This document shows, in pieces, positions 1 through 64,000 of a DNA stretch of 64,000 nt (position 1 is the stretch's first letter; every line of letters starts with the position of its first letter). Source of the stretch: a virus. The DNA lies in the IMG/VR virus record IMGVR_UViG_3300032093_000099, positions 1-64,000 of that record, one strand, 5' to 3'. The position numbers and the translations under genes are program-made. Below the pieces are notes generated by a model. The model saw nothing but the letters and a program-made list of their open reading frames with translations, was not told the DNA's origin and made no database searches.

Positions 1-1
1 A

Positions 2-277
2 TACATTACACCAGAGAAAAAGTCGACTGTAGATCCACGTCTCGCTGATTTCGAAAAGAGAACGCAGGCCACGAAACCGGATCCGTCAAAAGGTAAGAAT
101 GCTCCTGCTCTTCCTCCAAACCTCGCAGACTTCGGTGACCAAGAGATCACGCTCGTCAATGGTAAGTTGGTTCTTGGTGGTGCTGTTAGTGCTTCGGGAT
201 TTGATTCTCAAGATCCGGTGTCTAAGAGTGAATTTGTCGCTAAGATGATTAAGCAAAGATTAAGAAACAACACATAA
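2..277 (+). CDS. C-terminal end of an unidentified protein (5' truncated)
   Basis: An open frame enters from the left edge and stops at TAA 275-277, giving the last 91 residues of a protein whose start lies outside the window. The visible part is hydrophilic and Pro/Lys-rich. It holds two similar 'LADF' segments (LADFEKRT and LADFGDQE) about 30 residues apart and ends in a basic Lys/Arg stretch. No domain is recognised. It lies 10 bases before the hub-like gene in the same direction, so a baseplate or tail role is likely from context only. Confidence 0.6.
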   Translation, partial: YITPEKKSTVDPRLADFEKRTQATKPDPSKGKNAPALPPNLADFGDQEITLVNGKLVLGGAVSASGFDSQDPVSKSEFVAKMIKQRLRNNT

Positions 278-287
278 AACAGAATAC

Positions 288-1805
288 ATGGCATCTGATG
301 AAAAAACCATCATACGTTCGCTTCTTAAGCCAAAGATCGTCTTAGACGAGCTATCCCTCGCTGATGTTTTTTCTTCAACGTCTGATAAGATTCCTCAAAA
401 CAAGCCAAAAGAAGTCACGGGTCATCAAGAGCAGAATAGCGTAGGTACCGACTACCCAATGGTCGCAATCAACAACTACACTATCAGCTTAGAAGAACTC
501 GATACATTTAGGATCGACTGCACAGGTTTCTTACCTAAGCTGTTTTTGGCTTTTGATCTCGTTAACTCAACTGCGTTTAAGTCGCAAGCAATGCCGAAAG
601 ACGGTGACATAGTCAATGTCTTTATTCGTGCTAAGAACGATGTGTTCAAACCAGTGAGGAATGATTATGTAATCACATCAGTGGACATCGGAAAAGGAGG
701 CGAAGAAGGAGCAGGAGCTTCGGTCGTGATTCAAGGAGAACTTTTTATCCCGCACATTCGCGACGAGGTCGTCAAGTCTTACACAGGCAATTCTTTCGAT
801 GTAATACAACTAATAGCAAAAGAGCTCAACTTAGGTTTCGCGACGAATGAGACATCTACTGTTGATTCTATGAATTGGGTGTGCCCTGGTGATAGCATGT
901 ACAATTTCATAAATCACATAGCTGATCATGCTTGGAAATCTCCTAAAGATTTTTACAAAGTCTACATAGATGTTTACTACCATTTGAACTTCATAAACGT
1001 AAACAATCAATTCGAAGGAGACAGCCAACTCCCAGCGGCTATCTTGGATTCAACTCTTGTGAAAGAATACTATCCCAATGACTTGAAGGACGCCAAGTCA
1101 GGACAGGTAACTCTTCCAAAAATGCTGTCAAACTTGACGGATCTGCAGAACACAAACTTTTTTGTGAAACAACATCAGATCGTCAACAACAGCTCCGAAG
1201 TCGCTAAGAAGTGGGGGTATAAAACACACGTCCAGTTCTTTGACCAAAAGAGCCTAAAGTACTGGGACCTATACATAGATCCTCTTACAACCACAGACGC
1301 AGAAAAAGACAAGATCATTCTTAAAGGACGTACGTTTCCAAAAGGAAGTACCGCAGCGGGCGCTCCATCACAGTTAGACTATTGGAAGACGCAGAACAAG
1401 AAGATGTGGTTGGGTGTCCAATCAAAGAACGTACACGACAAATATCTTTTTTCCGAAGTACACAACAAAAGAAACCGCGAAGAACTCACAAAGCTCTTCA
1501 TAAAAGTAGACCTGCCAAGGTGGAATCCAAACGTCGCAAACGGTGAAAAGCTGCCGCTTCTGATGCAGAACATAACTGATGATACCAAAAGAAGACTTGA
1601 CGCGACCGGTGACGTTGCTGATGCAGAACCGAACAAGAATTACCCCACCGTAGACCAGTTTTACACCGGTTTTTATATGACAGACGGAATGATATTTAGT
1701 TTTGACCGCATAGGCCCGGGTGGATCATATTCTAACGGAGGTTCCAATCGTCCAGATTTTTATCAAACGCTCTTTCTTAGAAGGCGTGAATGGCCGGCGC
1801 CTTAA
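288..1805 (+). CDS. Putative baseplate hub protein (gp27/gpD-like)
   Basis: A 505-residue protein with no signal peptide or membrane segment. A region at about residues 180-240 reads as a 'short β, Asn-Trp, GDS..NFI..I' element (MNWVCPGDSMYNFINHIADH). Such elements occur in hub proteins of contractile tails (T4 gp27, P2 gpD), where a binding-groove domain is followed by a mixed β domain. The operon context supports this: a spike protein lies two genes downstream and the gp25 and gp6 wedge genes follow. The hub would form the ring that holds the spike and joins tube to baseplate. The assignment is from context and weak pattern, not strong motif identity. No Shine-Dalgarno is seen before the ATG. 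Confidence 0.45.
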   Translation: MASDEKTIIRSLLKPKIVLDELSLADVFSSTSDKIPQNKPKEVTGHQEQNSVGTDYPMVAINNYTISLEELDTFRIDCTGFLPKLFLAFDLVNSTAFKSQAMPKDGDIVNVFIRAKNDVFKPVRNDYVITSVDIGKGGEEGAGASVVIQGELFIPHIRDEVVKSYTGNSFDVIQLIAKELNLGFATNETSTVDSMNWVCPGDSMYNFINHIADHAWKSPKDFYKVYIDVYYHLNFINVNNQFEGDSQLPAAILDSTLVKEYYPNDLKDAKSGQVTLPKMLSNLTDLQNTNFFVKQHQIVNNSSEVAKKWGYKTHVQFFDQKSLKYWDLYIDPLTTTDAEKDKIILKGRTFPKGSTAAGAPSQLDYWKTQNKKMWLGVQSKNVHDKYLFSEVHNKRNREELTKLFIKVDLPRWNPNVANGEKLPLLMQNITDDTKRRLDATGDVADAEPNKNYPTVDQFYTGFYMTDGMIFSFDRIGPGGSYSNGGSNRPDFYQTLFLRRREWPAP

Positions 1806-1820
1806 ATATATACATAGATC

Positions 1821-3317
1821 ATGAAATACGCGGATTCCATAACCAAAAACTTCTTGTCATACGGGCAGGCCAGGATACAACCTACGGGTGGTCCTATACT
1901 TGAGTGGCAAGACCCGACTTACTTAGGATTCCAGTGGAGGATAATCAACACACAGGACTATAGCGGAGACAAAGATTTGGACTACTATCCGCAAGGTCTT
2001 TTCTTGCCAGACGAAGATACCGACTCTGCTGTCAGTTACTTTGTGAGAACGAACCAAGAATCTAGGGCAGAAATGATCCGTGAATTCAAAAAAGGTTTCT
2101 TAACCCTTCTTAAAGAAGCTCCTTGGTACTTTACCAAAGTGACAGGCTTGGGAGATATCTGGAAGATTACACCAGGTAATTCTTTCCGTGGAAAAGAGAA
2201 AAAGATAACGATAGAAACCGAAGAGGCGATCGACCTTAAGATTACTTACTTAATGGACTTATATCGCAAGGCAGTTTTTGACTCAGGGTGGATGAGATAC
2301 GCTCTGCCCGAAAACCAAAGAATGTTTGCGATGGAGTTGGTCGTCGCAGAAGTAAGACCGATGCAGACTTCTTTGCAGTCTTGGATCGACTTAAACGCTG
2401 GAACTTCTGACCCGGGCATCATCCTGAGCGATGTAGGTGGTATCTTTCAAGCGGCTGGAAATTTGGCAAACGGAATAGCAGAAGGAGGAGCTAGTCTTGG
2501 AACAGCTGCCAAAAGCGCAGCCCTCTCTGCAGTCGCTGGGAAGGTAGGCTTAAGAGCTCCTTGGTCTACAACTACATTCTTGTCTTTCAGATTCGACCTC
2601 TGCACATTTGACGTATTCGCTTCTTCGCCAAACTACCTGGAGAGCGTAGGCAAAACAGCGTCAGACAAGGCGATGAACAACATAGTGATCAATACTCCTT
2701 ACATTTCGGAAGTAAACTCATACGGTCTTTTGGGTGCTGTCCTAAAAGACTCATACTACGCGTCCGATTACTTATATGACATCAAAGACTTAAGCCAACA
2801 ATCAAGAACTATCAGCGATACATTAGGCGGTAAGTCATTTACATCAACAGTCGAACTTGCTTTGAGAGGTCTGGCCGACCGTGTTGCTTCTTCATTGGGG
2901 CTAGAAAATGTTTACAGCTTTTCTGCATCTACGATAGCAAACTCAATCCAAGGCCTGGCGAACAATCCTATCGGCACAGCGGGAAATCTTCTACAGCAAT
3001 TCTCCGCTCAGGGCGGTGTGACACCGGAGCAACTCGGCAACATAGGGCTGACCGGTGAAGAAGTCAAATTGATATCCGAGTTTTTAGGTAACGCTCTTCC
3101 TACGTTGGGGCCAAGCGGCCTTGTCGTTGACGACATGGGAAAAGCAGTCGAAGATGAAATAAACACCAACCAAAACCTGGTAAGAGGATCGATAGGCAGA
3201 ACCGTTGAAGATGATCAAATAAACAATCCAAATTTAATCGTCGGCAACTTGCCTAAAGGAATACTCTCAGGACCGTCAATCGTCAAAGCTCGTTTAGGTA
3301 ACGTATACAAACAATAA
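1821..3317 (+). CDS. Baseplate/tail structural protein, function unassigned
   Basis: A 498-residue protein. The N-terminal 170 residues are rich in aromatic residues and include a well-formed helix-rich stretch (EMIREFKKGFLTLLKEAPWY). The middle (about 205-240) is Gly/Ala-rich and the C-terminal third is Gly/Asn-rich with low complexity. The gene sits between the hub-like and spike genes and its stop overlaps the spike ATG by one base (TAATG). It could be a hub-associated or tube-initiator protein (T4 gp48/gp54-like role), but no family signature is seen. A TATATACATAG stretch lies in the 15-base gap before the start. Confidence 0.5.
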   Translation: MKYADSITKNFLSYGQARIQPTGGPILEWQDPTYLGFQWRIINTQDYSGDKDLDYYPQGLFLPDEDTDSAVSYFVRTNQESRAEMIREFKKGFLTLLKEAPWYFTKVTGLGDIWKITPGNSFRGKEKKITIETEEAIDLKITYLMDLYRKAVFDSGWMRYALPENQRMFAMELVVAEVRPMQTSLQSWIDLNAGTSDPGIILSDVGGIFQAAGNLANGIAEGGASLGTAAKSAALSAVAGKVGLRAPWSTTTFLSFRFDLCTFDVFASSPNYLESVGKTASDKAMNNIVINTPYISEVNSYGLLGAVLKDSYYASDYLYDIKDLSQQSRTISDTLGGKSFTSTVELALRGLADRVASSLGLENVYSFSASTIANSIQGLANNPIGTAGNLLQQFSAQGGVTPEQLGNIGLTGEEVKLISEFLGNALPTLGPSGLVVDDMGKAVEDEINTNQNLVRGSIGRTVEDDQINNPNLIVGNLPKGILSGPSIVKARLGNVYKQ

Positions 3318-4099
3318 TGAAATCGTTTAGCAAAGAAGAACTTATAGGAAAATTCTTTATCGGCGAGGTACTCGATGCCAACGATCCGGACAAAGAAGGC
3401 CGTTGTAAAATCAAGATATTTGGACTGTTCAATTCCGAAGACCCTGTTATCGAGAACGGAAAACCGACAGGACAGATCACAAAGGTAGAAATTCCGTTGG
3501 AACAAATTCCGTGGGCCAACCCAGCAAACGGGAAGTTTTTCGCTGGAGGCGAGACCAAAGGGTTCGGTGACATATCAATTCCAAAAGTAGGGACTATCGT
3601 CAAAGTCGTATTCCCGACCGGAGATCTCTACGCTCCTGAGTGGTCTTTCATCCAGAACTTAAACGTCCAAGCAGTCGAAGAAATACAAGACAGCTACGAA
3701 GGATCACACATCATGCTCTACGATAACGATGAGCAAGTCAAGGTATTCTATACGCCCGGCAAAGGTTTCAACATATTTCACAAGGACTCACAGGTAATCA
3801 TAAACCCTGATTCCAGCATTACGATCCAACACAAAGACACGGAGAGCATCATCGAGCTCGTCGGCAACACTATCAACATAGTGTCGACAAGTCAAGTCAA
3901 TGTCACAACCGAAAAAGCGGTCATTGATGCGCAGACCATTGAACTTGGCGAAGGAGCAACCGAAGCAGTCATCAAAGGTGACGCATTCAAAAAATACTTT
4001 GATGGGCACACTCACATTGGAAACTTAGGTGCGCCCACGAGTCCTCCTATAGAACCAATGCGAACAACAACACTAAGCACAATCACAAAAACCAAATAA
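3317..4099 (+). CDS. Baseplate central spike (gp5/gpV-like), without lysozyme domain
   Basis: A 260-residue spike. An N-terminal OB-fold-like part (about 10-125, from 'IGKFFIGEVLDANDPDKEGR' onward) is followed by a β-rich section of short alternating strands (about 130-215) typical of a triple-stranded β-helix needle. It ends in the conserved 'DGHTHIGNLGAPTSPP' tail seen in gpV/gp5-type spikes. T4 gp5 carries a lysozyme domain between OB fold and helix; none is present here, so wall digestion must be supplied by another protein. The spike sits on the hub and pierces the outer membrane. It is coupled to the upstream gene by a TAATG overlap. Confidence 0.8.
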   Translation: MKSFSKEELIGKFFIGEVLDANDPDKEGRCKIKIFGLFNSEDPVIENGKPTGQITKVEIPLEQIPWANPANGKFFAGGETKGFGDISIPKVGTIVKVVFPTGDLYAPEWSFIQNLNVQAVEEIQDSYEGSHIMLYDNDEQVKVFYTPGKGFNIFHKDSQVIINPDSSITIQHKDTESIIELVGNTINIVSTSQVNVTTEKAVIDAQTIELGEGATEAVIKGDAFKKYFDGHTHIGNLGAPTSPPIEPMRTTTLSTITKTK

Positions 4100-4101
4100 A
4101 C

Positions 4102-4419
4102 ATGCCACTAGTACCACAGACATTGAACGCAGCTCTTGAACAAGCATTTGACAAAGCAATGTTTGTTTTTGCTGAAACTATTGCAAATTCACCAACAGGA
4201 ACTAATGTTGCTGATAAAGCAAGACAAGCAGCGGCAAAAACTTTCGCGTCATTAGCCACTCCAGCAATCGACACGTACATAAAGTCAGCCACTGTGCAAG
4301 TCACCATACCATCGGGTTTGGTAACGCAAGGAGCTTCAACGGCATCTGCGCCAAACTTATTACCTTTGCCAATCTTCGGAATTCCCGGTGACCTAATAAG
4401 TACTGGAGGATTAACATAG
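4102..4419 (+). CDS. Small spike-associated structural protein, unassigned
   Basis: A 105-residue Ala/Thr-rich protein directly after the spike gene. Residues 5-60 look helical. The middle has a 'IDTYIKSATVQV' segment leading to a Pro/Gly-rich C-terminus ending in ISTGGLT. A gene at this position in contractile-tail operons often encodes the spike tip (PAAR, gp5.4), but the Cys/His pattern of PAAR proteins is absent, so no function is claimed. It is the last gene before the AGATATATAG box and the S1-like gene. Confidence 0.5.
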   Translation: MPLVPQTLNAALEQAFDKAMFVFAETIANSPTGTNVADKARQAAAKTFASLATPAIDTYIKSATVQVTIPSGLVTQGASTASAPNLLPLPIFGIPGDLISTGGLT

Positions 4420-4431
4420 AATAATCAATTT

Positions 4432-4441
4432 AGATATATAG
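4432..4441 (+). promoter_or_regulatory. AGATATATAG box, candidate late promoter
   Basis: A perfect copy of the 10-base box found at four intergenic sites in this window, here 20 bases before the ATG of the S1-like gene. It is followed by an A-rich leader with no Shine-Dalgarno. Its spacing resembles a -10-type late element (compare T4 TATAAATA). Promoter function is inferred from recurrence and position. Confidence 0.5.
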
Positions 4442-4461
4442 TTTATAGTAAAACAAAAAAT

Positions 4462-5658
4462 ATGACACCAGAAAAAAAACAAGCACCAGAAATCGATTGG
4501 GACACATTAGGTCTCTCCGGAAGACGCATCATCAACAAGAAACTATCTGACACATACGGAGGTAAAGTTTTTTGTCACGAAGCGTACGCCGAAGACTTAT
4601 GTAAGTTGATGGCAGGAATTCAAGTCTTCAACAAAGAACTTCAGGAAGGCATGATCATGAAGATGATCGACATCCACAAAGTATCGGAAAAAGAAATGAC
4701 GATTACTTTGGAAGGTCTTGCAGACGCTGTGATCAAGCTCGACGGCGAGAAGAAATTCTACGCTATGCTCGGACTTACACAAGACGAGTTCATCGACAAC
4801 GTAAAAGACGAGAACTGGAGAAAATCTTTCATAAACCAAGGTTACCACGTCAAGATCGAAGGTACATCGCCATACAATCGTGCTTCACTATATGCAGGCC
4901 AGACCGAAAAGATACGAAACGAATTCATGGCACAGATCACTGAAAATACTTCTGCTTACTACGGAACAATCACCGGTAAGAACCACGGAGGATTCATCAT
5001 CAGTGTGCAAGGAATCGACGGATTCTTACCTGGATCTCTTGCTGCTACAAACATCGTAAGAGACTTTGATGAAATGATAGGAAAAGAAATTCCGGTGATG
5101 GTCGAAGATTACTTAAGAGAAAGTTCGACTTTCGTATTCTCTTACAAGAAGTACATCTCTAAGATACTTCCTCAGAAGATCGAAGAGCTTGACCGCGATA
5201 AGCAATACACAGGGACTGTTACTGGAGCTGCTAAGTACGGCATATTCATAGAGTTTGATGATATCTTTACTGGTCTTATTCACGCCAGCAAGATGACCCC
5301 TGAACTCAAAGAACAGTTCAAAAACAATGAAATCAAACCAGGCACGCCGATTACTTTCTGGATCAAAGAAATCACGCCTGACAAGAAAATCATTCTTACC
5401 GACGAAGATCCTTCGATTCGTCAGAAGGAAATCGCCGACTTTAGAGATTCCAGCTTAGGTGCCGTCAAAGGCGGTGAAGTTATCTCGGTGCAGCCTTTCG
5501 GAACATTGGTCCGTCTGCAGAAAGATATCGTAGGAATGATTTCGCAAAAAGAAATTAAGAATAAGAAGAAAAAATACAGCGTCGGAGACAAGGTCATGGT
5601 AACAGTTGATCGTGTTCACAACGACAAAATTTATCTGACTATTCCCAACGAAGCATAA
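4462..5658 (+). CDS. S1-like RNA-binding protein with three S1 domains
   Basis: A 398-residue protein with three S1/OB repeats at about residues 165-228 ('YYGTITGKNHGGFII'), 249-314 ('YTGTVTGAAKYGIFIEF' then 'GLIHASKM') and 334-396 ('AVKGGEVISVQPFGTLVRL'). An unassigned helical N-terminal region of about 150 residues precedes them. S1 domains bind single-stranded RNA; ribosomal protein S1 (often six repeats) helps the ribosome load mRNAs that lack strong Shine-Dalgarno sequences. Nearly all starts in this window lack one, so a role in favouring phage mRNAs is plausible but inferred. The gene is preceded by an AGATATATAG box and followed 14 bases later by the amidoligase gene. Confidence 0.85.
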   Translation: MTPEKKQAPEIDWDTLGLSGRRIINKKLSDTYGGKVFCHEAYAEDLCKLMAGIQVFNKELQEGMIMKMIDIHKVSEKEMTITLEGLADAVIKLDGEKKFYAMLGLTQDEFIDNVKDENWRKSFINQGYHVKIEGTSPYNRASLYAGQTEKIRNEFMAQITENTSAYYGTITGKNHGGFIISVQGIDGFLPGSLAATNIVRDFDEMIGKEIPVMVEDYLRESSTFVFSYKKYISKILPQKIEELDRDKQYTGTVTGAAKYGIFIEFDDIFTGLIHASKMTPELKEQFKNNEIKPGTPITFWIKEITPDKKIILTDEDPSIRQKEIADFRDSSLGAVKGGEVISVQPFGTLVRLQKDIVGMISQKEIKNKKKKYSVGDKVMVTVDRVHNDKIYLTIPNEA

Positions 5659-5672
5659 AATAACTCCCGGTA

Positions 5673-7091
5673 ATGAAAACCAAGAAGGTTTACACAAAGA
5701 CAGAGATTCTCGACTCTGCTAAGATTGGAATAGAATTTGAGTTCTATTCTTCAATGGAAGTGGTCGAGACTGCAAGAGCGATCGCCAAAGTCCTAAAGAA
5801 TAGGATCGTGGTGCCAATGGCTCTGAGCAACATTCAAGAGCCCAAACCTCTCTATCACTCGCCGGTACAGCCTTCGGCATCGGTATTCAAATTGGAGCCA
5901 GACTACTCAGGCGGTAAGAAAATGTGTGAGTTGGTCACCGGTCCTATGCCTTATTCCGATGCAAGAAACACTATCATCAAGGTTTTTGAATGGATTCAAT
6001 CAAATGGTTACACTACCGACAGATGCTCTATTCACGCAAACATAAGTTTAGATCCCAATAAGATTCCTACCAGAGTCGAGATCCCTATGATGAACATAGT
6101 CAAATTCATCTTAGGATTCGACGAAGAACGAGTTTACGATGTATTCCCCAAGAGAAAAGATTCTGTGTACGCAAGAAGCATTAAAGAACTTCACCCGAAC
6201 GCAGTCATATTCTATACTCCAACTACTGACATTAGTCGCAATGTTTTGGAAGTGCCCGATGAAAAGTATTACGGCGTAAACTTCTTGAAAGCCGAAAAAG
6301 GCTATTTGGAATATCGTTACATGGGCGGAGAGAACTACGAGAGAAAGACGAAGAAAATCCTAGATCTTATCGATTACTTTATCCTAAACCTTTACGAAGT
6401 ACTAAACTTCGACGGCAACTTTAGCGCAGGTGATCGTACCTACTTTAAGAAGCTCATGGAAAAGCAACAGAAACTTTATGAAGGATTCGTAAAGTACTCT
6501 ACGTTCAAGAAAAACTTCCCAGATGTAGAAGTAGGTGTTGACATGAGAAACGACGAACAGATATTGGAAGCATATTGGCACGTCATCAAAGATCAGATAT
6601 TCAAAATCATGATGACCAGCGGAATCACAAAGGGCATCTTTAACTTCGACACCGATGTTTCAGTCTTGCAAGTCAGAGACACTAAGATCAAAAACTGCGT
6701 CGCAAGAGATGTTGAGTTTGTAGAATGCGAGCTCGAAGGTGTATTTGAAAGATGTACTTTTTACGGTTGTACGATTAAGAATTCTAGAGTTGCTGAATGC
6801 AAGCCGGTCAAAGAAAACAAATTCATATCTTGCAAAGTTGCCGAATCACCGCTTCACATATCAAACGTCTGTGACGATTGTTTCATCGAGAACAAAAGAT
6901 TCCCTATCAACTGTTCAGTGATCGGTGGAGTTATTCGTAACGGTGAAATTGGAAAACTCGCAAAAGTTTCCAAAGAAACTATGGTCGTCGAACTTATCGA
7001 ACCTTCTGAATCTCCGGGAAGCTTTAAAGATCCTGAGAAAGGTGGAAGAGATAAAGACAAAGACGAAAAGAAAAAAGACGAAAAGAAATAG
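5673..7091 (+). CDS. Amidoligase-family enzyme with C-terminal Cys-rich β-helix-like domain
   Basis: A 472-residue protein. The first about 240 residues carry the signature of the putative amidoligase family (glutamine-synthetase/COOH-NH2 ligase fold): 'KIGIEFEF' (18-24), an acidic 'CELVTGP' (85-91), 'CSIHANIS' (118-125) and 'YLEYRYMGG' (211-219). These ATP-dependent enzymes are predicted to form amide bonds on peptides or amino groups. Residues about 330-425 form short repeats with Cys/Val/Phe at regular spacing ('NCVARDVEFVECELEGVFER'), like a pentapeptide or right-handed β-helix. The tail from about 447 is a Lys/Asp/Glu-rich linker. The substrate is unknown; a virion or cell-wall peptide is possible. 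Its place inside the baseplate operon is unusual. Confidence 0.75.
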   Translation: MKTKKVYTKTEILDSAKIGIEFEFYSSMEVVETARAIAKVLKNRIVVPMALSNIQEPKPLYHSPVQPSASVFKLEPDYSGGKKMCELVTGPMPYSDARNTIIKVFEWIQSNGYTTDRCSIHANISLDPNKIPTRVEIPMMNIVKFILGFDEERVYDVFPKRKDSVYARSIKELHPNAVIFYTPTTDISRNVLEVPDEKYYGVNFLKAEKGYLEYRYMGGENYERKTKKILDLIDYFILNLYEVLNFDGNFSAGDRTYFKKLMEKQQKLYEGFVKYSTFKKNFPDVEVGVDMRNDEQILEAYWHVIKDQIFKIMMTSGITKGIFNFDTDVSVLQVRDTKIKNCVARDVEFVECELEGVFERCTFYGCTIKNSRVAECKPVKENKFISCKVAESPLHISNVCDDCFIENKRFPINCSVIGGVIRNGEIGKLAKVSKETMVVELIEPSESPGSFKDPEKGGRDKDKDEKKKDEKK

Positions 7092-7216
7092 TGGCAAGAG
7101 CACGTAAACAAGGCAAGTCCAAGAGAAATCGCGGCAACCAAGTTAAGAGGATCAAATTGATCGAAAACAACCGAGCAATCCTCAATAAACTTAAAGAAGA
7201 ACTAAAAGAAAAGTAA
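7091..7216 (+). CDS. Small basic protein (41 aa), hypothetical
   Basis: A short frame starting with GTG that overlaps the amidoligase stop by one base (TAGTG) and ends 4 bases before the next ATG. It encodes 41 residues: a basic N-terminus (ARARKQGKSKRNRGNQVKR) and an amphipathic helix (NRAILNKLKEELKEK). It fills the only gap in this stretch and its junctions match those of its neighbours, which argues that it is translated. The charge suggests nucleic-acid or acidic-partner binding. No family is recognised. Confidence 0.5.
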   Translation: MARARKQGKSKRNRGNQVKRIKLIENNRAILNKLKEELKEK

Positions 7217-7220
7217 AAAG

Positions 7221-7952
7221 ATGACTCGCGATGAACTAATCCAAATGGTGAACGATGAGATTACCGTCTCGGGTTCTCTTCCGTACTCCATTCCACAGAA
7301 GGAAATGGAGAGGATCATCGGCCAAGCCGAGAACTGGTTCTATGTGAACTACGGCCCTGCGGTAGAAACATCTTACTATGTTCTGCCTAGAAATCTATTT
7401 GCACAGAAAGAATGGAAAGCTACTCGTAGTGTACTACTTCCTGATTGCGTAATTTCAATCCAAGACGTAAGAGACTTTACGGGAGGTGGTATCTTAGGAA
7501 CAGTCGACACGGACTTTTCTGACAACCGTCTTATTGCTTCTGAACTTTTCTTATCACCTTTTCAGTCAGATGACCTGGTCCTAAGGACCGCACAGTATTC
7601 TTACTGGGACTTGACAAAATGTTTTATTCTCGAGAGATACGCGTTTGACTTTAACAGAAACACCAAGAGACTTAAGATTCTTGGTAGAGATCCTAAAAGA
7701 AACGTCTATATTCTTACTTACACTAAGATTGAGGACTACAAGCTATATGATGATTGGTTCTTTCAAAGATACATAACAGCACAAGCAAAACTTTCATTGG
7801 GAAGATTACTAGGAACGTTTACGTTCAATCTTCCAGGTGGGATTGCAGTAGATGCTGGAACAATCAAAGAAGAAGGACAGTCAGAGCTTGAAGCGATATT
7901 GCAAAAAATTGACGATGAGAACTCACCAGACTGGTTCTACATCTTCCACTAA
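7221..7952 (+). CDS. Baseplate-region structural protein, unassigned
   Basis: A 243-residue soluble protein rich in Tyr/Trp/Phe. It opens with a helix (TRDELIQMVNDEITVSG) and a second helix around 'QKEMERIIGQAENWFYVNYG', followed by a β-rich middle and a C-terminal helical segment ending in DWFYIFH. It lies 6 bases upstream of the gp25-like gene and so most likely belongs to the baseplate wedge or its attachment. No catalytic motifs are visible. No T4 counterpart is recognised. Confidence 0.5.
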   Translation: MTRDELIQMVNDEITVSGSLPYSIPQKEMERIIGQAENWFYVNYGPAVETSYYVLPRNLFAQKEWKATRSVLLPDCVISIQDVRDFTGGGILGTVDTDFSDNRLIASELFLSPFQSDDLVLRTAQYSYWDLTKCFILERYAFDFNRNTKRLKILGRDPKRNVYILTYTKIEDYKLYDDWFFQRYITAQAKLSLGRLLGTFTFNLPGGIAVDAGTIKEEGQSELEAILQKIDDENSPDWFYIFH

Positions 7953-7958
7953 TATGTC

Positions 7959-8321
7959 ATGCTTAAAGAAATCTACTGTAGAAATGCATCAGATCCCGGA
8001 TTTCTTCCGAGCGTTCTAGAGACAAATTCTCCTTACGAAGCGATTCTTACAAAGATTCGCATGATCATCTTTACAACGCAGGGGGAAGTTCTTGGCGATC
8101 CAGGTTTCGGCTTGAATTTAGAGCAACTACTTTTTGACCTAAACGTAAGCAGTCAAAAGATCAAGGAAAACTTTTACGGTCAACTTTCTTTTTATGCGCC
8201 CGATACAGCCAACATGCCGATCACAATCGAGGTTTCTTTTGCGCAGGGAACGGTAAGAGATATCTGCTACATAGATATATACATAGACGGCAAAAAGTAT
8301 CTTGGCGTCGAAGCAACATAA
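7959..8321 (+). CDS. 25: gp25-like baseplate wedge protein
   Basis: A 120-residue member of the GpW/gp25 baseplate wedge family, whose members are about 110-150 aa. The diagnostic core is 'GEVLGDPGFGLNLEQLLF' (about 46-63), matching the G-E-x-x-x-x-P-x-F-G-x-x-L-x-x-L-L-F pattern. It is followed by a helix and a terminal β-hairpin. gp25 forms the inner wedge with gp6 and gp53 and starts sheath polymerisation. The gene sits directly before the gp6/J-like gene, the normal order in contractile-tail operons. Confidence 0.85.
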   Translation: MLKEIYCRNASDPGFLPSVLETNSPYEAILTKIRMIIFTTQGEVLGDPGFGLNLEQLLFDLNVSSQKIKENFYGQLSFYAPDTANMPITIEVSFAQGTVRDICYIDIYIDGKKYLGVEAT

Positions 8322-8336
8322 AAGACGTAAGCAAGG

Positions 8337-10037
8337 ATGGCTCTTCAGATTTTTAAGTACAATAGAATTCAATTTGACCAACTTTACAGTGATGTAAGGA
8401 GTTTCATGACCACGAAATTCTTACAGGTCGGCGAAGTGTTTTCTCCAGCAAGTGCATACGGACAGCTTCTGTATGTAATCCTAGATCTTGCTCGTCTGAT
8501 GTTTTACTACATCGAGGATAGTATCACAGAGTTGAACATTATGACAGCTGGACGCAGCCAGTCTATCATTGGCCTCGCAAGACTTGCTGGTCACAATCCA
8601 ACAAGATCCATTGCTGCATCAGGAACTTTGATGTTGGGGTACAACGGTACCACCGTTGATATGTACGGCAACACAGTGATCATTCCCAATTACTCAAAGT
8701 TGGTTGACCAAAACACTGGCCTGAATTACCTCATTACCACAAACACCGAGGAAGTTCGTATTAACTTATCGGGCAAGCAAACCGTAGAAGTTAAAGTAAC
8801 ACAGGGCAGCTTTGAAGTTCAGACTGTCACAGGAACAGGTAGACCTCTACAATCTTACAACATAAAGCCGAAAAAAGGGAATCAGATCGATAACTTCATC
8901 TATAGAATATACGTAAACAATGAACAGTGGAAAAACTATGATTCTCTATACGATATTCCTTACGATGCACCGGGTGTAATTGTTAAAACTGGGATGGACA
9001 CCGGAATTGACATATTCTTTGGCAACCTTTACTTCGGAAGAATTCCAGAAGTCGGGTCTGTCATACGAGTCGAGTATTTAGTCTCAGACGGAGACGCAGG
9101 AAACATATTGATGGACGAAATTCCAAACTTTGAATGGGAAGACGATGGTTTTGACTTGGCAGGAAACACGGTAGATCTCAACGCTATCATAAAGATTGGT
9201 ATGGGAAAACCAATCATATTTGGTTCTGACGCCGAACCGCTTTTCTTAACACGAGTTTTGGCTCCTAAAACATCAAGGGCTTATGTGTTGGCAAACGCCG
9301 ATTCATATGTTTACTTCTTAGAAAAATACAACTTCTTCGCGGTCGTCGATGCCTTCAACACATTTGAAGACAATGATGTATCCGACGATAATGTGGTTTA
9401 TCTATTTTTGATTCCTGATGTGAACAAACGAAAACCAAGCAACTCCAACTACTACACAATACCTCAATCGCTGTTCTTACTTTCCCCTGATGAAAAGCAA
9501 AAGATATACGATGTAATTGAAGAAAGCGGTCAAAAAACATTGAATACGATCGTCAAGATTATCGATCCCATCATCAAGAAATATGTTCTTAACCTAAACG
9601 TCAGGGCATTCGAAGGTTATAGCAAAGATATCATTCGTCAAAACATAATATCCAAAACATCAGACTACTTCTTAAAGAATCGTCGTAGAGACAAGATTCC
9701 TACATCAGACTTGGTAGCAATCGTAGAATCAGTCGAAGGCGTGGACAGTGTAAACGTTTGGTTTATGTCAGAAGAGAATGAAGCATATCACGCAAACCCA
9801 GCAAATGCAAATTCAACGATCGACATAGGTCTCGACGAATTTGGTGACATCACAATAGGAAGAGGAGAACTTGCGCTTGTTCGCGGAGGATGGCCCGATC
9901 GTAACGGCGTTTTCTTAGAAGACAGCACGAGTCAATCCAAACCAAGTACAATCAACATATCATTTGGTAAAGATACTCCTAAGTCATTGAACTTAGAGAT
10001 CCACCGCATCAACATAGATAACATTAAGAATGGCTAA
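8337..10037 (+). CDS. 6: gp6/J-like baseplate wedge protein
   Basis: A 566-residue protein of the baseplate J/gp6 class. The N-terminal helical part contains 'LLYVILDLARLMFYYIEDSI' (about 45-64) and the 'GLARLAGHNPTRSIAASGTL' junction, where J-like proteins pass from helix into the β domain. The C-terminus has 'RRRDKIPTSDLVAIVESVEGVDSVNV' characteristics of the terminal wedge domain. gp6 dimerises into the ring that holds the baseplate together and changes shape at contraction. It follows gp25 directly, and its end overlaps the next gene by 8 bases. Confidence 0.85.
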   Translation: MALQIFKYNRIQFDQLYSDVRSFMTTKFLQVGEVFSPASAYGQLLYVILDLARLMFYYIEDSITELNIMTAGRSQSIIGLARLAGHNPTRSIAASGTLMLGYNGTTVDMYGNTVIIPNYSKLVDQNTGLNYLITTNTEEVRINLSGKQTVEVKVTQGSFEVQTVTGTGRPLQSYNIKPKKGNQIDNFIYRIYVNNEQWKNYDSLYDIPYDAPGVIVKTGMDTGIDIFFGNLYFGRIPEVGSVIRVEYLVSDGDAGNILMDEIPNFEWEDDGFDLAGNTVDLNAIIKIGMGKPIIFGSDAEPLFLTRVLAPKTSRAYVLANADSYVYFLEKYNFFAVVDAFNTFEDNDVSDDNVVYLFLIPDVNKRKPSNSNYYTIPQSLFLLSPDEKQKIYDVIEESGQKTLNTIVKIIDPIIKKYVLNLNVRAFEGYSKDIIRQNIISKTSDYFLKNRRRDKIPTSDLVAIVESVEGVDSVNVWFMSEENEAYHANPANANSTIDIGLDEFGDITIGRGELALVRGGWPDRNGVFLEDSTSQSKPSTINISFGKDTPKSLNLEIHRINIDNIKNG

Positions 10038-10347
10038 CTTAGAGGTAAACATAATTGAGAAAACATACGAGGATCCAAACCCAGACATCAAGATGGGAGC
10101 GTATCTTACGAGGAAAAGTTTCTATGAAGCTCTTGTGCACCAGCAAGATGACCTAAAAAACATAGGATATGACTGGCGTCCAAACTTGATGAAAAAATCT
10201 TTGTCTAAGTACCTTCTTGCGAACAAAGATGTAGAAGCGGTTGTCGTTCAGTACACAAAGTTACTTACTTTTATTGTCGACACGATTCAGCAAATCAGAA
10301 AGAGCATAAACTATGCGGTCGACAAAAAATATAAGTACATCTCTTAA
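10030..10347 (+). CDS. Small wedge-associated protein, unassigned
   Basis: A 105-residue, mostly helical protein between the gp6-like gene (8-base overlap) and a 2169-aa wedge/fibre gene (one-base TAATG overlap). Tight coupling on both sides suggests stoichiometric assembly with them. It contains 'YLTRKSFYEALVHQQDDL' and a C-terminal helix rich in Lys and Tyr. Its size and position could fit a small bridging wedge subunit (a gp53-like role), but no sequence signature supports naming it. Confidence 0.5.
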   Translation: MANLEVNIIEKTYEDPNPDIKMGAYLTRKSFYEALVHQQDDLKNIGYDWRPNLMKKSLSKYLLANKDVEAVVVQYTKLLTFIVDTIQQIRKSINYAVDKKYKYIS

Positions 10348-13300
10348 TGCTACTTACCAACAGGTTTAACTTCTTCAACAAGAATGGGGACAACTTAAAT
10401 CCTCAGAAAAGACAGGCTACGACTGTCTTAATTGTTGACGAGACACAGTTTCCTGGAATTGGAGCCGTCATAAATGCGTATACGAATTTCGAAGGTCAAG
10501 TCGTATACATCGAGATCATAGACGGAGGAACCGGCTATGATACTTCATCATACTTAGAGATCCGAAGCATTGACAACGAAAATCTCTTGTTCACTATTCC
10601 AAGCACAGACATTACATTTGGTGTGAACGGCGAGATTGAAGCAATCGCGCTTCCTGCTTCGATCAACAATAACGATTTTCCAAGTCCATCATTGGACTAC
10701 ATATTGGACTATAGTCTGGAAAGAGTCTCAACTGGGTTGATCGCTGTGGATCAGATATACATTCTGGAGAATGTTTACGATTCAACAGGCAGCACTGGAA
10801 CACTTTCGTACGGACAAAGCGGTTACACTTATCCAAGAACAGAGAACTATGGTCCTTTCAATATCAATTCTTATTCAGCAAACGGCACAAGCGGCAAGGT
10901 AGAAATAGAGAGTTTTACATTCACGGGTCTTGTCAGGGAGTATGATTCAAACACGGTCAGCAGAGTGCCTGCAGCCGTCATATCTTCTCTTGCTGTAGGT
11001 ATGAATGTGACGGGCTCTGGAGTGCCAGCAGATACTTTCATTTATAGCATAAACACCGCAAGACAGACACTTGTACTTACGAATCCTATACCCGCAGACT
11101 CGGTTGGAGAAATATCTTTTACTACGTACTTTCCACACGATCTTCGAGTAGGTTCTAAGATATTTATAGACGGAGGTGCATTAGACGGAGGTTCTTACAC
11201 TCTTACTCAGGTTGATACGTTCAACCTGTACTTTGACACTTCATTGACAGTTTCTTCAACTTCAGGTGCCGGCGTAACATACAGCGTAGTCCCACAGTTC
11301 AAAGCATACGTAGAAGGTGACGAATCATTCTTCTTGTTCAATGTTGACTACAATGTTGACTATCCGACGATCACGAAGTCAAAAACAATCGAGTTTGAAT
11401 TTACACAAGCTGCTTCTTCTGACACGATCCCAACTGCAGTAGTTGGTGGGACGGCAAACAACGTCCTTTATCAAAGGACTGTGTACGAAGACATTCAGAA
11501 AACTCCGTTCACACTTAACATCGGTCACCAAGCTGATGTAGAAGGTGTCTTCTTGACCGTCTTAAGAATCATTGACAATACTTTTTCTTCGAGACCTGGA
11601 CTGTTGTTCTTTGGAATCTATAGAGCTGAGACTGAAGCAGAAGACGAAAGACTAGGTGTCCTCCTATCCAACATAGGTCGTGATGTAGACGCGGAGCAAG
11701 AACTGATTCTTAGAGATTCTGAAGTTGATGAATCAAACGTCGACTACATACTTCTCAACGAAAAGCGAAAAGAAATGCTTCTGCAAGGAGACCAGATCTG
11801 GCCATATATGGGTTCTTACAAAGGACTTGTGAATATGATCAACTGGTTTGGTTACTACGATATTCGCCTTAAAGAATACTTCTTAAACGTAAATAGTATG
11901 GACACAGAATTTGGCAAGTATCGCCAAGTTCCCATAACATTTCAACTAAAGAACAAGAAAGAAAGCGGTCAGTCTATCAACATTGTTCCAAGCAAGCACT
12001 ATCGTAAGACCAGCTTATTTGGATTGTTCTATGACATCGTCAAAGACTCTGGAGAATTCGACGAAAACGGAACTCCTCTGACCACTGATGCTTTTACATT
12101 TACCAATGAAGAGGCTCTTATCAAATTCTTCGCTCTTAAGAAATACCTCAGAGAAAAATTCTTACCTCTAAACTGTCAGATTACTGACATCACAGGTGAA
12201 GGAGTTTACTACGAAAGATATACCATCAATTCTTGGAAAGACGTAGATGAAAGACGTGTCCTTGAACTAACAAGGCCGATTGGCTTTACATGCGAAGAAC
12301 GCGCTCCCATCGAAGATCTTCGTTCGTACTCTTCACAAGCATACTTAAGTCCTACTTTGGAAAAGACATTACAGTCTTTCATGAATAAGTACGACATTCT
12401 TGACATAACGATTACTAATCCGGGAGGTCCTTATACCAGTATTCCGCAGGTTTCTTTTCCTGGGACTTCGAACCAACAGGCCACTGGCTATGCCAAAGTA
12501 AAAGGCTACACTGGATCATATACTCTTTCCAATCCCGCAGGTTTTGGTTTTACCGCCGGAGACATCATAACTCTCGGCGGCGGTTCCTATTCAACTCCTA
12601 TCAGACTCCTTGTGACAGGTGTGACAGGATCTGGGTCGGTAACAGATGTTCAGATACAAAGCGGATACTCGCAAGGTGCAGGATACGCATCTCTCCCTCA
12701 AGCTTTCTCACAGATGCTTGTGGTTTCCCCGGTCGGATCTCAATATGAAGTTGTCAATCGAACCGGTTTCACAGCCTCCGTTAGCGATCTAGGATATGAA
12801 TTAGACGATGTAGTATTTCTAAACAAAGGAATTGGGTATTCTTCTTATCCACAAGCTGTCTTTAGTCCAAACGTAGGTTCTACAACAGCTGATCTTGATC
12901 TTAAGATATATGCAGGAACTCCTGTAGGCAACATCAACAACGGGCTAAGAACAGAAAGATGGAATGATTCACCTAACATACCAGTCGGCGCGGTAGTTTC
13001 ATTGTCAACCGAATTTCCTATAACATGGGATGAAGTTCCTTATTCATGGAATGATGTAGGAGGAAGTACCGACGCAAACGTTATTGCACACATAGATTCA
13101 CTCCCAGGAGGAAACGGTGAAGTAGTTGCTTTAGAGATCGTTAACCCTGGAACCGAGTATAAGTTTACACCGACATTAAAAATAGTCAGTCAAGAAGGAA
13201 GCGGAGCAACAGCTACAGCATCTTTAAGAAAAGGAAGACTGAACCTTTTGGAATACACTGTGACAGCCGTGAACTCGACCGGCGGTGGGACAAATAACGA

Positions 13301-16300
13301 ATTCACAGTTACGCCTGACATCGCTGCGGCAGGAACTCTAAATGTTTCTACCAACCGTTTGGTAACAGGCTCAAACATCGCAGACATAGTTCTGACTTCG
13401 GTCATAACCGCAGGACCTGGCTCAACCATCACAGTAGAGAATTATGATTCTTCTCCTGCTTCTACTTCGGTTGCTATAGGAGATGTTATATTAGTTCACC
13501 AAGGAGTGGCAGTTACAAATGGCGGCTCGGGATATTCTAATGTCCCTGGCGTGAATGTAAATAGTGGGCATACCCGTTCCATTTTTACATGGAGCGATCT
13601 TGGGCGTGGAGAATTCTATCAAATGCAATGGAAAGTCCTATTGACAGAGCCTGTCAAATCAACTGCGCAGTTTAGCTATGATAGTGGGATCCAACCTATA
13701 GATGTTCTTATCGATCACACGGTCGTGCTACCTTACATAGGCAAGTACACCGTTGAAATGATTGTCTACAATACCGACAATAATTTCGCAAATCTGATTA
13801 AGAAGAATTGCGTAGAAGTATACATGCTGGAATCTGACTTTTCTTACATATCAAAGTTTGTTAATGATTGTATAGATTCATGGGATTCTTTGAAGCAACT
13901 GCCAAACACGCAAGAAAACAAGACAGCGCAGGAAATTGAAAACACTCGCTACATCGAGTATAAGTGGGATAATGCCACAGGCCGTTGGGTCAACTTAGTC
14001 TTCAATAACACAGACTGGGAAGACATGAACTTTAGATGGGAAAACTTAGACGTTAGTGATCTATCCGATGTCAACAATTACAACTTTCCATACTGTGAAG
14101 ATTTTTCAATCTTGGAAATCTCGCCTGACGACAATCTGGAAGGTCCTGTCGTAGACTATCTTGAGCCACCAACCGCAGTCAATCCTACGATCGTTGTTCA
14201 AGGGCAAAGAATCTATCCACAAATAGAGCCGCCTTACAACTCAGCAAACGAATGGATCTTTATCCGCAGAGATGATACTATATACCAGCTTGATGTACTT
14301 GACGCAGACTATTCAAACCCAGGATACACTTACATAGAATTGGTAAATGATCCTCCTCTTGCGTTCAAAGCTTCACCGAATACATGGGAGGTTTTACGAG
14401 AAATTGGCGGAACGGTCGTATTGCCCGGAAACAAAATCTACAATGAAGATTCAAATCCAAACGGAATCCAAGTTGGAAAGTTCTTAAAGCTGTTCCAAAA
14501 AAATTCCACACCGATTCGTTCACGAGTTCCTATCAATGGAAAGAACACATATTCTGGACAGCCATCAAGCATCACTCTTAACGGAGAAGGTTCGGATTCA
14601 TCTTTTACCAAAAAAGGTGAAATAGGTCGTATATACAAACTTAGAGACCAAGAGATCAACAACGGTAATCTTATCTGGGATCCTACTACATCAGCTTCAA
14701 CATGGACTATTGTCGCGGCAAACACAAACGATCCTGAAGTTCGTGATCATATAGGAAAGATATACATAGACCAAGCAACAGCTACTTGTAACCCTCTAAC
14801 AGAAATCAGACCCGGTTTTACTAAGATCAAACTAATCGCTTATGTAGACGGATCTCTTAAGTACACGCAAGAATTTAGGACTACACACGTATACTTAGAC
14901 ACAAGCACAGTAGGTGCTGTTTATGATATTTGGAACTCATCTGGTGTTTATGTGATTGATGTAGTAGGAATAGATGGAGGTCCTATCGATGAACTTGATA
15001 CTTATCTTGTAAGTCTTGCTGCTTCAGGCAATGAAGAGATATATCTTGAGTACGAGTACTTAGAATTCCCAACAAGAATTTACTACGGAGAAGAATCTGG
15101 AGGAAATATGACAGTCTACTTTGACTTCAATATGTACCCTTCGCTTGGAGCATTCAATAATGCACAATCGACCGAATTTGATTCCACTGCGATAGCTGAT
15201 CACACAAACTGGTTCTTTGACAATGGGATAGCGTCTGGTGACTTCTCCATGGAGGTCTCGCAAGTGGGTACATGGCAAGGAGGTGTGGGAACTATTCTAA
15301 CGGTATCAGACACAGACAGCGATCTTTTAAGATCATCTTCATCTTTCGTGGTTTGTCAAAGAAACTTCGACGAAGATTCTGCCGAAAGAAAACTCGGAAC
15401 AGAAATCATAACTTGGCAAAACTACCAAAGTACTCTTTGGGAAGAATCATGTGGTCTTTCTTGGAATACTGTTGATTACGCAACTCCTTACTGGTGTAAC
15501 TTCATCATTGATGAAGTTGTTCAAAACAGCGGCCTGCAATTCAATGAAGATGATGTATACAACTTTGACGGAATTGTCGGTGGTATGAGTAACGCTCAGA
15601 TATTCACACAAGCTCTTTTTGAATTGAACAACAGCACAGAGGGCGGTCTTGCTAGATTCAACTACTATCCTATTTCCGAATCAGACATATCTTTAATACC
15701 CGCAGTAATTAACACATACGAATCGTCAAACTCTTTCACAACGAACGCTCCTGTTGCGATCGGTGACGTTGTGTACGGAAATCCTTTTGCTCCTGTATCT
15801 TCTGTCACAGGAATATCAGGAACAACAGTTACTTTGGACCAAGACATAGTAAAGAAAGCAACTTTCATAGGAGACTGTTCCGCTGGGGGCTATACGATTA
15901 CAAACATAACGGGTCTTTTAGAAAATCAAATCATACCCGGTGATGTAATTACATCTTCCACTTTGCCTTCATATCCATCAGCAGGGGCGACGGTAACAAA
16001 CATACTTGTGCAGCAAGGAAAGGTTAGAGAAATATCATTATCATCTTCTTGTACAGCAAATGGAGATGACATAACATTTTACGCAGAGTGGGAAACTAGT
16101 TCGATATCAACACAGATACTGGCAGGAGGTACAGGAACAATGTTCAAGATCGTTGCTCAGGCAAAGACACCAAGCGTTGATTGTTTGGGCTACTTAACAG
16201 GCGAAGGTGGTCTTACATTTGAAACACCAGATGGCAACTCATCGGCGCTTTCACATTCTTTCCCAACAGGCAACTACTATTCGTGGTTAGGGTTTGGACC

Positions 16301-16856
16301 GAACAAAGTAGGCAGTTTCTTAAACGGCTTGAATGACTTTGTCATAAACTATCGCAACATACAAGTTTACCTTGAAGAAGGACTTAGCCCATTCGGCTAC
16401 CGTGGTTGGTATCCTGCACAAGAGTTACCCCTGCAGTATTCTTACATAGGAAGTTCTTCGTTTGTAAACCCAGTAGGTGGTACTGGTCCTATTTATACTT
16501 TTGACAATAGACTAGAGGCGCCAGGTGAATCAGAAAGACTACCTTATGAAAGATCAATAGGCGGAGCTCTAACGTGGGAAGAAACTTGGGCAGGAGACAC
16601 TAACGGAAGATTTCCAATAGGTTCTTCGGTAATACTAACATCTGACACATCAAAGATTGCAGGAAAGAGCAAGTACCTATGGAGGATCAAGGAAGGTGAT
16701 GACATATTGGTTGAAACAACCGATTCAAAGATTATGTGGACGTTTACATATCCAGGTGTCTTTGGCGTTGAACTTACTATTGAAGATACAAACGGAAACA
16801 CAACCGTTAGACAAAAAGATACTTTCATAGAAGTAAATGAGTCCACTGGATCGTAA
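10347..16856 (+). CDS. Giant baseplate wedge/fibre protein with GGxGY repeats and C-terminal PKD-like domain
   Basis: A 2169-residue protein, probably the outer wedge or fibre-bearing component (a gp7- or tail-protein-I-like role by gene order). Residues about 440-530 include 'RKEMLLQGDQIWPYMGSYKG', resembling the helical core of tail protein I-like proteins. At least five β units share a G-[GT]-x-Y-x-x-x-P pattern: near residues 58 (GGTGYDTSS), 690 (GGPYTSIPQVSF), 825 (GIGYSSYPQAVF), 930 (GTEYKFTPTLKI) and 1056 (GGSGYSNVPGVNV). The last about 75 residues ('YLWRIKEGDDI' through 'PGVFGVELTIEDTNGN') look like a PKD-type β-sandwich. The C-terminus overlaps the next gene by 20 bases. Confidence 0.65.
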   Translation: MLLTNRFNFFNKNGDNLNPQKRQATTVLIVDETQFPGIGAVINAYTNFEGQVVYIEIIDGGTGYDTSSYLEIRSIDNENLLFTIPSTDITFGVNGEIEAIALPASINNNDFPSPSLDYILDYSLERVSTGLIAVDQIYILENVYDSTGSTGTLSYGQSGYTYPRTENYGPFNINSYSANGTSGKVEIESFTFTGLVREYDSNTVSRVPAAVISSLAVGMNVTGSGVPADTFIYSINTARQTLVLTNPIPADSVGEISFTTYFPHDLRVGSKIFIDGGALDGGSYTLTQVDTFNLYFDTSLTVSSTSGAGVTYSVVPQFKAYVEGDESFFLFNVDYNVDYPTITKSKTIEFEFTQAASSDTIPTAVVGGTANNVLYQRTVYEDIQKTPFTLNIGHQADVEGVFLTVLRIIDNTFSSRPGLLFFGIYRAETEAEDERLGVLLSNIGRDVDAEQELILRDSEVDESNVDYILLNEKRKEMLLQGDQIWPYMGSYKGLVNMINWFGYYDIRLKEYFLNVNSMDTEFGKYRQVPITFQLKNKKESGQSINIVPSKHYRKTSLFGLFYDIVKDSGEFDENGTPLTTDAFTFTNEEALIKFFALKKYLREKFLPLNCQITDITGEGVYYERYTINSWKDVDERRVLELTRPIGFTCEERAPIEDLRSYSSQAYLSPTLEKTLQSFMNKYDILDITITNPGGPYTSIPQVSFPGTSNQQATGYAKVKGYTGSYTLSNPAGFGFTAGDIITLGGGSYSTPIRLLVTGVTGSGSVTDVQIQSGYSQGAGYASLPQAFSQMLVVSPVGSQYEVVNRTGFTASVSDLGYELDDVVFLNKGIGYSSYPQAVFSPNVGSTTADLDLKIYAGTPVGNINNGLRTERWNDSPNIPVGAVVSLSTEFPITWDEVPYSWNDVGGSTDANVIAHIDSLPGGNGEVVALEIVNPGTEYKFTPTLKIVSQEGSGATATASLRKGRLNLLEYTVTAVNSTGGGTNNEFTVTPDIAAAGTLNVSTNRLVTGSNIADIVLTSVITAGPGSTITVENYDSSPASTSVAIGDVILVHQGVAVTNGGSGYSNVPGVNVNSGHTRSIFTWSDLGRGEFYQMQWKVLLTEPVKSTAQFSYDSGIQPIDVLIDHTVVLPYIGKYTVEMIVYNTDNNFANLIKKNCVEVYMLESDFSYISKFVNDCIDSWDSLKQLPNTQENKTAQEIENTRYIEYKWDNATGRWVNLVFNNTDWEDMNFRWENLDVSDLSDVNNYNFPYCEDFSILEISPDDNLEGPVVDYLEPPTAVNPTIVVQGQRIYPQIEPPYNSANEWIFIRRDDTIYQLDVLDADYSNPGYTYIELVNDPPLAFKASPNTWEVLREIGGTVVLPGNKIYNEDSNPNGIQVGKFLKLFQKNSTPIRSRVPINGKNTYSGQPSSITLNGEGSDSSFTKKGEIGRIYKLRDQEINNGNLIWDPTTSASTWTIVAANTNDPEVRDHIGKIYIDQATATCNPLTEIRPGFTKIKLIAYVDGSLKYTQEFRTTHVYLDTSTVGAVYDIWNSSGVYVIDVVGIDGGPIDELDTYLVSLAASGNEEIYLEYEYLEFPTRIYYGEESGGNMTVYFDFNMYPSLGAFNNAQSTEFDSTAIADHTNWFFDNGIASGDFSMEVSQVGTWQGGVGTILTVSDTDSDLLRSSSSFVVCQRNFDEDSAERKLGTEIITWQNYQSTLWEESCGLSWNTVDYATPYWCNFIIDEVVQNSGLQFNEDDVYNFDGIVGGMSNAQIFTQALFELNNSTEGGLARFNYYPISESDISLIPAVINTYESSNSFTTNAPVAIGDVVYGNPFAPVSSVTGISGTTVTLDQDIVKKATFIGDCSAGGYTITNITGLLENQIIPGDVITSSTLPSYPSAGATVTNILVQQGKVREISLSSSCTANGDDITFYAEWETSSISTQILAGGTGTMFKIVAQAKTPSVDCLGYLTGEGGLTFETPDGNSSALSHSFPTGNYYSWLGFGPNKVGSFLNGLNDFVINYRNIQVYLEEGLSPFGYRGWYPAQELPLQYSYIGSSSFVNPVGGTGPIYTFDNRLEAPGESERLPYERSIGGALTWEETWAGDTNGRFPIGSSVILTSDTSKIAGKSKYLWRIKEGDDILVETTDSKIMWTFTYPGVFGVELTIEDTNGNTTVRQKDTFIEVNESTGS

Positions 16857-18204
16857 TCAAAGGCAAGAACGTTCAAAGTTTCCTACGACTGCGAACATAT
16901 CACAGTTCTTGAAAGTGCCTCCCGTTGAAGATGGGAACACACCAACCAATTCCTTGAATCAAGGATTCATATACACTTCCGAAAGCATTGACAGCTACTA
17001 TTACGATACCGAGTACTCTTCGTCTATACTTTCGGTTACATCAAGAAGATCCTCGACGAACGTTGGCTACGTTTACGAGATAGTCGTTGAATACACAGCA
17101 AAAGAAGCACCGTCTGCGACTACACCTGGTTTGTATGGTTCTAACTTAATTAAGAAAGGAGATTTCTTTATCGTCACGTCTTTTAATGATGTTCACAGCT
17201 ATGTAAAGGGTGCTGTTATTGATGTACTTGATGTTGTGGTATCAGGGCCAGTTGCTGATGTTTACACATACGAATACAATCTACTGTGCAACATTAGTGA
17301 AGGCGATCCTCTTTTGATAGAAGTAAACGACAACTTCGTTTGGAAAAGAAGACTTTATACTGATAAGAATAACGAAGTTGACAATAAACCTCCAGCCAAC
17401 CTGCTCTCAACTGTGAGAGAAGACGGTATTTACTTTAGGTGGACCGATCCGACCGACAAAGCTCTTAAGTACAACTTAAGGATCAGGGAAAAAGACCAAT
17501 CAGACGGCGGAGGTATCACTTACTTTTTTGTACCTGGAATCAGATCAATAGGTAATGGCGAAATATCTTTGAAAGTTTTCTTGGGTTCAACTGGTACGTA
17601 TGATAAAGAAATAACCACGGTCAAGATCGAAAACCCAGGTGACTTTTATTCTATAACACCCACTGTCAACATAGTAGGAACCGGGACTGGAGCAAGTGCG
17701 GCCGCTGAATTGACAGAAAGCGGTTCTTTAAGAATCGATGACTTTATGGTCTATGCACACGATTCTTACAACACGATTAACGTTGAAGCTGAAGATTGGC
17801 AGAACGCTCCACAGCTAAACACATACGTAAACATTTTAGGAAATGATCTGTTTGTGAATACGATTAGCGCAGCATCGGACGGCAGATATACTCTTACTTT
17901 CTGCAAGCCAAGCGGAGAAGACTTTTTCTTCAATGCGGCATTTGGCGATAAAGTGCTTTTCACAAAACTATACTTTCATACGGGTATAAAACTTTTGAAC
18001 GGTGGAAGCAACTACCGCAGGAATGCTTACGCAAGATACAAAGAATACCTTCCAGAAGATATATACTTCATAGGGAAAGGTGCAACCGCAAGCACAGGAA
18101 CTCTTGCATACGGTGACTATTATTGGTCAGTATGTGGAATTCTATCCGAAGATAATAAGACATACACAGAATGGACGACAGAGTATCCACTAACCGTAAA
18201 GTAA
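16837..18204 (+). CDS. Baseplate/fibre structural protein
   Basis: A 455-residue β-rich protein that starts inside the end of the giant wedge gene. A fibronectin-like segment (about 185-235) includes 'PPANLLSTVREDGIYFRWTD', typical of FN3 sandwiches. At about 265-285 'VKIENPGDFYSITPTVNIVG' repeats the G-x-x-Y-x-x-x-P unit of the preceding protein, so the two genes share a building block. The C-terminus ends 'YWSVCGILSEDNKTYTEWT'. A host-facing or connector role at the baseplate rim is likely. Its 3' end overlaps the HAD gene by 34 bases. Confidence 0.55.
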   Translation: MSPLDRNQRQERSKFPTTANISQFLKVPPVEDGNTPTNSLNQGFIYTSESIDSYYYDTEYSSSILSVTSRRSSTNVGYVYEIVVEYTAKEAPSATTPGLYGSNLIKKGDFFIVTSFNDVHSYVKGAVIDVLDVVVSGPVADVYTYEYNLLCNISEGDPLLIEVNDNFVWKRRLYTDKNNEVDNKPPANLLSTVREDGIYFRWTDPTDKALKYNLRIREKDQSDGGGITYFFVPGIRSIGNGEISLKVFLGSTGTYDKEITTVKIENPGDFYSITPTVNIVGTGTGASAAAELTESGSLRIDDFMVYAHDSYNTINVEAEDWQNAPQLNTYVNILGNDLFVNTISAASDGRYTLTFCKPSGEDFFFNAAFGDKVLFTKLYFHTGIKLLNGGSNYRRNAYARYKEYLPEDIYFIGKGATASTGTLAYGDYYWSVCGILSEDNKTYTEWTTEYPLTVK

Positions 18205-18755
18205 ACGAGGCTCGCATCAAAGGCGTAGTTTCCGAAAGACTTGCTGTGTTTGATCTGGACGATACATTGATCATTTCAGACGCTAAGATACAAGTTCTTG
18301 ACACCAAAACAGGAAAAGTAATTAAGACTCTGACGCCTGCCGAATTTAACTTTTTCAAGCCCACTTCTAAGCACGCGCTTTCTTTTTCAGAATTCGAAGA
18401 TTTCGAGATTCTCAAAAGAGCTTCTTTCATAACACATGTTCTTGAGGATCTGCAAAAATTCTACAATTCGGGCGTTCATGTGGCTATCGTCACAGCAAGA
18501 TCAAACTCAAAAATGATCCGTGACTTTTTCTTACACAACGGAATCGACATACACCCTGACTTAGTGATAGCTGTCAATGATCCTTCACAAAAACTCAAAG
18601 GCAACATCGCCGAAAGGAAAAAAGAAGCCCTTCACAGATTGGTTGAAGACGGCTACAAAGACCTAATCTTTTTTGATGACAATGATGACAATCTTAGATT
18701 GGCCAAAGAAATCGAAAAAGAAAAAGACGTTAAAGTCAAAACTGTTAAAGTGTAA
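18171..18755 (+). CDS. HAD-superfamily phosphatase
   Basis: A 194-residue HAD hydrolase with all four motifs: I 'FDLDDTL' (27-33, Asp28 the expected nucleophile and Asp30 the acid/base), II 'IVTARS' (about 105-110), III Lys in 'KLKGNIAERKK', and IV 'FFDDNDDN'. HAD enzymes hydrolyse phosphate esters through an aspartyl-phosphate. In T4-like phages the commonest examples are the 3'-phosphatase domain of polynucleotide kinase and small nucleotidases; no kinase P-loop is present here. It heads the enzyme cassette between the baseplate and fibre modules. The start lies 34 bases inside the upstream gene; no later ATG preserves motif I. Confidence 0.8.
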   Translation: MDDRVSTNRKVNEARIKGVVSERLAVFDLDDTLIISDAKIQVLDTKTGKVIKTLTPAEFNFFKPTSKHALSFSEFEDFEILKRASFITHVLEDLQKFYNSGVHVAIVTARSNSKMIRDFFLHNGIDIHPDLVIAVNDPSQKLKGNIAERKKEALHRLVEDGYKDLIFFDDNDDNLRLAKEIEKEKDVKVKTVKV

Positions 18756-18758
18756 TAC

Positions 18759-19013
18759 ATGGTATTGAGGGATATCGCGGAAGGCTGGTTCAACAAGTTA
18801 TTGGATTCGTTAAATCTTCTTGACGAAGAAACTAAGAAACTCGCCAAATCACGCTTATCCGTCTGTACAGACTGTCCAGTCAGGACAGAATCCAAATGTG
18901 ACTCTGATAAATTTCATAGAAAAAACGACGGGACAAAGTTCCAAGGTTGCGGATGCAACATTGAAGCAAAAGTTCTATGTCAACACTGCGAGTGTCCAGG
19001 CGGACGCTGGTAA
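18759..19013 (+). CDS. Small Cys-rich zinc-binding-type protein
   Basis: An 84-residue protein with a helical N-terminus and nine cysteines in the second half: 'CTDCPVRTESKCD', then 'GCGCNIEAKVLCQHCECPGGRW'. The CxxC, CGC and CxxCxC spacing suggests one or two zinc knuckles. Small proteins ending in CP-G-[RK]-W are familiar in Bacteroidota and their phages, which fits the inferred host, but their function is not known to me. The gene lies between the HAD and PhoH genes with no room for separate promoters. Confidence 0.65.
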   Translation: MVLRDIAEGWFNKLLDSLNLLDEETKKLAKSRLSVCTDCPVRTESKCDSDKFHRKNDGTKFQGCGCNIEAKVLCQHCECPGGRW

Positions 19014-19027
19014 AAAATACAAATCAT

Positions 19028-19747
19028 ATGCCAAGAAAAAAGACAAACCAAGACGAGAACGTAGATTCGTGGTTGCCACCGGCGCAAACATATCTAACAA
19101 AAATCAATTTTGATCTCAAGTGTAAAAACGAAAGGCAAAGACAGTTTGTCAGGCTCATAAATTCAAAAGACATAACGATATGCGCTGGACCGGCGGGAAC
19201 AGGCAAGACTTATGTTGCTTGTGCAGAAGCTCTTAAGTTATTGTCCAAACGCCCAGACGTATATCGTAAGATCATAATCGTTAAGTCAGTGACAGTATTG
19301 GAAGGAGAAGAAATAGGATTCTTAAAAGGAACCATGAAAGAAAAGATGGAACCTTATATGATTTCTTTTATGGACAATTTCCACAAGATCATTGGTAAAG
19401 ACTTGACAAGAAGTCTTGAAGCGCAAGAACTTATAGAGATCATGCCTCTTGCCTACATTCGTGGACGAAGCATCGACAACACAATCATAATCGTCGATGA
19501 AGCACAGAACATTAGCCTAAAGAATATGCGTTCGACTATGACCCGTCTCGGAGAAAATTCTAAGATGATTATAGTGGGAGACACTAAACAGATCGACATA
19601 CGCAAGAACGAGATATCTTCACTTGAAAAAGTTGTCCACTTCTTCAAAGACATTGAAGAAATCGGAATCATGGAATTCCAACGCGAGGACATCGTAAGAA
19701 ACCCGTTGATCATAAAGATCGAAGAAGTTTTCGAGAGAAACTCTTAA
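19028..19747 (+). CDS. phoH: PhoH-like ATPase
   Basis: A 239-residue PhoH-family P-loop ATPase (superfamily-1-like fold). Walker A is 'GPAGTGKT', Walker B is 'IIIVDEAQN', and a sensor-like 'IIVGDTKQID' follows; these are the three landmark motifs. PhoH proteins are common phage auxiliary genes, and related bacterial proteins are linked to RNA metabolism. I chose ATG 19028 (MPRKKTNQDENV) over an upstream in-frame ATG at 18977, which would overlap the Cys-rich gene by 37 bases. The 3' end meets the minus-strand SET gene tail-to-tail with a 4-base overlap. Confidence 0.85.
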   Translation: MPRKKTNQDENVDSWLPPAQTYLTKINFDLKCKNERQRQFVRLINSKDITICAGPAGTGKTYVACAEALKLLSKRPDVYRKIIIVKSVTVLEGEEIGFLKGTMKEKMEPYMISFMDNFHKIIGKDLTRSLEAQELIEIMPLAYIRGRSIDNTIIIVDEAQNISLKNMRSTMTRLGENSKMIIVGDTKQIDIRKNEISSLEKVVHFFKDIEEIGIMEFQREDIVRNPLIIKIEEVFERNS

Positions 19748-20172
19748 AGATCTACTTTAGGAAACGGTTTATTGTCGAACCAATCGCTGCCATAAGAAAC
19801 GAGAAGCTGTTCTCCAGGTTCTATGTCTCTTAGTGCGATTATGTAGAGTATGCCGTTTTCTATGTCATTCACAAATTCGCAATTGTTGCGATCACTGTGG
19901 TTGTAGATACCTCCGTAACCCATAGGTACAGCCGCAAACTGCTCGCCCCACCGCAGGCTGTAAAGTGTCAGTCCTAAAGACGCATTACTACCGCGATCTT
20001 CTTGTGCATTCCAAGAAGCAATCTTTATGATGTCTACCGGATAGACTATGACAGGACTTGCTTCAATGAAGGCGTCTTTTTTGATCTTTTCCTTTGTGAA
20101 AACGCCCCAGCCGTACACTTCTTCCACCCAGTCAACATAAATACCAGGAATTATGAAGGGACTATTTTCCAC
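19744..20172 (-). CDS. SET-domain protein (predicted lysine methyltransferase)
   Basis: A 142-residue stand-alone SET domain. The landmarks are present in order: 'YGWGVFTKEKIKKDAFI' (N-terminal G-x-G strand and turn), 'GGIYNHSDRNNCEF' (the NHS..N AdoMet and pseudoknot motif) and 'IEPGEQLLVSYGSDWF' (GE-x-L-x-x-x-Y, with the catalytic-type Tyr). SET enzymes transfer methyl groups from AdoMet to protein lysines. There is no chromatin-targeting domain; the length resembles minimal viral SET proteins. It is one of only two minus-strand genes and overlaps its upstream partner by 11 bases. The target is unknown: host RNA polymerase, ribosomal proteins or phage structural proteins are all possible. 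Confidence 0.8.
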   Translation of the reverse strand: MENSPFIIPGIYVDWVEEVYGWGVFTKEKIKKDAFIEASPVIVYPVDIIKIASWNAQEDRGSNASLGLTLYSLRWGEQFAAVPMGYGGIYNHSDRNNCEFVNDIENGILYIIALRDIEPGEQLLVSYGSDWFDNKPFPKVDL

Positions 20173-20407
20173 TGGCTTTCATGTTCTCTGGCAAGTCGGG
20201 AATTTTCTTCCACATAAACTCTGGTACTTTTCCGCACTTTTTGCAGACGATAACTTCGATGGGAATGTGTTCTTCTTTGCCAGTCGGACTGATTAAAGCA
20301 GAAACTCTTTTGAACATATAGTAAGTCTCAAACATTTGAGGCTCTCCACAACATTCGGTCCAAGGTGCGTCCGAAATGTCGACTTTCATTCTTTGCTGAT
20401 TTTCCAT
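20162..20407 (-). CDS. Small Zn-ribbon-like protein, first gene of the minus-strand pair
   Basis: An 81-residue protein with two Cys pairs, 'ECCGEP' near residue 19 and 'VCKKCGKVPEFMW' near residue 54, about 35 residues apart, consistent with one zinc ribbon. The region between is β-rich. It starts the minus-strand unit and overlaps the SET gene by 11 bases, so the two are probably co-translated and may act together. No family name is assigned. Confidence 0.6.
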   Translation of the reverse strand: MENQQRMKVDISDAPWTECCGEPQMFETYYMFKRVSALISPTGKEEHIPIEVIVCKKCGKVPEFMWKKIPDLPENMKASGK

Positions 20408-20486
20408 GTAGTTTATATTATGTAATTGTTAAAAAGTTCTTGAAACCAAAGTGCTAACAGCGAATATAACAACCAAAATTAACTAT
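20408..20486. promoter_or_regulatory. Divergent intergenic region between the minus-strand pair and the exonuclease gene
   Basis: Seventy-nine A/T-rich bases separate two genes transcribed away from each other, so promoters for both directions must lie here or nearby. TTTATATTATGTAATTG (about 20413-20429) is the most A/T-rich stretch. No AGATATATAG box is present, which suggests a different, perhaps early, promoter class. Exact elements cannot be assigned by eye. Confidence 0.35.
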
Positions 20487-21176
20487 ATGTTCTCAAAAGA
20501 ATCACTGTCGAAATTCCTTTTCTTTGACATCGAAACATGCGGTCTTTATCCTACTTATGAAGAATTTGTAAAGAACGATCCTGACGGAGCTGAAATCTAC
20601 AAAAAGAAATGCAACCGTCTTAACTACGGCGATCCTGCCGAAGGTTACCTCAACAAAGTATCACTCTTTCCTGAGTACGGCAAGATTGCCTGCCTTTCAT
20701 ACGGCGTTTGGAGAGATGGAGAAATTAAAGTAAACACAATTTCCGGAGACGAAAAAGAAATGATGAAGCAAATTCATGCTCTCTTCGTCAAAGCAGGTGC
20801 CAACGGAATGGCGCCTACCGGTTGGAACATCAAGAACTTTGATGTTGCTTGGGTCTATCGCAAACTCTTGATGCAAGGATTCCAAGTACCCGACTGTTTG
20901 AACACCTGGGGTAAGAAACCTTGGGAGATCAATATATTCGATATGAAAGAATGGTGGAAGTCATACTCAAATCTGGATGTTACTTTTGAAGAAGCTGCTT
21001 ATGCTTTAGGTCTCCCTTCGCCAAAAGACGATATAGACGGAGGAATGGTTCACCAAACATATTGGAACGGTGAATTGGACCGTGTGATTACATACTGTGA
21101 AAAAGACGTTAAGACAATGATCTTGATGTGCGAAAAAATCTATAAACTCTACCAGCCCACAACACTCTATGCCTGA
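20487..21176 (+). CDS. DEDDy-type 3'-5' exonuclease
   Basis: A 230-residue RNase H-fold exonuclease. Exo I is 'FFDIETCG' (Asp and Glu of DEDD), Exo II is 'GWNIKNFDVAWV' (Asp) and Exo III is 'YCEKDVKTM' (Tyr four residues before Asp, the DEDDy form). It resembles proofreading domains of family B polymerases without the polymerase part, suggesting trimming of 3' ends in replication or repair. An upstream in-frame GTG at 20451 exists, but ATG 20487, with an A-rich leader, leaves the Exo I motif near the N-terminus as usual. It overlaps the glycosylase gene by 8 bases. Confidence 0.85.
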   Translation: MFSKESLSKFLFFDIETCGLYPTYEEFVKNDPDGAEIYKKKCNRLNYGDPAEGYLNKVSLFPEYGKIACLSYGVWRDGEIKVNTISGDEKEMMKQIHALFVKAGANGMAPTGWNIKNFDVAWVYRKLLMQGFQVPDCLNTWGKKPWEINIFDMKEWWKSYSNLDVTFEEAAYALGLPSPKDDIDGGMVHQTYWNGELDRVITYCEKDVKTMILMCEKIYKLYQPTTLYA

Positions 21177-22005
21177 GTTAGCCGAAGTTAAGATCATGTG
21201 CGACTTCATCAACTATGTTGCATCGCAGGAGAAGTTTTTCAATAAGATTGAAAAGTCACCAGTCTCAAAAGTTAAAACCGAGCTGGATGAATTTGATGAC
21301 GTGGTCTTTAAGATAGGAGCTGTATCTAGAGGTAAAGAAATGATGCTGGAAATATCACCAGTAGGAGAAGGACTTCCTAGCAAAAATCTTTCGGTGACTT
21401 TAGGTATGAGTGGAAACTTTGCATACATCAATAAAGAGTCCGAACATTTCGACAAAGTCATGAAGCACGCACACTTACGCTTCAAGACAGTTCGTGGAAA
21501 CTATTTGGTACTGCACGATGTACGAAGATTCGCTAAATGGAAATGGACAGATGGGTGGACCAAAGGAAGAGGATATTGTCCTCTTACGGAATTTAACCAA
21601 TTTTCAGAACACCTGCGCTTCAGCTGGTGGAAACATAAAGTGTTTAACACTCCTTTGAACGAAATCCTAATGAATCAGTCATTGTTCAACGGAGTCGGTA
21701 ATTACCTAAGAGCTGAAATTCTTTACCGCATGAACATCAATCCTTTTCAGCCCGCAAACCAACTTTCGCAGCTTGAGGTTGATTCTCTCTTAATGTTTAC
21801 ACACAAATGTTGTCGAGATGCTTACACCCTTGGTGGTGGTGAACTTAAAGACTGGGTGAATCCCAACGGCACCGACGGCAAGTCTTTCAAAGAATGGATG
21901 TTGTGCTATGGAAAAGGTTCTTCTGTCGTCGACAAGACAGGGAGAAGATTTTGGTACGACCCTCAATGGGAGAAGTATATTCCCGAAACTTACAAAAAAT
22001 CTTGA
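21169..22005 (+). CDS. Fpg/Nei-family DNA glycosylase
   Basis: A 278-residue member of the formamidopyrimidine-DNA glycosylase/endonuclease VIII family, which excises oxidised bases and cleaves the abasic strand. The N-terminus is MPELAEV, keeping catalytic Pro2 and Glu3. The helix-two-turn-helix reads 'NQSLFNGVGNYLRAEILYRM' (about 164-183). The C-terminal zinc finger of bacterial enzymes (four Cys) is not intact: one Cys remains in 'MLCYGKG', followed by 'GRRFWYDPQWEKY'. This looks like a zincless finger. Paired with the exonuclease gene (8-base overlap), it suggests a small DNA-repair unit. Confidence 0.85.
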   Translation: MPELAEVKIMCDFINYVASQEKFFNKIEKSPVSKVKTELDEFDDVVFKIGAVSRGKEMMLEISPVGEGLPSKNLSVTLGMSGNFAYINKESEHFDKVMKHAHLRFKTVRGNYLVLHDVRRFAKWKWTDGWTKGRGYCPLTEFNQFSEHLRFSWWKHKVFNTPLNEILMNQSLFNGVGNYLRAEILYRMNINPFQPANQLSQLEVDSLLMFTHKCCRDAYTLGGGELKDWVNPNGTDGKSFKEWMLCYGKGSSVVDKTGRRFWYDPQWEKYIPETYKKS

Positions 22006-22067
22006 CGAGACACTTAACACAGTCACATTGTCTTGAGAACTTGCCACTGACATACTTTTTCTTGCCG

Positions 22068-22077
22068 AGATATATAG
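22068..22077 (+). promoter_or_regulatory. AGATATATAG box, candidate late promoter of the fibre module
   Basis: The box lies in the 99-base gap after the glycosylase gene, 27 bases before the ATG at 22105. It continues as AAAAAAGGCAG, and this 21-base block is repeated exactly at 36267-36287 ahead of another fibre gene. The extended identity is far beyond what the 10-base box alone needs, which supports a functional or recently duplicated promoter and leader. Confidence 0.55.
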
Positions 22078-22104
22078 AAAAAAGGCAGAAAAAATCAAAA
22101 AACA

Positions 22105-22962
22105 ATGGCAACAGTAACTATCACTGAAATTCTAGGAAGCGACAATATCGCCGGTTCTAGAATCACAATCAACACAAACTTTTCAAACTTAGCAACAGCC
22201 ATCAATAACTTGGAGGCGAGACTTGATACGTCATTCTCACCAGGTGGATCGCTGAACGTAGGAAACGCTCTCATTAAGAGGTATACCAACCCGGTAACTG
22301 CGCAAATCTTTACTTGTGAAGCTACGGGTTTGTTCCAAGGTAACCTAAACGTCTCTAAGACTCTATCGGTAACCGAAGCACTGAACGTTGGGACAGACTT
22401 GACTGTCAGCGGAAACGTAACATTCGATGATGCCGCTACGGGCGGTGGCGCGATGATCAGCGAGCTTCCATTCGACCTGGACGCTGCTTTCTCTTCTCCA
22501 CAGCTCGACGGACAAAGCGGTTCAAACGCTGAATTGTTGAATCCTCAGACACTTTCACAGTCTCCTTCGGCAACCGTTCGTGAAATCGCAGCAGGCGCAG
22601 ACTTTCCTAAGATTGGCGTAATTCGTTTGAACTATTCAACATACGCTCCTGGTACTACAGCAACAAGCTGTACAACAATCCAGCTCCCTGCGGTATCTTC
22701 AGCAAACGTAACTCCTGGACAAGTAGTTACTGTTTTGATTGATCAACCAGCAGCAACAGGAACAACCGGTGCTCAGTTTGGTATCAGCAGCACAAATCTT
22801 GCAACAGGCTACAACGACGACATTCTTTTAAGCGGAATCACGGGCGCTTTCATCGACAGCGATAGCTACGAATTAAGAAAAGTCGCTGTCACTCTCTACG
22901 CAGATACACAAGTAGGAAACGGCTGGAGAGTACTTTCGTCTACTCCGTACGTTGAGTACTAA
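22105..22962 (+). CDS. Fibre-like virion protein
   Basis: A 285-residue protein whose N-terminus ('ITEILGSDNIAGSRITINTN' then 'FSNLATAINNLEARL') matches a recurring phage fibre/whisker N-terminal pattern: short helix, S-D-x-I, then N-x-N-F and a coiled coil. Residues about 75-115 form a repetitive β segment ('ALNVGTDLTVSGNVTF') typical of trimeric fibres. The C-terminal half is Ser/Thr/Ala-rich β. It is the first gene after an AGATATATAG box. It may be a fibre, whisker or head-decoration protein; the sequence does not decide. A related N-terminus and identical leader occur at the 1886-aa gene (36301). Confidence 0.6.
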   Translation: MATVTITEILGSDNIAGSRITINTNFSNLATAINNLEARLDTSFSPGGSLNVGNALIKRYTNPVTAQIFTCEATGLFQGNLNVSKTLSVTEALNVGTDLTVSGNVTFDDAATGGGAMISELPFDLDAAFSSPQLDGQSGSNAELLNPQTLSQSPSATVREIAAGADFPKIGVIRLNYSTYAPGTTATSCTTIQLPAVSSANVTPGQVVTVLIDQPAATGTTGAQFGISSTNLATGYNDDILLSGITGAFIDSDSYELRKVAVTLYADTQVGNGWRVLSSTPYVEY

Positions 22963-22978
22963 TAAAAACAATATCTAA

Positions 22979-25132
22979 ATGATAGCACCACTAATTAGGC
23001 CTATTAGACTTCAAGGAGGTACGTTCTACACATTTTCTTCTGCCTCGGAAGATCTTGGTCTTTCTTTTAATAGCTCAGACAAGAAATTCCGTTTCTCGAA
23101 GTTTGCTCTTTTGAACATACCAAACATTGAGAACCCAAGTACCAACTTTGAAAACTTCATAGGTCTCTCGAACAGCCCAGGCGCTTACGAAGAAATCGAC
23201 GGTAGCAAAACGCAGAATGATTACTTTGCTGAATCGTTCCAAAACTACTGTCTGAACCTCGAGGCGATGATATCTTCATCGCAAGATTATGACTCCAATC
23301 TTTTTAGAACCACGTCAGAACGCGTGTTCTTTAAATGGCTGAAAGAAATGGGTGCTATTCGCTTTAGAGAAGCAGTAGTCGGTTCAGAACAATCTAATGC
23401 AACATACGGTGTACACTTCGTAGAAGAAGACAACAGCGTTTCTTACGAAAAAGTCGTCAAGTATGTAGCAGACATCGGAATCTTAAACACGGTCAAAAAC
23501 AACGCAAATGCTTTCACCGAGGTTTACGTATACATTCCGACTGCTCAAGGTAACACACCAACCGTACTTTTCAAATCAATCACTGACGCAAACTATGCAC
23601 CAAACATGGTGTTCACCAATGATCCTGCTGATCCTCTTGATGCAGAATACATTTATGGCAGATCAGCAGCAACGGTACAACCCGCAGGCTTAAGTACTCG
23701 TGCTTTCTTTGACAGCGACACATTTACGTTTACCACACCGGATCCTTTCGGCGCAACTGCCGACTTTTACTATTACGATACGGTAACAGCAACGTACATC
23801 CAACAAGGAGACCCTGGATTCCAGTGGTGGTACGCTAACCCAATACCTAACACTTTCTTCTTAGAGCCTACTTCTTTCATCGATCCTACGAATGATATCT
23901 TTAAGATCGAAAGCGTGAACAAGTCAACCGAATTCAAAAGAAGTAGACTTGATGGTATCACAATGGAATTTGATACCAATGCTTACGCTGGAATGGCCAA
24001 TGTAGGTATCACAAACTTTGGTGGGTTTAATGAAACACCAGCCGCGCAATCATTTGACTTCAACGCGGTACTTATCTATTACGATCTCTACGATCCTGCA
24101 ACTCTCGCAAACTCGACATCAAACTTGTTCGGTGTTCTTTTCCTTGACAATGTTGATCCTCTTCCTTCAGGTGGTGGTTACATTCCAAGGTTGACCAAGT
24201 ACAAGCCAAACAGCATCACAGGCGCTAACGGGAATTCTTATTCGTTTAGAATCAATCTTAAATTCGATGTAAACACTGACGACACAGCAGTTGAGACATC
24301 AATAAACGATTACAATCCATATTCGTTGGAACTATACATGGATGTTCTAAACGAGATGACGGCGTCGGTCGCATTGATGAACAAAAACAATCAGCTGATC
24401 AACAGTCTTCAAACACAGGTGAATTCGTTGACCAATTTAATCTTGGACTCTAAGAATGCTGATGTTCTGACTCAAAAGATCGCTTCTTTGGAAACATTAG
24501 TCAATGACAACAAAGCAATCTTTGCAAACAACGCAAGTCTGCTTGCTTTGATTCAGAAGAACTACCAAGACATAATCAACATATACAACAACACAACCTC
24601 GATCGAGGTTGCTTACAATCTTGATGTGATCACAAGCGGCGATGGAATCTTTTTGGACAAGTCCCAAGCAGGTCAAGTCAAAATAATCAACACCGATCAA
24701 GAGTTTAACTTGGGAGCCAAACCTTTAGTTTCCATCACCAATGACTTTACGGTGCTTCCTAGTACATACCAGTATACGGATAAATTGATACCCTTTTCCA
24801 ACTACTTAAAGATCACTGATGGGTCCGCTAGCGTCCCATACGTCACGGACCGAGACATAGTGATACGCATTAACGATACTGATACTGCTTGGAAAAAAGG
24901 ACAGTCGTATAGGTTATCATTTAAGTACGGCGTGGACATGTCAAACAACAATGGCAACTTTAACTTAATCGTTTATACTGACGCAACCGACAAACTCAAC
25001 ACAGGTTTTGCATACGGAGCAGAAGCTGCCTTTATCACATACCTCGAGTTTGCTGAGAAGGGTGACAAACCAACGATCGAAATCATATGTCTCGACCCTG
25101 ATACATTTACATTTACATACGACATATTCTAA
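22979..25132 (+). CDS. Virion structural protein with central coiled coil
   Basis: A 717-residue protein. The N-terminal 430 residues are β-rich and aromatic without recognised motifs. Residues about 454-540 form a coiled coil ('MNKNNQLINSLQTQVNSLTN' and following heptads), ideal for trimerisation. The last about 150 residues are a compact β domain ('YRLSFKYGVDMSNNNGNFNL'). The architecture of a head-side domain, stalk and C-terminal lobe suits a fibre segment or connector. It is co-oriented with large fibre-like genes on both sides, with a 16-base gap before it. Confidence 0.55.
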   Translation: MIAPLIRPIRLQGGTFYTFSSASEDLGLSFNSSDKKFRFSKFALLNIPNIENPSTNFENFIGLSNSPGAYEEIDGSKTQNDYFAESFQNYCLNLEAMISSSQDYDSNLFRTTSERVFFKWLKEMGAIRFREAVVGSEQSNATYGVHFVEEDNSVSYEKVVKYVADIGILNTVKNNANAFTEVYVYIPTAQGNTPTVLFKSITDANYAPNMVFTNDPADPLDAEYIYGRSAATVQPAGLSTRAFFDSDTFTFTTPDPFGATADFYYYDTVTATYIQQGDPGFQWWYANPIPNTFFLEPTSFIDPTNDIFKIESVNKSTEFKRSRLDGITMEFDTNAYAGMANVGITNFGGFNETPAAQSFDFNAVLIYYDLYDPATLANSTSNLFGVLFLDNVDPLPSGGGYIPRLTKYKPNSITGANGNSYSFRINLKFDVNTDDTAVETSINDYNPYSLELYMDVLNEMTASVALMNKNNQLINSLQTQVNSLTNLILDSKNADVLTQKIASLETLVNDNKAIFANNASLLALIQKNYQDIINIYNNTTSIEVAYNLDVITSGDGIFLDKSQAGQVKIINTDQEFNLGAKPLVSITNDFTVLPSTYQYTDKLIPFSNYLKITDGSASVPYVTDRDIVIRINDTDTAWKKGQSYRLSFKYGVDMSNNNGNFNLIVYTDATDKLNTGFAYGAEAAFITYLEFAEKGDKPTIEIICLDPDTFTFTYDIF

Positions 25133-25149
25133 AAGAATAAAAGAAACCA

Positions 25150-28100
25150 ATGGCTGAAACAAATAATAGTTTATCTACGGTACTTGCAGACTTCGTCAGA
25201 CTCCAGAACAATTCTTTGGAGACTCTGCAGCAGCTGCAGCAAGCAACCGTCTCTGTCGCTGAGACAGTCCAAATCGTAGTGAAAGAGGATGACGGAACTA
25301 CTTCTTCATACTCAATCCCATCATTTGGGTACTTAAAATCAAGCATTGATCGTATTGACAATACGATTGCCAAAATGCTTGGGTTCGATGGAAGTGATGC
25401 CTACATTCGTCAGCCGGACGGCACGTTTAAGAAAATCTATCAGTCTAAGACACCTGTCAATCCTAAGCCAATCGGTGAAGTAACAGTTCCTTCGACTTTC
25501 ATATCAGAGAACAACTGGTTCTTTGAGAACCTAATGAGCCCTGCTCTTAAAGTTAGCTTTGATGTGACAAGATATGTTCCTCAACAAGAATCCAAGATTT
25601 ATGTTAAGAGAATGATCTTAAACATATCGAATCAATCACAGCTAGAATTCTTTCAGAACAATGTACAAGGTAAGAACAATCTTGACTACGTTAAATTCCT
25701 GGTTGACTTGCAGAAGCAAGGTATCACATACTTCTTGGATGAAGGAGCGATCGACATGCCTCTATCAGTGGTAAGATACACTGGCAACTTCTTGCCAGTC
25801 AATTACGAAGATAGGACTTACACCAATGCAGATGGCACCACATCGACAAAAAGATTCTACCTTTTCGACAAACTTACTTACACCGACAATCTTTCTCTTG
25901 CCGTTGATGGAATGACTCTTAAAGTTGGTGACCAACTTATCAAAGGAGAAACTATCTACGAAATCGTAGAGATTGACAACTCTACAAGATACATACGCGT
26001 GAGCAGAGTCAGCGGTCTTGAACCTATCTTGATAGGAGAGCCTGTTCAGTTTTATTCAGAGACATTCTCTCCAAAGTTGGCAAACGTTGGTATAGGTTTC
26101 AATGAATACACTGCAGTGTTCTTTAGAACTATCAATGACGAAGCAAACTTGCTTTCAACTACTTGGTCTCCTGGAGTTGGTTTCTTTACCAATGACTTGA
26201 CCATAACTCTTTCAACCGGAACCACCACTCTTAAGAGTTACTATCAGTCATCGGTTCTTGACTTTGGAAACTATTTGCTGTCCAACGCAAGAAACGGAGG
26301 AATATCAACATTTGACGGTTTAGTGCCTAACGCACCTGTGTTGGACATCAATAACTTTCAAGTAGTGCAGATTAACGATCACAAACTTGACCAAGCAGAG
26401 ATCGAATCAATCCGAAAGAAACAATCTGACAAAGTACAAATTCAGTCGGAAATAACAGAACTCGAAAAATCGATAGACCGCAAGAAGGAAGAAATCAATT
26501 CTAAGAAGTTCAACTCAGAAACCGACCGCAGAGCCGCTAAGAATCAGCTAGACACGCTGATCAGGGAAAAAACTTCAAAGTCTGCTCTGTACGCTTCTAT
26601 CGTCGCTGATCTAAATTCAACAGCTCTTGCTGCGCCCGCGGCGCTTGACACACCTAAGTACAGACTTCGCGGATTCTTCCAGATTCCTAACCCAGTGACA
26701 AGCACGACGACTGGTCCTCAGAACGTAGTACAGTTTAAGACTTACTATCGTTACGTAAGACCCGACGGAAGCGCGACCGACATCAAGCAATTTGACTACA
26801 CCGATCCCAACGGTTCAAAGCAGAGAGCCACTTTTTCAAATCTAAATGAATACGTATCTCCGTTACGTAGTAAAATATACGATAGCAACACCGGTAAGTA
26901 CATTTGGGCAACGGAAGACATAACTAACCCAGACGTAATTAACATCAACCAAATCGATATTCCTATTACAAAAGGTGAAAAGGTTGAGTTTTACGTGGTT
27001 TCGGTATCAGAAGCAGGATGGCCGAACAATCCTATCCTATCAAACCCATCAAATACAATATCGTTTGAATTTCCGAACGATCTTATTACCGAAGACGAGG
27101 CAACGATCGCACTACAGCAAGCATCACAAGAAAAAATCAGCGTTGATCTGCAAGCACAGCTCGCAGCCGAAGGTCTTGACGAGCACTTGTCTTCTTCGTT
27201 TACGGCCAACGAAAGATACTATGCACACGATGCAGATGTTATATCGTCAAACTTTTACACACCAGACGGAAATGTAATTTCTCTTTACCAAAAGTTGAAC
27301 GAACTACAGCTAAGAATTGAAGACCTAGAAAATCGTCTTAACAATGTCGCTGCTCCAGTATCAATCTTTTTGGTCGACAATCAAACGAACACAAAGATAC
27401 CAGTACAGAACGGATCTTCTGTTACTCTCTTTGCTGGATATTACGCAGACCAGGTTGCTGCTTTGCCTTCAGCACAGCAAAGAGGCGCTGTCCTTACCAA
27501 GACGTATTACTTATACCTTGAGAACGATAGCGCATCTCCCATCAAAATGATATCTAGGTTCCCTGGAGGATTTGGTCAAAGAGTTCCTTATAGCGGAACG
27601 GGATCAACAGGAGGTTCTATCACAGTAAACGATCCGGACTACAATAATTACAGAAAGTATGATTATGTTCCTATCGTAAACTTAGGAATAGGCGTTGATG
27701 ATACGAACAACGACAATCCTATTACTACATCTTTTTACCAGAGCGGTCAAATCTTAGGACAGTGTGTTTATAGCAGATATACCGATGTTGGATTGACAAA
27801 TCCTCTATACGGTCAGACAGGCCAAAGATCGTTTATACCTGACAGAGGGTTTACAGGAGTGTCGGTGGCTGGCGCAACTGCTTCTGGTGTATACGGAGCT
27901 ACCGCTCCTTGGGTATGGGACATTACAACTGCCGTTACTCCTGGAGTCACAGCCACAGGAAACGGCTATTTGTCAAACTTCTGTGTACACATACAACACC
28001 CAAGTCTAAACAATCTGACTTCAACGCAAACAATGAGCAGCTTGCAGCTACCAGCTGTATCACTTGACACAGACACTGGTCTTCCACAAGCACCGGAGGT

Positions 28101-28764
28101 CGTATCATCATTCTTACACTCTGCCTACTTTAATGTACCAGCACCTGCTAAGCTTACTTCAAACAATCCTCTTCAGCTATGTTACAAAGAGGACACTTTA
28201 AATGTAACAGGTTCTGCTCCTTTCCCAGCAACATACACACCCACATCAATCAATGAGCTCCCGAACAAATTTGGTTTCGTTGAAGACGATCGTTACCTAG
28301 TAGGCTCACAGACAGTAGGTTCTTATTTATATCTTGGTCCTGCCCAGTTCAACCAACTTTTAGTGAACGGCGTAGACGCAAGAGCATTCAAAGCTATCGA
28401 GCCAGGATCTGACAACGCTATCGTAATACCGATTGTGTTCCAATACAGAATGACAGATTACTTCGGCCCTTGGATATCTTCTACGATTACAAGCGCAGCC
28501 GCGGGAGGCCTTGGTATTGTCGGGGGTTACGATCCTCAACGAGTAGGAACTTTAAGAAATCTAACTTACACTAAGAAAATAGGTATTGATGTCTACCAAC
28601 AAGACGAGCCTATCTTTGCTTTTGACATACAAGTAAGCGCGACTTACAAGAAAGACAGCATCGCTCAGCTAGACTCACTATCTGTTCCTGAGGTTGCACA
28701 GAAAGTTGAGAACATATCTTTCACTAAAACAAGTGTTCGAACTCTACAAAACTCTACCGCATAA
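25150..28764 (+). CDS. Large virion/fibre protein with several coiled coils
   Basis: A 1204-residue protein. A short coiled coil at about 5-45 (Gln/Leu-rich, 'LETLQQLQQATVSVAE') is followed by a β region, a long Lys/Glu-rich coiled coil at about 413-485 ('EITELEKSIDRKKEEINSKK') and a third at about 708-733 ('LNELQLRIEDLENRLNNV'). The C-terminal 450 residues are Gly/Tyr/Pro-rich β. Alternating stalks and globular parts suggest a segmented trimeric fibre. No enzymatic motif is visible. It has 15-17 base gaps to its neighbours and no separate promoter. Confidence 0.6.
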   Translation: MAETNNSLSTVLADFVRLQNNSLETLQQLQQATVSVAETVQIVVKEDDGTTSSYSIPSFGYLKSSIDRIDNTIAKMLGFDGSDAYIRQPDGTFKKIYQSKTPVNPKPIGEVTVPSTFISENNWFFENLMSPALKVSFDVTRYVPQQESKIYVKRMILNISNQSQLEFFQNNVQGKNNLDYVKFLVDLQKQGITYFLDEGAIDMPLSVVRYTGNFLPVNYEDRTYTNADGTTSTKRFYLFDKLTYTDNLSLAVDGMTLKVGDQLIKGETIYEIVEIDNSTRYIRVSRVSGLEPILIGEPVQFYSETFSPKLANVGIGFNEYTAVFFRTINDEANLLSTTWSPGVGFFTNDLTITLSTGTTTLKSYYQSSVLDFGNYLLSNARNGGISTFDGLVPNAPVLDINNFQVVQINDHKLDQAEIESIRKKQSDKVQIQSEITELEKSIDRKKEEINSKKFNSETDRRAAKNQLDTLIREKTSKSALYASIVADLNSTALAAPAALDTPKYRLRGFFQIPNPVTSTTTGPQNVVQFKTYYRYVRPDGSATDIKQFDYTDPNGSKQRATFSNLNEYVSPLRSKIYDSNTGKYIWATEDITNPDVININQIDIPITKGEKVEFYVVSVSEAGWPNNPILSNPSNTISFEFPNDLITEDEATIALQQASQEKISVDLQAQLAAEGLDEHLSSSFTANERYYAHDADVISSNFYTPDGNVISLYQKLNELQLRIEDLENRLNNVAAPVSIFLVDNQTNTKIPVQNGSSVTLFAGYYADQVAALPSAQQRGAVLTKTYYLYLENDSASPIKMISRFPGGFGQRVPYSGTGSTGGSITVNDPDYNNYRKYDYVPIVNLGIGVDDTNNDNPITTSFYQSGQILGQCVYSRYTDVGLTNPLYGQTGQRSFIPDRGFTGVSVAGATASGVYGATAPWVWDITTAVTPGVTATGNGYLSNFCVHIQHPSLNNLTSTQTMSSLQLPAVSLDTDTGLPQAPEVVSSFLHSAYFNVPAPAKLTSNNPLQLCYKEDTLNVTGSAPFPATYTPTSINELPNKFGFVEDDRYLVGSQTVGSYLYLGPAQFNQLLVNGVDARAFKAIEPGSDNAIVIPIVFQYRMTDYFGPWISSTITSAAAGGLGIVGGYDPQRVGTLRNLTYTKKIGIDVYQQDEPIFAFDIQVSATYKKDSIAQLDSLSVPEVAQKVENISFTKTSVRTLQNSTA

Positions 28765-28779
28765 AACGAATAGGACATA

Positions 28780-31700
28780 ATGACAGGACCTAACTTTTAC
28801 AAAATAGACTTTGAGAGAGAAGTAGTTTTACAAGGAAAATCGTCAACATTCATAACTATCAATAGGAATGACGATGTACTTGGCACAAACGAAAATCTTT
28901 ATGTAATGTTCTATCCAAACACTCGAACATTTGAGAGCGCAGGTGTGTTTGAAATATCACAGACATCCGCAATCGGAGGTGAGTGTGACTTTACATCGCA
29001 GGGATTTATTGATCTTGATCTTTCTTCAGTAAACACACTTTCGCTTAAGAACATAGGCGAAGGTCTGTACGTCAAGAACACCCAAGATTACATGCCGGAC
29101 AGCGAGGGTCCTGTGACAGTCGAAAAAATCGACTATCTTAATACTTCGTCGGGCATTATTACAAAGGTCACTCTTGGTGGACCAACCGGTTCTTCGGAAC
29201 CGTTCGTGGGCGCAACAGGTACCACTGCGACTAAGATATTAAACGTAGGATTCTATTCCGACGTCGATAAAAACAACTGGAAATTCAACACGGTACCTTT
29301 AAGTGAAATGGAGTCCACCTTGTATAGTGTGCCGGGAACGGGTTCAGCAAAAGACTACACAGAGTTTGAAAATCCTTTTGATGGATCAGTGTACGGAGCA
29401 ACAGGCGGAAGCGAAGGTGGTTTTACCGGCACTGGTTTTGTTTCAAGATCTTTAGACGGTTGGAGTTCGTCAAGCATTCTTTCTTCATCGTCTTCCCTAA
29501 AAGAAAACCGAGGAATCACATTTAGAATTGATTACGAAGGCAACCAAGATAGCCATCTAAAGCTGAACATGCTCATCTTTAGATATGATCCTACCGATCC
29601 TGCATATGGCTCTATCTCACAAGCTTTTCCTCTTTTGATTCCGCAAGGAATAACTGGCCCAAACAACCCATTTAGTTACGCTACTGAATTGTTTGGTTTC
29701 AAGTCAGGTTCGACGGGTGGTGATATTTCTGAAAACATAGACTATCAAGAACTACACTTATTTGGTTATACTGATACAACGGTCAGAACAACAAGAACTA
29801 CTTATCAGAACAACATAGAAAACGCAGTTGATCCGATATACGACGATCGTGCTTCATACGGTGTACTTAAGACAAATCCTAAAATCACAGGAAATGTTAA
29901 ATTAACCGTAGATTCCAAAGGGGAATTGACCATGAATTCTTTTGACGCAAATCCTTTGCTTGCTGATTCCAAATACAAAAGATTTCCCGTTAGTCCTGAT
30001 TCTATGTACCAAAGAGACCTGTATAGTTTTTTCAAAAATACTCCAAATGAGCTTATATATGAACTATACCAGGTAGATGATCAATACCAAAACACAAAGA
30101 GAGATTACTATCAACAATATGACAATTTCTATAACTACGGTGTAGAACAATTGGCAAGTAAATTTTACGACGAAGATTTCACATTTCTTGCTCCTCTTTG
30201 GATGAGAAAAGTTCTTCCTGACTATTTTGTGATATTCAGAGCAGATCATCCTGCTTCTCTCGCTTCTTACAACGGCTCTTCTTCTGATGAGCTGTTCAAA
30301 GAAGTGTTCAAAGACGCACGTATCATCAAGACGTTTGATATGCGAGAAACGTCAAAACTTGGTAAGTACATTAGAAAAATTGTAAACGACCCAAGATTTA
30401 TTGAAAGACCTATAGAAGTCAGTTTTGACCAAGATGTTCCTACTACATGGAACGGTATATCTTACAAAGACGGAACTATAACAGGCAAAGGAGAACTTTT
30501 AGGATCATTCTGGTCAGAAGATCGTCCTATCAAAGAATTGGAAGATTTCATAACAAGTGGTTTTGAAAGAAACGGTATCATAAGCACGAACTTAATCAAC
30601 CTGGAATTTCTCTTTGATGATCCAGAAGCTTCTACGTATTCAATCAATAGATACTTTGGCATGTACGTAACAGAAGTACAGCTAGCAGAATTCGAACTTG
30701 CTTCTTCTGTACTAGGAAAGATCCCAGGTCAAACGCCGCCTCCCAAGCCAGGTGTTGACGGAGAACCTTATTCTACGAGAACTTTCGTTCAGTCAAACAC
30801 AGGAGGAATACAGCTACCCATAGAATACTATCATAATACATCATATATCAACAACACATCGATCATTCCATTTTACCAAGGGACTGTCTTAGGTAAGTTT
30901 CCATTGCCAGCAATGGTCGATGATCCTCTTAGAATTTTCTACGTCAAAGATCGTGATGATGTGTTCAAAAGAGTCGTTGCTGAAACCGAAGTAGATTACG
31001 GATTCACTGGTACCACAGAGTACAAGCGCGTTACGCAACTTAAATTATTCGACACGCAAGAAGACATAAGTAAGTATAGCGGTCCTGTGCAAATCATATC
31101 ACAGAGCGATACTACTTTATTGAACGAAGGTCAATCGCAGTTGGTCATACATCTGATAAATCAAGCGAACACTGGAAAAGTCATAGCTGATGAAGAAGTT
31201 CTAGAGATCAGTGTCAAAAATTACAACGATCCTGAAAGAGATTCTGATTATTACTTTCAAGTTTCCGCAGTCAGTGGCACAGCAACAACATTTACATACT
31301 TTCAAGACCAACAAGTAACGGAAGTAGCTTCTTCATTTACTCAGCCCGCGGTCGGAGGAACCGCGAGCGTTTCTTTTGTGAGTACACAGTCATTTACACA
31401 AGATGAAACTCTCTACATTGTCACGGGAGGGTATTACAAAATAGTTTCCGTATCCTCAACGACTTCTGCGATAATTAAGAATCTCGGTAACCCGGAAAAC
31501 ACCGCGGCAGGCAACACAGTGTCAAGCTCAGCGCTGGTCGGATCTTTCCCAACCGGGATGGCCAAGTATACATACACTGCACTTGGGTATAAGTTAGACA
31601 TCGATAACAATGTATCTTTGGATCTTGAGCAAGGCTATTCAGGAAGCAGTTCCAACTATGCTTTACTTGATTCTTACAGAGCAATCATAACATACCCAGA

Positions 31701-34700
31701 ATTTAATCTGTCTGTATTGAATGGCACGAATGGTATCGACATTGATATAAAATCGCAATATACGCAATACAGGTGGAGAATGACCGCAAATCCTCTAGGA
31801 CTTTTGAAAGGCAAGGCTTGGTCTTTTCCTGTCGAAGATCCTAACGGATACGACTATATTTCTAACTTTAGCAACGAAGGTACCATCAAGGATGTAGTAG
31901 TCGCAATATCGAGTTGCATAAACTCGTTTGCGAACTCACCAGTAATTGCAACGCCAGACGGTGAAAAAATAGTACTTAAGTCAAAACTTAAACCTCTGGA
32001 CGGAAACACAATCGAGTTTTCGCGCTACATGGTCGATAGCAAAAGTTACATTAAGAACATCGGTTTTTACGAAGATGGAAATGCAATCGTCGACAAAAGC
32101 ATAAAGACTGTTGACATAGCTTCATACACATCTAGCGATGAATTGGATCTTACAATAACCAAAACTTCTGATGTCTTTGCCAAAACCAATTTCTTGGTTA
32201 AGATTCTAAAGACCAGCGGAGGAACAAACGTAATCATAAGATCCGGCATTGATGCCTCGTCAGCCTACACAGCTGAAAATACCGGAACTTATCAATCCTT
32301 TTTTACAACGAATAGCGTTTTCTCCGATTCCTCTATTCCTTTCACAGTCGGTCTGGACTCTGTGACAAGCGGGACCTATCAGAATTTTGTGATTGAATTG
32401 ACTATAGGAGGAGTAGTATCACAAAAACTGATTGGAGGGACCGCACGAAAAAGAGCAAGGGCAAAAATATCAACAGCAGACGGCGAAAGATACTATCAAG
32501 ACAGGCGTATCAACGTATCATCAACTCTTTTGACTGGAAGTTCTTCAGTGACAGTATCCGCCGTAGAAGGAATTTACGTAGGAGCACCGGTAGGCGGAGA
32601 AGGTATTCCATCAGGCACAAAAGTTTTGCAAGTATCAGATACTACGAATGTGATCGTGATTAGCAATTCTGCTACATCATCGGGCAATTTCACGCTAAAC
32701 TTTGGTGAACTATCAATTCTAAACTCTTCATCTTTCTTACAGCAATGGTTCCAAACAGCAAAAAGTCAATTCTCAAGGCTACAACCTTGGAACGTCCAAG
32801 GCAAGTATGTGTATTCGCTGCCTTACTTAGAAGAACCTGTAGTTGATGCTAAGAACCTGGTATCTTCTTACAAAGATTCAGCATCTTATACAATCATTGA
32901 GATTGAAAATGATAACCAAGAATTTTATCTGTCTGATGAAAATCGAATAGTTGCGTACCGTATGTTCAGACCAACTTTTGGTATGTTCTCAATGTTTCCT
33001 ATCAAAGAGTTTGATTTCGACTATTTCTTATCCGACTACTCATATTCCCCGGTTCTTGAAACTTTTCGTTACTTTTTCGACGAGACAATCCAACAAGGAG
33101 AATACGTAGAGCTACCTACTGACGAAAACTTTGTTGTGGTTCCACAAATAACTGATCCAGCAGACAGCACAGGTGAAAGCAAGCTAAGCTGGACCGGTAC
33201 TTACCAGTTCAACTTAGAAGGATACAACGAGCAATCGCAGACATGGAACACATTGTCCGAGGCACTGATCACTTCTACTTCATCGACAGCCGGTTTTGTG
33301 ATCAACACATACACACCTTTTTATAGGTACGATGAATACGAACATCCGCAAAGATACGATGATGACAGTTCTTACCTAATACGTGGTACTGGGTATAGAA
33401 ACTTTGAAAGATCCCTCATCACATCCAAAGATAACAACAAAGTTGTTTCTGCTATCGATGTTAAGAAATTTAGATTGAAGTATGTTGGTGGTACAGTAGG
33501 TGCTACGGCACTTCCTTACTTAAATGTTCAAAAGTCTGACTTCTCTCAAGACCAAGACATTCGTGAATTCGGAGGTTTCGTTGGTCTTACCGACATTCTA
33601 AACCAAAATGATCAACAAGAAATTGCTATCTTGAAGGACAACGGAAAGTACGTTGAGTCGTACTTACGTCAACAGCTTCAGAGTGAATATGATCGTTTGC
33701 GCGAAAACTTTACGAAAGAATTTTCCACATTTTCAAGAGTGGTTCCTTACGTAAACAAATGGGTACAAGAAGGAACAGACGCAAGAGACAACTACTATCG
33801 TCTTAATACATCAAGAGCTTTTGGGATAACAAACTTTTCCCCTGACGATAGCGTAGACTTTGCCGAACCTATTATCTTATCACACGAATTTCCGTACCTT
33901 GATACGGTTCCCAAAGACTATCCTGAAAGCAATGTAGGATCTTCGAGATCTTATATGTTTGCTAAACTATCTGACATTGCATCCAGCGGAAAGTCTTGGT
34001 ACGAACTTATCACCACAGACAATTCTAATGATTGGTTCTTAAAATACTTCGCAGTAGGATATCCTACCGAACTCGACTACTATGGTACCGCAATTCCTAA
34101 ACCTCGAGAAGAACGCTTTACGTTCTATACATTCAATCCTGGCCTAACAAGAGCACAGACACTGTTTAGAGGCGTAAAACTACAAGTGGTTGATATCGAT
34201 GATACTAAACAAGATCTACCAGAGATACCTTCTTCAACCAAATATGATCAGTATAAGTTTGCGGCAATTCAAAGAACAATTCCTTACAATTTTTATGAGT
34301 CTGAGTCTCCTATCGAAATAGAAGTAATCAAGAACGAAAAGTACAAGTCAATCTTACTAATAATAACAAGAAGGACTTATGATTACCGCATTCAGTCTGG
34401 TTTAAGCGACTACACATTTAGCTATGCAGCCATCGACAACTTAAAGAATAACGATCAGCAGCAGTACAAGTTTGATTCGGCAACTACCGGCATTACCGAG
34501 TTGCTAACATTCGCTCCTTATGGATCAACCGGCACTTCTTATACGGATCAAACAACATACAGACCAAGACAAGCGTTCTTTGGAGGAGGCTATCTCAAAG
34601 AAGGAGACCCTAAACTTAGTGGCGCGATTGATACAGCAACCAATTTGCCATCGTACAATTCTGGTTCAAAGTACGTAAACTTTAATTTCGTACCAGCTGA

Positions 34701-36267
34701 CAGTTTCTTCCCATTCGTGGCATCTGACGAGATCAATCCATTCGTCGAAAAGTATCCAATAGGTAATACTTCAACAACGTATCCTTTCTTATATGACTTT
34801 AACAGCACTTACATAATTCCTAAATCTTTCAACAAAGAAAGTTTTCTAAATAAGATTCTATCGACCGGCTTTAACGATGCAAATTCCACTTATTACGTTT
34901 ATGACTTCACAGACACAAGAGCCGCTAGTGATTCGATTTTGATAGACAGTGCTGGATTCTCTTCTCCTTCTAGGTATCAGTACTTCAGAAACACAACAGG
35001 CGCCGTAAACACAAACGAAGGTCTTTACACATTCACATATCCACAAGGCGCGTATCCTTTCTTGACTCTTGAGTCTTTTAATATAGGAGGTGGGGTGAAT
35101 TTCTACGAAAATTCTAAGAACCTCTTTACTTTCTCTAACATTAAGAAAAACATAAACTCAGACAATGGTCTGGTCAAATACTATGAAGTAACTGACTTAG
35201 GAAAAGTTACTACACAAGATTTCAAATTGCGAATAATAGCAGCAGATCAAATCAAAAAGACCGGTGTTTTGAATTACACCGTGGACCAAGATCGCCCGCC
35301 GGAGTATGCAAACACACCGGTTATTGGTTATGACCTCGTGAACACAAATCAAAACGAATTGGTAATTCGTCACCGTGGGTATTATGAACCAAAAGCAATG
35401 GACATAATATCTTATTGGGTCAGAGAAGACGAAGAAGTTACTCGTCACTTTGCCAAAGATTTCATACTGTCAAACACAAGGATCAGTAGTCTTCCAAACT
35501 ATTCCGGTGTCATCAGGAATTACGGCATCAACAAAGTAGCTGCACAAGAAATCTTAAAGATAGTCGAAGGCTCCGCTTACAAAAGTGTGTATGAATTTAT
35601 TCACGAGATTGCCATTGACCGCAAAGATGTTCAAGTTCTAAACAGCACATGGGATGCTGGTTACTTTAGAAGATATACTGACCTGGACATTTATGAAAAC
35701 ATAGACGGATACGTCGAGACAAAAGAATTTAAGTCTTTCCTGGGATCTAAAGCAATGACGGTTCCTAAGTCTCTTGATGTACAAACGTTTACTGCAGAAG
35801 AAGCCAAGTTTGAAGTCTCTGAGCCTTCACAGAGTAACGGTCTAGTACCGCAGGTGAGTAGCACAAGACCTACGTTGACTGTTAATCTTACACTTGGCGA
35901 AAGACTTGTCAGGTTCTTAAAAGAGGGTATAGACAATTCTTCAAGCGATGAGTTTTCGTGGATGAATGATACATTAGGTCTTAATCTTACAGTAAGTGAA
36001 CTCGACACTTTGAAAGATTCTTATATCAGGGAAAACATATTACCTCTTTACGAAGTATCCGATGTGATTCTTTACGCAGTGCAGAAAGACGGAATACCTA
36101 TCTTCGTAAGCAACATAGATGAAGCGCAAAAATCAGCGGCCGGATATAGACAAGACAAAGATTGTGAAGTTTCCAAAAATTCTAATTTTGACTTTTTGGT
36201 CAGAAAAACACTAGATACAAAGAAATCGTACGGTTACACTGTGTCCGTCACATTCAAAAGGATCTAA
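28780..36267 (+). CDS. Giant virion structural protein (2495 aa)
   Basis: The longest gene in the window, encoding 2495 residues. It is mostly β-predicted, rich in Tyr, Ser, Thr, Asp and Asn, with no signal peptide, membrane helix or catalytic motif that I can see. Several segments contain Gly/Thr-rich turns ('GGPTGSSEPFVGATGTTATK' near residue 145) resembling fibre linkers. The gene lies in the run of fibre-like genes, 15 bases after the previous one. Its stop is immediately followed by an AGATATATAG box. It is likely a long tail fibre or a large baseplate-attached adhesin. Confidence 0.6.
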   Translation: MTGPNFYKIDFEREVVLQGKSSTFITINRNDDVLGTNENLYVMFYPNTRTFESAGVFEISQTSAIGGECDFTSQGFIDLDLSSVNTLSLKNIGEGLYVKNTQDYMPDSEGPVTVEKIDYLNTSSGIITKVTLGGPTGSSEPFVGATGTTATKILNVGFYSDVDKNNWKFNTVPLSEMESTLYSVPGTGSAKDYTEFENPFDGSVYGATGGSEGGFTGTGFVSRSLDGWSSSSILSSSSSLKENRGITFRIDYEGNQDSHLKLNMLIFRYDPTDPAYGSISQAFPLLIPQGITGPNNPFSYATELFGFKSGSTGGDISENIDYQELHLFGYTDTTVRTTRTTYQNNIENAVDPIYDDRASYGVLKTNPKITGNVKLTVDSKGELTMNSFDANPLLADSKYKRFPVSPDSMYQRDLYSFFKNTPNELIYELYQVDDQYQNTKRDYYQQYDNFYNYGVEQLASKFYDEDFTFLAPLWMRKVLPDYFVIFRADHPASLASYNGSSSDELFKEVFKDARIIKTFDMRETSKLGKYIRKIVNDPRFIERPIEVSFDQDVPTTWNGISYKDGTITGKGELLGSFWSEDRPIKELEDFITSGFERNGIISTNLINLEFLFDDPEASTYSINRYFGMYVTEVQLAEFELASSVLGKIPGQTPPPKPGVDGEPYSTRTFVQSNTGGIQLPIEYYHNTSYINNTSIIPFYQGTVLGKFPLPAMVDDPLRIFYVKDRDDVFKRVVAETEVDYGFTGTTEYKRVTQLKLFDTQEDISKYSGPVQIISQSDTTLLNEGQSQLVIHLINQANTGKVIADEEVLEISVKNYNDPERDSDYYFQVSAVSGTATTFTYFQDQQVTEVASSFTQPAVGGTASVSFVSTQSFTQDETLYIVTGGYYKIVSVSSTTSAIIKNLGNPENTAAGNTVSSSALVGSFPTGMAKYTYTALGYKLDIDNNVSLDLEQGYSGSSSNYALLDSYRAIITYPEFNLSVLNGTNGIDIDIKSQYTQYRWRMTANPLGLLKGKAWSFPVEDPNGYDYISNFSNEGTIKDVVVAISSCINSFANSPVIATPDGEKIVLKSKLKPLDGNTIEFSRYMVDSKSYIKNIGFYEDGNAIVDKSIKTVDIASYTSSDELDLTITKTSDVFAKTNFLVKILKTSGGTNVIIRSGIDASSAYTAENTGTYQSFFTTNSVFSDSSIPFTVGLDSVTSGTYQNFVIELTIGGVVSQKLIGGTARKRARAKISTADGERYYQDRRINVSSTLLTGSSSVTVSAVEGIYVGAPVGGEGIPSGTKVLQVSDTTNVIVISNSATSSGNFTLNFGELSILNSSSFLQQWFQTAKSQFSRLQPWNVQGKYVYSLPYLEEPVVDAKNLVSSYKDSASYTIIEIENDNQEFYLSDENRIVAYRMFRPTFGMFSMFPIKEFDFDYFLSDYSYSPVLETFRYFFDETIQQGEYVELPTDENFVVVPQITDPADSTGESKLSWTGTYQFNLEGYNEQSQTWNTLSEALITSTSSTAGFVINTYTPFYRYDEYEHPQRYDDDSSYLIRGTGYRNFERSLITSKDNNKVVSAIDVKKFRLKYVGGTVGATALPYLNVQKSDFSQDQDIREFGGFVGLTDILNQNDQQEIAILKDNGKYVESYLRQQLQSEYDRLRENFTKEFSTFSRVVPYVNKWVQEGTDARDNYYRLNTSRAFGITNFSPDDSVDFAEPIILSHEFPYLDTVPKDYPESNVGSSRSYMFAKLSDIASSGKSWYELITTDNSNDWFLKYFAVGYPTELDYYGTAIPKPREERFTFYTFNPGLTRAQTLFRGVKLQVVDIDDTKQDLPEIPSSTKYDQYKFAAIQRTIPYNFYESESPIEIEVIKNEKYKSILLIITRRTYDYRIQSGLSDYTFSYAAIDNLKNNDQQQYKFDSATTGITELLTFAPYGSTGTSYTDQTTYRPRQAFFGGGYLKEGDPKLSGAIDTATNLPSYNSGSKYVNFNFVPADSFFPFVASDEINPFVEKYPIGNTSTTYPFLYDFNSTYIIPKSFNKESFLNKILSTGFNDANSTYYVYDFTDTRAASDSILIDSAGFSSPSRYQYFRNTTGAVNTNEGLYTFTYPQGAYPFLTLESFNIGGGVNFYENSKNLFTFSNIKKNINSDNGLVKYYEVTDLGKVTTQDFKLRIIAADQIKKTGVLNYTVDQDRPPEYANTPVIGYDLVNTNQNELVIRHRGYYEPKAMDIISYWVREDEEVTRHFAKDFILSNTRISSLPNYSGVIRNYGINKVAAQEILKIVEGSAYKSVYEFIHEIAIDRKDVQVLNSTWDAGYFRRYTDLDIYENIDGYVETKEFKSFLGSKAMTVPKSLDVQTFTAEEAKFEVSEPSQSNGLVPQVSSTRPTLTVNLTLGERLVRFLKEGIDNSSSDEFSWMNDTLGLNLTVSELDTLKDSYIRENILPLYEVSDVILYAVQKDGIPIFVSNIDEAQKSAAGYRQDKDCEVSKNSNFDFLVRKTLDTKKSYGYTVSVTFKRI

Positions 36268-36276
36268 GATATATAG
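36267..36276 (+). promoter_or_regulatory. AGATATATAG box, candidate late promoter
   Basis: It begins at the last base of the TAA of the 2495-aa gene and lies 24 bases before the ATG at 36301. Together with the next 11 bases (AAAAAAGGCAG) it is identical to 22068-22088. It probably restarts transcription of the distal fibre gene. Confidence 0.55.
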
Positions 36277-36300
36277 AAAAAAGGCAGTAAAATACCAAAG

Positions 36301-39300
36301 ATGCTAACACTACAGAACTTACTTGAAAGCGATAGTCTATCGACAATCATTGCCAAGTTAAACAATAACTTTCAAGTTATTTCACTATCAGGCGGAGGTC
36401 CTCAGGGAATACGCGGTGATCAAGGCATACCCGGACTTCCGGGTCGTATTGGAGCGACAGGACCATCAGGAGCAGTCGGACCAACGGGTCTAAGCGCATA
36501 CATGATTCCGTTTGCAACGGGAACGAGCGGAACTACAGGTCCTTCTACCATCGCAGGACCTTGGCCAGTAGCATCTTTAGGATATCTAGAAAGTACGATT
36601 GGAACTGGAACAACGGGTGACATATACATCGATCACTTTAATCGTGGATATTGGATGTACTTGTCAGCCGCAGACGGTACAGGTCAATACTCAGACGTAG
36701 GACCTTCATACCCTCCTACCGGCACAGGTTATTTTGGCGGGGCTGGATGGTATTTCTATCCACAGCAAGAAGAACAAAATCTTACGGATGTTTGGACATA
36801 TGATTATTCCACTTATCTTACTTCGCCTCCGTACGAGACTGGCCCTTTTGACGAGTCTTCATCGCCTCTCAAAATACCTAATGCCAGGTTCAACAGTAAA
36901 TACGGAACAATATGGGTCTCTGCAGGAAACTCGGGTTCGACTGGGTCCAAAGAATATGAAACTTCATCAATCGAAAGTTGGGGACAAGACTATGGTAATC
37001 CTGCTCTTCCTTACCCACAACCGGGAAGGTGGAACGCTGGTGTTGATCGCTTGATGTTCAAATTTAGTTTGGATTCACTGCCGTATCACAGTATTGTAAA
37101 TGCTAGAGGAGTTACTGGCCTAAACACACAAGCAAATACAGAGAACACATCTTATCCAGAAGTTGGCATCATTCCTATCGCAGGCGATGGCTACTGGGTA
37201 AAACCTATCTATGATACTCCTCTTGACGACTACACACCTCTTTTCTTTTGGTCAGAACTTCGCCCGACCAGTGGAGTAGGTGATGAAAGATACAGTACTC
37301 TTGGACTTTATCAATACACAGCAACCCTGGCAACTCCTTACGGCGGCGGTGCCGGTGTTACTGCTGGATCAACCGCAGGATCGATATTTCCACTTGACAC
37401 TAAGTCACTGTTCGTTTTATCAACAAGACTTGCCCCTACGCCTGAAGACTATGATCAGATGGCAGGCGGCGCTGGCATAACAAACCAAAGAACGATCAAC
37501 TTAGCCGAACTTGTGCTTGACGTCAAGTCTCTGACCACGTCAAATCAGGTAGTCTGCGCTCTGCCTCAGGATCTTGTTCTTTCTTCTGACTATGTCAACA
37601 CAGGCGACAATACATACCGTGAAGCATCAGGTTCTTATCCGAACCGAGTCTTTCAAGGATTCATATCAGCAGCAAACGGCAAGAACGTAGGAGGAAACAT
37701 CACTCTGGCCAACTACCTAGATTTTGGTGCAGGTGTTGGAACCGAAGGTACTTTCCCTGACATGCCTCTAAACGGAAACCAAACAAGAAGAAGTTGGTAC
37801 GGTTCTGGCTTTAGGTTTGATGATGTATCAACATGGTCACAAAACTCTTCAGATCCTCTTTCCGAAGGATATGCAAGATTGGCGGGTATGACAGAACGCG
37901 GTAAGAAAACTTGGAACACATCAAACGACGATACATACTTCTTGAGTGAACTCATACTCTATGCTTCTCAGTTTAAGATAGACGGAGCAGTCGCAGGAAC
38001 TGGTCACAACATATCAAGCCAAGATCTAAACTCTGCAACCAACCAACAAAGAAGCTTGCCCGTCTTGTATGTTTCTCCTTTCAGAAACATCGGTATTGGG
38101 ACATTCACTCAAGACGACACTGGTGTTTGGGAGCCTCTTGCGAAATTACATTCGCACGTCAATCCAAAAGGCCTCACTGCATCGATAAATGACCCATCGA
38201 ACATATGGTTCTCACTGGGCGCTTCTCTTACAGATCCGCTTAACGTCAACAATGAAGTTTCAAAAGCGGCTCTGTTTAGTTCATCGACCACAGGCACGAA
38301 CAACCAAGGGTTTATCGACATATACTTAGGTAGAGTCGTTGAACCTACATATGAAAGCGCCAATCCGTATTCTAGCGGAAGTACTCCTGTTTCTTCGCCT
38401 ACTTCTGAAATGCACATTGCATTTCGTAGAGAAGGATGGTACAATAGCAATCTTGATTCTTTAAGAATCGGAGTATCGCCTGCGACTGGAACCAACATAG
38501 GTTCTGGCCTAACTGCTTACAGAAATGAATTCCAACTGGCTTTGCATCCTCTAAACAATGAAGCCAATGATTCAAGCAACACTGGAACAGCAATAACAGG
38601 CTTTGGTGTTCATAACCTTTGGCCACGTACTCGTTTCCACGCATTCGGAAAAAACAAATACAACGAAGCTGATCGCGGAGAAACCGACAACGATACAATC
38701 TATCCTGGGTTTGCGTATGCTGCACAAGGAAGCATAGGAAGTTCTTACCCTTACTATCAAGCAAGTTATCGCTCTAACACGCAAGTTATTACCGACTTTA
38801 TCGGCGATTCTTATCTTTATCCAGCAGGTATTCTTGAGTATGCTTACACATCTCTGGGCGGTTCACCAACCGCAGGTGTAGGTACCGCAAGTCTTGGTCT
38901 TTACTCAACCAACTCTGCAAACTATCCAACTCGCGAAAAGATCTCTCCGACACGACACATCATACCTTACGGCAACACTGGAAGTAACGGTGCTCTTTAC
39001 GCTGCTTACTATAGCGATGACTTGACCGGCATAACAGCATCAACTGGAGCATTCAATGGAGCTCATAGACACGGTGGAACAGGTGCTGCTGCTTTTAAAC
39101 CGGTTCACTACCAAGGTTTCAACCTGTTCAGAGACTTAATGAACAAAGGAGACGACAAAGATTCTACTACTACATGGATCGCAGGTACCGACGGTGGCAG
39201 AGAAAACGGTGGTTCGGCAATTCTTACGAATGCTGAAGGTGACTTTGCAATATCATCGATCAAATCAGGAAGAAGCGGAGGTGATTCATACGCATATTGG

Positions 39301-41961
39301 GAACAAAGACTTAGCACAAGAGACATTCTCAACAACATAAAAGTTATCATCAAGAAAGACGGCAGTGTAGGATTTGGAAATGCTGCTGGATATGATGACG
39401 ATGCGTATTCATCACAAGAAAGAAACATAAACACCGGATATCTAAACTATGTCCCAGGTAGGTCAGTCGCAAACGGTTTAACCGCGGTACCTTCAACAGC
39501 AGGTGCTTCAGCCGGTCATAACATCAGCTACTACTCTAACACTGGTGCTTACGGTCTGGTCTTATACACGGGAGTATCTGGTACATTCACTGAAACAGCT
39601 TCTTCGAGTAGCGCATCGAGAATCAATTCAAATGCGACTACTGCTGACACATTTAGAGCTGAGTTTGCAGCAGAAAAACTTCACGGTCGTCCTGGTAGAA
39701 CTATTCAGAACGGCGGTTGGGGATATCCTTACAACGGAAGTGCCATTGGTATCACAGGGCAATCTTCTGTTACCAAATACGTCGTACTTCAGAATCCTGC
39801 AAACGATACATACTTAAGCAGCTTCAACTTTACAACCGATATTGAAGGAAGAATAACATCAGCAGCGGTTAAATTCGTAGCAAGTCCTATCGGTACAACC
39901 GCCGGACTTATAGGAACGGATTTGATTAAAGATATCATATTCCCACACCCAACAGAATTTGAGACAGGCGCTCCTCTTGCTTCTTCTCTCTCATTCTCGT
40001 ATAACACGCCTGTAGGAGCCGCGGCTGCTGCTTGGGGTGGTACTGGAACTTGGGACGGTGTTCAACTAACAGTAACTCTAAACTTTGAAGCTGACCCGCT
40101 GATATTAGGCAACGTACGCCTAAACAACTTTGTTGCCGGTGAAGGTCTTGGTCTTTCTGGAATGAATGCTAACTCAGCGGACTCACAGACAGTCAAAGCA
40201 GCCCGCCAACAATCTCCTAAGCTCGTATTCACATTCTTGGAAGGCGATTCTACCAAAATACCCGGAGATACTTCAGCAACTCGTCCTATCACTAACACCT
40301 CCGCATACAGAAAAGTCAACACCGTTCTTGCTTCTGCGCAGAATGAATCTGCTCTTCGTGAGTATTGGATTCCTAAAGCGGACAACACCGGAGGCACGTT
40401 CATGGTCTTCACTGACCACTATGGACAAAAAGAAAAAGACAGCGGGTTCGATACATCAACGATTGATGTTGATAACTTTGTTCTTGATGAAGTGGTTACA
40501 CTAGAATTTATATACGGCTACACTGGAGTTTCTGCTGTACAAACCGGTGTTCGTGGAATTACCGGAGCAACATCAAACGCGTTAGGAGCGCAAGGAGGAC
40601 AAGCAGTAGTAGGAGGGGGAACGGGTTACTGGCCCGCGCACGTTCTCTATCGCAATCGCGTAACTACCGACAACTACTGGCCTTCGTTTGGCTACACGGG
40701 TACTAATGATGACCCTCTATTCTCTGACACAGAATACGCTAAGTTGTACGCCGTAGGACCGGTGGCAACCGGTGACATGTCATGGACTTCATCTGGCCCA
40801 ATACCGACTGACGGTGCTACCGCTTCAACGATGTTAAGAAACATCGATAAATTCTACAGCATATACCAAGGTTCAACAATCAACTACGACGGCGGCTTTG
40901 GTGATCCAAACTTCCAAAGCAAGGCTTCTGAAGTTAGGTTTAAGCGTATCAATAGTGAATTCGCATTGATCGACTTTAACATAACAATAGCAGTAAGAAA
41001 CCCAAATCTACAAAACGGAATTGCACCCGGAGACGTAGGAAACTCAGCTGTTACAGAAAACCAATCAGAATTGATTGACCGCGGGTCTCCAAGATGGACA
41101 CAGTTTATACGAATGAAGTACTTTCCGTCGGCAAACGATCCTACCAATAGAACAAGAAATCAGTTCTTGTATGATTTGTTCGGCAACGGACTAGCGTTTA
41201 GCAACTGGAGCTCTTATAAGAACTGGTACCCAGGGTGGGCTGTAGTAGGAGATGACAATTCGACAGGATCCTATCAAATGACAAGGACCGGAGATTCTTA
41301 TTACATGTCAAATAATGGACAATCAGGATCCCTCGCCCAGAATTATTTCAATAGGTGGAACGGAAATCTTATCAACTACGGTATGGGTTGGAACTACAGA
41401 ACTGACGTGTGTCCTACCGTTTATTACTTACCGCAGGCTTCAGCATACCAAACAGGCGGTTCACCCGAAGTATTTACCTGGTCAATGGTAGGCCCGAATT
41501 CCAAAGACAAATTCGTGTGGTCGCAATCGATTAAGTTGGTTAACGATGTAACATGCCTTCCTTCAGCAGATGACCACCGACAAGCGTTCTTCCAAACATA
41601 TCTAGGAGCCACTTTCCAATTGATGGGCAACCGCGCATTTAGTAGAAATCGTTCATGTTCTTGGAGAATCATACCTCAATTTGGCAACTATTCCAACGAT
41701 TTGACCCCAGGAGAAATTGCTTCATCAGGATCAATAAACAGAAACTCTTTCCTAATTGAGGTAATGTTTGATGATCCGATCATGCACCATGACACGCCTT
41801 TAAGACAAGCAATGTTCAACAGCTCCGTTGCAAATTCAACGACAGGAACTGGGACTTTCTACAAATATCTGACAGTCAGTGGGCAATCAATCGTAAGGTA
41901 TTCAAACGATTATACTTATTCTTGGAGTACAGCTCCTGGACCAGGACCGGAAGGAGGATAA
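36301..41961 (+). CDS. Tail-fibre/adhesin-like protein with collagen-like segment
   Basis: An 1886-residue protein. The N-terminus ('LQNLLESDSLSTIIAKLNNN' then 'FQVISLSGGG') is a variant of the S-D-x-[IL]-x-x-x-N-x-N-F fibre pattern of the 22105 gene. Residues about 31-62 are a collagen-like G-x-y run ('GDQGIPGLPGRIGATGPSG'), a triple-helix-forming stalk common in phage fibres. The rest is Gly/Ser/Thr/Tyr-rich with many short β units. The C-terminal 350 residues are Trp- and Asn-rich and may form the receptor-binding tip. No intramolecular chaperone motif is recognised. Confidence 0.65.
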   Translation: MLTLQNLLESDSLSTIIAKLNNNFQVISLSGGGPQGIRGDQGIPGLPGRIGATGPSGAVGPTGLSAYMIPFATGTSGTTGPSTIAGPWPVASLGYLESTIGTGTTGDIYIDHFNRGYWMYLSAADGTGQYSDVGPSYPPTGTGYFGGAGWYFYPQQEEQNLTDVWTYDYSTYLTSPPYETGPFDESSSPLKIPNARFNSKYGTIWVSAGNSGSTGSKEYETSSIESWGQDYGNPALPYPQPGRWNAGVDRLMFKFSLDSLPYHSIVNARGVTGLNTQANTENTSYPEVGIIPIAGDGYWVKPIYDTPLDDYTPLFFWSELRPTSGVGDERYSTLGLYQYTATLATPYGGGAGVTAGSTAGSIFPLDTKSLFVLSTRLAPTPEDYDQMAGGAGITNQRTINLAELVLDVKSLTTSNQVVCALPQDLVLSSDYVNTGDNTYREASGSYPNRVFQGFISAANGKNVGGNITLANYLDFGAGVGTEGTFPDMPLNGNQTRRSWYGSGFRFDDVSTWSQNSSDPLSEGYARLAGMTERGKKTWNTSNDDTYFLSELILYASQFKIDGAVAGTGHNISSQDLNSATNQQRSLPVLYVSPFRNIGIGTFTQDDTGVWEPLAKLHSHVNPKGLTASINDPSNIWFSLGASLTDPLNVNNEVSKAALFSSSTTGTNNQGFIDIYLGRVVEPTYESANPYSSGSTPVSSPTSEMHIAFRREGWYNSNLDSLRIGVSPATGTNIGSGLTAYRNEFQLALHPLNNEANDSSNTGTAITGFGVHNLWPRTRFHAFGKNKYNEADRGETDNDTIYPGFAYAAQGSIGSSYPYYQASYRSNTQVITDFIGDSYLYPAGILEYAYTSLGGSPTAGVGTASLGLYSTNSANYPTREKISPTRHIIPYGNTGSNGALYAAYYSDDLTGITASTGAFNGAHRHGGTGAAAFKPVHYQGFNLFRDLMNKGDDKDSTTTWIAGTDGGRENGGSAILTNAEGDFAISSIKSGRSGGDSYAYWEQRLSTRDILNNIKVIIKKDGSVGFGNAAGYDDDAYSSQERNINTGYLNYVPGRSVANGLTAVPSTAGASAGHNISYYSNTGAYGLVLYTGVSGTFTETASSSSASRINSNATTADTFRAEFAAEKLHGRPGRTIQNGGWGYPYNGSAIGITGQSSVTKYVVLQNPANDTYLSSFNFTTDIEGRITSAAVKFVASPIGTTAGLIGTDLIKDIIFPHPTEFETGAPLASSLSFSYNTPVGAAAAAWGGTGTWDGVQLTVTLNFEADPLILGNVRLNNFVAGEGLGLSGMNANSADSQTVKAARQQSPKLVFTFLEGDSTKIPGDTSATRPITNTSAYRKVNTVLASAQNESALREYWIPKADNTGGTFMVFTDHYGQKEKDSGFDTSTIDVDNFVLDEVVTLEFIYGYTGVSAVQTGVRGITGATSNALGAQGGQAVVGGGTGYWPAHVLYRNRVTTDNYWPSFGYTGTNDDPLFSDTEYAKLYAVGPVATGDMSWTSSGPIPTDGATASTMLRNIDKFYSIYQGSTINYDGGFGDPNFQSKASEVRFKRINSEFALIDFNITIAVRNPNLQNGIAPGDVGNSAVTENQSELIDRGSPRWTQFIRMKYFPSANDPTNRTRNQFLYDLFGNGLAFSNWSSYKNWYPGWAVVGDDNSTGSYQMTRTGDSYYMSNNGQSGSLAQNYFNRWNGNLINYGMGWNYRTDVCPTVYYLPQASAYQTGGSPEVFTWSMVGPNSKDKFVWSQSIKLVNDVTCLPSADDHRQAFFQTYLGATFQLMGNRAFSRNRSCSWRIIPQFGNYSNDLTPGEIASSGSINRNSFLIEVMFDDPIMHHDTPLRQAMFNSSVANSTTGTGTFYKYLTVSGQSIVRYSNDYTYSWSTAPGPGPEGG

Positions 41962-41974
41962 AAATAATCAAACT

Positions 41975-42391
41975 ATGAAAGACATCAAGAACATACTAAT
42001 CGTAGTACTCCTGGCCGGATGTATGATATTCGGCTACATGTGGTTCTTTAGGAACGACAGCGGGTACAAGCAAAAGATCAAAGATCTAGAGAAAGAAAAG
42101 AAAGAGCTGATCGTTGCCAGAGAAAAACTGGAGAAAGACGTAACCGTTCTTGAAAAGAACTTTCAAGATCTCAAAAAGAGAGAAGATGCTTTGGTCGCTG
42201 ACATATCAAGAAGAGACGCAGAAATTCGTCGCCGCAAAGAAGAAGCGGCAAGATCAAAAGCAGAACTCGACAATATGAAAAAGGGTCTTAAAGAAACACA
42301 GGACAAGATCGTTGAGCTTAAGAAGAACCCGCCCAATCGCACGGGTGATGACCTACTCAATTCTTTGAAAATGAAAACGCAAAAGTTATGA
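41975..42391 (+). CDS. Membrane-anchored coiled-coil protein (i-spanin-like)
   Basis: A 138-residue protein with a single N-terminal membrane helix (about 7-25, 'ILIVVLLAGCMIFGYMWFF') and a long Lys/Glu/Arg-rich coiled coil (about 33-118). This N-in anchor plus periplasmic coiled coil is the layout of an inner-membrane spanin (Rz), which with a partner disrupts the outer membrane at lysis. Its stop overlaps the next ATG (ATGA), as spanin pairs often do. It could instead be a structural coiled-coil protein, since no endolysin gene is adjacent. Confidence 0.5.
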   Translation: MKDIKNILIVVLLAGCMIFGYMWFFRNDSGYKQKIKDLEKEKKELIVAREKLEKDVTVLEKNFQDLKKREDALVADISRRDAEIRRRKEEAARSKAELDNMKKGLKETQDKIVELKKNPPNRTGDDLLNSLKMKTQKL

Positions 42392-42879
42392 AAAAATTAT
42401 TGATCACTTTGCTCTTTCTGCTGAGCATGAACGTTTATGCTCAAGTGGAATATCCTCGATATGAAAAAGATTCATCAGGTCAGACCATCGTTCTGCTTAC
42501 GCTGGAACAAGCACAAGCTCTTGACAACTCAACCGACTTGCTGGCTCTTTTCGAGAAACTCAACAGTCAGATCACAAACTACGACAGCGTTTGCATCAAG
42601 GTGGTTGCCGACAAAGACAAAGTGATATCAGAGCAGACTGTGCAGATCAGCAAGCTCAAGGAGAATCTTAAGATCAAAGACCAACAGATCGCCAACTTAC
42701 AAGCAACAATCACTAAGAAAGATGAAGTCATAGAGAATCTTAAGAAAGAAGTCAAGAACGGTGAAGAAACTGTCGCAGCCAACAAATCAGAGATCAAAAG
42801 ACTCAAAGGCAAGATGGTCTTGGGTGGATCGTTGGGCGGAATTGCCATCGTAGGACTGATACTAGGAATCTTACTATAA
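42388..42879 (+). CDS. Exported coiled-coil protein with C-terminal membrane helix (possible spanin partner)
   Basis: A 163-residue protein with a clear signal peptide (about 1-19, KKLLITLLFLLSMNVYA, then Q). A charged region and a long coiled coil (about 50-140) follow, and the end is very hydrophobic ('GGIAIVGLILGILL'). It lacks a lipobox, so it is not a classical outer-membrane spanin lipoprotein. A signal peptide plus C-terminal anchor would leave the coiled coil in the periplasm facing that of the preceding protein. The 4-base overlap with that gene argues for a two-component device. Lysis is the leading guess. Confidence 0.5.
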   Translation: MKKLLITLLFLLSMNVYAQVEYPRYEKDSSGQTIVLLTLEQAQALDNSTDLLALFEKLNSQITNYDSVCIKVVADKDKVISEQTVQISKLKENLKIKDQQIANLQATITKKDEVIENLKKEVKNGEETVAANKSEIKRLKGKMVLGGSLGGIAIVGLILGILL

Positions 42880-42893
42880 AATAAAAAAGTCAA

Positions 42894-45068
42894 ATGCCAG
42901 CTACTTCGCAGTACATACAGATAACCGACTATGCCCTGGTCGAGTACATCTATACGGATGAAACGATCACCACGACCCAGGCAAGATGTCTTAGACTGCA
43001 GAATAAGTACACCAACACTTATCAGTTCTTGAACAACGCGCAAGCGTTCAAAAGAACAGCCAACATTCTTGACAATTCTGCCAGCAGACTGGGAACAGAC
43101 GCAAAGGTCTGGGCGTACCACGATATTGATTCACCGGTGCCCATCATACAGCAGGACAACAACTTTGTCTTGACCGATGTTACCGCTAACCTCCTATCAA
43201 ACCAGAATTACGACACTGTCCGAGTTCACTTCTTGGCGGGCTACACATTTCCTGGCCTCGACGGAGTAATTACCGAGATACAGTTCAACGAATGGACCGC
43301 GACGGGTCTTAACCCACGCCCTTTCACAGCAGCTGCCAATGTATACCTTAAGAGTGAGCCCAACGTAACTTTCTCGACGAATCCGATATTCATTGCCGAT
43401 CGCTACTTTGATCGCTACATCGAGTTTAAGATTCCTTCGCTCTATAGCGTAAACCTTGACTTCTGGACTTCACCGACTGCTACGAATACGATCGGCTACC
43501 AATATACATTCGGAAATGTTGGTTTCTTACAAGGATCACAGATCAGCATCAACCTTTACGAGATCAACTCGATAACCGAATCAAACGGGAATCGTTACCT
43601 CAATACCGGCACTACTTGGAATTCTTCTGTTAACCAACAAGATGAATACTCTTTCGTGGGTGCGGTCGTCAAGGAAAACTCTGAATACGACTTCATAGAA
43701 TACTATCCTACTTTCCAAGGAGGCTACATTGAAGACTACATAAACTTGCTCAACGAAACGGGTCAGTGGGTCGTCATCAATCAATTGACCGTTTACGAAC
43801 AAGTAGGAACCAACTTCATCAAGACGTCTGATGTCACGATCCTTCAAGAAGAAAATTTCGACCAGCCTTCGGTTTATCGTCCAGTTCTTAGAAACGCGGC
43901 AGCAGTCTATTCCTATTCGATAGAGTACATAATGCGCCTGGTAAACAAGGTAAGCAACAAAGAAATTGTTCGCAGGTCGACTTTCTCATCAACAGACGTC
44001 AAGAAGTACGGCTATCAGTTGGAGAGAATCAATGCTCTCGAAGGATTCCGTCCTATCAAAGTTTACAACAAGATCGTCAAGACCGATGAATCACCAGCGC
44101 CCAGTGTTTCTTTTGGGACTCCTAGAATTGTAACGCAGGTAAGATACGTAAACAACTACTTTGACGTAAACTACATTTCGGTGGATTCCACCACAGAAAT
44201 CGACTCTACCGAGATCGGACAGATAGTCTATCCTCAAGGCACGAACGTTTTCTACATGAACCCGTTCGACAACTTTGTCAAGTTTAAGATCTTTACCAAA
44301 TCAAAAGATAAGAAACAGAATGTAACTCTGGATCTTGCGTCAAACGGCATGGACATCAAACTCAGCTTTGTGTTTGACGATAAGTCACAGATATTCTTGG
44401 ATCCTGTCCAAGACATCACAGTGGCAAACCCAGGATCTGGCGAGATATTGTTTAAAGTCGATAGCGAGACAGCAGTCAAATTGCTAGGCGGAAGCGCCAG
44501 AAGTTACTTCTTGGTAAACAAAACAGCAGAAGGAAACGATGTACTAATGTACACTGGCAAATTCGAGAGTGTAGAACTGAGAAAATCTTCGGAGACTGCT
44601 GTACAACAAAACCAATTGATTGTTTCGCAACTCGAAAGCAAGATAAACGATCTTAAGAAAATTCAAGAAAATCTTACGGTCTCTATCACAGCGCCAGAGA
44701 CAGCTGCTGGTGTGACTGGCGCAACCGGCGCAACTGGTGCAACAGGAGGCTCTCCTGCGACAAATGTTGCCGAAGAACAAGCAGCCATCAATGCAGCCAG
44801 CACAGCGGAAGGCATCGTCACCGTCACAACAGAATCCGCGGGCATCAGTGAAGCAATCACCGAGGCTGCTGGATCAACCAAACCGGTGAAGATCAACATT
44901 CCAGAAGTTCCTGGTGTAACATCTTCTTTGGAGTCAGTAAACTGGTCCAAAGTTCTTCCTAAAGTAGAGAATCCTTCAGGGGGTCCTATATCTGTGAAGG
45001 TTAGAAAACCCAACGATGCGACAGGCATGAACCCCGACGGCAGTCCAAACTTTGACACAATGCAATGA
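42894..45068 (+). CDS. Virion structural protein with coiled coil and GAT repeats
   Basis: A 724-residue protein. About 560 residues are β-rich ('YDTVRVHFLAGYTFPGLDG' and similar), followed by a coiled coil at about 565-598 ('QLIVSQLESKINDLKKIQEN'). A short collagen-like run at about 606-617 (GVTGATGATGATGG) and an Ala/Glu/Thr-rich tail follow. It may be a fibre or a tail-associated protein. Its stop overlaps the next gene's ATG by 4 bases, so it is translated with the small structural protein downstream. Confidence 0.5.
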   Translation: MPATSQYIQITDYALVEYIYTDETITTTQARCLRLQNKYTNTYQFLNNAQAFKRTANILDNSASRLGTDAKVWAYHDIDSPVPIIQQDNNFVLTDVTANLLSNQNYDTVRVHFLAGYTFPGLDGVITEIQFNEWTATGLNPRPFTAAANVYLKSEPNVTFSTNPIFIADRYFDRYIEFKIPSLYSVNLDFWTSPTATNTIGYQYTFGNVGFLQGSQISINLYEINSITESNGNRYLNTGTTWNSSVNQQDEYSFVGAVVKENSEYDFIEYYPTFQGGYIEDYINLLNETGQWVVINQLTVYEQVGTNFIKTSDVTILQEENFDQPSVYRPVLRNAAAVYSYSIEYIMRLVNKVSNKEIVRRSTFSSTDVKKYGYQLERINALEGFRPIKVYNKIVKTDESPAPSVSFGTPRIVTQVRYVNNYFDVNYISVDSTTEIDSTEIGQIVYPQGTNVFYMNPFDNFVKFKIFTKSKDKKQNVTLDLASNGMDIKLSFVFDDKSQIFLDPVQDITVANPGSGEILFKVDSETAVKLLGGSARSYFLVNKTAEGNDVLMYTGKFESVELRKSSETAVQQNQLIVSQLESKINDLKKIQENLTVSITAPETAAGVTGATGATGATGGSPATNVAEEQAAINAASTAEGIVTVTTESAGISEAITEAAGSTKPVKINIPEVPGVTSSLESVNWSKVLPKVENPSGGPISVKVRKPNDATGMNPDGSPNFDTMQ

Positions 45069-45610
45069 TTCTAAATAGCAGAAACAACAACTTCATAGTC
45101 AGGTTCCAGAAGAACTTCTTCTACCCTGAGTTGGTCGCAAAATACGAGACTTACATAAAGAGGCTGCCGATTCCTTACGAAAATCTGCAGGACTATATGA
45201 CGGCCGGAATACAAGCGATATCTTTTCCGTCTCTGAATGCAGAGACCGTGGAACAGACTCTGTACGAAGATCCTATCAAAGCAAAAGGTGGTCTTAGACC
45301 TATCTATTGGTTGGACCGCAACTTCACGATAACTTTTAAGTCTTATGAGGGATATATAAACTACTGGGTAATGTTCGACCTGTTCTTTGACTATTACAAC
45401 TTAGACCAAAAGAACAAGTACCTGGGAGACGTTACGATAACGTTCTTGGACCAAACGGGATTTGAATTTATAGCCGTAGAGCTTCAACAGGTAACATACA
45501 CAGGCCTGTCAGAACTCGAGCTGAACTATTCATCGAACACCGCAGAGTTCAAAAACTTTACCGCAAACTTTGGCTACAACTACATAAACATAAAGAAACG
45601 ACTTGGCTAA
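45065..45610 (+). CDS. Small tail-associated structural protein (tube-like?)
   Basis: A 181-residue β-rich protein. The central part has alternating strands ('GGLRPIYWLDRNFTITFKS', 'YLGDVTITFLDQTGFEF', 'LSELELNYSSNTAEF') that fit a single-domain β-barrel like tail-tube or tube-initiator proteins (gp19/gp54 fold). The size is also close to gp19 (163 aa). This is a structural impression only. It overlaps the preceding virion protein by 4 bases and lies just before a short gene with a CTS-like N-terminus. Confidence 0.45.
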   Translation: MILNSRNNNFIVRFQKNFFYPELVAKYETYIKRLPIPYENLQDYMTAGIQAISFPSLNAETVEQTLYEDPIKAKGGLRPIYWLDRNFTITFKSYEGYINYWVMFDLFFDYYNLDQKNKYLGDVTITFLDQTGFEFIAVELQQVTYTGLSELELNYSSNTAEFKNFTANFGYNYINIKKRLG

Positions 45611-45611
45611 C

Positions 45612-45938
45612 ATGAAATCATTCAAAGAGTTTAGAAACCCACCTAAAATGGAAAAGCTCGAAGTATATGAGCTTGATGAGGAACAACTCAAAGAAGTCGA
45701 TGCGCTAGAAAGTAAACTTTACGCAATCGTAGAAAAAGAAGGGATTGCTGGTTTAGAAAAAGCAATCAACGAAGGATTCTTTGGAGCAGCCTTGGGTTTC
45801 TTAATTGGTCCTTCTATAGGAAAAGTAATCGCAAGAGCCCTTGGTGTGGAGAAAGGCATCTTGTATGATATGTTCACTTCACGTCTGGTGTCGGCTGCCT
45901 TGGGCAACGCAATCCAGAACAATCCCGGAAAGAAATAA
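45612..45938 (+). CDS. Small protein with CTS-like N-terminus and glycine-rich hydrophobic segment
   Basis: A 108-residue protein from ATG 45612 (MKSFKEFRNPPKMEK). An in-frame TTG at 45603 would overlap the upstream gene and is less likely. The start resembles the capsid-targeting tag of the cargo island. Residues about 20-55 are acidic and helical. 'LEKAINEGFFGAALGFLIGP' then places an I-N-E|G candidate cleavage site directly before a Gly-rich hydrophobic helix. Cleavage would release a membrane-active-looking C-terminal peptide of about 50 residues. A prohead core protein or internal peptide is plausible; direct evidence is lacking. Confidence 0.5.
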   Translation: MKSFKEFRNPPKMEKLEVYELDEEQLKEVDALESKLYAIVEKEGIAGLEKAINEGFFGAALGFLIGPSIGKVIARALGVEKGILYDMFTSRLVSAALGNAIQNNPGKK

Positions 45939-46571
45939 ATGATATTAGGAATAGACTTTTCAATTAAGTCTGCCGCTGCCACCCTAAAGTCAGGTGACGC
46001 TTACACTTTTTATTCTTACGCAAGAAAAGGCGTAGTCAAAGAAGACACAAAGATTGCGTTCGCAGCAGCGGGAGTTCAAATCTTCGAATCTGAAGAAGAG
46101 CCATCACCCGCCAAGAAAGCATCGATAGCAGAAAGAGAAAGAGCATCTGTCAAAGACGCACTTAAGCTCATACCCAAGATCACAGAATGTTTCACTGACT
46201 TACCTATAGACCGTTGGGCGATTGAAGGTTTTTCTTTTGCATCTACAGGAAATCGCCTGGCACAGATTAGCGGATACCAATGGGTGCTAAGATGGGAGTT
46301 AATCAGGGGAGGTCTTAACATCGATTCATTTTACATTTACTCTCCCATGACCGTTAAAGCAACGGCAGGAAAAGGCAATTTTAAGAAAGAACAGATGATC
46401 GAAGCATTCATGCAGTCAGACGATCCGATTCTTCAGAACTGCGGTCTCTACAAAGCCCTCAACACAGACCCTACTTTATTCCAGACCAAAAGAGGTGTTT
46501 GGCTTAAACCACTCGATGACGTGGTGGATTCTTATTGGATCATGAAGACCGTTGAGGCTCAGATCACATAG
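45939..46571 (+). CDS. RuvC-like Holliday-junction resolvase
   Basis: A 210-residue RNase H-fold nuclease of the RuvC type. The expected acidic residues are in place: Asp6 in 'MILGIDFS', Glu96 in 'RWAIEGFSF' and the C-terminal cluster Asp193/Asp194/Asp197 in 'PLDDVVDSYWI'. 'TVKATAGKGNFKKEQM' (138-153) corresponds to the Lys-rich DNA-binding loop of RuvC. It would cut branched recombination or replication intermediates, the role endonuclease VII has in T4. It opens the replication module and follows the small CTS-like gene with no spacer. Confidence 0.8.
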   Translation: MILGIDFSIKSAAATLKSGDAYTFYSYARKGVVKEDTKIAFAAAGVQIFESEEEPSPAKKASIAERERASVKDALKLIPKITECFTDLPIDRWAIEGFSFASTGNRLAQISGYQWVLRWELIRGGLNIDSFYIYSPMTVKATAGKGNFKKEQMIEAFMQSDDPILQNCGLYKALNTDPTLFQTKRGVWLKPLDDVVDSYWIMKTVEAQIT

Positions 46572-46577
46572 GAATAG

Positions 46578-46603
46578 GGCTCATTGTTCCACGAAAATGA
46601 GCC
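46578..46603 (+). terminator. Intergenic hairpin, possible terminator or processing site
   Basis: Perfect 8-bp stem GGCTCATT / AATGAGCC with a 10-base loop, starting 7 bases after the RuvC-like stop. There is no downstream T-run, so it is not a standard intrinsic terminator. It may block 3' decay or mark a processing site. It separates the RuvC-like gene from the next unit. Confidence 0.35.
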
Positions 46604-46690
46604 TATAAGAACTATCGAATGATCCGAGTATAAAATAAGTGGTATCTATATACATAAATTGATATTCATTCTAAGGACATCTAAATAATC

Positions 46691-46969
46691 ATGGAAAACA
46701 ATAGCAAATTACTACCAGAAGAAATCGAACATATGAACAATTTGGTAGAGAAGTACAGAACAGTGTACACACAAGCAGTTCGTCTGGGAAAACAGATCGA
46801 AGACCTTCAAGGCGAGATGTTGAAAGTGACGGCAATCATGAACAACATTTCCAATCAAGAAAACGACTTTTACAAAGAGGTCGGCGACAGGTTGGACTTA
46901 CCCGTTGAAGAAGCAAGAAAGCTGATTCTCGAAGAAATTCAAAACAATATGAACCAAATGCAAAACTAA
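46691..46969 (+). CDS. Small coiled-coil protein, hypothetical
   Basis: A 92-residue, strongly helical protein. Heptads run through 'MNNLVEKYRTVYTQAVRLGK' and 'QIEDLQGEMLKVTAIMNNIS', followed by a second helix and an Asn/Gln-rich end. It has no membrane segment. The gene stands alone, with gaps of 119 and 79 bases on its two sides. A weak TATA-like stretch (TATCTATATACATAAA, about 46643-46658) lies upstream. No function is recognised; its position before the SSB gene suggests a replication accessory or regulator. Confidence 0.5.
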   Translation: MENNSKLLPEEIEHMNNLVEKYRTVYTQAVRLGKQIEDLQGEMLKVTAIMNNISNQENDFYKEVGDRLDLPVEEARKLILEEIQNNMNQMQN

Positions 46970-47048
46970 TTTATCCTATGTGAATATATAAATCGATTCT
47001 TAAAGGCGCCTAAAGAACTCAAAAACAACTAAACAAATCTAAAGTAAA
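46970..47048 (+). promoter_or_regulatory. A-rich leader of the SSB gene
   Basis: Seventy-nine bases with a TATA-like GAATATATAAAT (46982-46993), a GGCGCC palindrome (47007-47012) and a final 30 bases almost free of G. In T4, gene 32 mRNA is autoregulated by gp32 binding an unstructured A/U-rich leader beside a structured element. A similar arrangement is possible here by analogy only. Confidence 0.3.
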
Positions 47049-47999
47049 ATGGAAAATCTAAACGACATCTTCAACCTCTCGCTCGATGATTTCAAAGAGC
47101 CCGAACGCAAACAATCACTGATCTTCAAACCTGATTCCAAATCAGGAAAAGAAGGAGTCTACAAAGCAGTAGTACGCTTTCTTCCTTGGCATCAAGACGT
47201 CAAGAAATCGGTGATGAAAAAGTGGTCTTGCTGGTTAACTGACCCAGCCACTAACGAATCAAAAATGGTCGACTGCCCTTCTACTGTCGGCAAAAAATCA
47301 GTCTTACAAGATCTTTTCTGGAAGTTTAAGAAATCTGACTCAGTTGCTGAGCAAAGATTGGCTGACAACTTTTCTCGTCGCCAGCGTTTTGCATCTTTGG
47401 TGCAGATCGTTAAAGACGACAACAATCCTGAAATGGTAGGGAAAATCATGGTATGGCCTTACGGTGTAAAAATCTTCAACAAGCTTCAAGCTGAGATGAA
47501 ACCCGAGTTTGGCAAACCACACATTCCTTTTGATCTGTTCGAAGGTAAACCGTTTTTGGTACACATCACGCAAGTAGCCGGTTACAACAATTACGATAAC
47601 TGCCGCTTCTTGGATGAGAAAATGCCTGTCATAATCGACGGCGAAAAGATGGAAAAGACTCAAGAATCTTTGGCTAAGATCAAAGCTTACTTGGAAACTT
47701 CTCCGGATCTTAATGCTTATGATTTCCAAGAATGGGATCAGGCTACCGAAGACTTTGTCAACAATGTTATTCGTAACACTGTCCCAGGCGGTAGAATGAT
47801 TGAATCTGTCGAAACGAGCAATCGTAAATCAACTTCGTCTGCTCCAGTGGTAGAGGATGAATTCGTTCTTCCTTCTGCGCCTAAGAAAGCAGCCGCTCCT
47901 GCGCCAGCCCCTGAAGTTAAGACTTCGGAATCTGCGCTCGACAACTTAGATGATTTCGATTCTAACTCTTTCGACGATGAACTCTACTCATCACTCTAA
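47049..47999 (+). CDS. 32: Single-stranded DNA-binding protein (gp32-like)
   Basis: A 316-residue gp32-type SSB (T4: 301 aa). The short acidic/hydrophobic N-terminus corresponds to the cooperativity arm. The core has the aromatic/basic pattern expected ('YKAVVRFLPWHQDVKKSVMK') and a Cys-containing loop ('WSCWLTDP' and 'MVDCPSTVGKKSVLQDLFWK') at the position of the T4 zinc module, though with fewer Cys. The C-terminal 60 residues are a Pro/Ala linker ending in an acidic tip ('LDNLDDFDSNSFDDELYSSL') that would recruit replication partners. The adjacent primase and recombination genes support the call. Confidence 0.8.
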   Translation: MENLNDIFNLSLDDFKEPERKQSLIFKPDSKSGKEGVYKAVVRFLPWHQDVKKSVMKKWSCWLTDPATNESKMVDCPSTVGKKSVLQDLFWKFKKSDSVAEQRLADNFSRRQRFASLVQIVKDDNNPEMVGKIMVWPYGVKIFNKLQAEMKPEFGKPHIPFDLFEGKPFLVHITQVAGYNNYDNCRFLDEKMPVIIDGEKMEKTQESLAKIKAYLETSPDLNAYDFQEWDQATEDFVNNVIRNTVPGGRMIESVETSNRKSTSSAPVVEDEFVLPSAPKKAAAPAPAPEVKTSESALDNLDDFDSNSFDDELYSSL

Positions 48000-49104
48000 T
48001 CAAAACACAGAACAGGAGAACGGGGGTAAAACCTCGTTCTCTTTTTCTTATGAGAAGGATCGACAAGTTGATCCTCAAAAGCTGTTGGGTAAAGTAAGAA
48101 TTGCTCTGCAGGAAATCCTCAACAATCGACACAACCATTACGAAAAGCGAACCATCGTCCCTAAGAGTGGGAGGTGGAATTTTGCTTGTCCTTACTGCGG
48201 AGACTCAAGCGCGGATTCACACAAGAAACGCGGAAACATATATACGGACAAACTTTACTTTAAGTGCTACAACTGCGGTAAGTACGCAGACGTCCACAAC
48301 TTTCTAAAAGATTTTAAGAAAGATGTTCTTGACACAGATGAAATGTTGTTTGTCAAGGCAGCTGAAGAAAGCACCAAACGAGAGACTGGATCTGTTGATC
48401 CGTCGTATCTCTTTGATATAGAAAAGCTCAAGAGCCTTGCGGTCGATCGCATACTAATCGAAGAAAAATTAAATCTTAAAAGAATCGATAAGTCTTCAAT
48501 ATCGACATATCTTAGCAAGAGACTTCAACCCAGAATGGAGTTGTTTTCTTGGAATCAAGAACGCGAGCAGTTGTACATATTTCATCTGATACCCGGGACT
48601 AACATGGTTCTTGGCTTTCAGATTAGAAACTTTAAGTCACAACCTAAGTACATGACTTACCGTCTGAGCAGAATATATGAAATGCTTGGAAAACCAATCA
48701 CGCCCGAGGTCGAAGAAGTTGACCCAATGTCGACTACTTTTGGAATACTTGAAGCAAATTTGTCAATACCTGTGACCGTATTTGAAGGTCCACTTGACTC
48801 GTTTCTGTATAAAAACTCAGTGGCAACTTGTTCCACGAACATTGACTTTCCAGTCGATCTTTCAACTTTACGATACTTCTATGACTTCGACAAAGCAGGT
48901 CGAGAAGCATCGATTGAAAAACTTAAGCAAGGAAAGCCCGTGTTTATGTGGAAGAAGTTCTTTAAAGAAGCAAACATAGATGAACCAACGAATAAGAAAA
49001 TGGACCTCACAGATCTCGTCGTCCTCGCAAAGCGAAAAGGGATCTCACTACCAAGACTATCAAATTACTTTTCAGGCGACAAGTACGATGCATACTGGCT
49101 CTAA
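47977..49104 (+). CDS. 61: DNA primase (gp61-like, zinc-binding plus TOPRIM)
   Basis: A primase of about 375 residues. Near the N-terminus is a zinc ribbon, 'FACPYCGDSSADSHKKRG' with 'FKCYNCGKYADVHNFL'. The TOPRIM core follows: 'VTVFEGPLDSFLYKN' (Glu), 'YFYDFDKAGREAS' (D-x-D) and 'KKMDLTDLVV'. It would make RNA primers at the fork with a gp41-type helicase outside the window. ATG 47977 overlaps the SSB gene by 23 bases; an in-frame ATG at 47950 (50-base overlap) is the alternative and changes nothing in the domains. Confidence 0.85.
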   Translation: MNSTHHSNQNTEQENGGKTSFSFSYEKDRQVDPQKLLGKVRIALQEILNNRHNHYEKRTIVPKSGRWNFACPYCGDSSADSHKKRGNIYTDKLYFKCYNCGKYADVHNFLKDFKKDVLDTDEMLFVKAAEESTKRETGSVDPSYLFDIEKLKSLAVDRILIEEKLNLKRIDKSSISTYLSKRLQPRMELFSWNQEREQLYIFHLIPGTNMVLGFQIRNFKSQPKYMTYRLSRIYEMLGKPITPEVEEVDPMSTTFGILEANLSIPVTVFEGPLDSFLYKNSVATCSTNIDFPVDLSTLRYFYDFDKAGREASIEKLKQGKPVFMWKKFFKEANIDEPTNKKMDLTDLVVLAKRKGISLPRLSNYFSGDKYDAYWL

Positions 49105-49279
49105 CGAAATAGGATTAGAAGAAAGGATAAAGTTCAAAGGAACTGCTGAATTTTCTTTTGACATTGAAGAACCTAAGCTGGGAGAGATCGAGCTGACCCA
49201 AGAAAAGAAAAAGAAATTTATCAAATCGGAAACACGAAATGGAAGAAAATCAAAACATAAGTCCAACGACCTCTTCTAA
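49088..49279 (+). CDS. Small hypothetical protein between primase and UvsY-like genes
   Basis: A 63-residue frame starting at ATG 49088, 17 bases before the primase stop, and ending 41 bases inside the next gene. The N-terminal half is acidic ('EFSFDIEEPKLGEIELTQE') and the C-terminus is strongly basic ('KKKKFIKSETRNGRKSKHKS'). It fills an otherwise uncoded 134-base gap, and its overlaps match the local style. The charge split suggests a protein or nucleic-acid adaptor. Expression is not certain. Confidence 0.5.
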   Translation: MHTGSNEIGLEERIKFKGTAEFSFDIEEPKLGEIELTQEKKKKFIKSETRNGRKSKHKSNDLF

Positions 49280-49709
49280 CAATGAGATCAATGAGCAACT
49301 GATAGGCAGATTCAAAAAAGAACGCGGAGAGTGGACTGACAGGATCAAGGATATGTCAGAAAGACTTCGTGACATCTACAAAGTTGCTGACTTACAGACC
49401 GACATTTATTCTTACCGTCAAGTCGCGGTCGAGTATTGTCATACTCTGCAAGTCCACCTTCAAAAAGTCAATCACATATTCAGAGCAAGAAAAATCGAAA
49501 GATGGGAACACTATACTCGGAATTATGACCTGAGAATGGACAAAGAACCCAAGGAGCTTCATATATACGTTGATATAGTTGACATCAACGAAAGACGGGA
49601 ACTCTTACTTAATCATTTGGAGTTTATGAGAGAGACTATCAAGACAATCGATACAATATCGTTTGGCATCAAACACAGAATACAATTAGAAGAATATAGA
49701 AGAGGATAA
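49239..49709 (+). CDS. uvsY: UvsY-like recombination mediator (probable)
   Basis: A 156-residue helical protein, close to T4 UvsY (137 aa). The C-terminus 'TIDTISFGIKHRIQLEEYRR' parallels the UvsY end, where a short hydrophobic stretch runs into G-[FI]-[AG]-IKH and a final helix. The middle ('VEYCHTLQVHLQKVNHIFRA') is basic and amphipathic. UvsY loads the UvsX recombinase on gp32-coated DNA. Location between the primase and recombination nuclease/helicase genes, with an SSB nearby, supports the call. No recombinase gene is in the window. Confidence 0.55.
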   Translation: MEENQNISPTTSSNNEINEQLIGRFKKERGEWTDRIKDMSERLRDIYKVADLQTDIYSYRQVAVEYCHTLQVHLQKVNHIFRARKIERWEHYTRNYDLRMDKEPKELHIYVDIVDINERRELLLNHLEFMRETIKTIDTISFGIKHRIQLEEYRRG

Positions 49710-49712
49710 AAA

Positions 49713-50483
49713 ATGGGAAAAGTTAGAAGATTGGAAACTCCTCATGGAAGAGTTTATGTATACGAAGAATTGGCTGAACCGGTGTTCATGCCTTCTGTAA
49801 CGACTATACTATCGTTTGAACCATCAAAGTACTTGCAAGACTTAGAAGATAAGATCGGCAAAGAACAGCTACAGAGAATCGGCGAAAGAGCCGCTGGGCG
49901 AGGAACCGCAATGCACAGGTTCTTAGAGAACTATATGATCTGTCTTAAGAACGGAGGTAACGGAGACACTTGCTTGTTGTACACACAGAAGAAAACGCCT
50001 AAAGATCTCAGGGAAGATGGAATGGAAGAAGACCGTATAGGATACGGTCGAGACTTATTCTATAATTTCCTTCACGAGAATACTTTTGACGACATTAAGA
50101 AAGTTGTCTTTACCGAAAAGTTTCTTTGGTCTTTGGAGAATCTGTTTGCAGGAACGGCCGACTTTGGCTACGAGAGCATTGGGAACAAAAGAATCATAAC
50201 TGACTTCAAGAGTGCTTCCGGAACAAGAGGCTCCGAGGTCGTGAATAAATATAAAAAGCAAGGTGCCGCATACGCGCTGTCGTTTGAAGAGATCTATAGA
50301 AAACCTATTGATGAGGTTCAGGTTTGGATATCACATCCTAACGGTCTGCAGATCGAAGTATTAGCAGGTGACGAGATGATCCAAAAGAAAAAAGAGTTCA
50401 TCGAATTAAGCAAAGACTTTCACGCACAGTGGGATGTAGAACCCTTTAAAGAATACTATTACAATACGCAAATACAAAAGTGA
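49713..50483 (+). CDS. Cas4/RecB-like PD-(D/E)XK nuclease
   Basis: A 256-residue nuclease with the RecB/Cas4-like arrangement: 'RGTAMHRFLENY' (His68), 'AGTADFGYE' (Asp150), 'RIITDFKSA' (Asp164, Lys166) and 'KQGAAYALSFE' (Gln183, Tyr187). This H-D-DxK-QxxxY pattern defines the Cas4/AddB/Exo5 group of exonucleases. The four-Cys iron-sulfur cluster of many Cas4 proteins is absent. It overlaps the UvsW-like gene by 4 bases, suggesting joint action in end resection or branch processing. No CRISPR array is present. Confidence 0.8.
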   Translation: MGKVRRLETPHGRVYVYEELAEPVFMPSVTTILSFEPSKYLQDLEDKIGKEQLQRIGERAAGRGTAMHRFLENYMICLKNGGNGDTCLLYTQKKTPKDLREDGMEEDRIGYGRDLFYNFLHENTFDDIKKVVFTEKFLWSLENLFAGTADFGYESIGNKRIITDFKSASGTRGSEVVNKYKKQGAAYALSFEEIYRKPIDEVQVWISHPNGLQIEVLAGDEMIQKKKEFIELSKDFHAQWDVEPFKEYYYNTQIQK

Positions 50484-51997
50484 AAGCAAGAGTAACGCCA
50501 GATACAAGATTCATACAAGTTGTCGATGCTACCGATCTGGAGCTCGAACAACTTCGCCATTCTTTCAAGAAAAGAATCAGCAACTGGCGGTTCCACCCAT
50601 TGGTCAAGAAAAAGGTTTGGGACGGTTACATAACTTTCATGGACAAGTATCAAAGAATACCTGTAGGACTTTGGAACGAACTCAACGCAGTATGTAAGAC
50701 ATACGATTTTGATCTTAAAGTCGAAGGAATCAGTGAAGTAATTGATTATGACTTTGACGAAGATGACTTTCGAGGTTGGGTTGCTGAGTTCTTTTCTGAC
50801 CACCCCAAGATCAAACCAAGAGACTACCAAATAGATGCTTGCATACCAATCTTAAAGTACAGACGAAGTATCTCTGAAATTGCTACATCTGCTGGAAAGA
50901 CACTGATCATATTCATGATCTTTGGATATCTTTTTGATCGTAAGAAGTCAGGCAAGTTCCTGATGGTAGTTCCCAACACCAACCTCATCATTCAGACCAA
51001 TGAAGACTGGGAAGAATACAACAACGGTAAGTTGCGATACATTCTTCAGATGGTTCACGGTGGTTCTGACAAGACCAAGAAAGACGTTGACGTTATCATA
51101 GGAACGTATCAGACATTGGTCAAGAGAGACCGCGAGTGGTTCGATGATGTTTTTACTATCTGTGTTGACGAAGCACACCACACACAAGCAAGCTCGATCA
51201 AAAAGATCATCGGCAACTGCATGAATACCAAGTATGCTTTTGGTCTGTCAGGAACTATGCTTCAGAACGGAAGCACCGAAGCTCTAACGATACAGGCTTA
51301 CTTAGGTCCGCTGGTGAACAACATATCAGCAGCATTCTTACAAGCAAACGATTATGCAACCAAGATATTCATCAAGGTAGTCAAGCTCGACTATTTGGAC
51401 TATGACGCAAGAGAAAAGCTGGAAGATTTAAGAAATCGCAAAGGAGAGATCGACGGAAGCAAGCTCTTGGAATTGGAAAAAAGACTTGTGGTGGAAAATC
51501 GTCCAAGGCTACTTTTCGTCTGTGACTTTATCTCAAAGACAACCAAGAACAGTTTAGTTCTATTCCACAATGTCAAAGATCAATACGGCAGACAGATATA
51601 TGACTATCTTAGAGAACACACTCAAGACAAGACCATCTTTTACGTTGATGGAAACACATCGGTAGCTCTGCGTGATGACTATATCAACAGGATGGAAGAA
51701 GGAGACGATAAGATTCTTATCGCATCTTTTGGAACTTTTTCGACGGGTATCTCCATCAACAACATACACAACGTATTCTTTGTTGAATCTTACAAGTCAG
51801 AAAAGATCATAAGGCAGTCGATCGGTCGCGGTATGCGTCTCAAACAAGGTAAAGACCGGGTAAACATAATCGACTTTGTCGATGACTATTCTTTAGGAAG
51901 AGGCAGTAAGAACTATCTGTTAAAACACGGAGAAGAAAGAGTCAAGATCTACAAGCAGCAAGGTTTTCCTTACAAGGAATACCGGGTCAAATTCTAA
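50480..51997 (+). CDS. uvsW: UvsW-like superfamily 2 helicase
   Basis: A 505-residue helicase (T4 UvsW: 503 aa). Motif I is 'TSAGKT' (136-141), II is 'DEAH' (230-233), III is 'SGT' (257-259), and the C-terminal RecA lobe has 'ILIASFGTFSTGISI' and motif VI 'QSIGRGMR'. The first 110 residues form the small substrate-recognition domain. UvsW unwinds R-loops and branched DNA and helps switch T4 from origin- to recombination-dependent replication. It closes the replication module; an AGATATATAG box follows 23 bases after its stop. Confidence 0.85.
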   Translation: MKARVTPDTRFIQVVDATDLELEQLRHSFKKRISNWRFHPLVKKKVWDGYITFMDKYQRIPVGLWNELNAVCKTYDFDLKVEGISEVIDYDFDEDDFRGWVAEFFSDHPKIKPRDYQIDACIPILKYRRSISEIATSAGKTLIIFMIFGYLFDRKKSGKFLMVVPNTNLIIQTNEDWEEYNNGKLRYILQMVHGGSDKTKKDVDVIIGTYQTLVKRDREWFDDVFTICVDEAHHTQASSIKKIIGNCMNTKYAFGLSGTMLQNGSTEALTIQAYLGPLVNNISAAFLQANDYATKIFIKVVKLDYLDYDAREKLEDLRNRKGEIDGSKLLELEKRLVVENRPRLLFVCDFISKTTKNSLVLFHNVKDQYGRQIYDYLREHTQDKTIFYVDGNTSVALRDDYINRMEEGDDKILIASFGTFSTGISINNIHNVFFVESYKSEKIIRQSIGRGMRLKQGKDRVNIIDFVDDYSLGRGSKNYLLKHGEERVKIYKQQGFPYKEYRVKF

Positions 51998-52019
51998 CAA
52001 TTTCATTCCTTACAGTTTA

Positions 52020-52029
52020 AGATATATAG
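52020..52029 (+). promoter_or_regulatory. AGATATATAG box at the head of the cargo island
   Basis: Fourth perfect copy of the box, 19 bases before the ATG of the first capsid-targeted gene. If it is a late promoter, the whole tagged-cargo run (52.0-60.5 kb) would be expressed with the virion genes, as needed for packaging into proheads. Confidence 0.55.
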
Positions 52030-52048
52030 GTAAACAAAGACCTATATT

Positions 52049-52420
52049 ATGTTGTCATATAACGACTTTATTGCAGAAGGAAAAAAAGCAACCGAAGTTT
52101 CGGGAAGAGTGATGACTACGAACAGCAATCCGCAAGCATCAATCAACCACTCCGATGAAACTATCGAAGGTCTTCGTCGTCGTCTGATCGATGTTTACTT
52201 TAAGAAATCTGAAGACAAAAAAGTTAGAGACGAAATGAACAAGTGCATATCCACATACGTATACGCGCTCGACAAAAAACTCAGGATCAGTTCAGACATA
52301 GTCGATAGGTTGGCAAAAGCAGCAGAAGAAACCAGCGAAGAAACTATGAAAGTTCTTACAAAAGAGACTGAGAAATTCTACGGTGATGAAAAACCTAACC
52401 ATTACGGAACAACAGCATAA
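52049..52420 (+). CDS. Capsid-targeted internal protein (CTS), unknown body
   Basis: A 123-residue protein. Its N-terminus MLSYNDFIAE|GKK is the closest in the window to the T4 tag MKTYQEFIAEA, with an I-A-E cleavage site before Gly. After removal of 10 residues the body is hydrophilic and helical ('IEGLRRRLIDVYFKKSEDKK'), with no membrane segment or Cys. The size and charge resemble T4 internal proteins, which are packed in the head and injected. It is the first gene after an AGATATATAG box. Confidence 0.6.
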   Translation: MLSYNDFIAEGKKATEVSGRVMTTNSNPQASINHSDETIEGLRRRLIDVYFKKSEDKKVRDEMNKCISTYVYALDKKLRISSDIVDRLAKAAEETSEETMKVLTKETEKFYGDEKPNHYGTTA

Positions 52421-52438
52421 AATAAAAAATCATAAGAA

Positions 52439-53245
52439 ATGAAAAAACTGTCAACACAAGCTCCACTAATTCGCGAGGCTGAAGAAAAAGCGATGTCTGA
52501 ACTTCAAAAAGATTGGAGAGAATACTTCGGAGCAAAACTTGCTAAGTTTGGTGTAAATTCGCCAGCCGACTTAGACGAAGAAAAGAAAAAAGAATTCTTC
52601 AACGATCTTAAGAGCGACTGGGAAAAAGGCAAAGGTGCTACCGAGGCTGGTAAGAAGGACATTGAAGAACAGGGAGTAAAAGAAGGCGAAGAAGTCAACG
52701 AAAAAGAGATCACAGCCGAAGAACTCGTCAAGAAGATCATCAAAGGCAACTCAAGATTCAAATGGTTAAATGATGACCTGCCTAAGAACTACACACTTGA
52801 CGACGTAAAGAACGCTCTTGATGATGCTGGTTACAGCAAAGAATACACCAAGTACATCAAAGAAGGCGAAGAAGTCAACGAAGCTGGTGAATTCAAAGTA
52901 GGCGATAAAGTTGCTCTTTTGTCCAAAGCTGATAAAAAGAAATTCGACGCGGGCGTAGTAGTCAAGATTCAATCTGATGGAAACGTAGTGGTAGATAAAA
53001 CCAAAAACTTTAGCCTCGAGATTGTGATGGATCCAGAGTTCCTCGTCAAAGAAAACGAAGAAGTCAATGAAGCAGAAGTAAAAACCGAAGCTGAGTTCAA
53101 AGAATACGCTGAGAAAGTTTTGAAGAAGGCTCACAAAGACGATTACGACGAAGCCAAAGCAAAAAAGACCATCGACGGAATTCTTAAGAAATCTGACGGT
53201 GACTTAGGCGCTGCTGTTGGAATGTTGACCAGTGGTCTTGCATAA
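52439..53245 (+). CDS. Capsid-targeted Lys/Glu-rich protein with three spaced VNE motifs
   Basis: A 268-residue, very charged helical protein. It starts MKKLSTQAPLIRE|AEE, a divergent tag with an I-R-E site. Residues about 20-63 ('LAKFGVNSPADLDEEKKKEF') are an amphipathic module. Three [KEG/KEN]-EEVNE motifs at residues 81-88, 141-148 and 204-211 separate segments of about 55-60 residues. The middle segment has an SH3-like 'FKVGDKVALLSKADKKKF' start. V-N-E also ends the tag of the gene at 62835, so the motifs may be cleavage sites that split the protein. Prohead core or internal protein is inferred. Confidence 0.6.
   Translation: MKKLSTQAPLIREAEEKAMSELQKDWREYFGAKLAKFGVNSPADLDEEKKKEFFNDLKSDWEKGKGATEAGKKDIEEQGVKEGEEVNEKEITAEELVKKIIKGNSRFKWLNDDLPKNYTLDDVKNALDDAGYSKEYTKYIKEGEEVNEAGEFKVGDKVALLSKADKKKFDAGVVVKIQSDGNVVVDKTKNFSLEIVMDPEFLVKENEEVNEAEVKTEAEFKEYAEKVLKKAHKDDYDEAKAKKTIDGILKKSDGDLGAAVGMLTSGLA
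52679..53071 (+). repeat. Three in-frame EEVNE-coding repeats
   Basis: Units at 52679-52702, 52859-52882 and 53048-53071. The first two are identical over 24 bases and exactly 180 bases apart; the third is 189 bases further with several substitutions. Each encodes an eight-residue K-E-[GN]-E-E-V-N-E block. The even spacing suggests domain-level duplication or selection for regularly placed processing sites. Confidence 0.75.
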
Positions 53246-53259
53246 AAACTTTAGTATTC

Positions 53260-54594
53260 ATGAATCTACTGAAATATCAAGACTTCCTAATTAAGGAATC
53301 GCAAAGAACATCTTTAGTCGAACTAATGAAGCTCGACGAAGAAGCAGGCTTGTATGATGCACTAAATGAAGGTGGCGCGTACGGACACTTGGCGCATCCT
53401 TTTGAAGACATCGGTCTGACTATGCAAGACGTCAAAGATATGATAACTTCTGCAGTCAGCGGTGCTTTCGGTCCTGAGAACTTTGTCCAAGAAAAGACCG
53501 ACGGGCAACAGCTGTCAATTACATGGAAAGACGGAGAAGTCAGAGCCGCAAGGAATAAAGGTCAGCTCAAGAATTTTGGCAAAGATTCACTATCAGCGGC
53601 TGGAATCGCGAGCATGTTCGCTGGAAGAGGCGATATAGAAATAGCTTTCAACGCAGCGATGAAGGATCTAGGCGCATCTATTGGCTCTCTATCTGCCGCT
53701 GACAAGGAAAAGTATTTTGGCAACGGCAAAAAGTTTGCCAGCATAGAAATCATAACACCGGTTACACAAAACACTGTTCCCTACGGACAGAACATGTTGG
53801 TGTTTCACGGAGTTGTAGAATATGACGAAAATGGAAATGTCATAGGTGAAGACAAGCAAGCAGGTCGTGACTTAGGTAAGTTGATCGCAGAAGCAAACGC
53901 AGCGGCTCAAGAAACTTTCTTTGTCCGCGGACCGCAAGACATTGCTCTCCAACCGCTTCCCAATACAAAAGCTCGTCAGTCTTACTATGAGTCTTTGCTG
54001 AGCAATATCATGAAAGAAAGCGGCACCAACTTTGCATCTTCAATCGAAGAATACGCTTTGGGAAATGCAAAAAGGATCCTCCAGGAGCTTGCGGCCAAGA
54101 GCAAAATAAATATACCGTCAGAGTATCTTGATGCGCTTGGCAAGCGTGTAGCTGGTATCGACAAGTCATTCACGGCGCCGCAGATCAAAAAATCGCTCGA
54201 GCCAGCGGCGGCAGACTGGTTCATCAACCTGGAGAAATCTCAAGAGAAAGAACTCAGAAAACGAGTGTACCAACCTCTTGAAGCAATCTTCTTAGAGCTG
54301 GGAACGGAAGTCATGAAGAACGTATCTTCTTTCTTGTCAGCAAATCCTACGCAGGCTGCTGAATCAATGAGAAAAGAAATCGACGGAGTGATCAGCAAGA
54401 TTCGCAAAGACGGCGGAGAAGCAGACGTCAAGAAAATGGAATACGAACTGGAGAGAGTCGCAGCAGCTGGCGGTTTAGACGCAATCGTCCCGACCGAAGG
54501 AATCACATTCCTATACAAAGGCAAGCTCTACAAGTTTACAGGAATCTTTGCACCTTTACACCAGATCCGTTCAATACTTGCTTACAAAAAGTAA
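53260..54594 (+). CDS. Capsid-targeted ATP/RNA-ligase-like nucleotidyltransferase
   Basis: A 444-residue protein. The N-terminus MNLLKYQDFLIKE|SQR carries an I-K-E site, and 'DALNE|GGAYGHLAHPFED' adds a second (L-N-E|G, residue 37). The core has signatures of the covalent nucleotidyltransferase (ligase) superfamily: motif I 'EKTDGQQ' (Lys79 as the expected adenylated Lys), a 'ASIEII' strand (160-165), 'MLVFHGVVEY' (about 179-188) and a C-terminal 'EGITFLYKG' (413-421) plus 'LYKFTG' (motifs IV/V). It could seal DNA or RNA or transfer AMP to another target. The substrate is unknown. Packaging would deliver it at infection. Confidence 0.65.
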   Translation: MNLLKYQDFLIKESQRTSLVELMKLDEEAGLYDALNEGGAYGHLAHPFEDIGLTMQDVKDMITSAVSGAFGPENFVQEKTDGQQLSITWKDGEVRAARNKGQLKNFGKDSLSAAGIASMFAGRGDIEIAFNAAMKDLGASIGSLSAADKEKYFGNGKKFASIEIITPVTQNTVPYGQNMLVFHGVVEYDENGNVIGEDKQAGRDLGKLIAEANAAAQETFFVRGPQDIALQPLPNTKARQSYYESLLSNIMKESGTNFASSIEEYALGNAKRILQELAAKSKINIPSEYLDALGKRVAGIDKSFTAPQIKKSLEPAAADWFINLEKSQEKELRKRVYQPLEAIFLELGTEVMKNVSSFLSANPTQAAESMRKEIDGVISKIRKDGGEADVKKMEYELERVAAAGGLDAIVPTEGITFLYKGKLYKFTGIFAPLHQIRSILAYKK

Positions 54595-54600
54595 AAAGAG

Positions 54601-54891
54601 ATGAAACACATACACACATTTGAGAACTTCTTAAACGAGTCGGAACACATGTCTGTCAACGAATTTGAGACTTCGCTGAATGAACTTAGACTTACATCTG
54701 CTGGTGTAAAAGAGTTGCTTACAGCAATTTATTACAACTGGGATAAAATCAAAGACAAGATTCGCCAAGAGTATTACTTCAAATCGTTTAAAGATGTCAT
54801 GGAATTTCTACTGACCGGAGATCAAGAAGAAATGGAAGAGTTGGAAAATGTCGTAAAAAAATTCGGAGTCGAAATACTAAAATTGAAATAA
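54601..54891 (+). CDS. Capsid-targeted small protein (CTS)
   Basis: A 96-residue protein with the canonical tag MKHIHTFENFLNE|SEH. 'MSVNE' (residues 17-21) and 'TSLNE' (24-28) lie close behind and might be further trimming sites. The mature part of about 70-80 residues is helical ('VKELLTAIYYNWDKIKDKIR') and slightly acidic at the end. No family is recognised. It starts 6 bases after the ligase-like gene and is followed 4 bases later by another tagged gene with a near-identical start. Confidence 0.6.
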   Translation: MKHIHTFENFLNESEHMSVNEFETSLNELRLTSAGVKELLTAIYYNWDKIKDKIRQEYYFKSFKDVMEFLLTGDQEEMEELENVVKKFGVEILKLK

Positions 54892-54895
54892 GTCA

Positions 54896-55204
54896 ATGAA
54901 ACACATACCATCATACGAAAACTTTTTGAACGAAGGCAACGATTCCGAAATGAAAGAATTTAAGACCAAGCTCGACAGACACGATTGGTACTACATGATG
55001 TCCGACGATAATCGTGTCTATACTCGTGGATCAGCCGAGGCTGATGAACTTGGCAAGATGATCAATAAGATCGGCAAAGAAGCGGAAGACTTGTACATAA
55101 AAGCTTACAAAAAAATGTTTCCGCACTCGAACTACACACCTAAGATTCTTAAAAACGAGAATGACAGATATGCAACATTTGCAGAAGTAAAAAACATGAG
55201 ATAA
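54896..55204 (+). CDS. Capsid-targeted small protein (CTS)
   Basis: A 102-residue protein beginning MKHIPSYENFLNE|GND. The body is charged and rich in Tyr/Met ('HDWYYMMSDDNRVYTR') with a helix 'KMINKIGKEAEDLYIKAYKK'. No catalytic motif is recognised. The tag resembles that of the preceding gene, but the bodies differ, so the tags were shared or conserved while the cargo diverged. Confidence 0.6.
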   Translation: MKHIPSYENFLNEGNDSEMKEFKTKLDRHDWYYMMSDDNRVYTRGSAEADELGKMINKIGKEAEDLYIKAYKKMFPHSNYTPKILKNENDRYATFAEVKNMR

Positions 55205-55205
55205 A

Positions 55206-55448
55206 ATGGAAAACAACCAATTCCCTACATTCGAAAACTTTAGAGAAGAAACCAAAGCCAACGAAGCGATGGTCCAGGTCGCAGGAAAAAGCAAACCGTC
55301 GGGTGCAACAGTACTTGCGACAGTCATCGTTGACTATATGATCAACAACAATTTGATCAACACAGGTGCAATCGACGTTAAAAATCGCATTTCTCGCAAA
55401 GAGCTTGTTGATACCGTTAAAGATATCATCATGGACAGTACGTTCTAA
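55206..55448 (+). CDS. Small protein with degenerate CTS
   Basis: An 80-residue protein, MENNQFPTFENFREE|TKANE|AMVQ. 'PTFENF' keeps the core F-E-x-F of the tag, but the hydrophobic residue before x-E is replaced, so the cleavage position is uncertain. The remainder ('GATVLATVIVDYMINNNLIN') is a compact helical segment followed by 'ISRKELVDTVKDIIMDSTF'. It sits between a tagged gene and the ferritin gene. Confidence 0.5.
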   Translation: MENNQFPTFENFREETKANEAMVQVAGKSKPSGATVLATVIVDYMINNNLINTGAIDVKNRISRKELVDTVKDIIMDSTF

Positions 55449-55463
55449 AAACAACACATCATA

Positions 55464-56030
55464 ATGCAAGAATTCAATTCATTTAGAAAAACAAAGTCAG
55501 GCAAGCTCAACGAAGCGATTGACTTTGGCACATCACCGGTCAAACCAAAGACAGTCGCTCCTGAAGTAGAGACTATGTTGAACGCCAGACTCGGTGACGA
55601 GTACACCGCGTACTTCTTTTACAGAAATGCTGCCAACTGGTGCAAGAACGCCAACTACAAGAAAGCCGCTGCATTCTTTAACGCAGAAGCAGACGGAGAA
55701 CTTGGTCACGCTCAAGGAATCCAAGATTACTTGACTCAGTGGAACCTCATTCCCGCGATTCCTCAAGTACCTACCGCGCTAAACTTTGGCGGATTGGTCG
55801 AGATCATCAACAAGGCATACGATCTAGAGTACAACTTGCTTCTTAAGTATTCTGAAGACCAAAAGATGTTGCTCGACAAAGATCCGGCTACATTCAATTT
55901 CATTCAAAAATACGTCGACATTCAGAACGGTGAGGTAGAAGAATACTCTGACTATCTAAACTCTCTTGAGTTGGTGAACCCCAACAACAAATTCGAGGTG
56001 CTTTACTTTGAGCAGACTTACTTTGGCTAA
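55464..56030 (+). CDS. Ferritin-like iron-storage protein with capsid-targeting N-terminus
   Basis: A 188-residue protein whose residues about 34-188 align from memory along the full bacterial non-haem ferritin (FtnA) four-helix bundle. Ferroxidase ligands are retained: Glu46 (FtnA E17), Glu79 and His82 (E50, H53), Glu122 (E94), Gln154 (Q127) and Glu157 (E130); Tyr53 matches Y24. The third iron site appears lost (E49, E126 and E129 positions are Gly, Ile, Gly). The first 17 residues, MQEFNSFRKTKSGKLNE|AID, form an extension with an L-N-E|A site. Ferritins oxidise Fe2+ with O2 or peroxide and store Fe3+. Packaging could protect DNA or help infection under oxidative stress. Confidence 0.85.
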   Translation: MQEFNSFRKTKSGKLNEAIDFGTSPVKPKTVAPEVETMLNARLGDEYTAYFFYRNAANWCKNANYKKAAAFFNAEADGELGHAQGIQDYLTQWNLIPAIPQVPTALNFGGLVEIINKAYDLEYNLLLKYSEDQKMLLDKDPATFNFIQKYVDIQNGEVEEYSDYLNSLELVNPNNKFEVLYFEQTYFG

Positions 56031-56039
56031 ACATCATTA

Positions 56040-57473
56040 ATGAGTGATCTTAAACTATACGAAGAATTTGTGCAGTCTCTCTTAGAAGAGGAAAAGATCC
56101 TTGTAAGAAATAAAAAGTCGGGTGCTGTCTACGACATCAATCAAAAAAGTTTCAATCCTAGTAAACACGAAGTGCCAAAACCTAAAGAGATTGATAAAGC
56201 TGAGAAAGAAGTAGAAAAAAAGGCAGAGAAAAAAGGATCATCGCACAATCTTAGTAAATCTTCGATAGATAACGCCAGAAATCAATCTAACAAAATCGAT
56301 GGTCTCTTAAAAGATGCTGATGATGACACAAAAGAAAGAGGGAGAATTGTTAAAGAGCAGTTTAATAAGTTACTTAATGCTAAGTCTGAAGAAGAAGAGG
56401 TAGAAGCAATACAAGTTTTGATCGACAATAATCTAATACAAGGTCACTCAGGCGGAACTAAAATTTATATGTCGCCTAACACTCTTTTGCCAAGAAAGTT
56501 CTTTGCAGGAGAACAAGGAAACTCTTTGACAAAAAGAATGAATGCAGTAATTGCCAAACATAATCTTCCTATAGAAATTCGGCAAAGCAGTGCAGATAGA
56601 ACTCTGGCAGACACAAGTGGAAAACACAATGAGGCTGGTGTAGTTGCATATCTGTATGATAGTCCTGAAAACAAAAAGGCATATGAGGAACTACAAAAGA
56701 AATTCACAGATCTTGGCGGAGGTGACGAAAAAAGGTATGATGAGATCAACCGAGAAGTTGCTGAGATGATTAAGAATTCTTTACCGCCTGGATCAAAGAT
56801 AACAGGTGCCGAACAATTAGGAGGAAATGATGAAGCATCTATGGCGCGAAAAGCTGCTCTTGGTCTTAAGCCGAAAAGTAAAGTAGATTATGTAGTCCAT
56901 TACAAGGACAAAGATGGCAAAGATCAAATGATGAAAGTCACCGCCAAAACATACAGTGACCCAAGTAAAATTACTATGGAGAACTCGGGCGCGGTTAAAG
57001 CAGGAGAAAAGTTTTTAGGCAAAGATCTTGGCGAAAAGGTAGATAAAAAATACCAAGAACTCTGGGCGAAATATAAGTGGGACGATACCATGTCCGACAA
57101 AGAAAAGCGAGATAGAAAAACCGCATTAAAAAAGGAATACCTTCAAGAATTTGAGAAGGCCATGCAAGAGTTGGCAAAAACCAAAGAAGGACAAAAACAA
57201 TTGACACAAATGTGGAGGGATGTTCACGGTTGTGATGAAGATCTTTACGCGCAGATCATCAATAAAAAAACAGGCGAGAAAAACTTACACCCACCTGGCC
57301 ATTATTGTAACCCAGGTCCCCCGTTTAAGATAAAATACGATGGAACAAAAATGGTCGTAGATGTTGGAGGAAGTGAAGGAGACATGGAGATAGTTCTAAA
57401 AACAGAAGATACCAAATCGCCCAAAGTTTTAATAAACCACGTAAAAAGAAAAAAGAAAAAAGACGATAAATGA
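56040..57473 (+). CDS. CTS-like protein with possible PD-(D/E)XK nuclease core; A/T-rich
   Basis: A 477-residue protein. The start MSDLKLYEEFVQSLLEE|EKI is a divergent tag. 'ILVRNKKSGAVYDI' and a long Lys/Glu linker follow. Residues 198-303 hold Glu198 ('KHNEAGVVAYL'), Asp283 ('KVDYVVHY') and Lys303 ('KVTAKTY') in the order and spacing of a PD-(D/E)XK nuclease; this is a pattern guess. 'HGCDEDLYAQIINKKTGEKN' and 'HPPGHYCNPGPPFKIKYDG' lie near the C-terminus. Hand counts on four 60-base lines gave about 32-38% G+C, against 45-50% in three lines of neighbouring genes, suggesting recent acquisition. Confidence 0.55.
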   Translation: MSDLKLYEEFVQSLLEEEKILVRNKKSGAVYDINQKSFNPSKHEVPKPKEIDKAEKEVEKKAEKKGSSHNLSKSSIDNARNQSNKIDGLLKDADDDTKERGRIVKEQFNKLLNAKSEEEEVEAIQVLIDNNLIQGHSGGTKIYMSPNTLLPRKFFAGEQGNSLTKRMNAVIAKHNLPIEIRQSSADRTLADTSGKHNEAGVVAYLYDSPENKKAYEELQKKFTDLGGGDEKRYDEINREVAEMIKNSLPPGSKITGAEQLGGNDEASMARKAALGLKPKSKVDYVVHYKDKDGKDQMMKVTAKTYSDPSKITMENSGAVKAGEKFLGKDLGEKVDKKYQELWAKYKWDDTMSDKEKRDRKTALKKEYLQEFEKAMQELAKTKEGQKQLTQMWRDVHGCDEDLYAQIINKKTGEKNLHPPGHYCNPGPPFKIKYDGTKMVVDVGGSEGDMEIVLKTEDTKSPKVLINHVKRKKKKDDK

Positions 57474-58012
57474 AACACATAAGAACATTCGACGGGTTTC
57501 TCTATGAAGGATTCATGAGTTCGCTGGATCTCATCGCGCAAGACGCAAAAGATCTCGCAGACTTTAAGAAAAAAGCAAAGAGAGACTTTCCGCAGATTGC
57601 AAAGCTCGAAGGCGCCGATGAGTGGCTTGAAGAAATTTATAGCCAAGCAATCAAAGAAAGCGTAAATGAAGCTATTGACCTCAATGATCCAGTGCTTGTT
57701 GCTTTAAGAGCGTCTAAAGAAGACAGGACAAAGAAAGCCGCTGCTCAAAAAGAACGCATGAAAAAGCGCGTCTATGGAAAACAAAGAGAAAAACTTGAAG
57801 TTGATCTTTGGACAATTTCTATAGATCTGAAAGATGCTTACGCAGAAAGAAGAGACATCTACAATAATATGGAATCGGAAGCTGGCGAAAAAGGAGATGA
57901 TTGGAATGACGCTGATGCTAACCGCTACGGCAAACTTTTAAATGATGTGGATTCAAAAATTGAAACTTTAATCAAAAAGAGACAAGAAATCGAAACAAAG
58001 CTTGCATACTAA
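57470..58012 (+). CDS. Capsid-targeted coiled-coil protein (CTS)
   Basis: A 180-residue protein starting MKHIRTFDGFLYE|GFM. A second candidate site lies at about residue 64 ('KESVNE|AIDLNDPVLVALR'), again V-N-E before Ala. The part beyond it is a highly charged helical region ('ALRASKEDRTKKAAAQKERM') and a C-terminal coiled coil with basic and acidic heptads. The body suggests an internal or core protein rather than an enzyme. It overlaps the previous gene by 4 bases (ATGA) and the next by one (TAATG). Confidence 0.6.
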   Translation: MKHIRTFDGFLYEGFMSSLDLIAQDAKDLADFKKKAKRDFPQIAKLEGADEWLEEIYSQAIKESVNEAIDLNDPVLVALRASKEDRTKKAAAQKERMKKRVYGKQREKLEVDLWTISIDLKDAYAERRDIYNNMESEAGEKGDDWNDADANRYGKLLNDVDSKIETLIKKRQEIETKLAY

Positions 58013-59046
58013 TGAAACACTTGCTTACACTGGAATCCTTTTTGGAAATGCGAGAGCTATCAAACATTGATGACTGGGCATTGGACGAAAGTCTTAACGA
58101 AGCAGCAGGAATTGATGCAATCAAGCTCAAAAGCGAAAAGTCGGGCAGAAAGATCAAACTGACTTCTGCTCTGAAATATCCTAAAGGATCACCTACTAGA
58201 AAACAGGCCGAAGAAATTGTAGATGCTTTAAGAAAGAAGCAGACCAAAATCGAAGACAAGCCCGAATCTGAAATAGAATACGTCAAAGGCGATGAAGACC
58301 TTAAGAAGCTCATGCCCAATGCAGACGTTACCAAAAAGTTGCTTAGTGAAATTCCAGCAGAGGAAAAGAAAGATGCAATCACTGCGATCGACAAAATTGC
58401 AGACGAGATAATGACCGCCAAAGAAGAGGGTCGCCCAGTACAAAATACCAATCTGTGCTCGGTAACAATTCCTGGTACTAACATGTATTGTGATGCCAAC
58501 AAAAACATTCCTCGTGAAAAAATGCCCCAGTTTCGCGGCAAGCCTGAAAAAGGTTCGGCTGCTGACAAGATGCCTCGAGACAGCAACGGTGAAGTAGAAA
58601 CATCACACTTATTCGACAAGATGCTCGACAAAGAAGGCATTAAGATATCCAAGCCTACAGAGATCGACGCTTCCAGCCTCAAGGCAACACAAGCAGAACT
58701 CGTAGGTCCTAAAGTGGTAGGCATGACAAAGGTGCTCGCTAAGAACTGTGAAAAAGACAAGTGCAGCCCTGATGAAATGAAAGACTGGAACAACATCACA
58801 GGTCCTGTCTATGTTTCAAACGACGGATACGTAGTTGACGGTCACCACCGTTGGGCCGCGATTGTTTCACATAACCTCAAGAATCCAGACAAACAGATTC
58901 CTATGAAGGTCCGTGTAATTGACGACAAGATCGACAGCATCATACCTAAAGCCAACAAGTTTGCCGAAGACATCGGAATTGCCGCTAAGACAGGTAAAGA
59001 AGGCACCAAAGGTGGAGAACCTGCTGCACAAACCAAAAAGAAATAA
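58012..59046 (+). CDS. Capsid-targeted ParB/sulfiredoxin-like protein
   Basis: A 344-residue protein. The start MKHLLTLESFLEMRE is a variant tag; a clean L-N-E|A site occurs at residue 30 ('DESLNE|AAGID'). At about 266-290 'PVYVSNDGYVVDGHHRWAAI' matches the ParB/Srx fold, where D-G-x-H-R binds nucleotide (G-x-x-R-x2-A in ParB CTPases). A Cys-containing segment 'CSVTIPGTNMYCDANKN' at about 149-165 is unassigned. ParB-like domains can be CTPases, nucleases or phosphotransferases, so the activity cannot be fixed. Confidence 0.6.
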   Translation: MKHLLTLESFLEMRELSNIDDWALDESLNEAAGIDAIKLKSEKSGRKIKLTSALKYPKGSPTRKQAEEIVDALRKKQTKIEDKPESEIEYVKGDEDLKKLMPNADVTKKLLSEIPAEEKKDAITAIDKIADEIMTAKEEGRPVQNTNLCSVTIPGTNMYCDANKNIPREKMPQFRGKPEKGSAADKMPRDSNGEVETSHLFDKMLDKEGIKISKPTEIDASSLKATQAELVGPKVVGMTKVLAKNCEKDKCSPDEMKDWNNITGPVYVSNDGYVVDGHHRWAAIVSHNLKNPDKQIPMKVRVIDDKIDSIIPKANKFAEDIGIAAKTGKEGTKGGEPAAQTKKK

Positions 59047-59052
59047 TTAGTC

Positions 59053-59415
59053 ATGTACTACATACACACATACGAGTCTTTCATAAATGAAGCGGAAGAC
59101 ATAGGTACGCAGAAAAGTGCCGCTCTCGATTTTGTCGAGAAAAAAGGAAAAGCTACATGGAAAGAAATACATTCTTTCTTGATGAAGAACAAAGGTTTTG
59201 ATCCAGCTGAATACGGCAACCGAGGCAATATGTCTTCGTACTTTTCAGGCGGAGGTTATGCTATCATAGCAGCAGCCGATGCTAAGTCGGGCAGAAGTGG
59301 CAAAACACACGGGTTGTTGATGGTTCCTACAATGAAAGATCCAAGATATCTTGACAAACAAGAAGACGGAACTTACGTCGTTAAAGTATGGGACAAGAAA
59401 AGCAAACTTGTGTAA
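59053..59415 (+). CDS. Capsid-targeted small protein (CTS)
   Basis: A 120-residue protein, MYYIHTYESFINE|AED, with a textbook I-N-E|A site. The body looks like a small winged-helix or similar α/β fold: 'ALDFVEKKGKATWKEIHSFL', then 'YFSGGGYAIIAAADAK' and a C-terminal β-hairpin 'GTYVVKVWDKKSKLV'. A DNA-binding role is possible by resemblance only. It is flanked by tagged genes with 3-6 base gaps. Confidence 0.55.
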   Translation: MYYIHTYESFINEAEDIGTQKSAALDFVEKKGKATWKEIHSFLMKNKGFDPAEYGNRGNMSSYFSGGGYAIIAAADAKSGRSGKTHGLLMVPTMKDPRYLDKQEDGTYVVKVWDKKSKLV

Positions 59416-59418
59416 AGA

Positions 59419-59949
59419 ATGAAATACGTCAAGACATACGAGAACTTTTTGTATGAAGCCAAGCAAGTAGGCACTGTTTATCACTACACTACGATATTGG
59501 CGCTTCTCAAAATTCTTGATGATGACGTATTAGGAGACAAGTCTTTAGGCAAGTACGCAAGAGTATCATTAACTCGAGACAAAAACTTTCAAAAGAGAAC
59601 CCGGATCATACCTGCCGAATGTAGAATTACGATTGATGGCAATAAGCTATCTAACCGCTATAAAGTTCAACCGTATCAATGGAATGCCTCTCATTTTAGC
59701 GGAAAGGCAGCCACTAAAGGCGGAGAAATTGAGGACCAGATGGAAGAAGAGGTACAAGGTTACATTACGGGAATCACAAATTACATCCAAAAGATTGAAC
59801 TGTTTGAACTTGAGTTGGATCCGCTCCCTTTTGATGAAGACTTTACATTAGAAGCAAGCAAGATAATCGACAAGCCGTCTGATGAAATTAACCAACAAGA
59901 CATAGTTGACTTCATCAAAAGACACGTAAAAGACACTAAAGTAATATGA
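59419..59949 (+). CDS. Capsid-targeted putative ADP-ribosyltransferase-like protein
   Basis: A 176-residue protein, MKYVKTYENFLYE|AKQ. Directly after the tag, 'GTVYHYTTILALLKILDDDV' resembles the H-Y-T/S...IL start of ADP-ribosyltransferase-like toxins (DarT- or RNA 2'-phosphotransferase-type folds). 'ARVSLTRDKNF' (47-57) follows at the usual distance of the S-x-T-R-D strand. An acidic 'DQMEEEVQGYI' (107-117) could hold the catalytic Glu. T4 packages the ADP-ribosyltransferase Alt with a CTS, so the same logic is attractive here. The family call is tentative. Confidence 0.5.
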   Translation: MKYVKTYENFLYEAKQVGTVYHYTTILALLKILDDDVLGDKSLGKYARVSLTRDKNFQKRTRIIPAECRITIDGNKLSNRYKVQPYQWNASHFSGKAATKGGEIEDQMEEEVQGYITGITNYIQKIELFELELDPLPFDEDFTLEASKIIDKPSDEINQQDIVDFIKRHVKDTKVI

Positions 59950-60485
59950 AGTACATAAAGACATTTGAAGACTATCAAGTCTCTGAAGGGTTTCGCTACC
60001 ACATGGAGAACGGATTGGATATCACCAACTCGGTTTTTCGTATAGGAAGCGATGCTTACAAACAATTGTTCGAAGAGACCAAGAAATACTGGGATGAAGG
60101 CAACATCATCCTAAAAGACAAAGCCGCTTGGATGGCTAAGAATCTGGAAGTTGGCACTAAAGCTAAATTCAAGTCAGACGATGGCAAGATGCTCGATGTA
60201 GAGTTAGATACTCCAACTAGAGGTGGAGACAAAAAGTTCCAAGTATACCACAACAGCGGCAAGAAAGACGACGATGGCAACATCATCGCCTTCAAAATCG
60301 AATGGGGAGACACAAGTGGCCTAAGCATCAAGAACGACGATCCAGCAGCTGCTGCTAGTTTTTGGGCAAGACAGCAATGTGACACCAAAGGAAGAATGGA
60401 TCCATCGAAACCTGGTTTCTGGGCCTGCTACGCGCCTTCTCTGTTCGGCAAACAACTGGGTTTGAGCTCGGATCAGCCCTGGTAA
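59946..60485 (+). CDS. Capsid-targeted protein with C-terminal PSKPGFWACYAP motif
   Basis: A 179-residue protein starting MKYIKTFEDYQVSE|GFR, with a V-S-E|G candidate site. The middle is a β-rich 'VGTKAKFKSDDGKMLDVELD' module that looks SH3-like. The C-terminus contains 'ARQQCDTKGRMDPSKPGFWA' followed by CYAPSLFGKQLGL, a conserved-looking Cys/Pro/Trp motif. No name is assigned. It overlaps the preceding gene by 4 bases and ends the first continuous run of tagged genes. Confidence 0.55.
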   Translation: MKYIKTFEDYQVSEGFRYHMENGLDITNSVFRIGSDAYKQLFEETKKYWDEGNIILKDKAAWMAKNLEVGTKAKFKSDDGKMLDVELDTPTRGGDKKFQVYHNSGKKDDDGNIIAFKIEWGDTSGLSIKNDDPAAAASFWARQQCDTKGRMDPSKPGFWACYAPSLFGKQLGLSSDQPW

Positions 60486-60500
60486 AAAAACACAATCATT

Positions 60501-60671
60501 ATGAAACTTACAAAAGAGCAATTCTTAGGAATCGTTAGACACACACTAACTTTCGTTGGCGGTATTCTCGTCATGAAAGGAATCGTCGACGACGCAGCAT
60601 ACGCAGAACTTTCTGGAGCTGTACTTACACTCGCAGGCGGACTATGGTCTGTTGTCGCTAAGAACAAATAA
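60501..60671 (+). CDS. Small two-helix membrane protein (holin-like)
   Basis: A 56-residue protein from ATG 60501. It has a short hydrophilic start, hydrophobic segment 1 ('FLGIVRHTLTFVGGILVMKG'), a turn ('IVDDAAYAE') and hydrophobic segment 2 ('LSGAVLTLAGGLWSVVA'), ending in a short basic tail. Tiny two-helix proteins of this shape are common phage holin candidates, which permeabilise the inner membrane at the end of infection. It lacks the cargo tag. A strong intrinsic terminator follows 19 bases after the stop, closing the cargo transcription unit. No endolysin is adjacent, so the lysis role is unproven. Confidence 0.6.
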   Translation: MKLTKEQFLGIVRHTLTFVGGILVMKGIVDDAAYAELSGAVLTLAGGLWSVVAKNK

Positions 60672-60690
60672 CTCTTGGCTATGAAATAAG

Positions 60691-60722
60691 AGGCCGGTTC
60701 GCAAGGACCGGCTTTTCTTTTT
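60691..60722 (+). terminator. Intrinsic terminator
   Basis: GCCGGT / ACCGGC stem (60693-60698 with 60707-60712) around an 8-base loop, followed by TTTTCTTTTT. It is the clearest rho-independent terminator in the window and lies between the holin-like and nuclease genes. Confidence 0.85.
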
Positions 60723-60747
60723 GAGATAAATAAAACAAACCCACCTT

Positions 60748-61335
60748 ATGAAAAGATTCTTACTTCCAATACTTTCGCTGGTCATTCTCGCCAGCTTCGT
60801 GCTTCCAAGCAGCCTCAGAGACAATGTTACCGTCAAGACTGACATGTACACAGTCGTCTACTCAGAAATCTTGGAACAGCCTAAGAGAGTCGAATACAAC
60901 GTACAGTGCACAGAGACTAAGTTTTCCCGTGACGGTCTTGACTTCTATACATGTGACAGCATTAAGACTTCTGACAATGCCGACTACGCAAATAACGAAT
61001 ACGACAAAGGACACATGGCACCAGCTGCCGACTTTGCTTGTGACAAAGACAAACTTAAGAGAACTTTTTCGTATCTCAACTGTGCTCTACAACAAGAGAA
61101 CTTAAACCGCGGAGTCTGGAGATTCTTAGAAGTCAGAGAAAGAAACCTCGCCAAAGTTGCTCCCACCAAAGTAGTAATCGAGGTACACTTTAGCAAATCT
61201 TCAAAGAAACTTCCTACGGGTGCCACCATACCTGACGGATTCACCAAGACGATCACATCGGGAAACGTAAAGGAAGTCTACTACTTTCCAAACATTAAAC
61301 CTATTAAGAAATCTTACAGTGACTACAAACTCTAA
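60748..61335 (+). CDS. Secreted DNA/RNA non-specific endonuclease (NUC-type)
   Basis: A 195-residue ββα-metal nuclease with an N-terminal signal peptide (about 1-21, 'FLLPILSLVILASFVLPSS'). The catalytic motif is 'YDKGHMAPAADF' (D86-K-G-H89, His89 as general base; the usual form is DRGH). It is followed by 'SYLNCALQQENLNRGVWRFL' with the metal-binding Asn111 and conserved Asn120, and Glu128 just after. These enzymes cut any DNA or RNA. Export to the periplasm would spare phage DNA in the cytoplasm and could destroy incoming or released DNA. The gene starts a new unit after the terminator. Confidence 0.85.
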   Translation: MKRFLLPILSLVILASFVLPSSLRDNVTVKTDMYTVVYSEILEQPKRVEYNVQCTETKFSRDGLDFYTCDSIKTSDNADYANNEYDKGHMAPAADFACDKDKLKRTFSYLNCALQQENLNRGVWRFLEVRERNLAKVAPTKVVIEVHFSKSSKKLPTGATIPDGFTKTITSGNVKEVYYFPNIKPIKKSYSDYKL

Positions 61336-61594
61336 CACAAGACCGTTCGACGAAAGCCGTCTAAATGATATCATAATCAGGCGTTTCTTACCCACGGTTG
61401 ATGAATCAGAGTTGAAGTGGCACTGGGACGAACAAGAAAGAATCATAGAACCCTTGAATCAAAACGATTGGATGTTCCAATTCGACAATGGACTTCCATT
61501 CCCAATTAGAGAAAAGATAAATATACCAGCCGGCGTTATACATCGAGTGATCAAAGGATCAACGGACCTGGTCATAAAAATTAAAATGATATGA
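61319..61594 (+). CDS. Small cupin-like protein
   Basis: A 91-residue protein that overlaps the nuclease gene by 17 bases. 'LKWHWDEQERIIEPLNQNDW' and 'INIPAGVIHRVIKGSTDLVI' match the two halves of a minimal cupin barrel (H-x-D/E..., then P-x-G-x-x-H). The motif-1 His/Glu and motif-2 His could bind a metal. Substrate or structural role is unknown. The next gene's ATG overlaps its stop (ATGA). Confidence 0.6.
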   Translation: MTTNSNTRPFDESRLNDIIIRRFLPTVDESELKWHWDEQERIIEPLNQNDWMFQFDNGLPFPIREKINIPAGVIHRVIKGSTDLVIKIKMI

Positions 61595-61740
61595 AAAGAA
61601 TACTTTTAGTCTTATGCGTTGCGATTCTTGCTTCGTGTGCAACTAAAAAGAAAGCCATGCAAAAGTGCGATTCTTACAGTTGCGTAAAGTGCGAACACAA
61701 AGAAAGCGCTAAATGCGATCACAAAAACAAATCAAAATAA
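61591..61740 (+). CDS. Small Cys-rich lipoprotein
   Basis: A 49-residue lipoprotein from ATG 61591. The signal 'MKRILLVLCVAILASC' ends in a lipobox (LASC, Cys16 lipidated). The mature part is about 34 residues with Cys, His and Lys clusters ('CDSYSCVKCEHKESAKCDHK'), suggesting metal binding. Size and lipidation recall outer-membrane spanins, but the Cys-rich body is unlike them. Superinfection exclusion at the envelope is another option. Junctions are ATGA upstream and TAATG downstream. Confidence 0.65.
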   Translation: MKRILLVLCVAILASCATKKKAMQKCDSYSCVKCEHKESAKCDHKNKSK

Positions 61741-62255
61741 TGGAAAACACATTCTTATCTTTTAACGCTTTCAAGAGCATCAACGAAAAAGATGAAAAAG
61801 GCAAAGAAGAAGCCAAAAAGAAAGAACCTGTAGAACTTCCAAAGGAAGACAAGGTCGACACGTCTGGCGGTCAGTACAAAGAAATGAACATCAATGGCAA
61901 GGACTACATGGCCATTCTTTCTACTTTGACTGCAATTGGCAGCAAGCAAGAAGCTATGGGAGAGAAGAAAGTTGGCATCGTATCATTGCCCGGTGACGAA
62001 AAAGTTTATGAACTTGTGCCCAAAGGCGAAGGCGGCGAAGAACAGTCCAACGAATCAGAAGCTAATGAAAGCACGGTAAACGAGGAATACGTTGAAGTAA
62101 TGAATTTACCTGAACTTGCAAATGCATTGGGTAAAGTTGCTTTTCTTTGGAAAGAATGGAAAAACGGTCCTATGACCGAGCCCAGCGACATCAAACCCGC
62201 GCAAAAAGAATTAAAAGGTTGGATCGACCGTTGGTTCAAAGACAACATTAAATAA
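61740..62255 (+). CDS. Capsid-targeted acidic protein (CTS)
   Basis: A 171-residue protein. ATG 61740 overlaps the lipoprotein stop (TAATG) and gives MENTFLSFNAFKSINE|KDE, a tag ending in I-N-E. An ATG 27 bases upstream lies inside the lipoprotein gene and would bury the tag. The body has a Lys/Glu stretch, 'VDTSGGQYKEMNINGKDYMA', an acidic 'SNESEANESTVNE' linker (another V-N-E) and a C-terminal helix-rich domain ('LPELANALGKVAFLWKEWKN'). Unknown function; processing in the linker is possible. Confidence 0.6.
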   Translation: MENTFLSFNAFKSINEKDEKGKEEAKKKEPVELPKEDKVDTSGGQYKEMNINGKDYMAILSTLTAIGSKQEAMGEKKVGIVSLPGDEKVYELVPKGEGGEEQSNESEANESTVNEEYVEVMNLPELANALGKVAFLWKEWKNGPMTEPSDIKPAQKELKGWIDRWFKDNIK

Positions 62256-62256
62256 C

Positions 62257-62835
62257 ATGAAGCACGTCAAGACTTTTGAAAGCTTCATATTCGAAGCGGC
62301 CGGAAACGATGTAGTATTCTTTCCTGGTAGATTCCAGCCTTTTCACAAAGGTCATCTTGCCGCTCTTAAGAGAACAGCCGATGTTTTTGGAAAACCCGTC
62401 GTTGCCTTGCAGATCGTATCAGCCAACGAAGATTCTCCGTTTCCTGATTCTTTGCTCGCCAAGATGGCTAAAGACGTCGTTCGTTACAATTCTTTCATCA
62501 AGGATTTTCAGATCTATCCTCAAGGCAGAAAGACAGTGATTCCTTTGATGGTCCGATTCCTCAGAGAGGAAGGATATGAGCCTTACGGTCTTGGTGCCGG
62601 TGCGGATCGCATGAAAGACTATCAGCGCCAAGTTGAATACATCACCGGTCCTAAGACCGACACTCCGGTAGATCCTTCGTTTTCTGTCAAACTCGTAGAC
62701 ACTCGAGAAGGAGACGGTCCCAGCGGTACCAAAGTTCGCCAGGCTCTTAAAGATGATGATCGCGCAGCTTTTAACGATCTGATGCCTAAAGAACTTCACA
62801 AGTACTTTGATGAACTCAAAAAATACATCAAGTAA
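62257..62835 (+). CDS. Capsid-targeted NMN-adenylyltransferase-like enzyme
   Basis: A 192-residue protein. The tag MKHVKTFESFIFE|AAG is followed at once by the nucleotidyltransferase α/β core: 'VVFFPGRFQPFHKGHLAALK' (19-38) with H-x-G-H (30-33), and 'GPSGTKVRQAL' (154-164), equivalent to the ISSTxVR motif that grips ATP. This is the layout of NadM/NMNAT-type and related cytidylyltransferases, which make NAD+ from NMN and ATP (or CDP compounds). Phage NAD-restoring enzymes counter host NADase defences, so early delivery from the capsid would make sense; that is inference. It is coupled to the next gene by TAATG. Confidence 0.75.
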   Translation: MKHVKTFESFIFEAAGNDVVFFPGRFQPFHKGHLAALKRTADVFGKPVVALQIVSANEDSPFPDSLLAKMAKDVVRYNSFIKDFQIYPQGRKTVIPLMVRFLREEGYEPYGLGAGADRMKDYQRQVEYITGPKTDTPVDPSFSVKLVDTREGDGPSGTKVRQALKDDDRAAFNDLMPKELHKYFDELKKYIK

Positions 62836-63716
62836 TGAAATACGTTAAACTATTTGAGCAGTTCGTCAACGAAAGCGGAAACGCAGTCGACAATGTTCGT
62901 CCTATCAAACAAGACGAAGTAATCGACACTGCCAAATGGGTAGAGAAAGAAATCTTCCCACAGATCGGCCTGACTGCTCTTGAAGACGATGCTGCTGTGA
63001 TAGGTTCAGCCGGCAAGAAATTGCCCGACCAAACAAGCGGAGACATCGACATTGCTGTTTCTGCCGACAAGATCGCAGGTTTTTTGGGAGTACCTGTCCA
63101 AAACACACTCTTTGCGTTGAACGACAAACTCAAATCATTGGGCTACCAAACCAAAATGATGCCAGGTTTCAACCAAGTCAGCATCGCAGCACCCGTCGGA
63201 GGCTACGCTTCTCGCGGTTACGCACAGGTAGACTTTATGATTTCTACCGACCTAAACTGGAGTCGATTCATATACCATTCGCCAGACTTTAGGACGGCCG
63301 AATCAAGGTACAAAGGAGCTTACCGCAACTTGTTGCTGATGGCAGCAATCGGCAAGTCATTCTTTGAAGTCACTAAGAAGACCGACGCTGGAGAGACCGC
63401 AGAGTTTCAAGCGTATGTGGTTCGTCTAAATCAAGGAATCGTCCAAGTAAGAAAATCTTTCGAAGGTAAGAAAGGACTTCTTAAGACGGCTGCTCTTCTC
63501 AAAGATTACGACAAGTTCGTGACGAACACACCCGAAGCAGTAGTAGAATTGCTTTTCAAAGGCAAGCACACACCTAAAGACATAGACACATACGAAAAGT
63601 TGAAAAGCTTGATCGATTCGACCGACTTCAAGTATCCTGGCGCAAGGTCTGACATCTACCAAGACTTCGAGCAAAAGCTGGAAGACGCAAAACTTCCGAT
63701 GCCAGAAAACTTGTAG
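62835..63716 (+). CDS. Capsid-targeted pol-β-type nucleotidyltransferase
   Basis: A 293-residue protein, MKYVKLFEQFVNE|SGN. The nucleotidyltransferase signature is present: 'AVIGSAGKKLPDQTSGDIDI' (G57-S58, then D70-x-D72) and the third carboxylate in 'AQVDFMI' (Asp133). Family members transfer NMPs to RNA ends, proteins or antibiotics (tRNA nucleotidyltransferases, MNT toxins/antitoxins). The C-terminal 130 residues are helical. With the NMNAT-like neighbour, two nucleotidyltransferases of different folds appear as adjacent cargo. The target is unknown. Confidence 0.7.
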   Translation: MKYVKLFEQFVNESGNAVDNVRPIKQDEVIDTAKWVEKEIFPQIGLTALEDDAAVIGSAGKKLPDQTSGDIDIAVSADKIAGFLGVPVQNTLFALNDKLKSLGYQTKMMPGFNQVSIAAPVGGYASRGYAQVDFMISTDLNWSRFIYHSPDFRTAESRYKGAYRNLLLMAAIGKSFFEVTKKTDAGETAEFQAYVVRLNQGIVQVRKSFEGKKGLLKTAALLKDYDKFVTNTPEAVVELLFKGKHTPKDIDTYEKLKSLIDSTDFKYPGARSDIYQDFEQKLEDAKLPMPENL

Positions 63717-63723
63717 GACATAC

Positions 63724-64000
63724 ATGTCGAAATACGCAGGACACATACAGTCAGTCTTACCCGGAACGGGCGGTTACGGCACAGGGACCAACTCTTTGCG
63801 TCTAAATACATTTGATGTAGGAGCAGGTTGGAGAGAGTACGGACAGACTACAAACACAAACTATTGGTCAGTAGTCGACCCAACTTCATCGGGTGCATAC
63901 CCAAATACTTTGGTCGGTCCTGTCGTCTATCAGTACAAAGCAGCGCAAGGACCTTCGATCATCAGCATTTCGCCAACAGCCACCACCGGATCAAACTCGC
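63724..64000 (+). CDS. Start of a further gene, 3' truncated
   Basis: ATG 63724 opens a frame of at least 92 residues that runs off the right edge. The product is Gly/Thr/Ser/Tyr-rich ('YAGHIQSVLPGTGGYGTGTN', 'VVYQYKAAQGPSIISIS') with no cargo tag, and looks like a β-rich virion protein. It may begin another structural module after the cargo island. Confidence 0.5.
   Translation, partial: MSKYAGHIQSVLPGTGGYGTGTNSLRLNTFDVGAGWREYGQTTNTNYWSVVDPTSSGAYPNTLVGPVVYQYKAAQGPSIISISPTATTGSNS

What the first reader, a model, noticed from the sequence alone, without database searches (positions are those of the whole stretch)
52049..63716. An island of sixteen diverse proteins sharing a cleavable capsid-targeting tag
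Sixteen of the 20 genes in this stretch start with one short pattern: M-K-[HY]-[IV]-x-T-[FY]-E-x-F-[LIV]-x-E in its clear form (e.g. MKHIHTFENFLNE, MKYVKTYENFLYE, MYYIHTYESFINE, MKHVKTFESFIFE), degenerate in a few. In most, the residue after the Glu is A, G or S. The bodies behind the tag are unrelated. This matches the T4 CTS (MKTYQEFIAEA) and gp21 cleavage after [IL]-x-E. The codons used for the tag vary between genes, so the conserved property is the peptide. I infer a large, modular payload of head-packaged, probably injected proteins, including enzymes. The four untagged genes are the holin-like, exported nuclease, cupin-like and lipoprotein genes.
Basis: partly seen in the sequence, partly recalled or inferred. 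Interest (0 to 1): 0.95.

Follow-up and report, generated by a model that had tools for sequence, protein, structure and literature searches.

The report
Phage head-cargo tags and cargo polyproteins
A group of large T4-related phages appears to tag dozens of unrelated proteins, and strings of proteins, with a short removable label that loads them into the virus head, a T4 trick expanded about tenfold and probably used to arm the phage at the moment of infection.

Summary
In the 20-gene island, 13 genes have the tag layout ([FYL]xxF, then [hydrophobic]-x-E before A/G/S), against 0 of 36 genes elsewhere in the window. The other three claimed genes are weaker; one (52439-53245) is a string of modules. 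A matrix trained only on tags from environmental relatives ranks T4's proven capsid-targeted proteins IPIII and IPII first and second of 258 T4 ORFs, and gp21-cleaved gp22 third. Relatives encode a gp21-type protease fused to a scaffold rich in the same sites and carry 49, 22 and 24 tagged genes per contig; about one is expected by chance. In 20 ligase-like homologues, propeptides of varying length all end in [ILVM]-x-E just before the conserved domain. Domains that move between stand-alone tagged genes and longer proteins carry a predicted cut at 63% of junctions, against 5% for other shuffled domains. I conclude this is a T4-type capsid-targeting and prohead-protease system, greatly expanded and extended to cargo polyproteins. 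Packaging and cleavage are well supported by sequence; ejection and cargo functions are inferred. No virion data exist. It is a new variant of a known kind.

The parts
52049..52420 (+). Tagged gene, closest to T4's own tag: MLSYNDFIAE|GKK (predicted cut after residue 10)
   Evidence: matrix score 12.1; relative L007_8261 at 44%
52439..53245 (+). Predicted cargo polyprotein: LIRE|A at residue 13, then modules divided by VNE at residues 88, 148 and 211
   Evidence: sites; modules inserted exactly between VNE and the last module relative to L005, L022, L023, L036; the last module alone folds confidently from about residue 211
53260..54594 (+). RNA-ligase-like adenylyltransferase (KTDG motif) with a 37-residue propeptide ending DALNE|GGAYGHL
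   Evidence: 20 homologues all end [ILVM]xE before GG; propeptide pLDDT 30-45; weak structural matches to RNA/tRNA ligases, Z up to 5.2
54601..54891 (+). Tagged small protein MKHIHTFENFLNE|S; its body is a C-terminal module of a larger protein in L008
   Evidence: score 25.2
54896..55204 (+). Tagged small protein MKHIPSYENFLNE|G
   Evidence: score 18.1
55206..55448 (+). Tag plus displaced site, PTFENFREETKANE|A; body is the last module of polyproteins in L005 and L007
55464..56030 (+). Ferritin with an IPI-like leader MQEFNSFRKTKSGKLNE|A (cut after residue 17)
   Evidence: PF00210 6e-20; about 30 residues longer at the N-terminus than most solved ferritins; leaders of relatives vary, most ending in [ILV]NE|[AGS]
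56040..57473 (+). Weakly tagged protein of unknown function, MSDLKLYEEFVQSLLEEE
   Evidence: degenerate, score 0.8; no relatives found in the compared set
57470..58012 (+). Tagged protein MKHIRTFDGFLYE|G with a second site SVNE|A at residue 67
58012..59046 (+). Tagged ParB-like protein; tag LTLESF, displaced site SLNE|A after residue 30
   Evidence: phrog_2859 3e-13; PF08857 below its cut-off
59053..59415 (+). Tagged protein MYYIHTYESFINE|A
   Evidence: score 24.2
59419..59949 (+). Tagged protein MKYVKTYENFLYE|A; YHYTT motif suggests an ADP-ribosyltransferase/KptA-like fold (speculative)
   Evidence: score 15.0; no useful PDB sequence match
59946..60485 (+). Conserved cargo of unknown function, MKYIKTFEDYQVSE|GF
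   Evidence: homologues at 32-88% identity, most keeping [VI]SE|[GA] at the leader end
61713..62255 (+). Weakly tagged protein; likely start at 61740, MENTFLSFNAFKSINE|K
   Evidence: sequence
62257..62835 (+). Tagged NMN-adenylyltransferase-like cytidylyltransferase-fold enzyme, MKHVKTFESFIFE|A
   Evidence: score 23.5; PF01467 2e-7; PDB 1f9a 3.5e-4
62835..63716 (+). Tagged Pol-beta-type nucleotidyltransferase (GS...DID), MKYVKLFEQFVNE|S
   Evidence: score 28.4; motif conserved; embedded after other modules with F[VI][VS]E|S junctions in L016, L018-L021
60501..61740 (+). Untagged group: holin (60501-60671), exported DNA/RNA non-specific nuclease (60748-61335), cupin-like (61319-61594), small lipoprotein (61591-61740)
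   Evidence: PF23987 and PF01223; scores -18 to 3

Best explanation
The tag is a T4-type capsid-targeting sequence. Its aromatic-x-x-Phe half docks the protein on the scaffold core of the assembling prohead. When the head matures, the gp21-type protease cuts after [Leu/Ile/Val]-x-Glu, removing the tag and releasing the mature cargo inside the shell before DNA enters. In this lineage the device was expanded to tens of genes. It was also extended to polyproteins, in which several domains share one entry signal and are separated by the same protease at V-N-E-A-type linkers. The cargo (RNA-ligase-like, nucleotidyltransferase, NMN-adenylyltransferase-like, ParB-like, ferritin, many unknown domains) is probably delivered with the DNA to act in the first moments of infection, for example repairing host-cut tRNA and blocking NAD- or nuclease-based defences. 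Shown by sequence: the tags, the sites, the junction pattern, the protease in relatives. Inferred: docking, cleavage, packaging. More weakly inferred: ejection and roles.
For: Cross-check on T4: IPIII, IPII and then gp22 rank 1-3 of 258 ORFs. Tag census 49/413, 22/190 and 24/205 genes against about 1 expected. Among 94 scanned tagged proteins, Pfam and PHROGs found no replication, tail or packaging family, and one matches PHROG 2667 'internal head protein'. Some tagged genes sit inside the head cassette. The gp21 homologue keeps GELxHP and SSR and the scaffold part carries many [ILVM]xE|[AGS] sites. Ligase propeptides of 18-63 residues all end in [ILVM]xE. Second sites [ILVM]NE[AGS] are 11-fold enriched just after the tag (p 1e-15) while the reversed motif is nearly flat. 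Domain junctions: 57/90 against 7/131 (p 1e-21). Module insertion exactly at VNE sites. Same layout as T4 IPI in ferritin leaders (MKTFQTFKENGITINE|A against MKTFKEFTSTTTPVSTITE|A).
Against: No virion proteomics for any member. The window's contig lacks head genes, so its own protease is unseen. Three of 16 claimed tags are weak. The cultured relative PTm1 and parts of Lak-A1 show essentially no such tags, so the system is not general to the wider group. A ferritin 24-mer could not pass a tail tube assembled, so not all cargo need be ejected. Homologous rows in the junction test are not independent events.
Confidence: 0.85

Rival explanations
1. The tags do send proteins into the prohead and are cleaved, but the cargo stays in the head as core-building, DNA-condensing or protective protein (ferritin against iron or oxidative damage) rather than being ejected.
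For: Some tagged genes lie in the head cassette; T4 IPIII affects head assembly (PMC9026906); a ferritin shell is too large for a tail tube.
Against: Enzyme-like cargo has no obvious role in a head; T4 internal proteins and Alt are ejected (PMC9026906); IPIII acts in the host cytoplasm (PMC9391042).
Confidence: 0.3
2. The N-terminal peptide is a sorting signal to another place (membrane, phage nucleus or assembly factory) that happens to resemble the T4 tag, and the [LIV]xE sites are not cut by the prohead protease.
For: No direct cleavage data exist; nothing shows a cut protein.
Against: The T4 cross-check, sites in the scaffold itself, and [ILVM]xE at the ends of propeptides and at module junctions all fit cleavage.
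Confidence: 0.06
3. The pattern is only shared ancestry of duplicated gene starts, or a DNA-level element at gene starts, without function for the peptide.
For: Identical residues share codons more often than codon usage predicts (0.61 against 0.48); tags of homologous cargo resemble each other most.
Against: Bodies are mostly unrelated; key residues are kept across codon changes and across lineages; the same peptide logic marks proven T4 proteins and internal junctions far from gene starts.
Confidence: 0.03

Closest known systems
Phage T4 capsid-targeting sequence (IPI, IPII, IPIII) and gp21 prohead protease
   Same: Same aromatic-x-x-Phe plus hydrophobic-x-E|A/S/G layout at the N-terminus; gp21-type protease; cargo diversity behind a conserved tag; enzyme cargo (Alt in T4)
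   Different: 49 tagged genes on one 294-kb contig against a handful in T4; tags usually longer by two or three residues; protease fused to scaffold; cargo polyproteins with internal cut sites; Bacteroidota-like rather than enterobacterial gene starts
Polyvalent proteins (Iyer et al. 2017, PMC5512222)
   Same: Multi-domain injected proteins with shuffled domains, compared by their authors to polyproteins
   Different: Theirs are joined domains, some with an embedded metallopeptidase; here the predicted cutting is by the phage's prohead protease in trans at a short linker motif, and the same domains also occur as single tagged genes
Ejection proteins of SPN3US and phiKZ (PMC5694885)
   Same: Many head proteins with propeptides cut by a prohead protease, some at several sites
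   Different: Long propeptides (often over 100 residues), [S/A/G]-x-E sites, no common short tag
Tenacibaculum phage PTm1, Lak megaphages, uncultured huge phage LR756500
   Same: Related major capsid protein (36, 37 and 51% identity); PTm1 annotated with a fused scaffold-protease
   Different: PTm1 has one weak tag and the scanned parts of Lak-A1 none; LR756500 has five in 100 kb

Membership tests
T4-type capsid-targeting sequence | Short N-terminal sequence with the T4 targeting residues (Y/F4, F7) and processing residues (I8, E10) | tested here: met
   Most conserved matrix positions F/Y, F, I/L/V, E; IPIII/IPII rank 1-2 in T4
T4-type capsid-targeting sequence | Protein is packaged in the head | not testable with these tools
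   Needs virion proteomics
T4-type capsid-targeting sequence | Tag removed by the prohead protease | not testable with these tools
   Indirect only: conserved cut sites at variable propeptide ends and module junctions
gp21-type (S77) prohead protease system | Protease gene present in the same phages | tested here: met
   7 of 10 related records, the others fragments; GELxHP and SSR kept
gp21-type (S77) prohead protease system | Protease gene present in the window's own genome | tested here: inconclusive
   Own record is a 68,101-base fragment without a match
Injected internal proteins | Enter the host with the DNA | not testable with these tools
   Inferred from T4 IPs and Alt
Polyvalent proteins (Iyer et al.) | Several different domains in one injected polypeptide | tested here: inconclusive
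   Several modules per polypeptide seen; injection not testable
RNA ligase superfamily (53260 gene) | Nucleotidyltransferase fold with KxDG | tested here: inconclusive
   KTDG conserved; best structural matches are RNA/tRNA ligases but Z only about 5; no Pfam or PDB sequence match

The most novel reading that the evidence does not exclude
A phage lineage runs a general head-cargo delivery platform: about one gene in nine carries a loading tag, and cargo is also made as polyproteins that the prohead protease divides, so domains can be added or swapped freely between single-gene and polyprotein form.
Probability: 0.6. Interest if true: 0.88.

Novelty: new variant of a known kind. Interest (0 to 1): 0.8.

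Why it matters
Which proteins a phage carries into its host is normally found only by virion proteomics of cultured phages. A readable tag lets the payload of uncultured phages be listed from sequence alone. About 90 of the 94 scanned tagged proteins match no Pfam family, so this is a ready-made catalogue of candidate first-minute anti-defence and takeover proteins. Cargo polyproteins cut by a prohead protease would be a new use of that enzyme, close in logic to the polyproteins of animal viruses. The tags could also widen the set of protein-loading signals used with phage capsids in the laboratory.

Tried and rejected
Near-identity search of the island in GenBank phages found nothing. Ferritin had no GenBank phage relative at protein level. 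Looking for gp21 in the own contig was uninformative (fragment). I tested whether each genome homogenises its tags: unrelated cargo within a genome share 0.50 tag identity, homologous cargo between genomes 0.67, unrelated between genomes 0.44, so tags mostly travel with their cargo and strong concerted evolution is not supported. Foldseek of the ligase-like model gave no match at E 0.001; VIA-align put ligases first but weakly. The AlphaFold model of the 52439 polyprotein is mostly low confidence (mean 49) and useful only for its last module and first helical part. PDB sequence searches with the 59419 protein, the ligase and the nucleotidyltransferase profiles gave nothing of use. The Mel-JY01 fusion of nucleotidyltransferase and ligase has IIAE|GG between the domains, but the triple fusion in LR756508 shows no clear site before its ligase, so the rule is not universal outside the lineage. 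Literature searches found no paper pairing 'capsid targeting sequence' with metagenomics; the library lacks most subscription journals, so prior description cannot be excluded.
Full report
WHAT WAS CHECKED. The window is 64,000 bases of a 68,101-base virus record of a T4-related myovirus: gp5-like hub, baseplate wedge and neck proteins, tail tube, UvsW, gp32-like protein, primase, RuvC-like resolvase, PhoH and a polynucleotide-kinase-like protein are recognisable. No GenBank phage is close at DNA level over the island and its flank. The island at 52-63.7 kb holds 20 genes on the + strand.

THE TAG IS REAL. To avoid circularity I built a 9-position matrix from 63 distinct tag cores found only in related IMG/VR loci and applied it to the window. 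Eight of 20 island genes score at or above 9 and none of 36 other genes does; a looser layout ([FYL]xxF, then [ILVMA]xE before A/G/S) fits 13 of 20 against 0 of 36. The layout was chosen after looking, so its p-value is only a guide.

THE TAG IS THE T4 KIND. The same matrix, never shown T4, was run over 258 ORFs of the T4 genome. The two top scores are IPIII and IPII (MKTYQEFIAEA), whose leader is the proven capsid-targeting sequence; third is gp22, a natural gp21 substrate. Amber-suppression work on IPIII placed targeting mainly at residues 4 and 7 and processing at 8 and 10 (PMC9026906); these are the most conserved positions of the new tag. T4 IPI, with its cut displaced downstream (MKTFKEFTSTTTPVSTITE|A), scores poorly, and its layout is that of several 'degenerate' island tags. 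The ferritin leaders MKTFQTFKENGITINE|A (L095) and MQEFNSFRKTKSGKLNE|A (window) are close parallels.

THE PROTEASE AND ITS NATURAL SUBSTRATE. The window's contig stops before any head genes, so relatives were used. A search with the ligase-like gene gave 19 related viral loci; 7 of 10 of their records carry a Pfam S77 protease and the other three are fragments. The protease keeps the GELxHP and SSR segments of T4 gp21 (31% over 127 residues) and is fused to a scaffold-like C-terminal part of about 450 residues that is studded with [ILVM]xE|[AGS] sites, many of them the VNE, INE and LNE forms seen in the tags. It lies between portal and major capsid protein, and several tagged genes sit in that cassette.

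SCALE. On three long relative contigs the matrix finds 49 of 413, 22 of 190 and 24 of 205 genes tagged, against 1.1, 0.7 and 0.2 expected from interior segments. The contigs are not certified complete. Of 94 such proteins, Pfam recognises five families in a handful of members (cytidylyltransferase-like, KTSC, HD and two more) and PHROGs twelve, among them cytidyltransferase, tRNA nucleotidyltransferase, a weak RNA 2'-phosphotransferase and one weak 'internal head protein' match; none is a tail, replication or packaging family. T4 itself has two matrix hits and cultured Tenacibaculum phage PTm1 one weak one, so the expansion is specific to this lineage.

CUT SITES TESTED INDEPENDENTLY OF THE TAG. 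(a) In 20 relatives of the ligase-like protein (17 distinct propeptides) the leader varies from 18 to 63 residues but always ends [ILVM]-x-E directly before GG[A/S]YGHL; the window has DALNE|GGAYGHL. The longest of these leaders may be over-long start calls. (b) In 164 tagged proteins, [ILVM]NE[AGS] occurs at 5.2 per 1000 in the 30 residues after the tag against 0.47 in untagged proteins, while the reversed motif is nearly flat. (c) Where a domain occurs at different positions in different proteins, the embedded domain's start lies within 7 residues of a site in 57 of 90 cases when a tagged protein is involved, and in 7 of 131 otherwise; random positions in the same proteins give 16% and 6%. 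These cases include homologues and are not independent events.

CARGO POLYPROTEINS. The 52439 gene is a chain of modules separated by GEEVNE|K, GEEVNE|A and NEEVNE|A. Aligned with relatives, the window's two middle modules are inserted exactly between a VNE and the last module, which in L005, L022, L023 and L036 follows the first module's VNE, INE or VTE directly. Relatives reach 459 to 736 residues with further modules, and L022 has the last module twice. The same modules occur singly behind a tag: the 55206 body is the last module of L005_13123 and L007_13855; the 54601 body is an internal module of L008_3689; a 'DMTK.YDGFIVLD' module is a tagged gene in L006 and embedded in L005 and L007; the nucleotidyltransferase of 62835 follows other modules in L016 and L018-L021 with F[VI][VS]E|S at the joint. 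Prohead-protease cutting of one protein at several sites is known for T4 gp22 and for phiKZ and SPN3US head proteins (PMC5694885); dividing cargo domains in this way was not found in the papers searched. Polyvalent proteins (PMC5512222) are the nearest idea, but there the processing enzyme is an embedded peptidase.

CARGO. Ferritin (PF00210 6e-20) aligns with most solved ferritins only from residue 30-38, leaving a leader of about 30 residues with LNE|A at 17. The 62257 protein is an NMN-adenylyltransferase-like enzyme. The 62835 protein has a Pol-beta nucleotidyltransferase signature. The 53260 protein has KTDG, and RNA/tRNA ligases head its weak structural matches (Z up to 5.2). A ligase plus a Pol-beta nucleotidyltransferase resembles the RNA-repair pairs described in jumbo phages (PMC7824862). 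Packaging such a kit would let the phage mend host-cut tRNA before its own genes are read; this is a hypothesis. Alt in T4 (PMC9026906) is the precedent for a packaged enzyme.

HOST. None of 17 island genes has a Shine-Dalgarno-like site at -18 to -4, against 12 of 17 T4 genes by the same rule, and related capsid proteins come from Prevotella and Tenacibaculum phages. A Bacteroidota host is likely, not shown.

VERDICT. Packaging and cleavage are strongly supported by sequence (0.85); ejection is likely (about 0.7); individual cargo functions are tentative. Novelty: new variant of a known kind.

Noticed in passing
L004 11243-13162 (Microcystis phage Mel-JY01) and L003 13474-16221 (LR756508): Nucleotidyltransferase and ligase-like domains, and in LR756508 also a ParB-like domain, are fused in one ORF: three cargo types that are separate genes in the window. 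Mel-JY01 has IIAE|GG at the domain joint.
   Followed up: partly
window 61713-62255: The annotated start is probably 27 bases too early; the ATG at 61740 coincides with the end of the lipoprotein ORF and gives a tag-like start MENTFLSFNAFKSINE.
   Followed up: partly
window 60748-61335: DNA/RNA non-specific endonuclease with a signal peptide, untagged, next to a holin; possibly a lysis-stage or periplasmic nuclease.
   Followed up: no
window 52049-63716: No Shine-Dalgarno-like site before any of 17 island genes checked, with A-rich upstream sequence, as expected for a Bacteroidota host.
   Followed up: yes
G009 66117-68648, L016 14801, L018 6146, L020 16092, L023 8307: Proteins of 698-956 residues that begin with a short tag (MNFQDFLNEG..) and look like further long polyproteins; their first module matches the tagged gene at contig 66755-67105 of the window's own record.
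   Followed up: partly
contig 67778-68101 (L001 4079-4402): Start of a gene (MPSVSKAQQRLMGMAYALKKG..) whose relative L018_8759 carries three strong VNE-type sites; cut off by the contig end.
   Followed up: no

Follow-up and report, generated by a model that had tools for sequence, protein, structure and literature searches.

A four-module gene of an uncultivated tailed phage probably encodes a small head polyprotein

Introduction

Polyproteins that are cut by a viral protease characterize RNA viruses; in tailed phages, the trimming of single internal proteins is known. In phage T4, the protease gp21 cuts capsid-targeting sequences after L/I-X-E, thereby freeing the internal proteins of their tags, and an Asp at position 10 of the IPIII tag prevents this processing (PMC9026906). 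The inner-body and ejection proteins of phiKZ and SPN3US undergo multiple Glu-directed cuts by gp175/gp245 (PMC10052503), with S/A-x-E as the motif of the phiKZ protease (PMC9026906), and the polyvalent proteins of phages and plasmids, which unite 2 to 15 domains per chain, have been likened by the authors who described them to viral polyproteins (PMC5512222). Both cleavage at multiple sites and the tagging of internal proteins are already known from T4 and giant phages. Here, we compare these systems with an ORF from a window of 64,000 nucleotides (the whole stretch of DNA analyzed), which makes up most of a 68.1-kb IMG/VR phage contig (IMGVR_UViG_3300032093_000099), itself a fragment.

Results

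The ORF encodes a candidate tag of 13 aa followed by four segments of 75, 60, 63 and 57 aa (tag, residues 1-13; segments 1 to 4, residues 14-88, 89-148, 149-211 and 212-268; Table 1). A sequence-only reading had drawn attention to three EEVNE blocks followed by K, A and A, which are indeed present at residues 84-88, 144-148 and 207-211, and to two DNA units identical over 24 bases and 180 bases apart, which we recovered as the exact repeat AAAGAAGGCGAAGAAGTCAACGAA at 52679 and 52859. Its remark that V-N-E also ends other tags holds as well, as seen at window position 62835 (MKYVKLFEQFVNE↓S; arrows mark actual or potential cuts). In all 2000 codon shuffles of the ORF, the longest repeat measured at most 18 bp, and only two of them contained any pentapeptide three times. 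A junction 21-mer, with up to three mismatches allowed, hit the three junctions and nothing else in the window, the expected number being 0. Just ahead of EEVNE, the first two linkers contain a second possible site, GVKE↓G and YIKE↓G, respectively.

Table 1. Coordinates of the ORF, its parts and a related tagged gene in the window.
Feature	Position	Strand	Remarks
Whole ORF, candidate tag plus four modules	52439..53245	+	268 aa
N-terminal tag MKKLSTQAPLIRE	52439..52477	+	probable removal after IRE↓A; alignable with the tag of relatives
Segment 1, helical domain	52478..52702	+	confident AF2 helices; homologous to N-terminal module of long polyproteins
24-bp exact repeat, copy 1	52679..52702	+	codes for KEGEEVNE
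Junction 1, EEVNE then K	52688..52702	+	K at P1' atypical; GVKE↓G just before is an alternative site
Segment 2, orphan 60-aa module	52703..52882	+	no relative found in viral_contigs (IMG/VR pattern scan) or among the fetched loci
24-bp exact repeat, copy 2	52859..52882	+	identical to copy 1
Junction 2, EEVNE then A	52868..52882	+	corresponds to the ESVVTE↓A that precedes the segment-3 module in L159 and L169
Segment 3, 63-aa module	52883..53071	+	inside polyproteins L159, L163, L169 and L205
Junction 3, EEVNE then A	53057..53071	+	Glu before the segment-4 module in 43/43 copies
Segment 4 (module B), 57-aa three-helix module	53072..53242	+	46 IMG/VR loci
Tagged gene, first 67 aa: tag FLYE↓ plus module ending KESVNE↓A	57470..57670	+	homologue inside L028/L029; both borders match

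As judged from its sequence, the N terminus of the ORF is a tag of the capsid-targeting type with a putative L/I-x-E cut, and MKKLSTQAPLIRE↓A can be aligned with the tag MKKFSEWIGSIRE↓A of the relatives L002-L004. The ORF is not alone in this respect, because about 15 genes with tags such as MKHIHTFENFLNE↓, which resemble the capsid-targeting sequences of T4, extend from 52 kb to the end of the contig. Within this island (window 52049-63716), 55464-56030 codes for a protein that resembles ferritin (PF00210, E 6e-20) and 62257-62835 for one that resembles a cytidylyltransferase (PF01467, E 2e-7), so that packaged enzymes may be among the island's products. The gene next to the ORF (window 53260-54594) has a second conserved possible site behind its tag, LNE↓GGAYGH, which reads VNE↓GGAYGH in L003 and LFE↓GGAYGH in L004, with V-N-E and L-N-E thus interchanging at one position. 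A domain with the motif AMVQxAGKxKPSGA (L002:4017-4484, L003:3692-3892, window 55206-55448) has its own tagged gene in two phages; in a third, it lies behind GNELDE↓ within a fused two-module gene.

The ORF and about 40 IMG/VR relatives, all of them metagenomic contigs of uncultivated phages, occupy a common slot with a UvsW-like helicase gene upstream and a KTDG-motif gene downstream (both names being read from sequence, not from a family search), and this arrangement is shared by all loci with sufficiently long flanks. The content of the slot ranges from a one-domain gene of 139 aa to a chain of 1029 aa (L025/L027), with L003 and L004 as carriers of one-domain genes. In related marine phages, up to a dozen pieces are joined in one chain in shuffled order, each module measuring about 80 aa and being set apart by the separator ES-V-V-[N/T]-E↓[A/G/S] (ESVVNE↓A, ESVVTE↓A and variants). 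A rough clustering, in which cluster A is mixed, distinguished about 35 module clusters in changing order. In 34 non-redundant polyproteins, we counted 160 strict sites at a median spacing of 83 aa, compared with 1.5 in residue shuffles, a figure that is biased upward because these proteins were picked for having at least three sites. The ORF shares all the features by which this family was defined, namely its genomic neighbours, its homology to the N-terminal module and to module B, and its segment 3 and 4 borders. Based on the common slot and the homologous modules, it can be classed as a four-module member of the family that stands between the one-domain genes and the 1029-aa chains. No match to the 1029-aa polyprotein was detected among GenBank phages, and modules G and B had no relatives in GTDB genomes and hence pointed to no host. 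In some genomes, a second polyprotein gene with a product of about 630 to 1008 aa lies outside the helicase slot (L079:2172-5198, L080:8837-10726, L081:613-3288, L082:7241-9397), and module L of the L016/L017 polyproteins, with 39 aa, resembles a mini zinc ribbon (SIKCSNKKGHAYKEIDNDGTVECEYCGLRNSLSESVVTE).

Three of the four segments have relatives elsewhere. Segment 1 matches the N-terminal polyprotein module (hhalign probability 94, E 1.5e-7) and exists as a free-standing tagged gene in L002-L005, with two tandem copies in L002. Segment 3 yielded nothing when used alone in an IMG/VR pattern scan and was only found once a scan for junction DNA had widened the set; its relatives then scored phmmer E-values of 5e-14 to 3e-11 with matching borders, such that ESVVTE↓AKFRVGDKVSILSRSSKKPFDSGEV...VKESVVTE↓A in other polyproteins corresponds to EEVNE↓AGEFKVGDKVALLSKADKKKFDAGVV...VKENEEVNE↓A in the window. 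Segment 4 (module B; 56-71% identity) is present at 46 loci, where it mostly represents one module of a much longer protein. AF2 was confident for segments 1 and 4 only, with low-confidence linkers, and a search for similar folds in the PDB gave no significant match. By Pfam, neither the ORF nor eight relatives contain a peptidase or other named effector domain, and neither Pfam nor PHROGs returned a match to an annotated core family. In cultured Pseudomonas putida phages (L129, PP496440.1, 5260-11583), segment 1 recurs near the N-terminus of a 730-aa protein encoded between the portal and the head maturation protease. This protein and its neighbours show a recurring [VTQ]ETA[SA] between domains and are possibly analogous polyproteins with another motif.

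The borders of the modules were located by homology, using module profiles built without the junction. Glu directly preceded the module in 43/43 copies of B, 13/13 of C, 12/12 of D, 9/9 of E, 8/8 of J and 12/12 of F. P3 was mostly V/I/L/T and P2 mostly N/T/S/D, and the sequences further upstream were of many different kinds. Less clear-cut starts were seen for modules G, H and I, in part owing to one-residue offsets; in a separate scan, the sequences ahead of 32 copies of module G were for the most part unrelated, and the distance to a site was nearly constant. In the ORF itself, the borders of segments 3 and 4 fall on [V/I/L]-x-E↓. The junction DNA GAATCWGTWGTTAMYGAAGC is read in frame as ESVV[NT]EA in 155 of 163 occurrences among the matches listed, which come from at least 120 stretches. 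The ends of BLAST alignments clustered at the sites with an excess of only about 1.7-fold, a small effect because conserved linkers blur alignment ends, and the homology-anchored tests took the place of this measure.

Many modules are, in addition, encoded by stand-alone genes that begin with a T4-like capsid-targeting tag, which permits a comparison of the tag cut with the corresponding polyprotein junction. The two coincide exactly, at [hydrophobic]-x-E↓, in 21 of 36 non-redundant modules (one of the 21, L211, being a truncated polyprotein and not a tagged gene), whereas 30 other offsets gave 2.9 coincidences on average (range 0-9); there was no coincidence in the other 15, several of which involve gaps or doubtful tag calls. 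For instance, MKHLHTFESYVNE↓GAVKQFEYD of the 143-kb relative G002 pairs with EATVTE↓GAVKRFEMD of a polyprotein, and FLYE↓GFMSSLDLIAQ at window position 57470 pairs with FIDE↓SALSDIDLLAK, the far end of this module also matching, at ESVNE↓. Since the tag cut is a site of the prohead protease in T4, the junction is most simply explained as a prohead-protease site, too.

A gp21-type protease (PF03420) was identified in 13 of the 23 contigs searched, including G002; a search of the 68-kb window contig, which is a fragment, did not detect one. The relatives have this protease joined to a scaffold-like region, and the next protein is a capsid protein of the gp23 type (E 3e-11 to T4 gp23). In six of these capsid proteins, alignment places the last Glu before the core within HKLYE↓D, HSLNE↓G or HQLNE↓N, and this shared L-[N/Y]-E would fit a protease that accepts L-N-E. 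The scaffold-like region of the protease fusion (L074:3459-5459, L076:3742-5736) displays [L/V/I]-A-E every ~14-17 residues, which could let the scaffold self-destruct into short peptides.

At the DNA level, the junctions within a gene have identical codons in 232 of 265 cases, compared with a mean of 153.8 and a maximum of 185 in shuffled versions, none of which reached the observed value (0/1000). Together with the 24-bp repeat, this likeness suggests recent duplication or recombination at the junctions. It is not evidence for cleavage, since uncut linkers would show it as well, and it does not argue against cleavage either, since the two processes are compatible. The junction DNA (e.g. GAATCAGTAGTTAAYGAAGC) probably combines a protease site with a short homology for recombination.

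Discussion

Our results suggest, with a probability of roughly 0.77, that the ORF encodes a small head polyprotein that is cut in trans into four internal proteins packaged in the head. The N-terminal tag would carry the chain into the prohead core, where a gp21-type prohead protease would cut after the Glu of [V/I/L]-x-E, at IRE↓A behind the tag and at each EEVNE↓, and thus free four small proteins inside the head. These would be packaged alongside the DNA and, like the T4 internal proteins, probably be ejected into the host, while the gene would act as a slot whose modules are gained, lost, duplicated and reordered at the junctions in related phages. The sequence comparisons show that the chains are modular, where exactly the modules meet, that tagged genes are equivalent to such modules and that many relatives encode the protease; from these findings we infer cleavage, packaging and ejection, as well as the function of each module. 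The residues at the sites count to some extent against cleavage at EEVNE, because P3 is V instead of the L/I of the T4 consensus and P1' of junction 1 is K instead of the usual A/G/S. Further points against the polyprotein reading are segment 2, for which no relative was found, the window contig, in whose sequence no protease was detected, the less regular starts of modules G, H and I, and the 15 of 36 tag comparisons that did not agree.

The sequence-only reading had envisaged a self-partitioning protein that the prohead protease divides into three or four peptides, in the manner of T4 gp67/gp22. The proposed partition at the EEVNE blocks is supported by borders that match the modules of relatives and the tag cuts of free-standing genes. 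The count is refined to four segments and a tag, and a string of proteins of the T4 IPI-III and Alt kind is a better parallel than gp22/gp67 alone. The term self-partitioning is inexact, because the protease is encoded by a separate gene.

Several other explanations deserve consideration. The ORF protein is rich in lysine and glutamate, in which setting a pentapeptide might recur by chance, but the codon shuffles (2/2000 with any pentapeptide in triplicate, none with a 24-bp repeat) and the recurrence of the borders in relatives to all intents rule this out. The chain could also remain uncut, as a multidomain head or core protein whose EEVNE and ESVVNE stretches act as flexible linkers and short shuffling homologies instead of protease sites. 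Such a protein would be in line with junction DNA that is more alike than the protein requires (232/265 vs a mean of 153.8), with the exact 24-bp repeat and with the low-confidence linkers of the AF2 model. It would, however, leave unexplained why [V/I/L]-x-E is found so consistently at borders defined by homology and why these borders coincide with tag cuts, and we consider it unlikely.

Alternatively, the chain might be a core protein akin to gp22/gp67 that is cut at multiple sites merely to clear the prohead, with its fragments being expelled and having no later role. There is precedent for this fate in T4 gp22, gp67 and gp68, which are cut into several, mostly lost fragments (PMC9026906), and the presence of segment 1 in a Pseudomonas phage protein encoded between portal and protease indicates that this segment may be a core-binding domain. 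We regard this scenario as quite unlikely, though, given that the modules are diverse, domain-sized and also encoded as separate tagged genes, whereas the evident scaffold is instead fused to the protease. Their variety and their tagged free-standing copies make the modules look like internal-protein cargo and not like scaffold waste of the gp22 type.

For a widespread group of marine T4-like phages, we lean slightly towards a polyprotein cassette system for changeable ejected cargo, in which recombination at the junctions coding for protease sites would add and reorder modules. The data suggest that recombination could in this way change the injected repertoire without each protein having to acquire its own gene and tag. 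Moreover, the junctions offer a sequence-based criterion by which many small phage proteins of no known family, putatively packaged and likely injected, can be recognized, which opens a route to testing the effects of individual modules on host defences. In the literature searched, with partial coverage of subscription papers, we found no description of cargo modules strung together in shuffled order behind a single tag.

Among the systems described, the T4 proteins IPI, IPII, IPIII and Alt share with the present one an N-terminal tag ending in x-x-E↓, tagged neighbour genes and a gp21-type protease (here seen in relatives), but each has its own gene and tag, whereas several modules share one tag and chain here. 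T4 gp22, gp67 and gp68 similarly have several prohead-protease sites on one chain, but their fragments are mostly expelled, whereas the modules described here have the size of domains, have been shuffled among phages and occur as tagged genes of their own, too. The head proteins of phiKZ and SPN3US likewise receive multiple Glu-directed cuts, which there mostly remove propeptides. Polyvalent proteins also join many domains in one chain, but their proposed processing relies on an embedded metallopeptidase domain, whereas the modules here are small and the protease would act in trans. A tailed phage thus appears to draw a packaged mixture of proteins from a single gene, much as RNA viruses use polyproteins.

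Follow-up and report, generated by a model that had tools for sequence, protein, structure and literature searches.

Bacteriophage T4 fills its head with internal proteins that are mainly anti-restriction and host-modifying in function, and its protease gp21 cuts at a hydrophobic-x-E motif. In the T4 genome (AF158101), IPI starts with MKTFKEFTSTTTPVSTITE/A (MKTFKEF...ITE/A; here and below the slash marks the cut site), and both IPII and IPIII start with MKTYQEFIAE/A. T4 capsid-targeting leaders (CTS) are 10–19 residues long, with targeting residing mainly in residues 4 and 7 and processing in residues 8 and 10 (review, PMC9026906). T4 packages fusions of the CTS or of IPIII to β-galactosidase, GFP and nuclease and delivers them to the host; its leader-bearing proteins are expelled along with the DNA, and leader-GFP apparently refolds in the host (PMC9026906). 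Phages also carry genes of the ferritin superfamily, namely those for Dps and Mn-catalase in Lactobacillus phages and the 'Gratiaviridae' (PMC8008677). Both halves of the system described here are thus known already; their combination was not found in the literature searched, and no description of a capsid-targeted ferritin was found by that search, which left out subscription papers and preprints.

The window analyzed here comprises the first 64,000 nucleotides of the virus record IMGVR_UViG_3300032093_000099, a 68-kb fragment of a huge T4-like phage. One of its open reading frames (ORFs), 55464–56030 on the plus strand, encodes 188 residues and is by sequence and predicted structure the gene of a ferritin of the FtnA (24-mer) type, predicted to oxidize iron. 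The gene is common to relatives of this phage. Its product divides into three parts:

55464–55514, plus strand: putative capsid-targeting leader MQEFNSFRKTKSGKLNE, residues 1–17, with F4, F7 and L-N-E/A (T4 IPI layout, motif conservation)
55515–55559, plus strand: linker AIDFGTSPVKPKTVA, residues 18–32, the predicted new N terminus after cleavage, preceding helix A at residue 33 (sequence)
55560–56027, plus strand: ferritin domain, helices A–E (Pfam, FtnA alignment, 37 relatives, AlphaFold, VIA-align)

The ORF matches the Pfam Ferritin family (PF00210) at 6.1e-20, and its best sequence match in the PDB is E. coli FtnA (7e-15). The AlphaFold model is a five-helix ferritin (pLDDT 91.4) with helices A–E at residues 33–62, 66–92, 111–136, 141–168 and 176–186. 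It superimposes with VIA-align on E. coli, Vibrio and human ferritins over 156–164 residues (Z 22.4–23.1, rmsd 1.3–1.9 Å), and the match to 24-mer ferritins spans residues 27–188. Helix E, a feature of 24-mer assembly, is predicted, and the alignment runs to the last residue. The earlier note, written from the letters and translations, had described a complete fold with six ferroxidase ligands, and the structural comparison with these ferritins (Z about 23) and the FtnA alignment agree.

A gap-by-gap alignment places E46, E79, H82, E122, Q154 and E157 on FtnA E17, E50, H53, E94, Q127 and E130. The first five are invariant in 37 phage ferritins with identities down to 37%, and the sixth position is Glu in 9 and Ser or Ala in 28. 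Human H ferritin likewise has no acidic residue at the E130-equivalent position, so the ligand pattern fits an H-type ferroxidase center. The third iron site, which the note had considered lost, is indeed gone: G78, I153 and G156 stand in place of E49, E126 and E129 of FtnA site C. Site C is a feature of FtnA and is not demanded of H-type ferritins. Because of this loss, and because the NCBIfam FtnA model PRK10304 gives 54.5 bits, below its cut-off of 178, we assign the protein to the wider ferritin family and not as an FtnA ortholog.

Residue 3 of FtnA falls on residue 32 of the phage protein, leaving ∼29 additional N-terminal residues. The ATG at 55464 is the sole start codon before helix A, so this extension must be translated. 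As the note had observed, it ends its first segment in L-N-E/A: the leader, MQEFNSFRKTKSGKLNE/A, has 17 residues, comprising F4 and F7, a linker and a hydrophobic-x-E/A site at L15-N16-E17/A18. It therefore has the length (10–19 residues), the key residues 4 and 7 and the cut-site motif of a T4-type CTS. Residues 1–14 have pLDDT below 50 and are predicted to be disordered.

Two scans of viral contigs for ferritin gave 19 and 64 loci, with contigs partly shared, from which 40 distinct ferritins (less than 90% identical in the compared core) were used for motif analysis. Their N-terminal extensions vary in length and sequence, and most keep both ends of the leader; examples are MKTFDNF...VNE/A, MKTFQTF...INE/A, MKTFDNFRKKDSVNE/A, MKTFQTFKENGITINE/A and MEDFKNF...AVNE/G, and another clade starts with MSNKLNNLNE/I and MKTKLKSLNE/L. 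The motif [LIVM]NE occurs in 20 of the 40 extensions, whereas shuffling yields a mean of 2.35 and a maximum of 8 (0 of 2000 shuffles reach 20); these are, however, related sequences and hence not 40 independent trials. Position P3 of the cut-site motif is non-hydrophobic in several relatives (TNEG, NNNEA). Since the motif is kept while the surrounding extension varies, selection on the leader is favored. Synonymous codons differ at the conserved positions, which indicates that selection acts on the protein sequence; a DNA-level repeat as the source of the shared leaders was ruled out on the same ground.

Ferritin N termini are also closer to those of neighboring genes on their own contig than to those on foreign contigs (4 of 5000 permutations; mean z 0.52), while two controls gave no significant result. 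The effect is modest, and the ferritin of the window ranks poorly in it (21 of 37). Many genes in contigs L074, L076, L088 and L092 carry a leader of a second type (MIKLIDILKE or MKLRQLLNE); the ferritins there start with MxxKLxxLNE, and the L076 ferritin is untagged. The ferritins of L076 and L079 have no leader despite tagged neighbors, so packaging is not universal. In L099 neither the ferritin nor its neighboring genes carry a leader, and L083 and L101 encode further untagged ferritins.

The ferritin gene of the window sits amid about 12 genes with similar leaders, in keeping with the tagged surroundings reported in the note. The leader pattern was found in 11 of 18 non-overlapping ORFs after position 52,000 and in 1 of 37 before it; tagged genes at 54896 and 55206, masked by an overlapping antisense ORF, were found in addition. 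The block contains, besides the ferritin:

52049–52420, plus strand: tagged protein MLSYNDFIAE/G.., conserved in the L003 contig (leader pattern)
53260–54594, plus strand: tagged 444-residue protein MNLLKYQDFLIKE/S.., conserved in relatives (leader pattern)
54601–54891, plus strand: tagged protein MKHIHTFENFLNE/S (leader pattern)
54896–55204, plus strand: tagged protein MKHIPSYENFLNE/G (sequence)
55206–55448, plus strand: tagged protein MENNQFPTFENFREETKANE/A, with a looser leader (sequence)
56040–57473, plus strand: tagged protein MSDLKLYEEFVQSLLEE (leader pattern)
57470–58012, plus strand: tagged protein MKHIRTFDGFLYE/G (leader pattern)
58012–59046, plus strand: probable tagged protein MKHLLTLESFLEMRELS.., with a weak ParB-like match, missed by the strict pattern
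59053–59415, plus strand: tagged protein MYYIHTYESFINE/A (leader pattern)
59419–59949, plus strand: tagged protein MKYVKTYENFLYE/A (leader pattern)
59946–60485, plus strand: tagged protein, conserved neighbor of ferritin in 13 of 39 loci (leader pattern, neighbor screen)
61319–61594, plus strand: untagged small cupin-like protein, conserved neighbor of ferritin in 12 of 39 loci (cupin by sequence motif only)
62257–62835, plus strand: tagged nucleotidyltransferase, NMN-adenylyltransferase-like, MKHVKTFESFIFE/A
62835–63716, plus strand: tagged protein MKYVKLFEQFVNE/S (leader pattern)

Most of the tagged neighbors matched no named family in Pfam, PHROGs or NCBIfam. The 59946–60485 family has a basic C-terminal domain (RGGxKKF.VYV...ARHxC) and carries the leader in several contigs, among them that of the window; the 61319–61594 family is small and untagged, with the motif WHRDxEDR...HRVIKG. 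Both occur within a few kb of ferritin in distant contigs (L003, L046, L074, L081, L088 and others), and the two families may form a module with ferritin. The NMN-adenylyltransferase-like protein (62257–62835), if it is a packaged NAD-making enzyme, would be notable against NAD-depleting defenses. Amid the tagged genes, 60748–61335 encodes a nuclease of Endonuclease_NS type (Pfam 1e-20) that has no leader; its N terminus is hydrophobic and signal-like.

The 68-kb source record contains neither a gp23-type capsid gene nor a gp21-type protease gene. A related contig of 238 kb is colinear with the window: 42 of the 55 window ORFs are matched in it, and the leader pattern occurs in 27 of its 312 ORFs, against 2.4 in shuffles. 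Two tagged clusters are seen there, one at 61–78 kb around the ferritin gene and one at 174–185 kb, the latter adjoining a gp23-type capsid gene (187 kb) and a gp21-type protease gene (191 kb). The capsid proteins of these contigs contain HSLNE/S, HSLNE/G or HSINE/N, with LNE/INE conserved at residues 41–43. An alignment with T4 gp23 gave no positional match between this LNE and the T4 cleavage site, and the idea of an exact positional homolog was dropped. Because of this misalignment, the conserved LNE/INE is no more than suggestive as a candidate cleavage site, and an upstream IxE in the same proteins also fits as a cut site. In L031 (2–1192) and L032 (5–1207), the gene before the capsid protein encodes many tandem Y.EYLAENLD repeats, each with LAE/N, as expected for a scaffold cut at many places.

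Considered together, the IPI-like layout of the leader, its conservation within variable extensions and the tagged clusters beside capsid and protease genes make it very probable, as judged from sequence, that the ferritin is capsid-targeted cargo of some kind. The earlier note had the ferritin addressed to the capsid: the address is borne out at this level, and packaging, cleavage, ejection, cage assembly and benefit to the phage are what we infer from it. We propose that the leader, through F4 and F7, would bind the scaffold core during head assembly, with ferritin subunits or small assemblies becoming enclosed in the prohead. A gp21-type protease would cut after Glu17 to give a 171-residue ferritin starting AIDFGTS, with a predicted N-terminal peptide starting AIDFGTSPVKPK, and the trimmed protein would be held among the packaged DNA. 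It would then be ejected with the DNA into the next host, like the T4 internal proteins, most likely in the form of subunits, unfolded or dissociated, that would refold there into a ferroxidase-active cage. Such a cage could take up Fe2+ before phage gene expression, lowering Fenton damage or limiting iron to host enzymes; a role of this kind in the host, whether Fe2+/peroxide removal or iron withholding, is suggested by the ferroxidase center. To this reading, a ferritin ejected with the DNA and functional in the new host, we assign a probability of roughly 0.6.

An intact 12-nm ferritin cage cannot pass a phage tail tube. Ejection would therefore need subunits, and the version with injected subunits fits the T4 precedent better than a cage in the head. 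The same constraint bears on a reading in which the packaged ferritin works inside the virion, where assembled cages, perhaps iron-loaded, would shield the DNA against Fe2+ and peroxide or supply the next host with iron: a cage of that size could not exit through the tail. Ferritin N termini face outwards, so a preformed cage would still expose its leaders. The whole subunit, helix E included, can be aligned with 24-mer ferritins. T4 moreover packages IPIII-β-galactosidase fusions (PMC9026906). However, the leader-bearing proteins of T4 are ejected, not used in the head, and the sequence gives no sign of iron loading, and we consider function within the virion unlikely. That virions hold assembled, iron-bearing cages among the packaged DNA, as a mineral-storing compartment in the virus head, seems less likely than that.

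The untagged ferritins of L076, L083, L099 and L101, together with the ferritin-like enzymes reported in other phages (PMC8008677), would suit an ordinary, unpackaged enzyme that handles iron or peroxide late in the infected cell, the leader and tagged neighbors then having another cause, for example gene shuffling or a sorting signal of an unrelated kind. Such an enzyme does not readily explain why the leader follows the layout of T4 IPI and has been kept where the rest of the extension varies, and the synonymous codon variation speaks against mere DNA shuffling; we hold it to be less probable again. The loss of the third iron site and the Ser or Ala at position 157 in most relatives could instead point to an inactive protein of ferritin fold that is packaged as a filler or in a scaffold-type role. 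This is the least probable of these readings, and a very improbable one, given that all 37 sequences, with identities down to 37%, keep five of the ferroxidase ligands and that human H ferritin also does without an E130 equivalent. If the preferred reading, a packaged and ejected ferritin, is correct, phages would also equip the cell with metal and redox control ahead of any phage gene expression, and a naturally evolved means of placing ferritin into a virus head would exist. The leader rule would also make other cargo of huge phages readable from sequence.

Among viral sequences, the uncultured Caudovirales ferritins A0A6J5MFB8 and A0A8D9C9X5 (UniProt/BFVD) share the fold, the former being a fragment that is 42% identical to the window ferritin over its length. 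No ferritin relatives were found in cultured phages at usable E-values, and no bacterial relatives were confirmed in two genome scans. Lak and other huge phages (LR756500) have relatives of the adjacent helicase gene and of some tagged genes, and at the thresholds used their records yielded no ferritin. In a fold search, several proteins of uncultured Caudovirales annotated as 'Prohead protease' or as long 'Dps' (A0A6J7WIS1, A0A6J7WPK9, A0A6J7XDU5) gave weak ferritin-fold matches, a hint that Dps-like domains fused to prohead proteases might be another route of ferritin-type proteins into heads. Phage Dps and Mn-catalase are likewise ferritin-superfamily genes in phages, but they belong to other families and have no capsid-targeting leader reported in the available text of PMC8008677.

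With E. coli FtnA and human H ferritin, the phage protein shares the fold, helix E and the ligands E17, E50, H53, E94, Q127 (and E130) at 17–27% identity in the structural alignment, and it differs from them in its 29 extra N-terminal residues, the lost site C and a shorter C terminus. With T4 IPI, IPII, IPIII and Alt it shares an N-terminal leader, aromatic residues at positions 4 and 7 and a hydrophobic-x-E/A cut site, and with IPI in particular the long-linker layout. In contrast to these T4 proteins, the cut-site consensus in the ferritin phages, read here from sequence alone, is [LIV]NE, and the cargo is a ferritin instead of a small restriction inhibitor or an ADP-ribosyltransferase.
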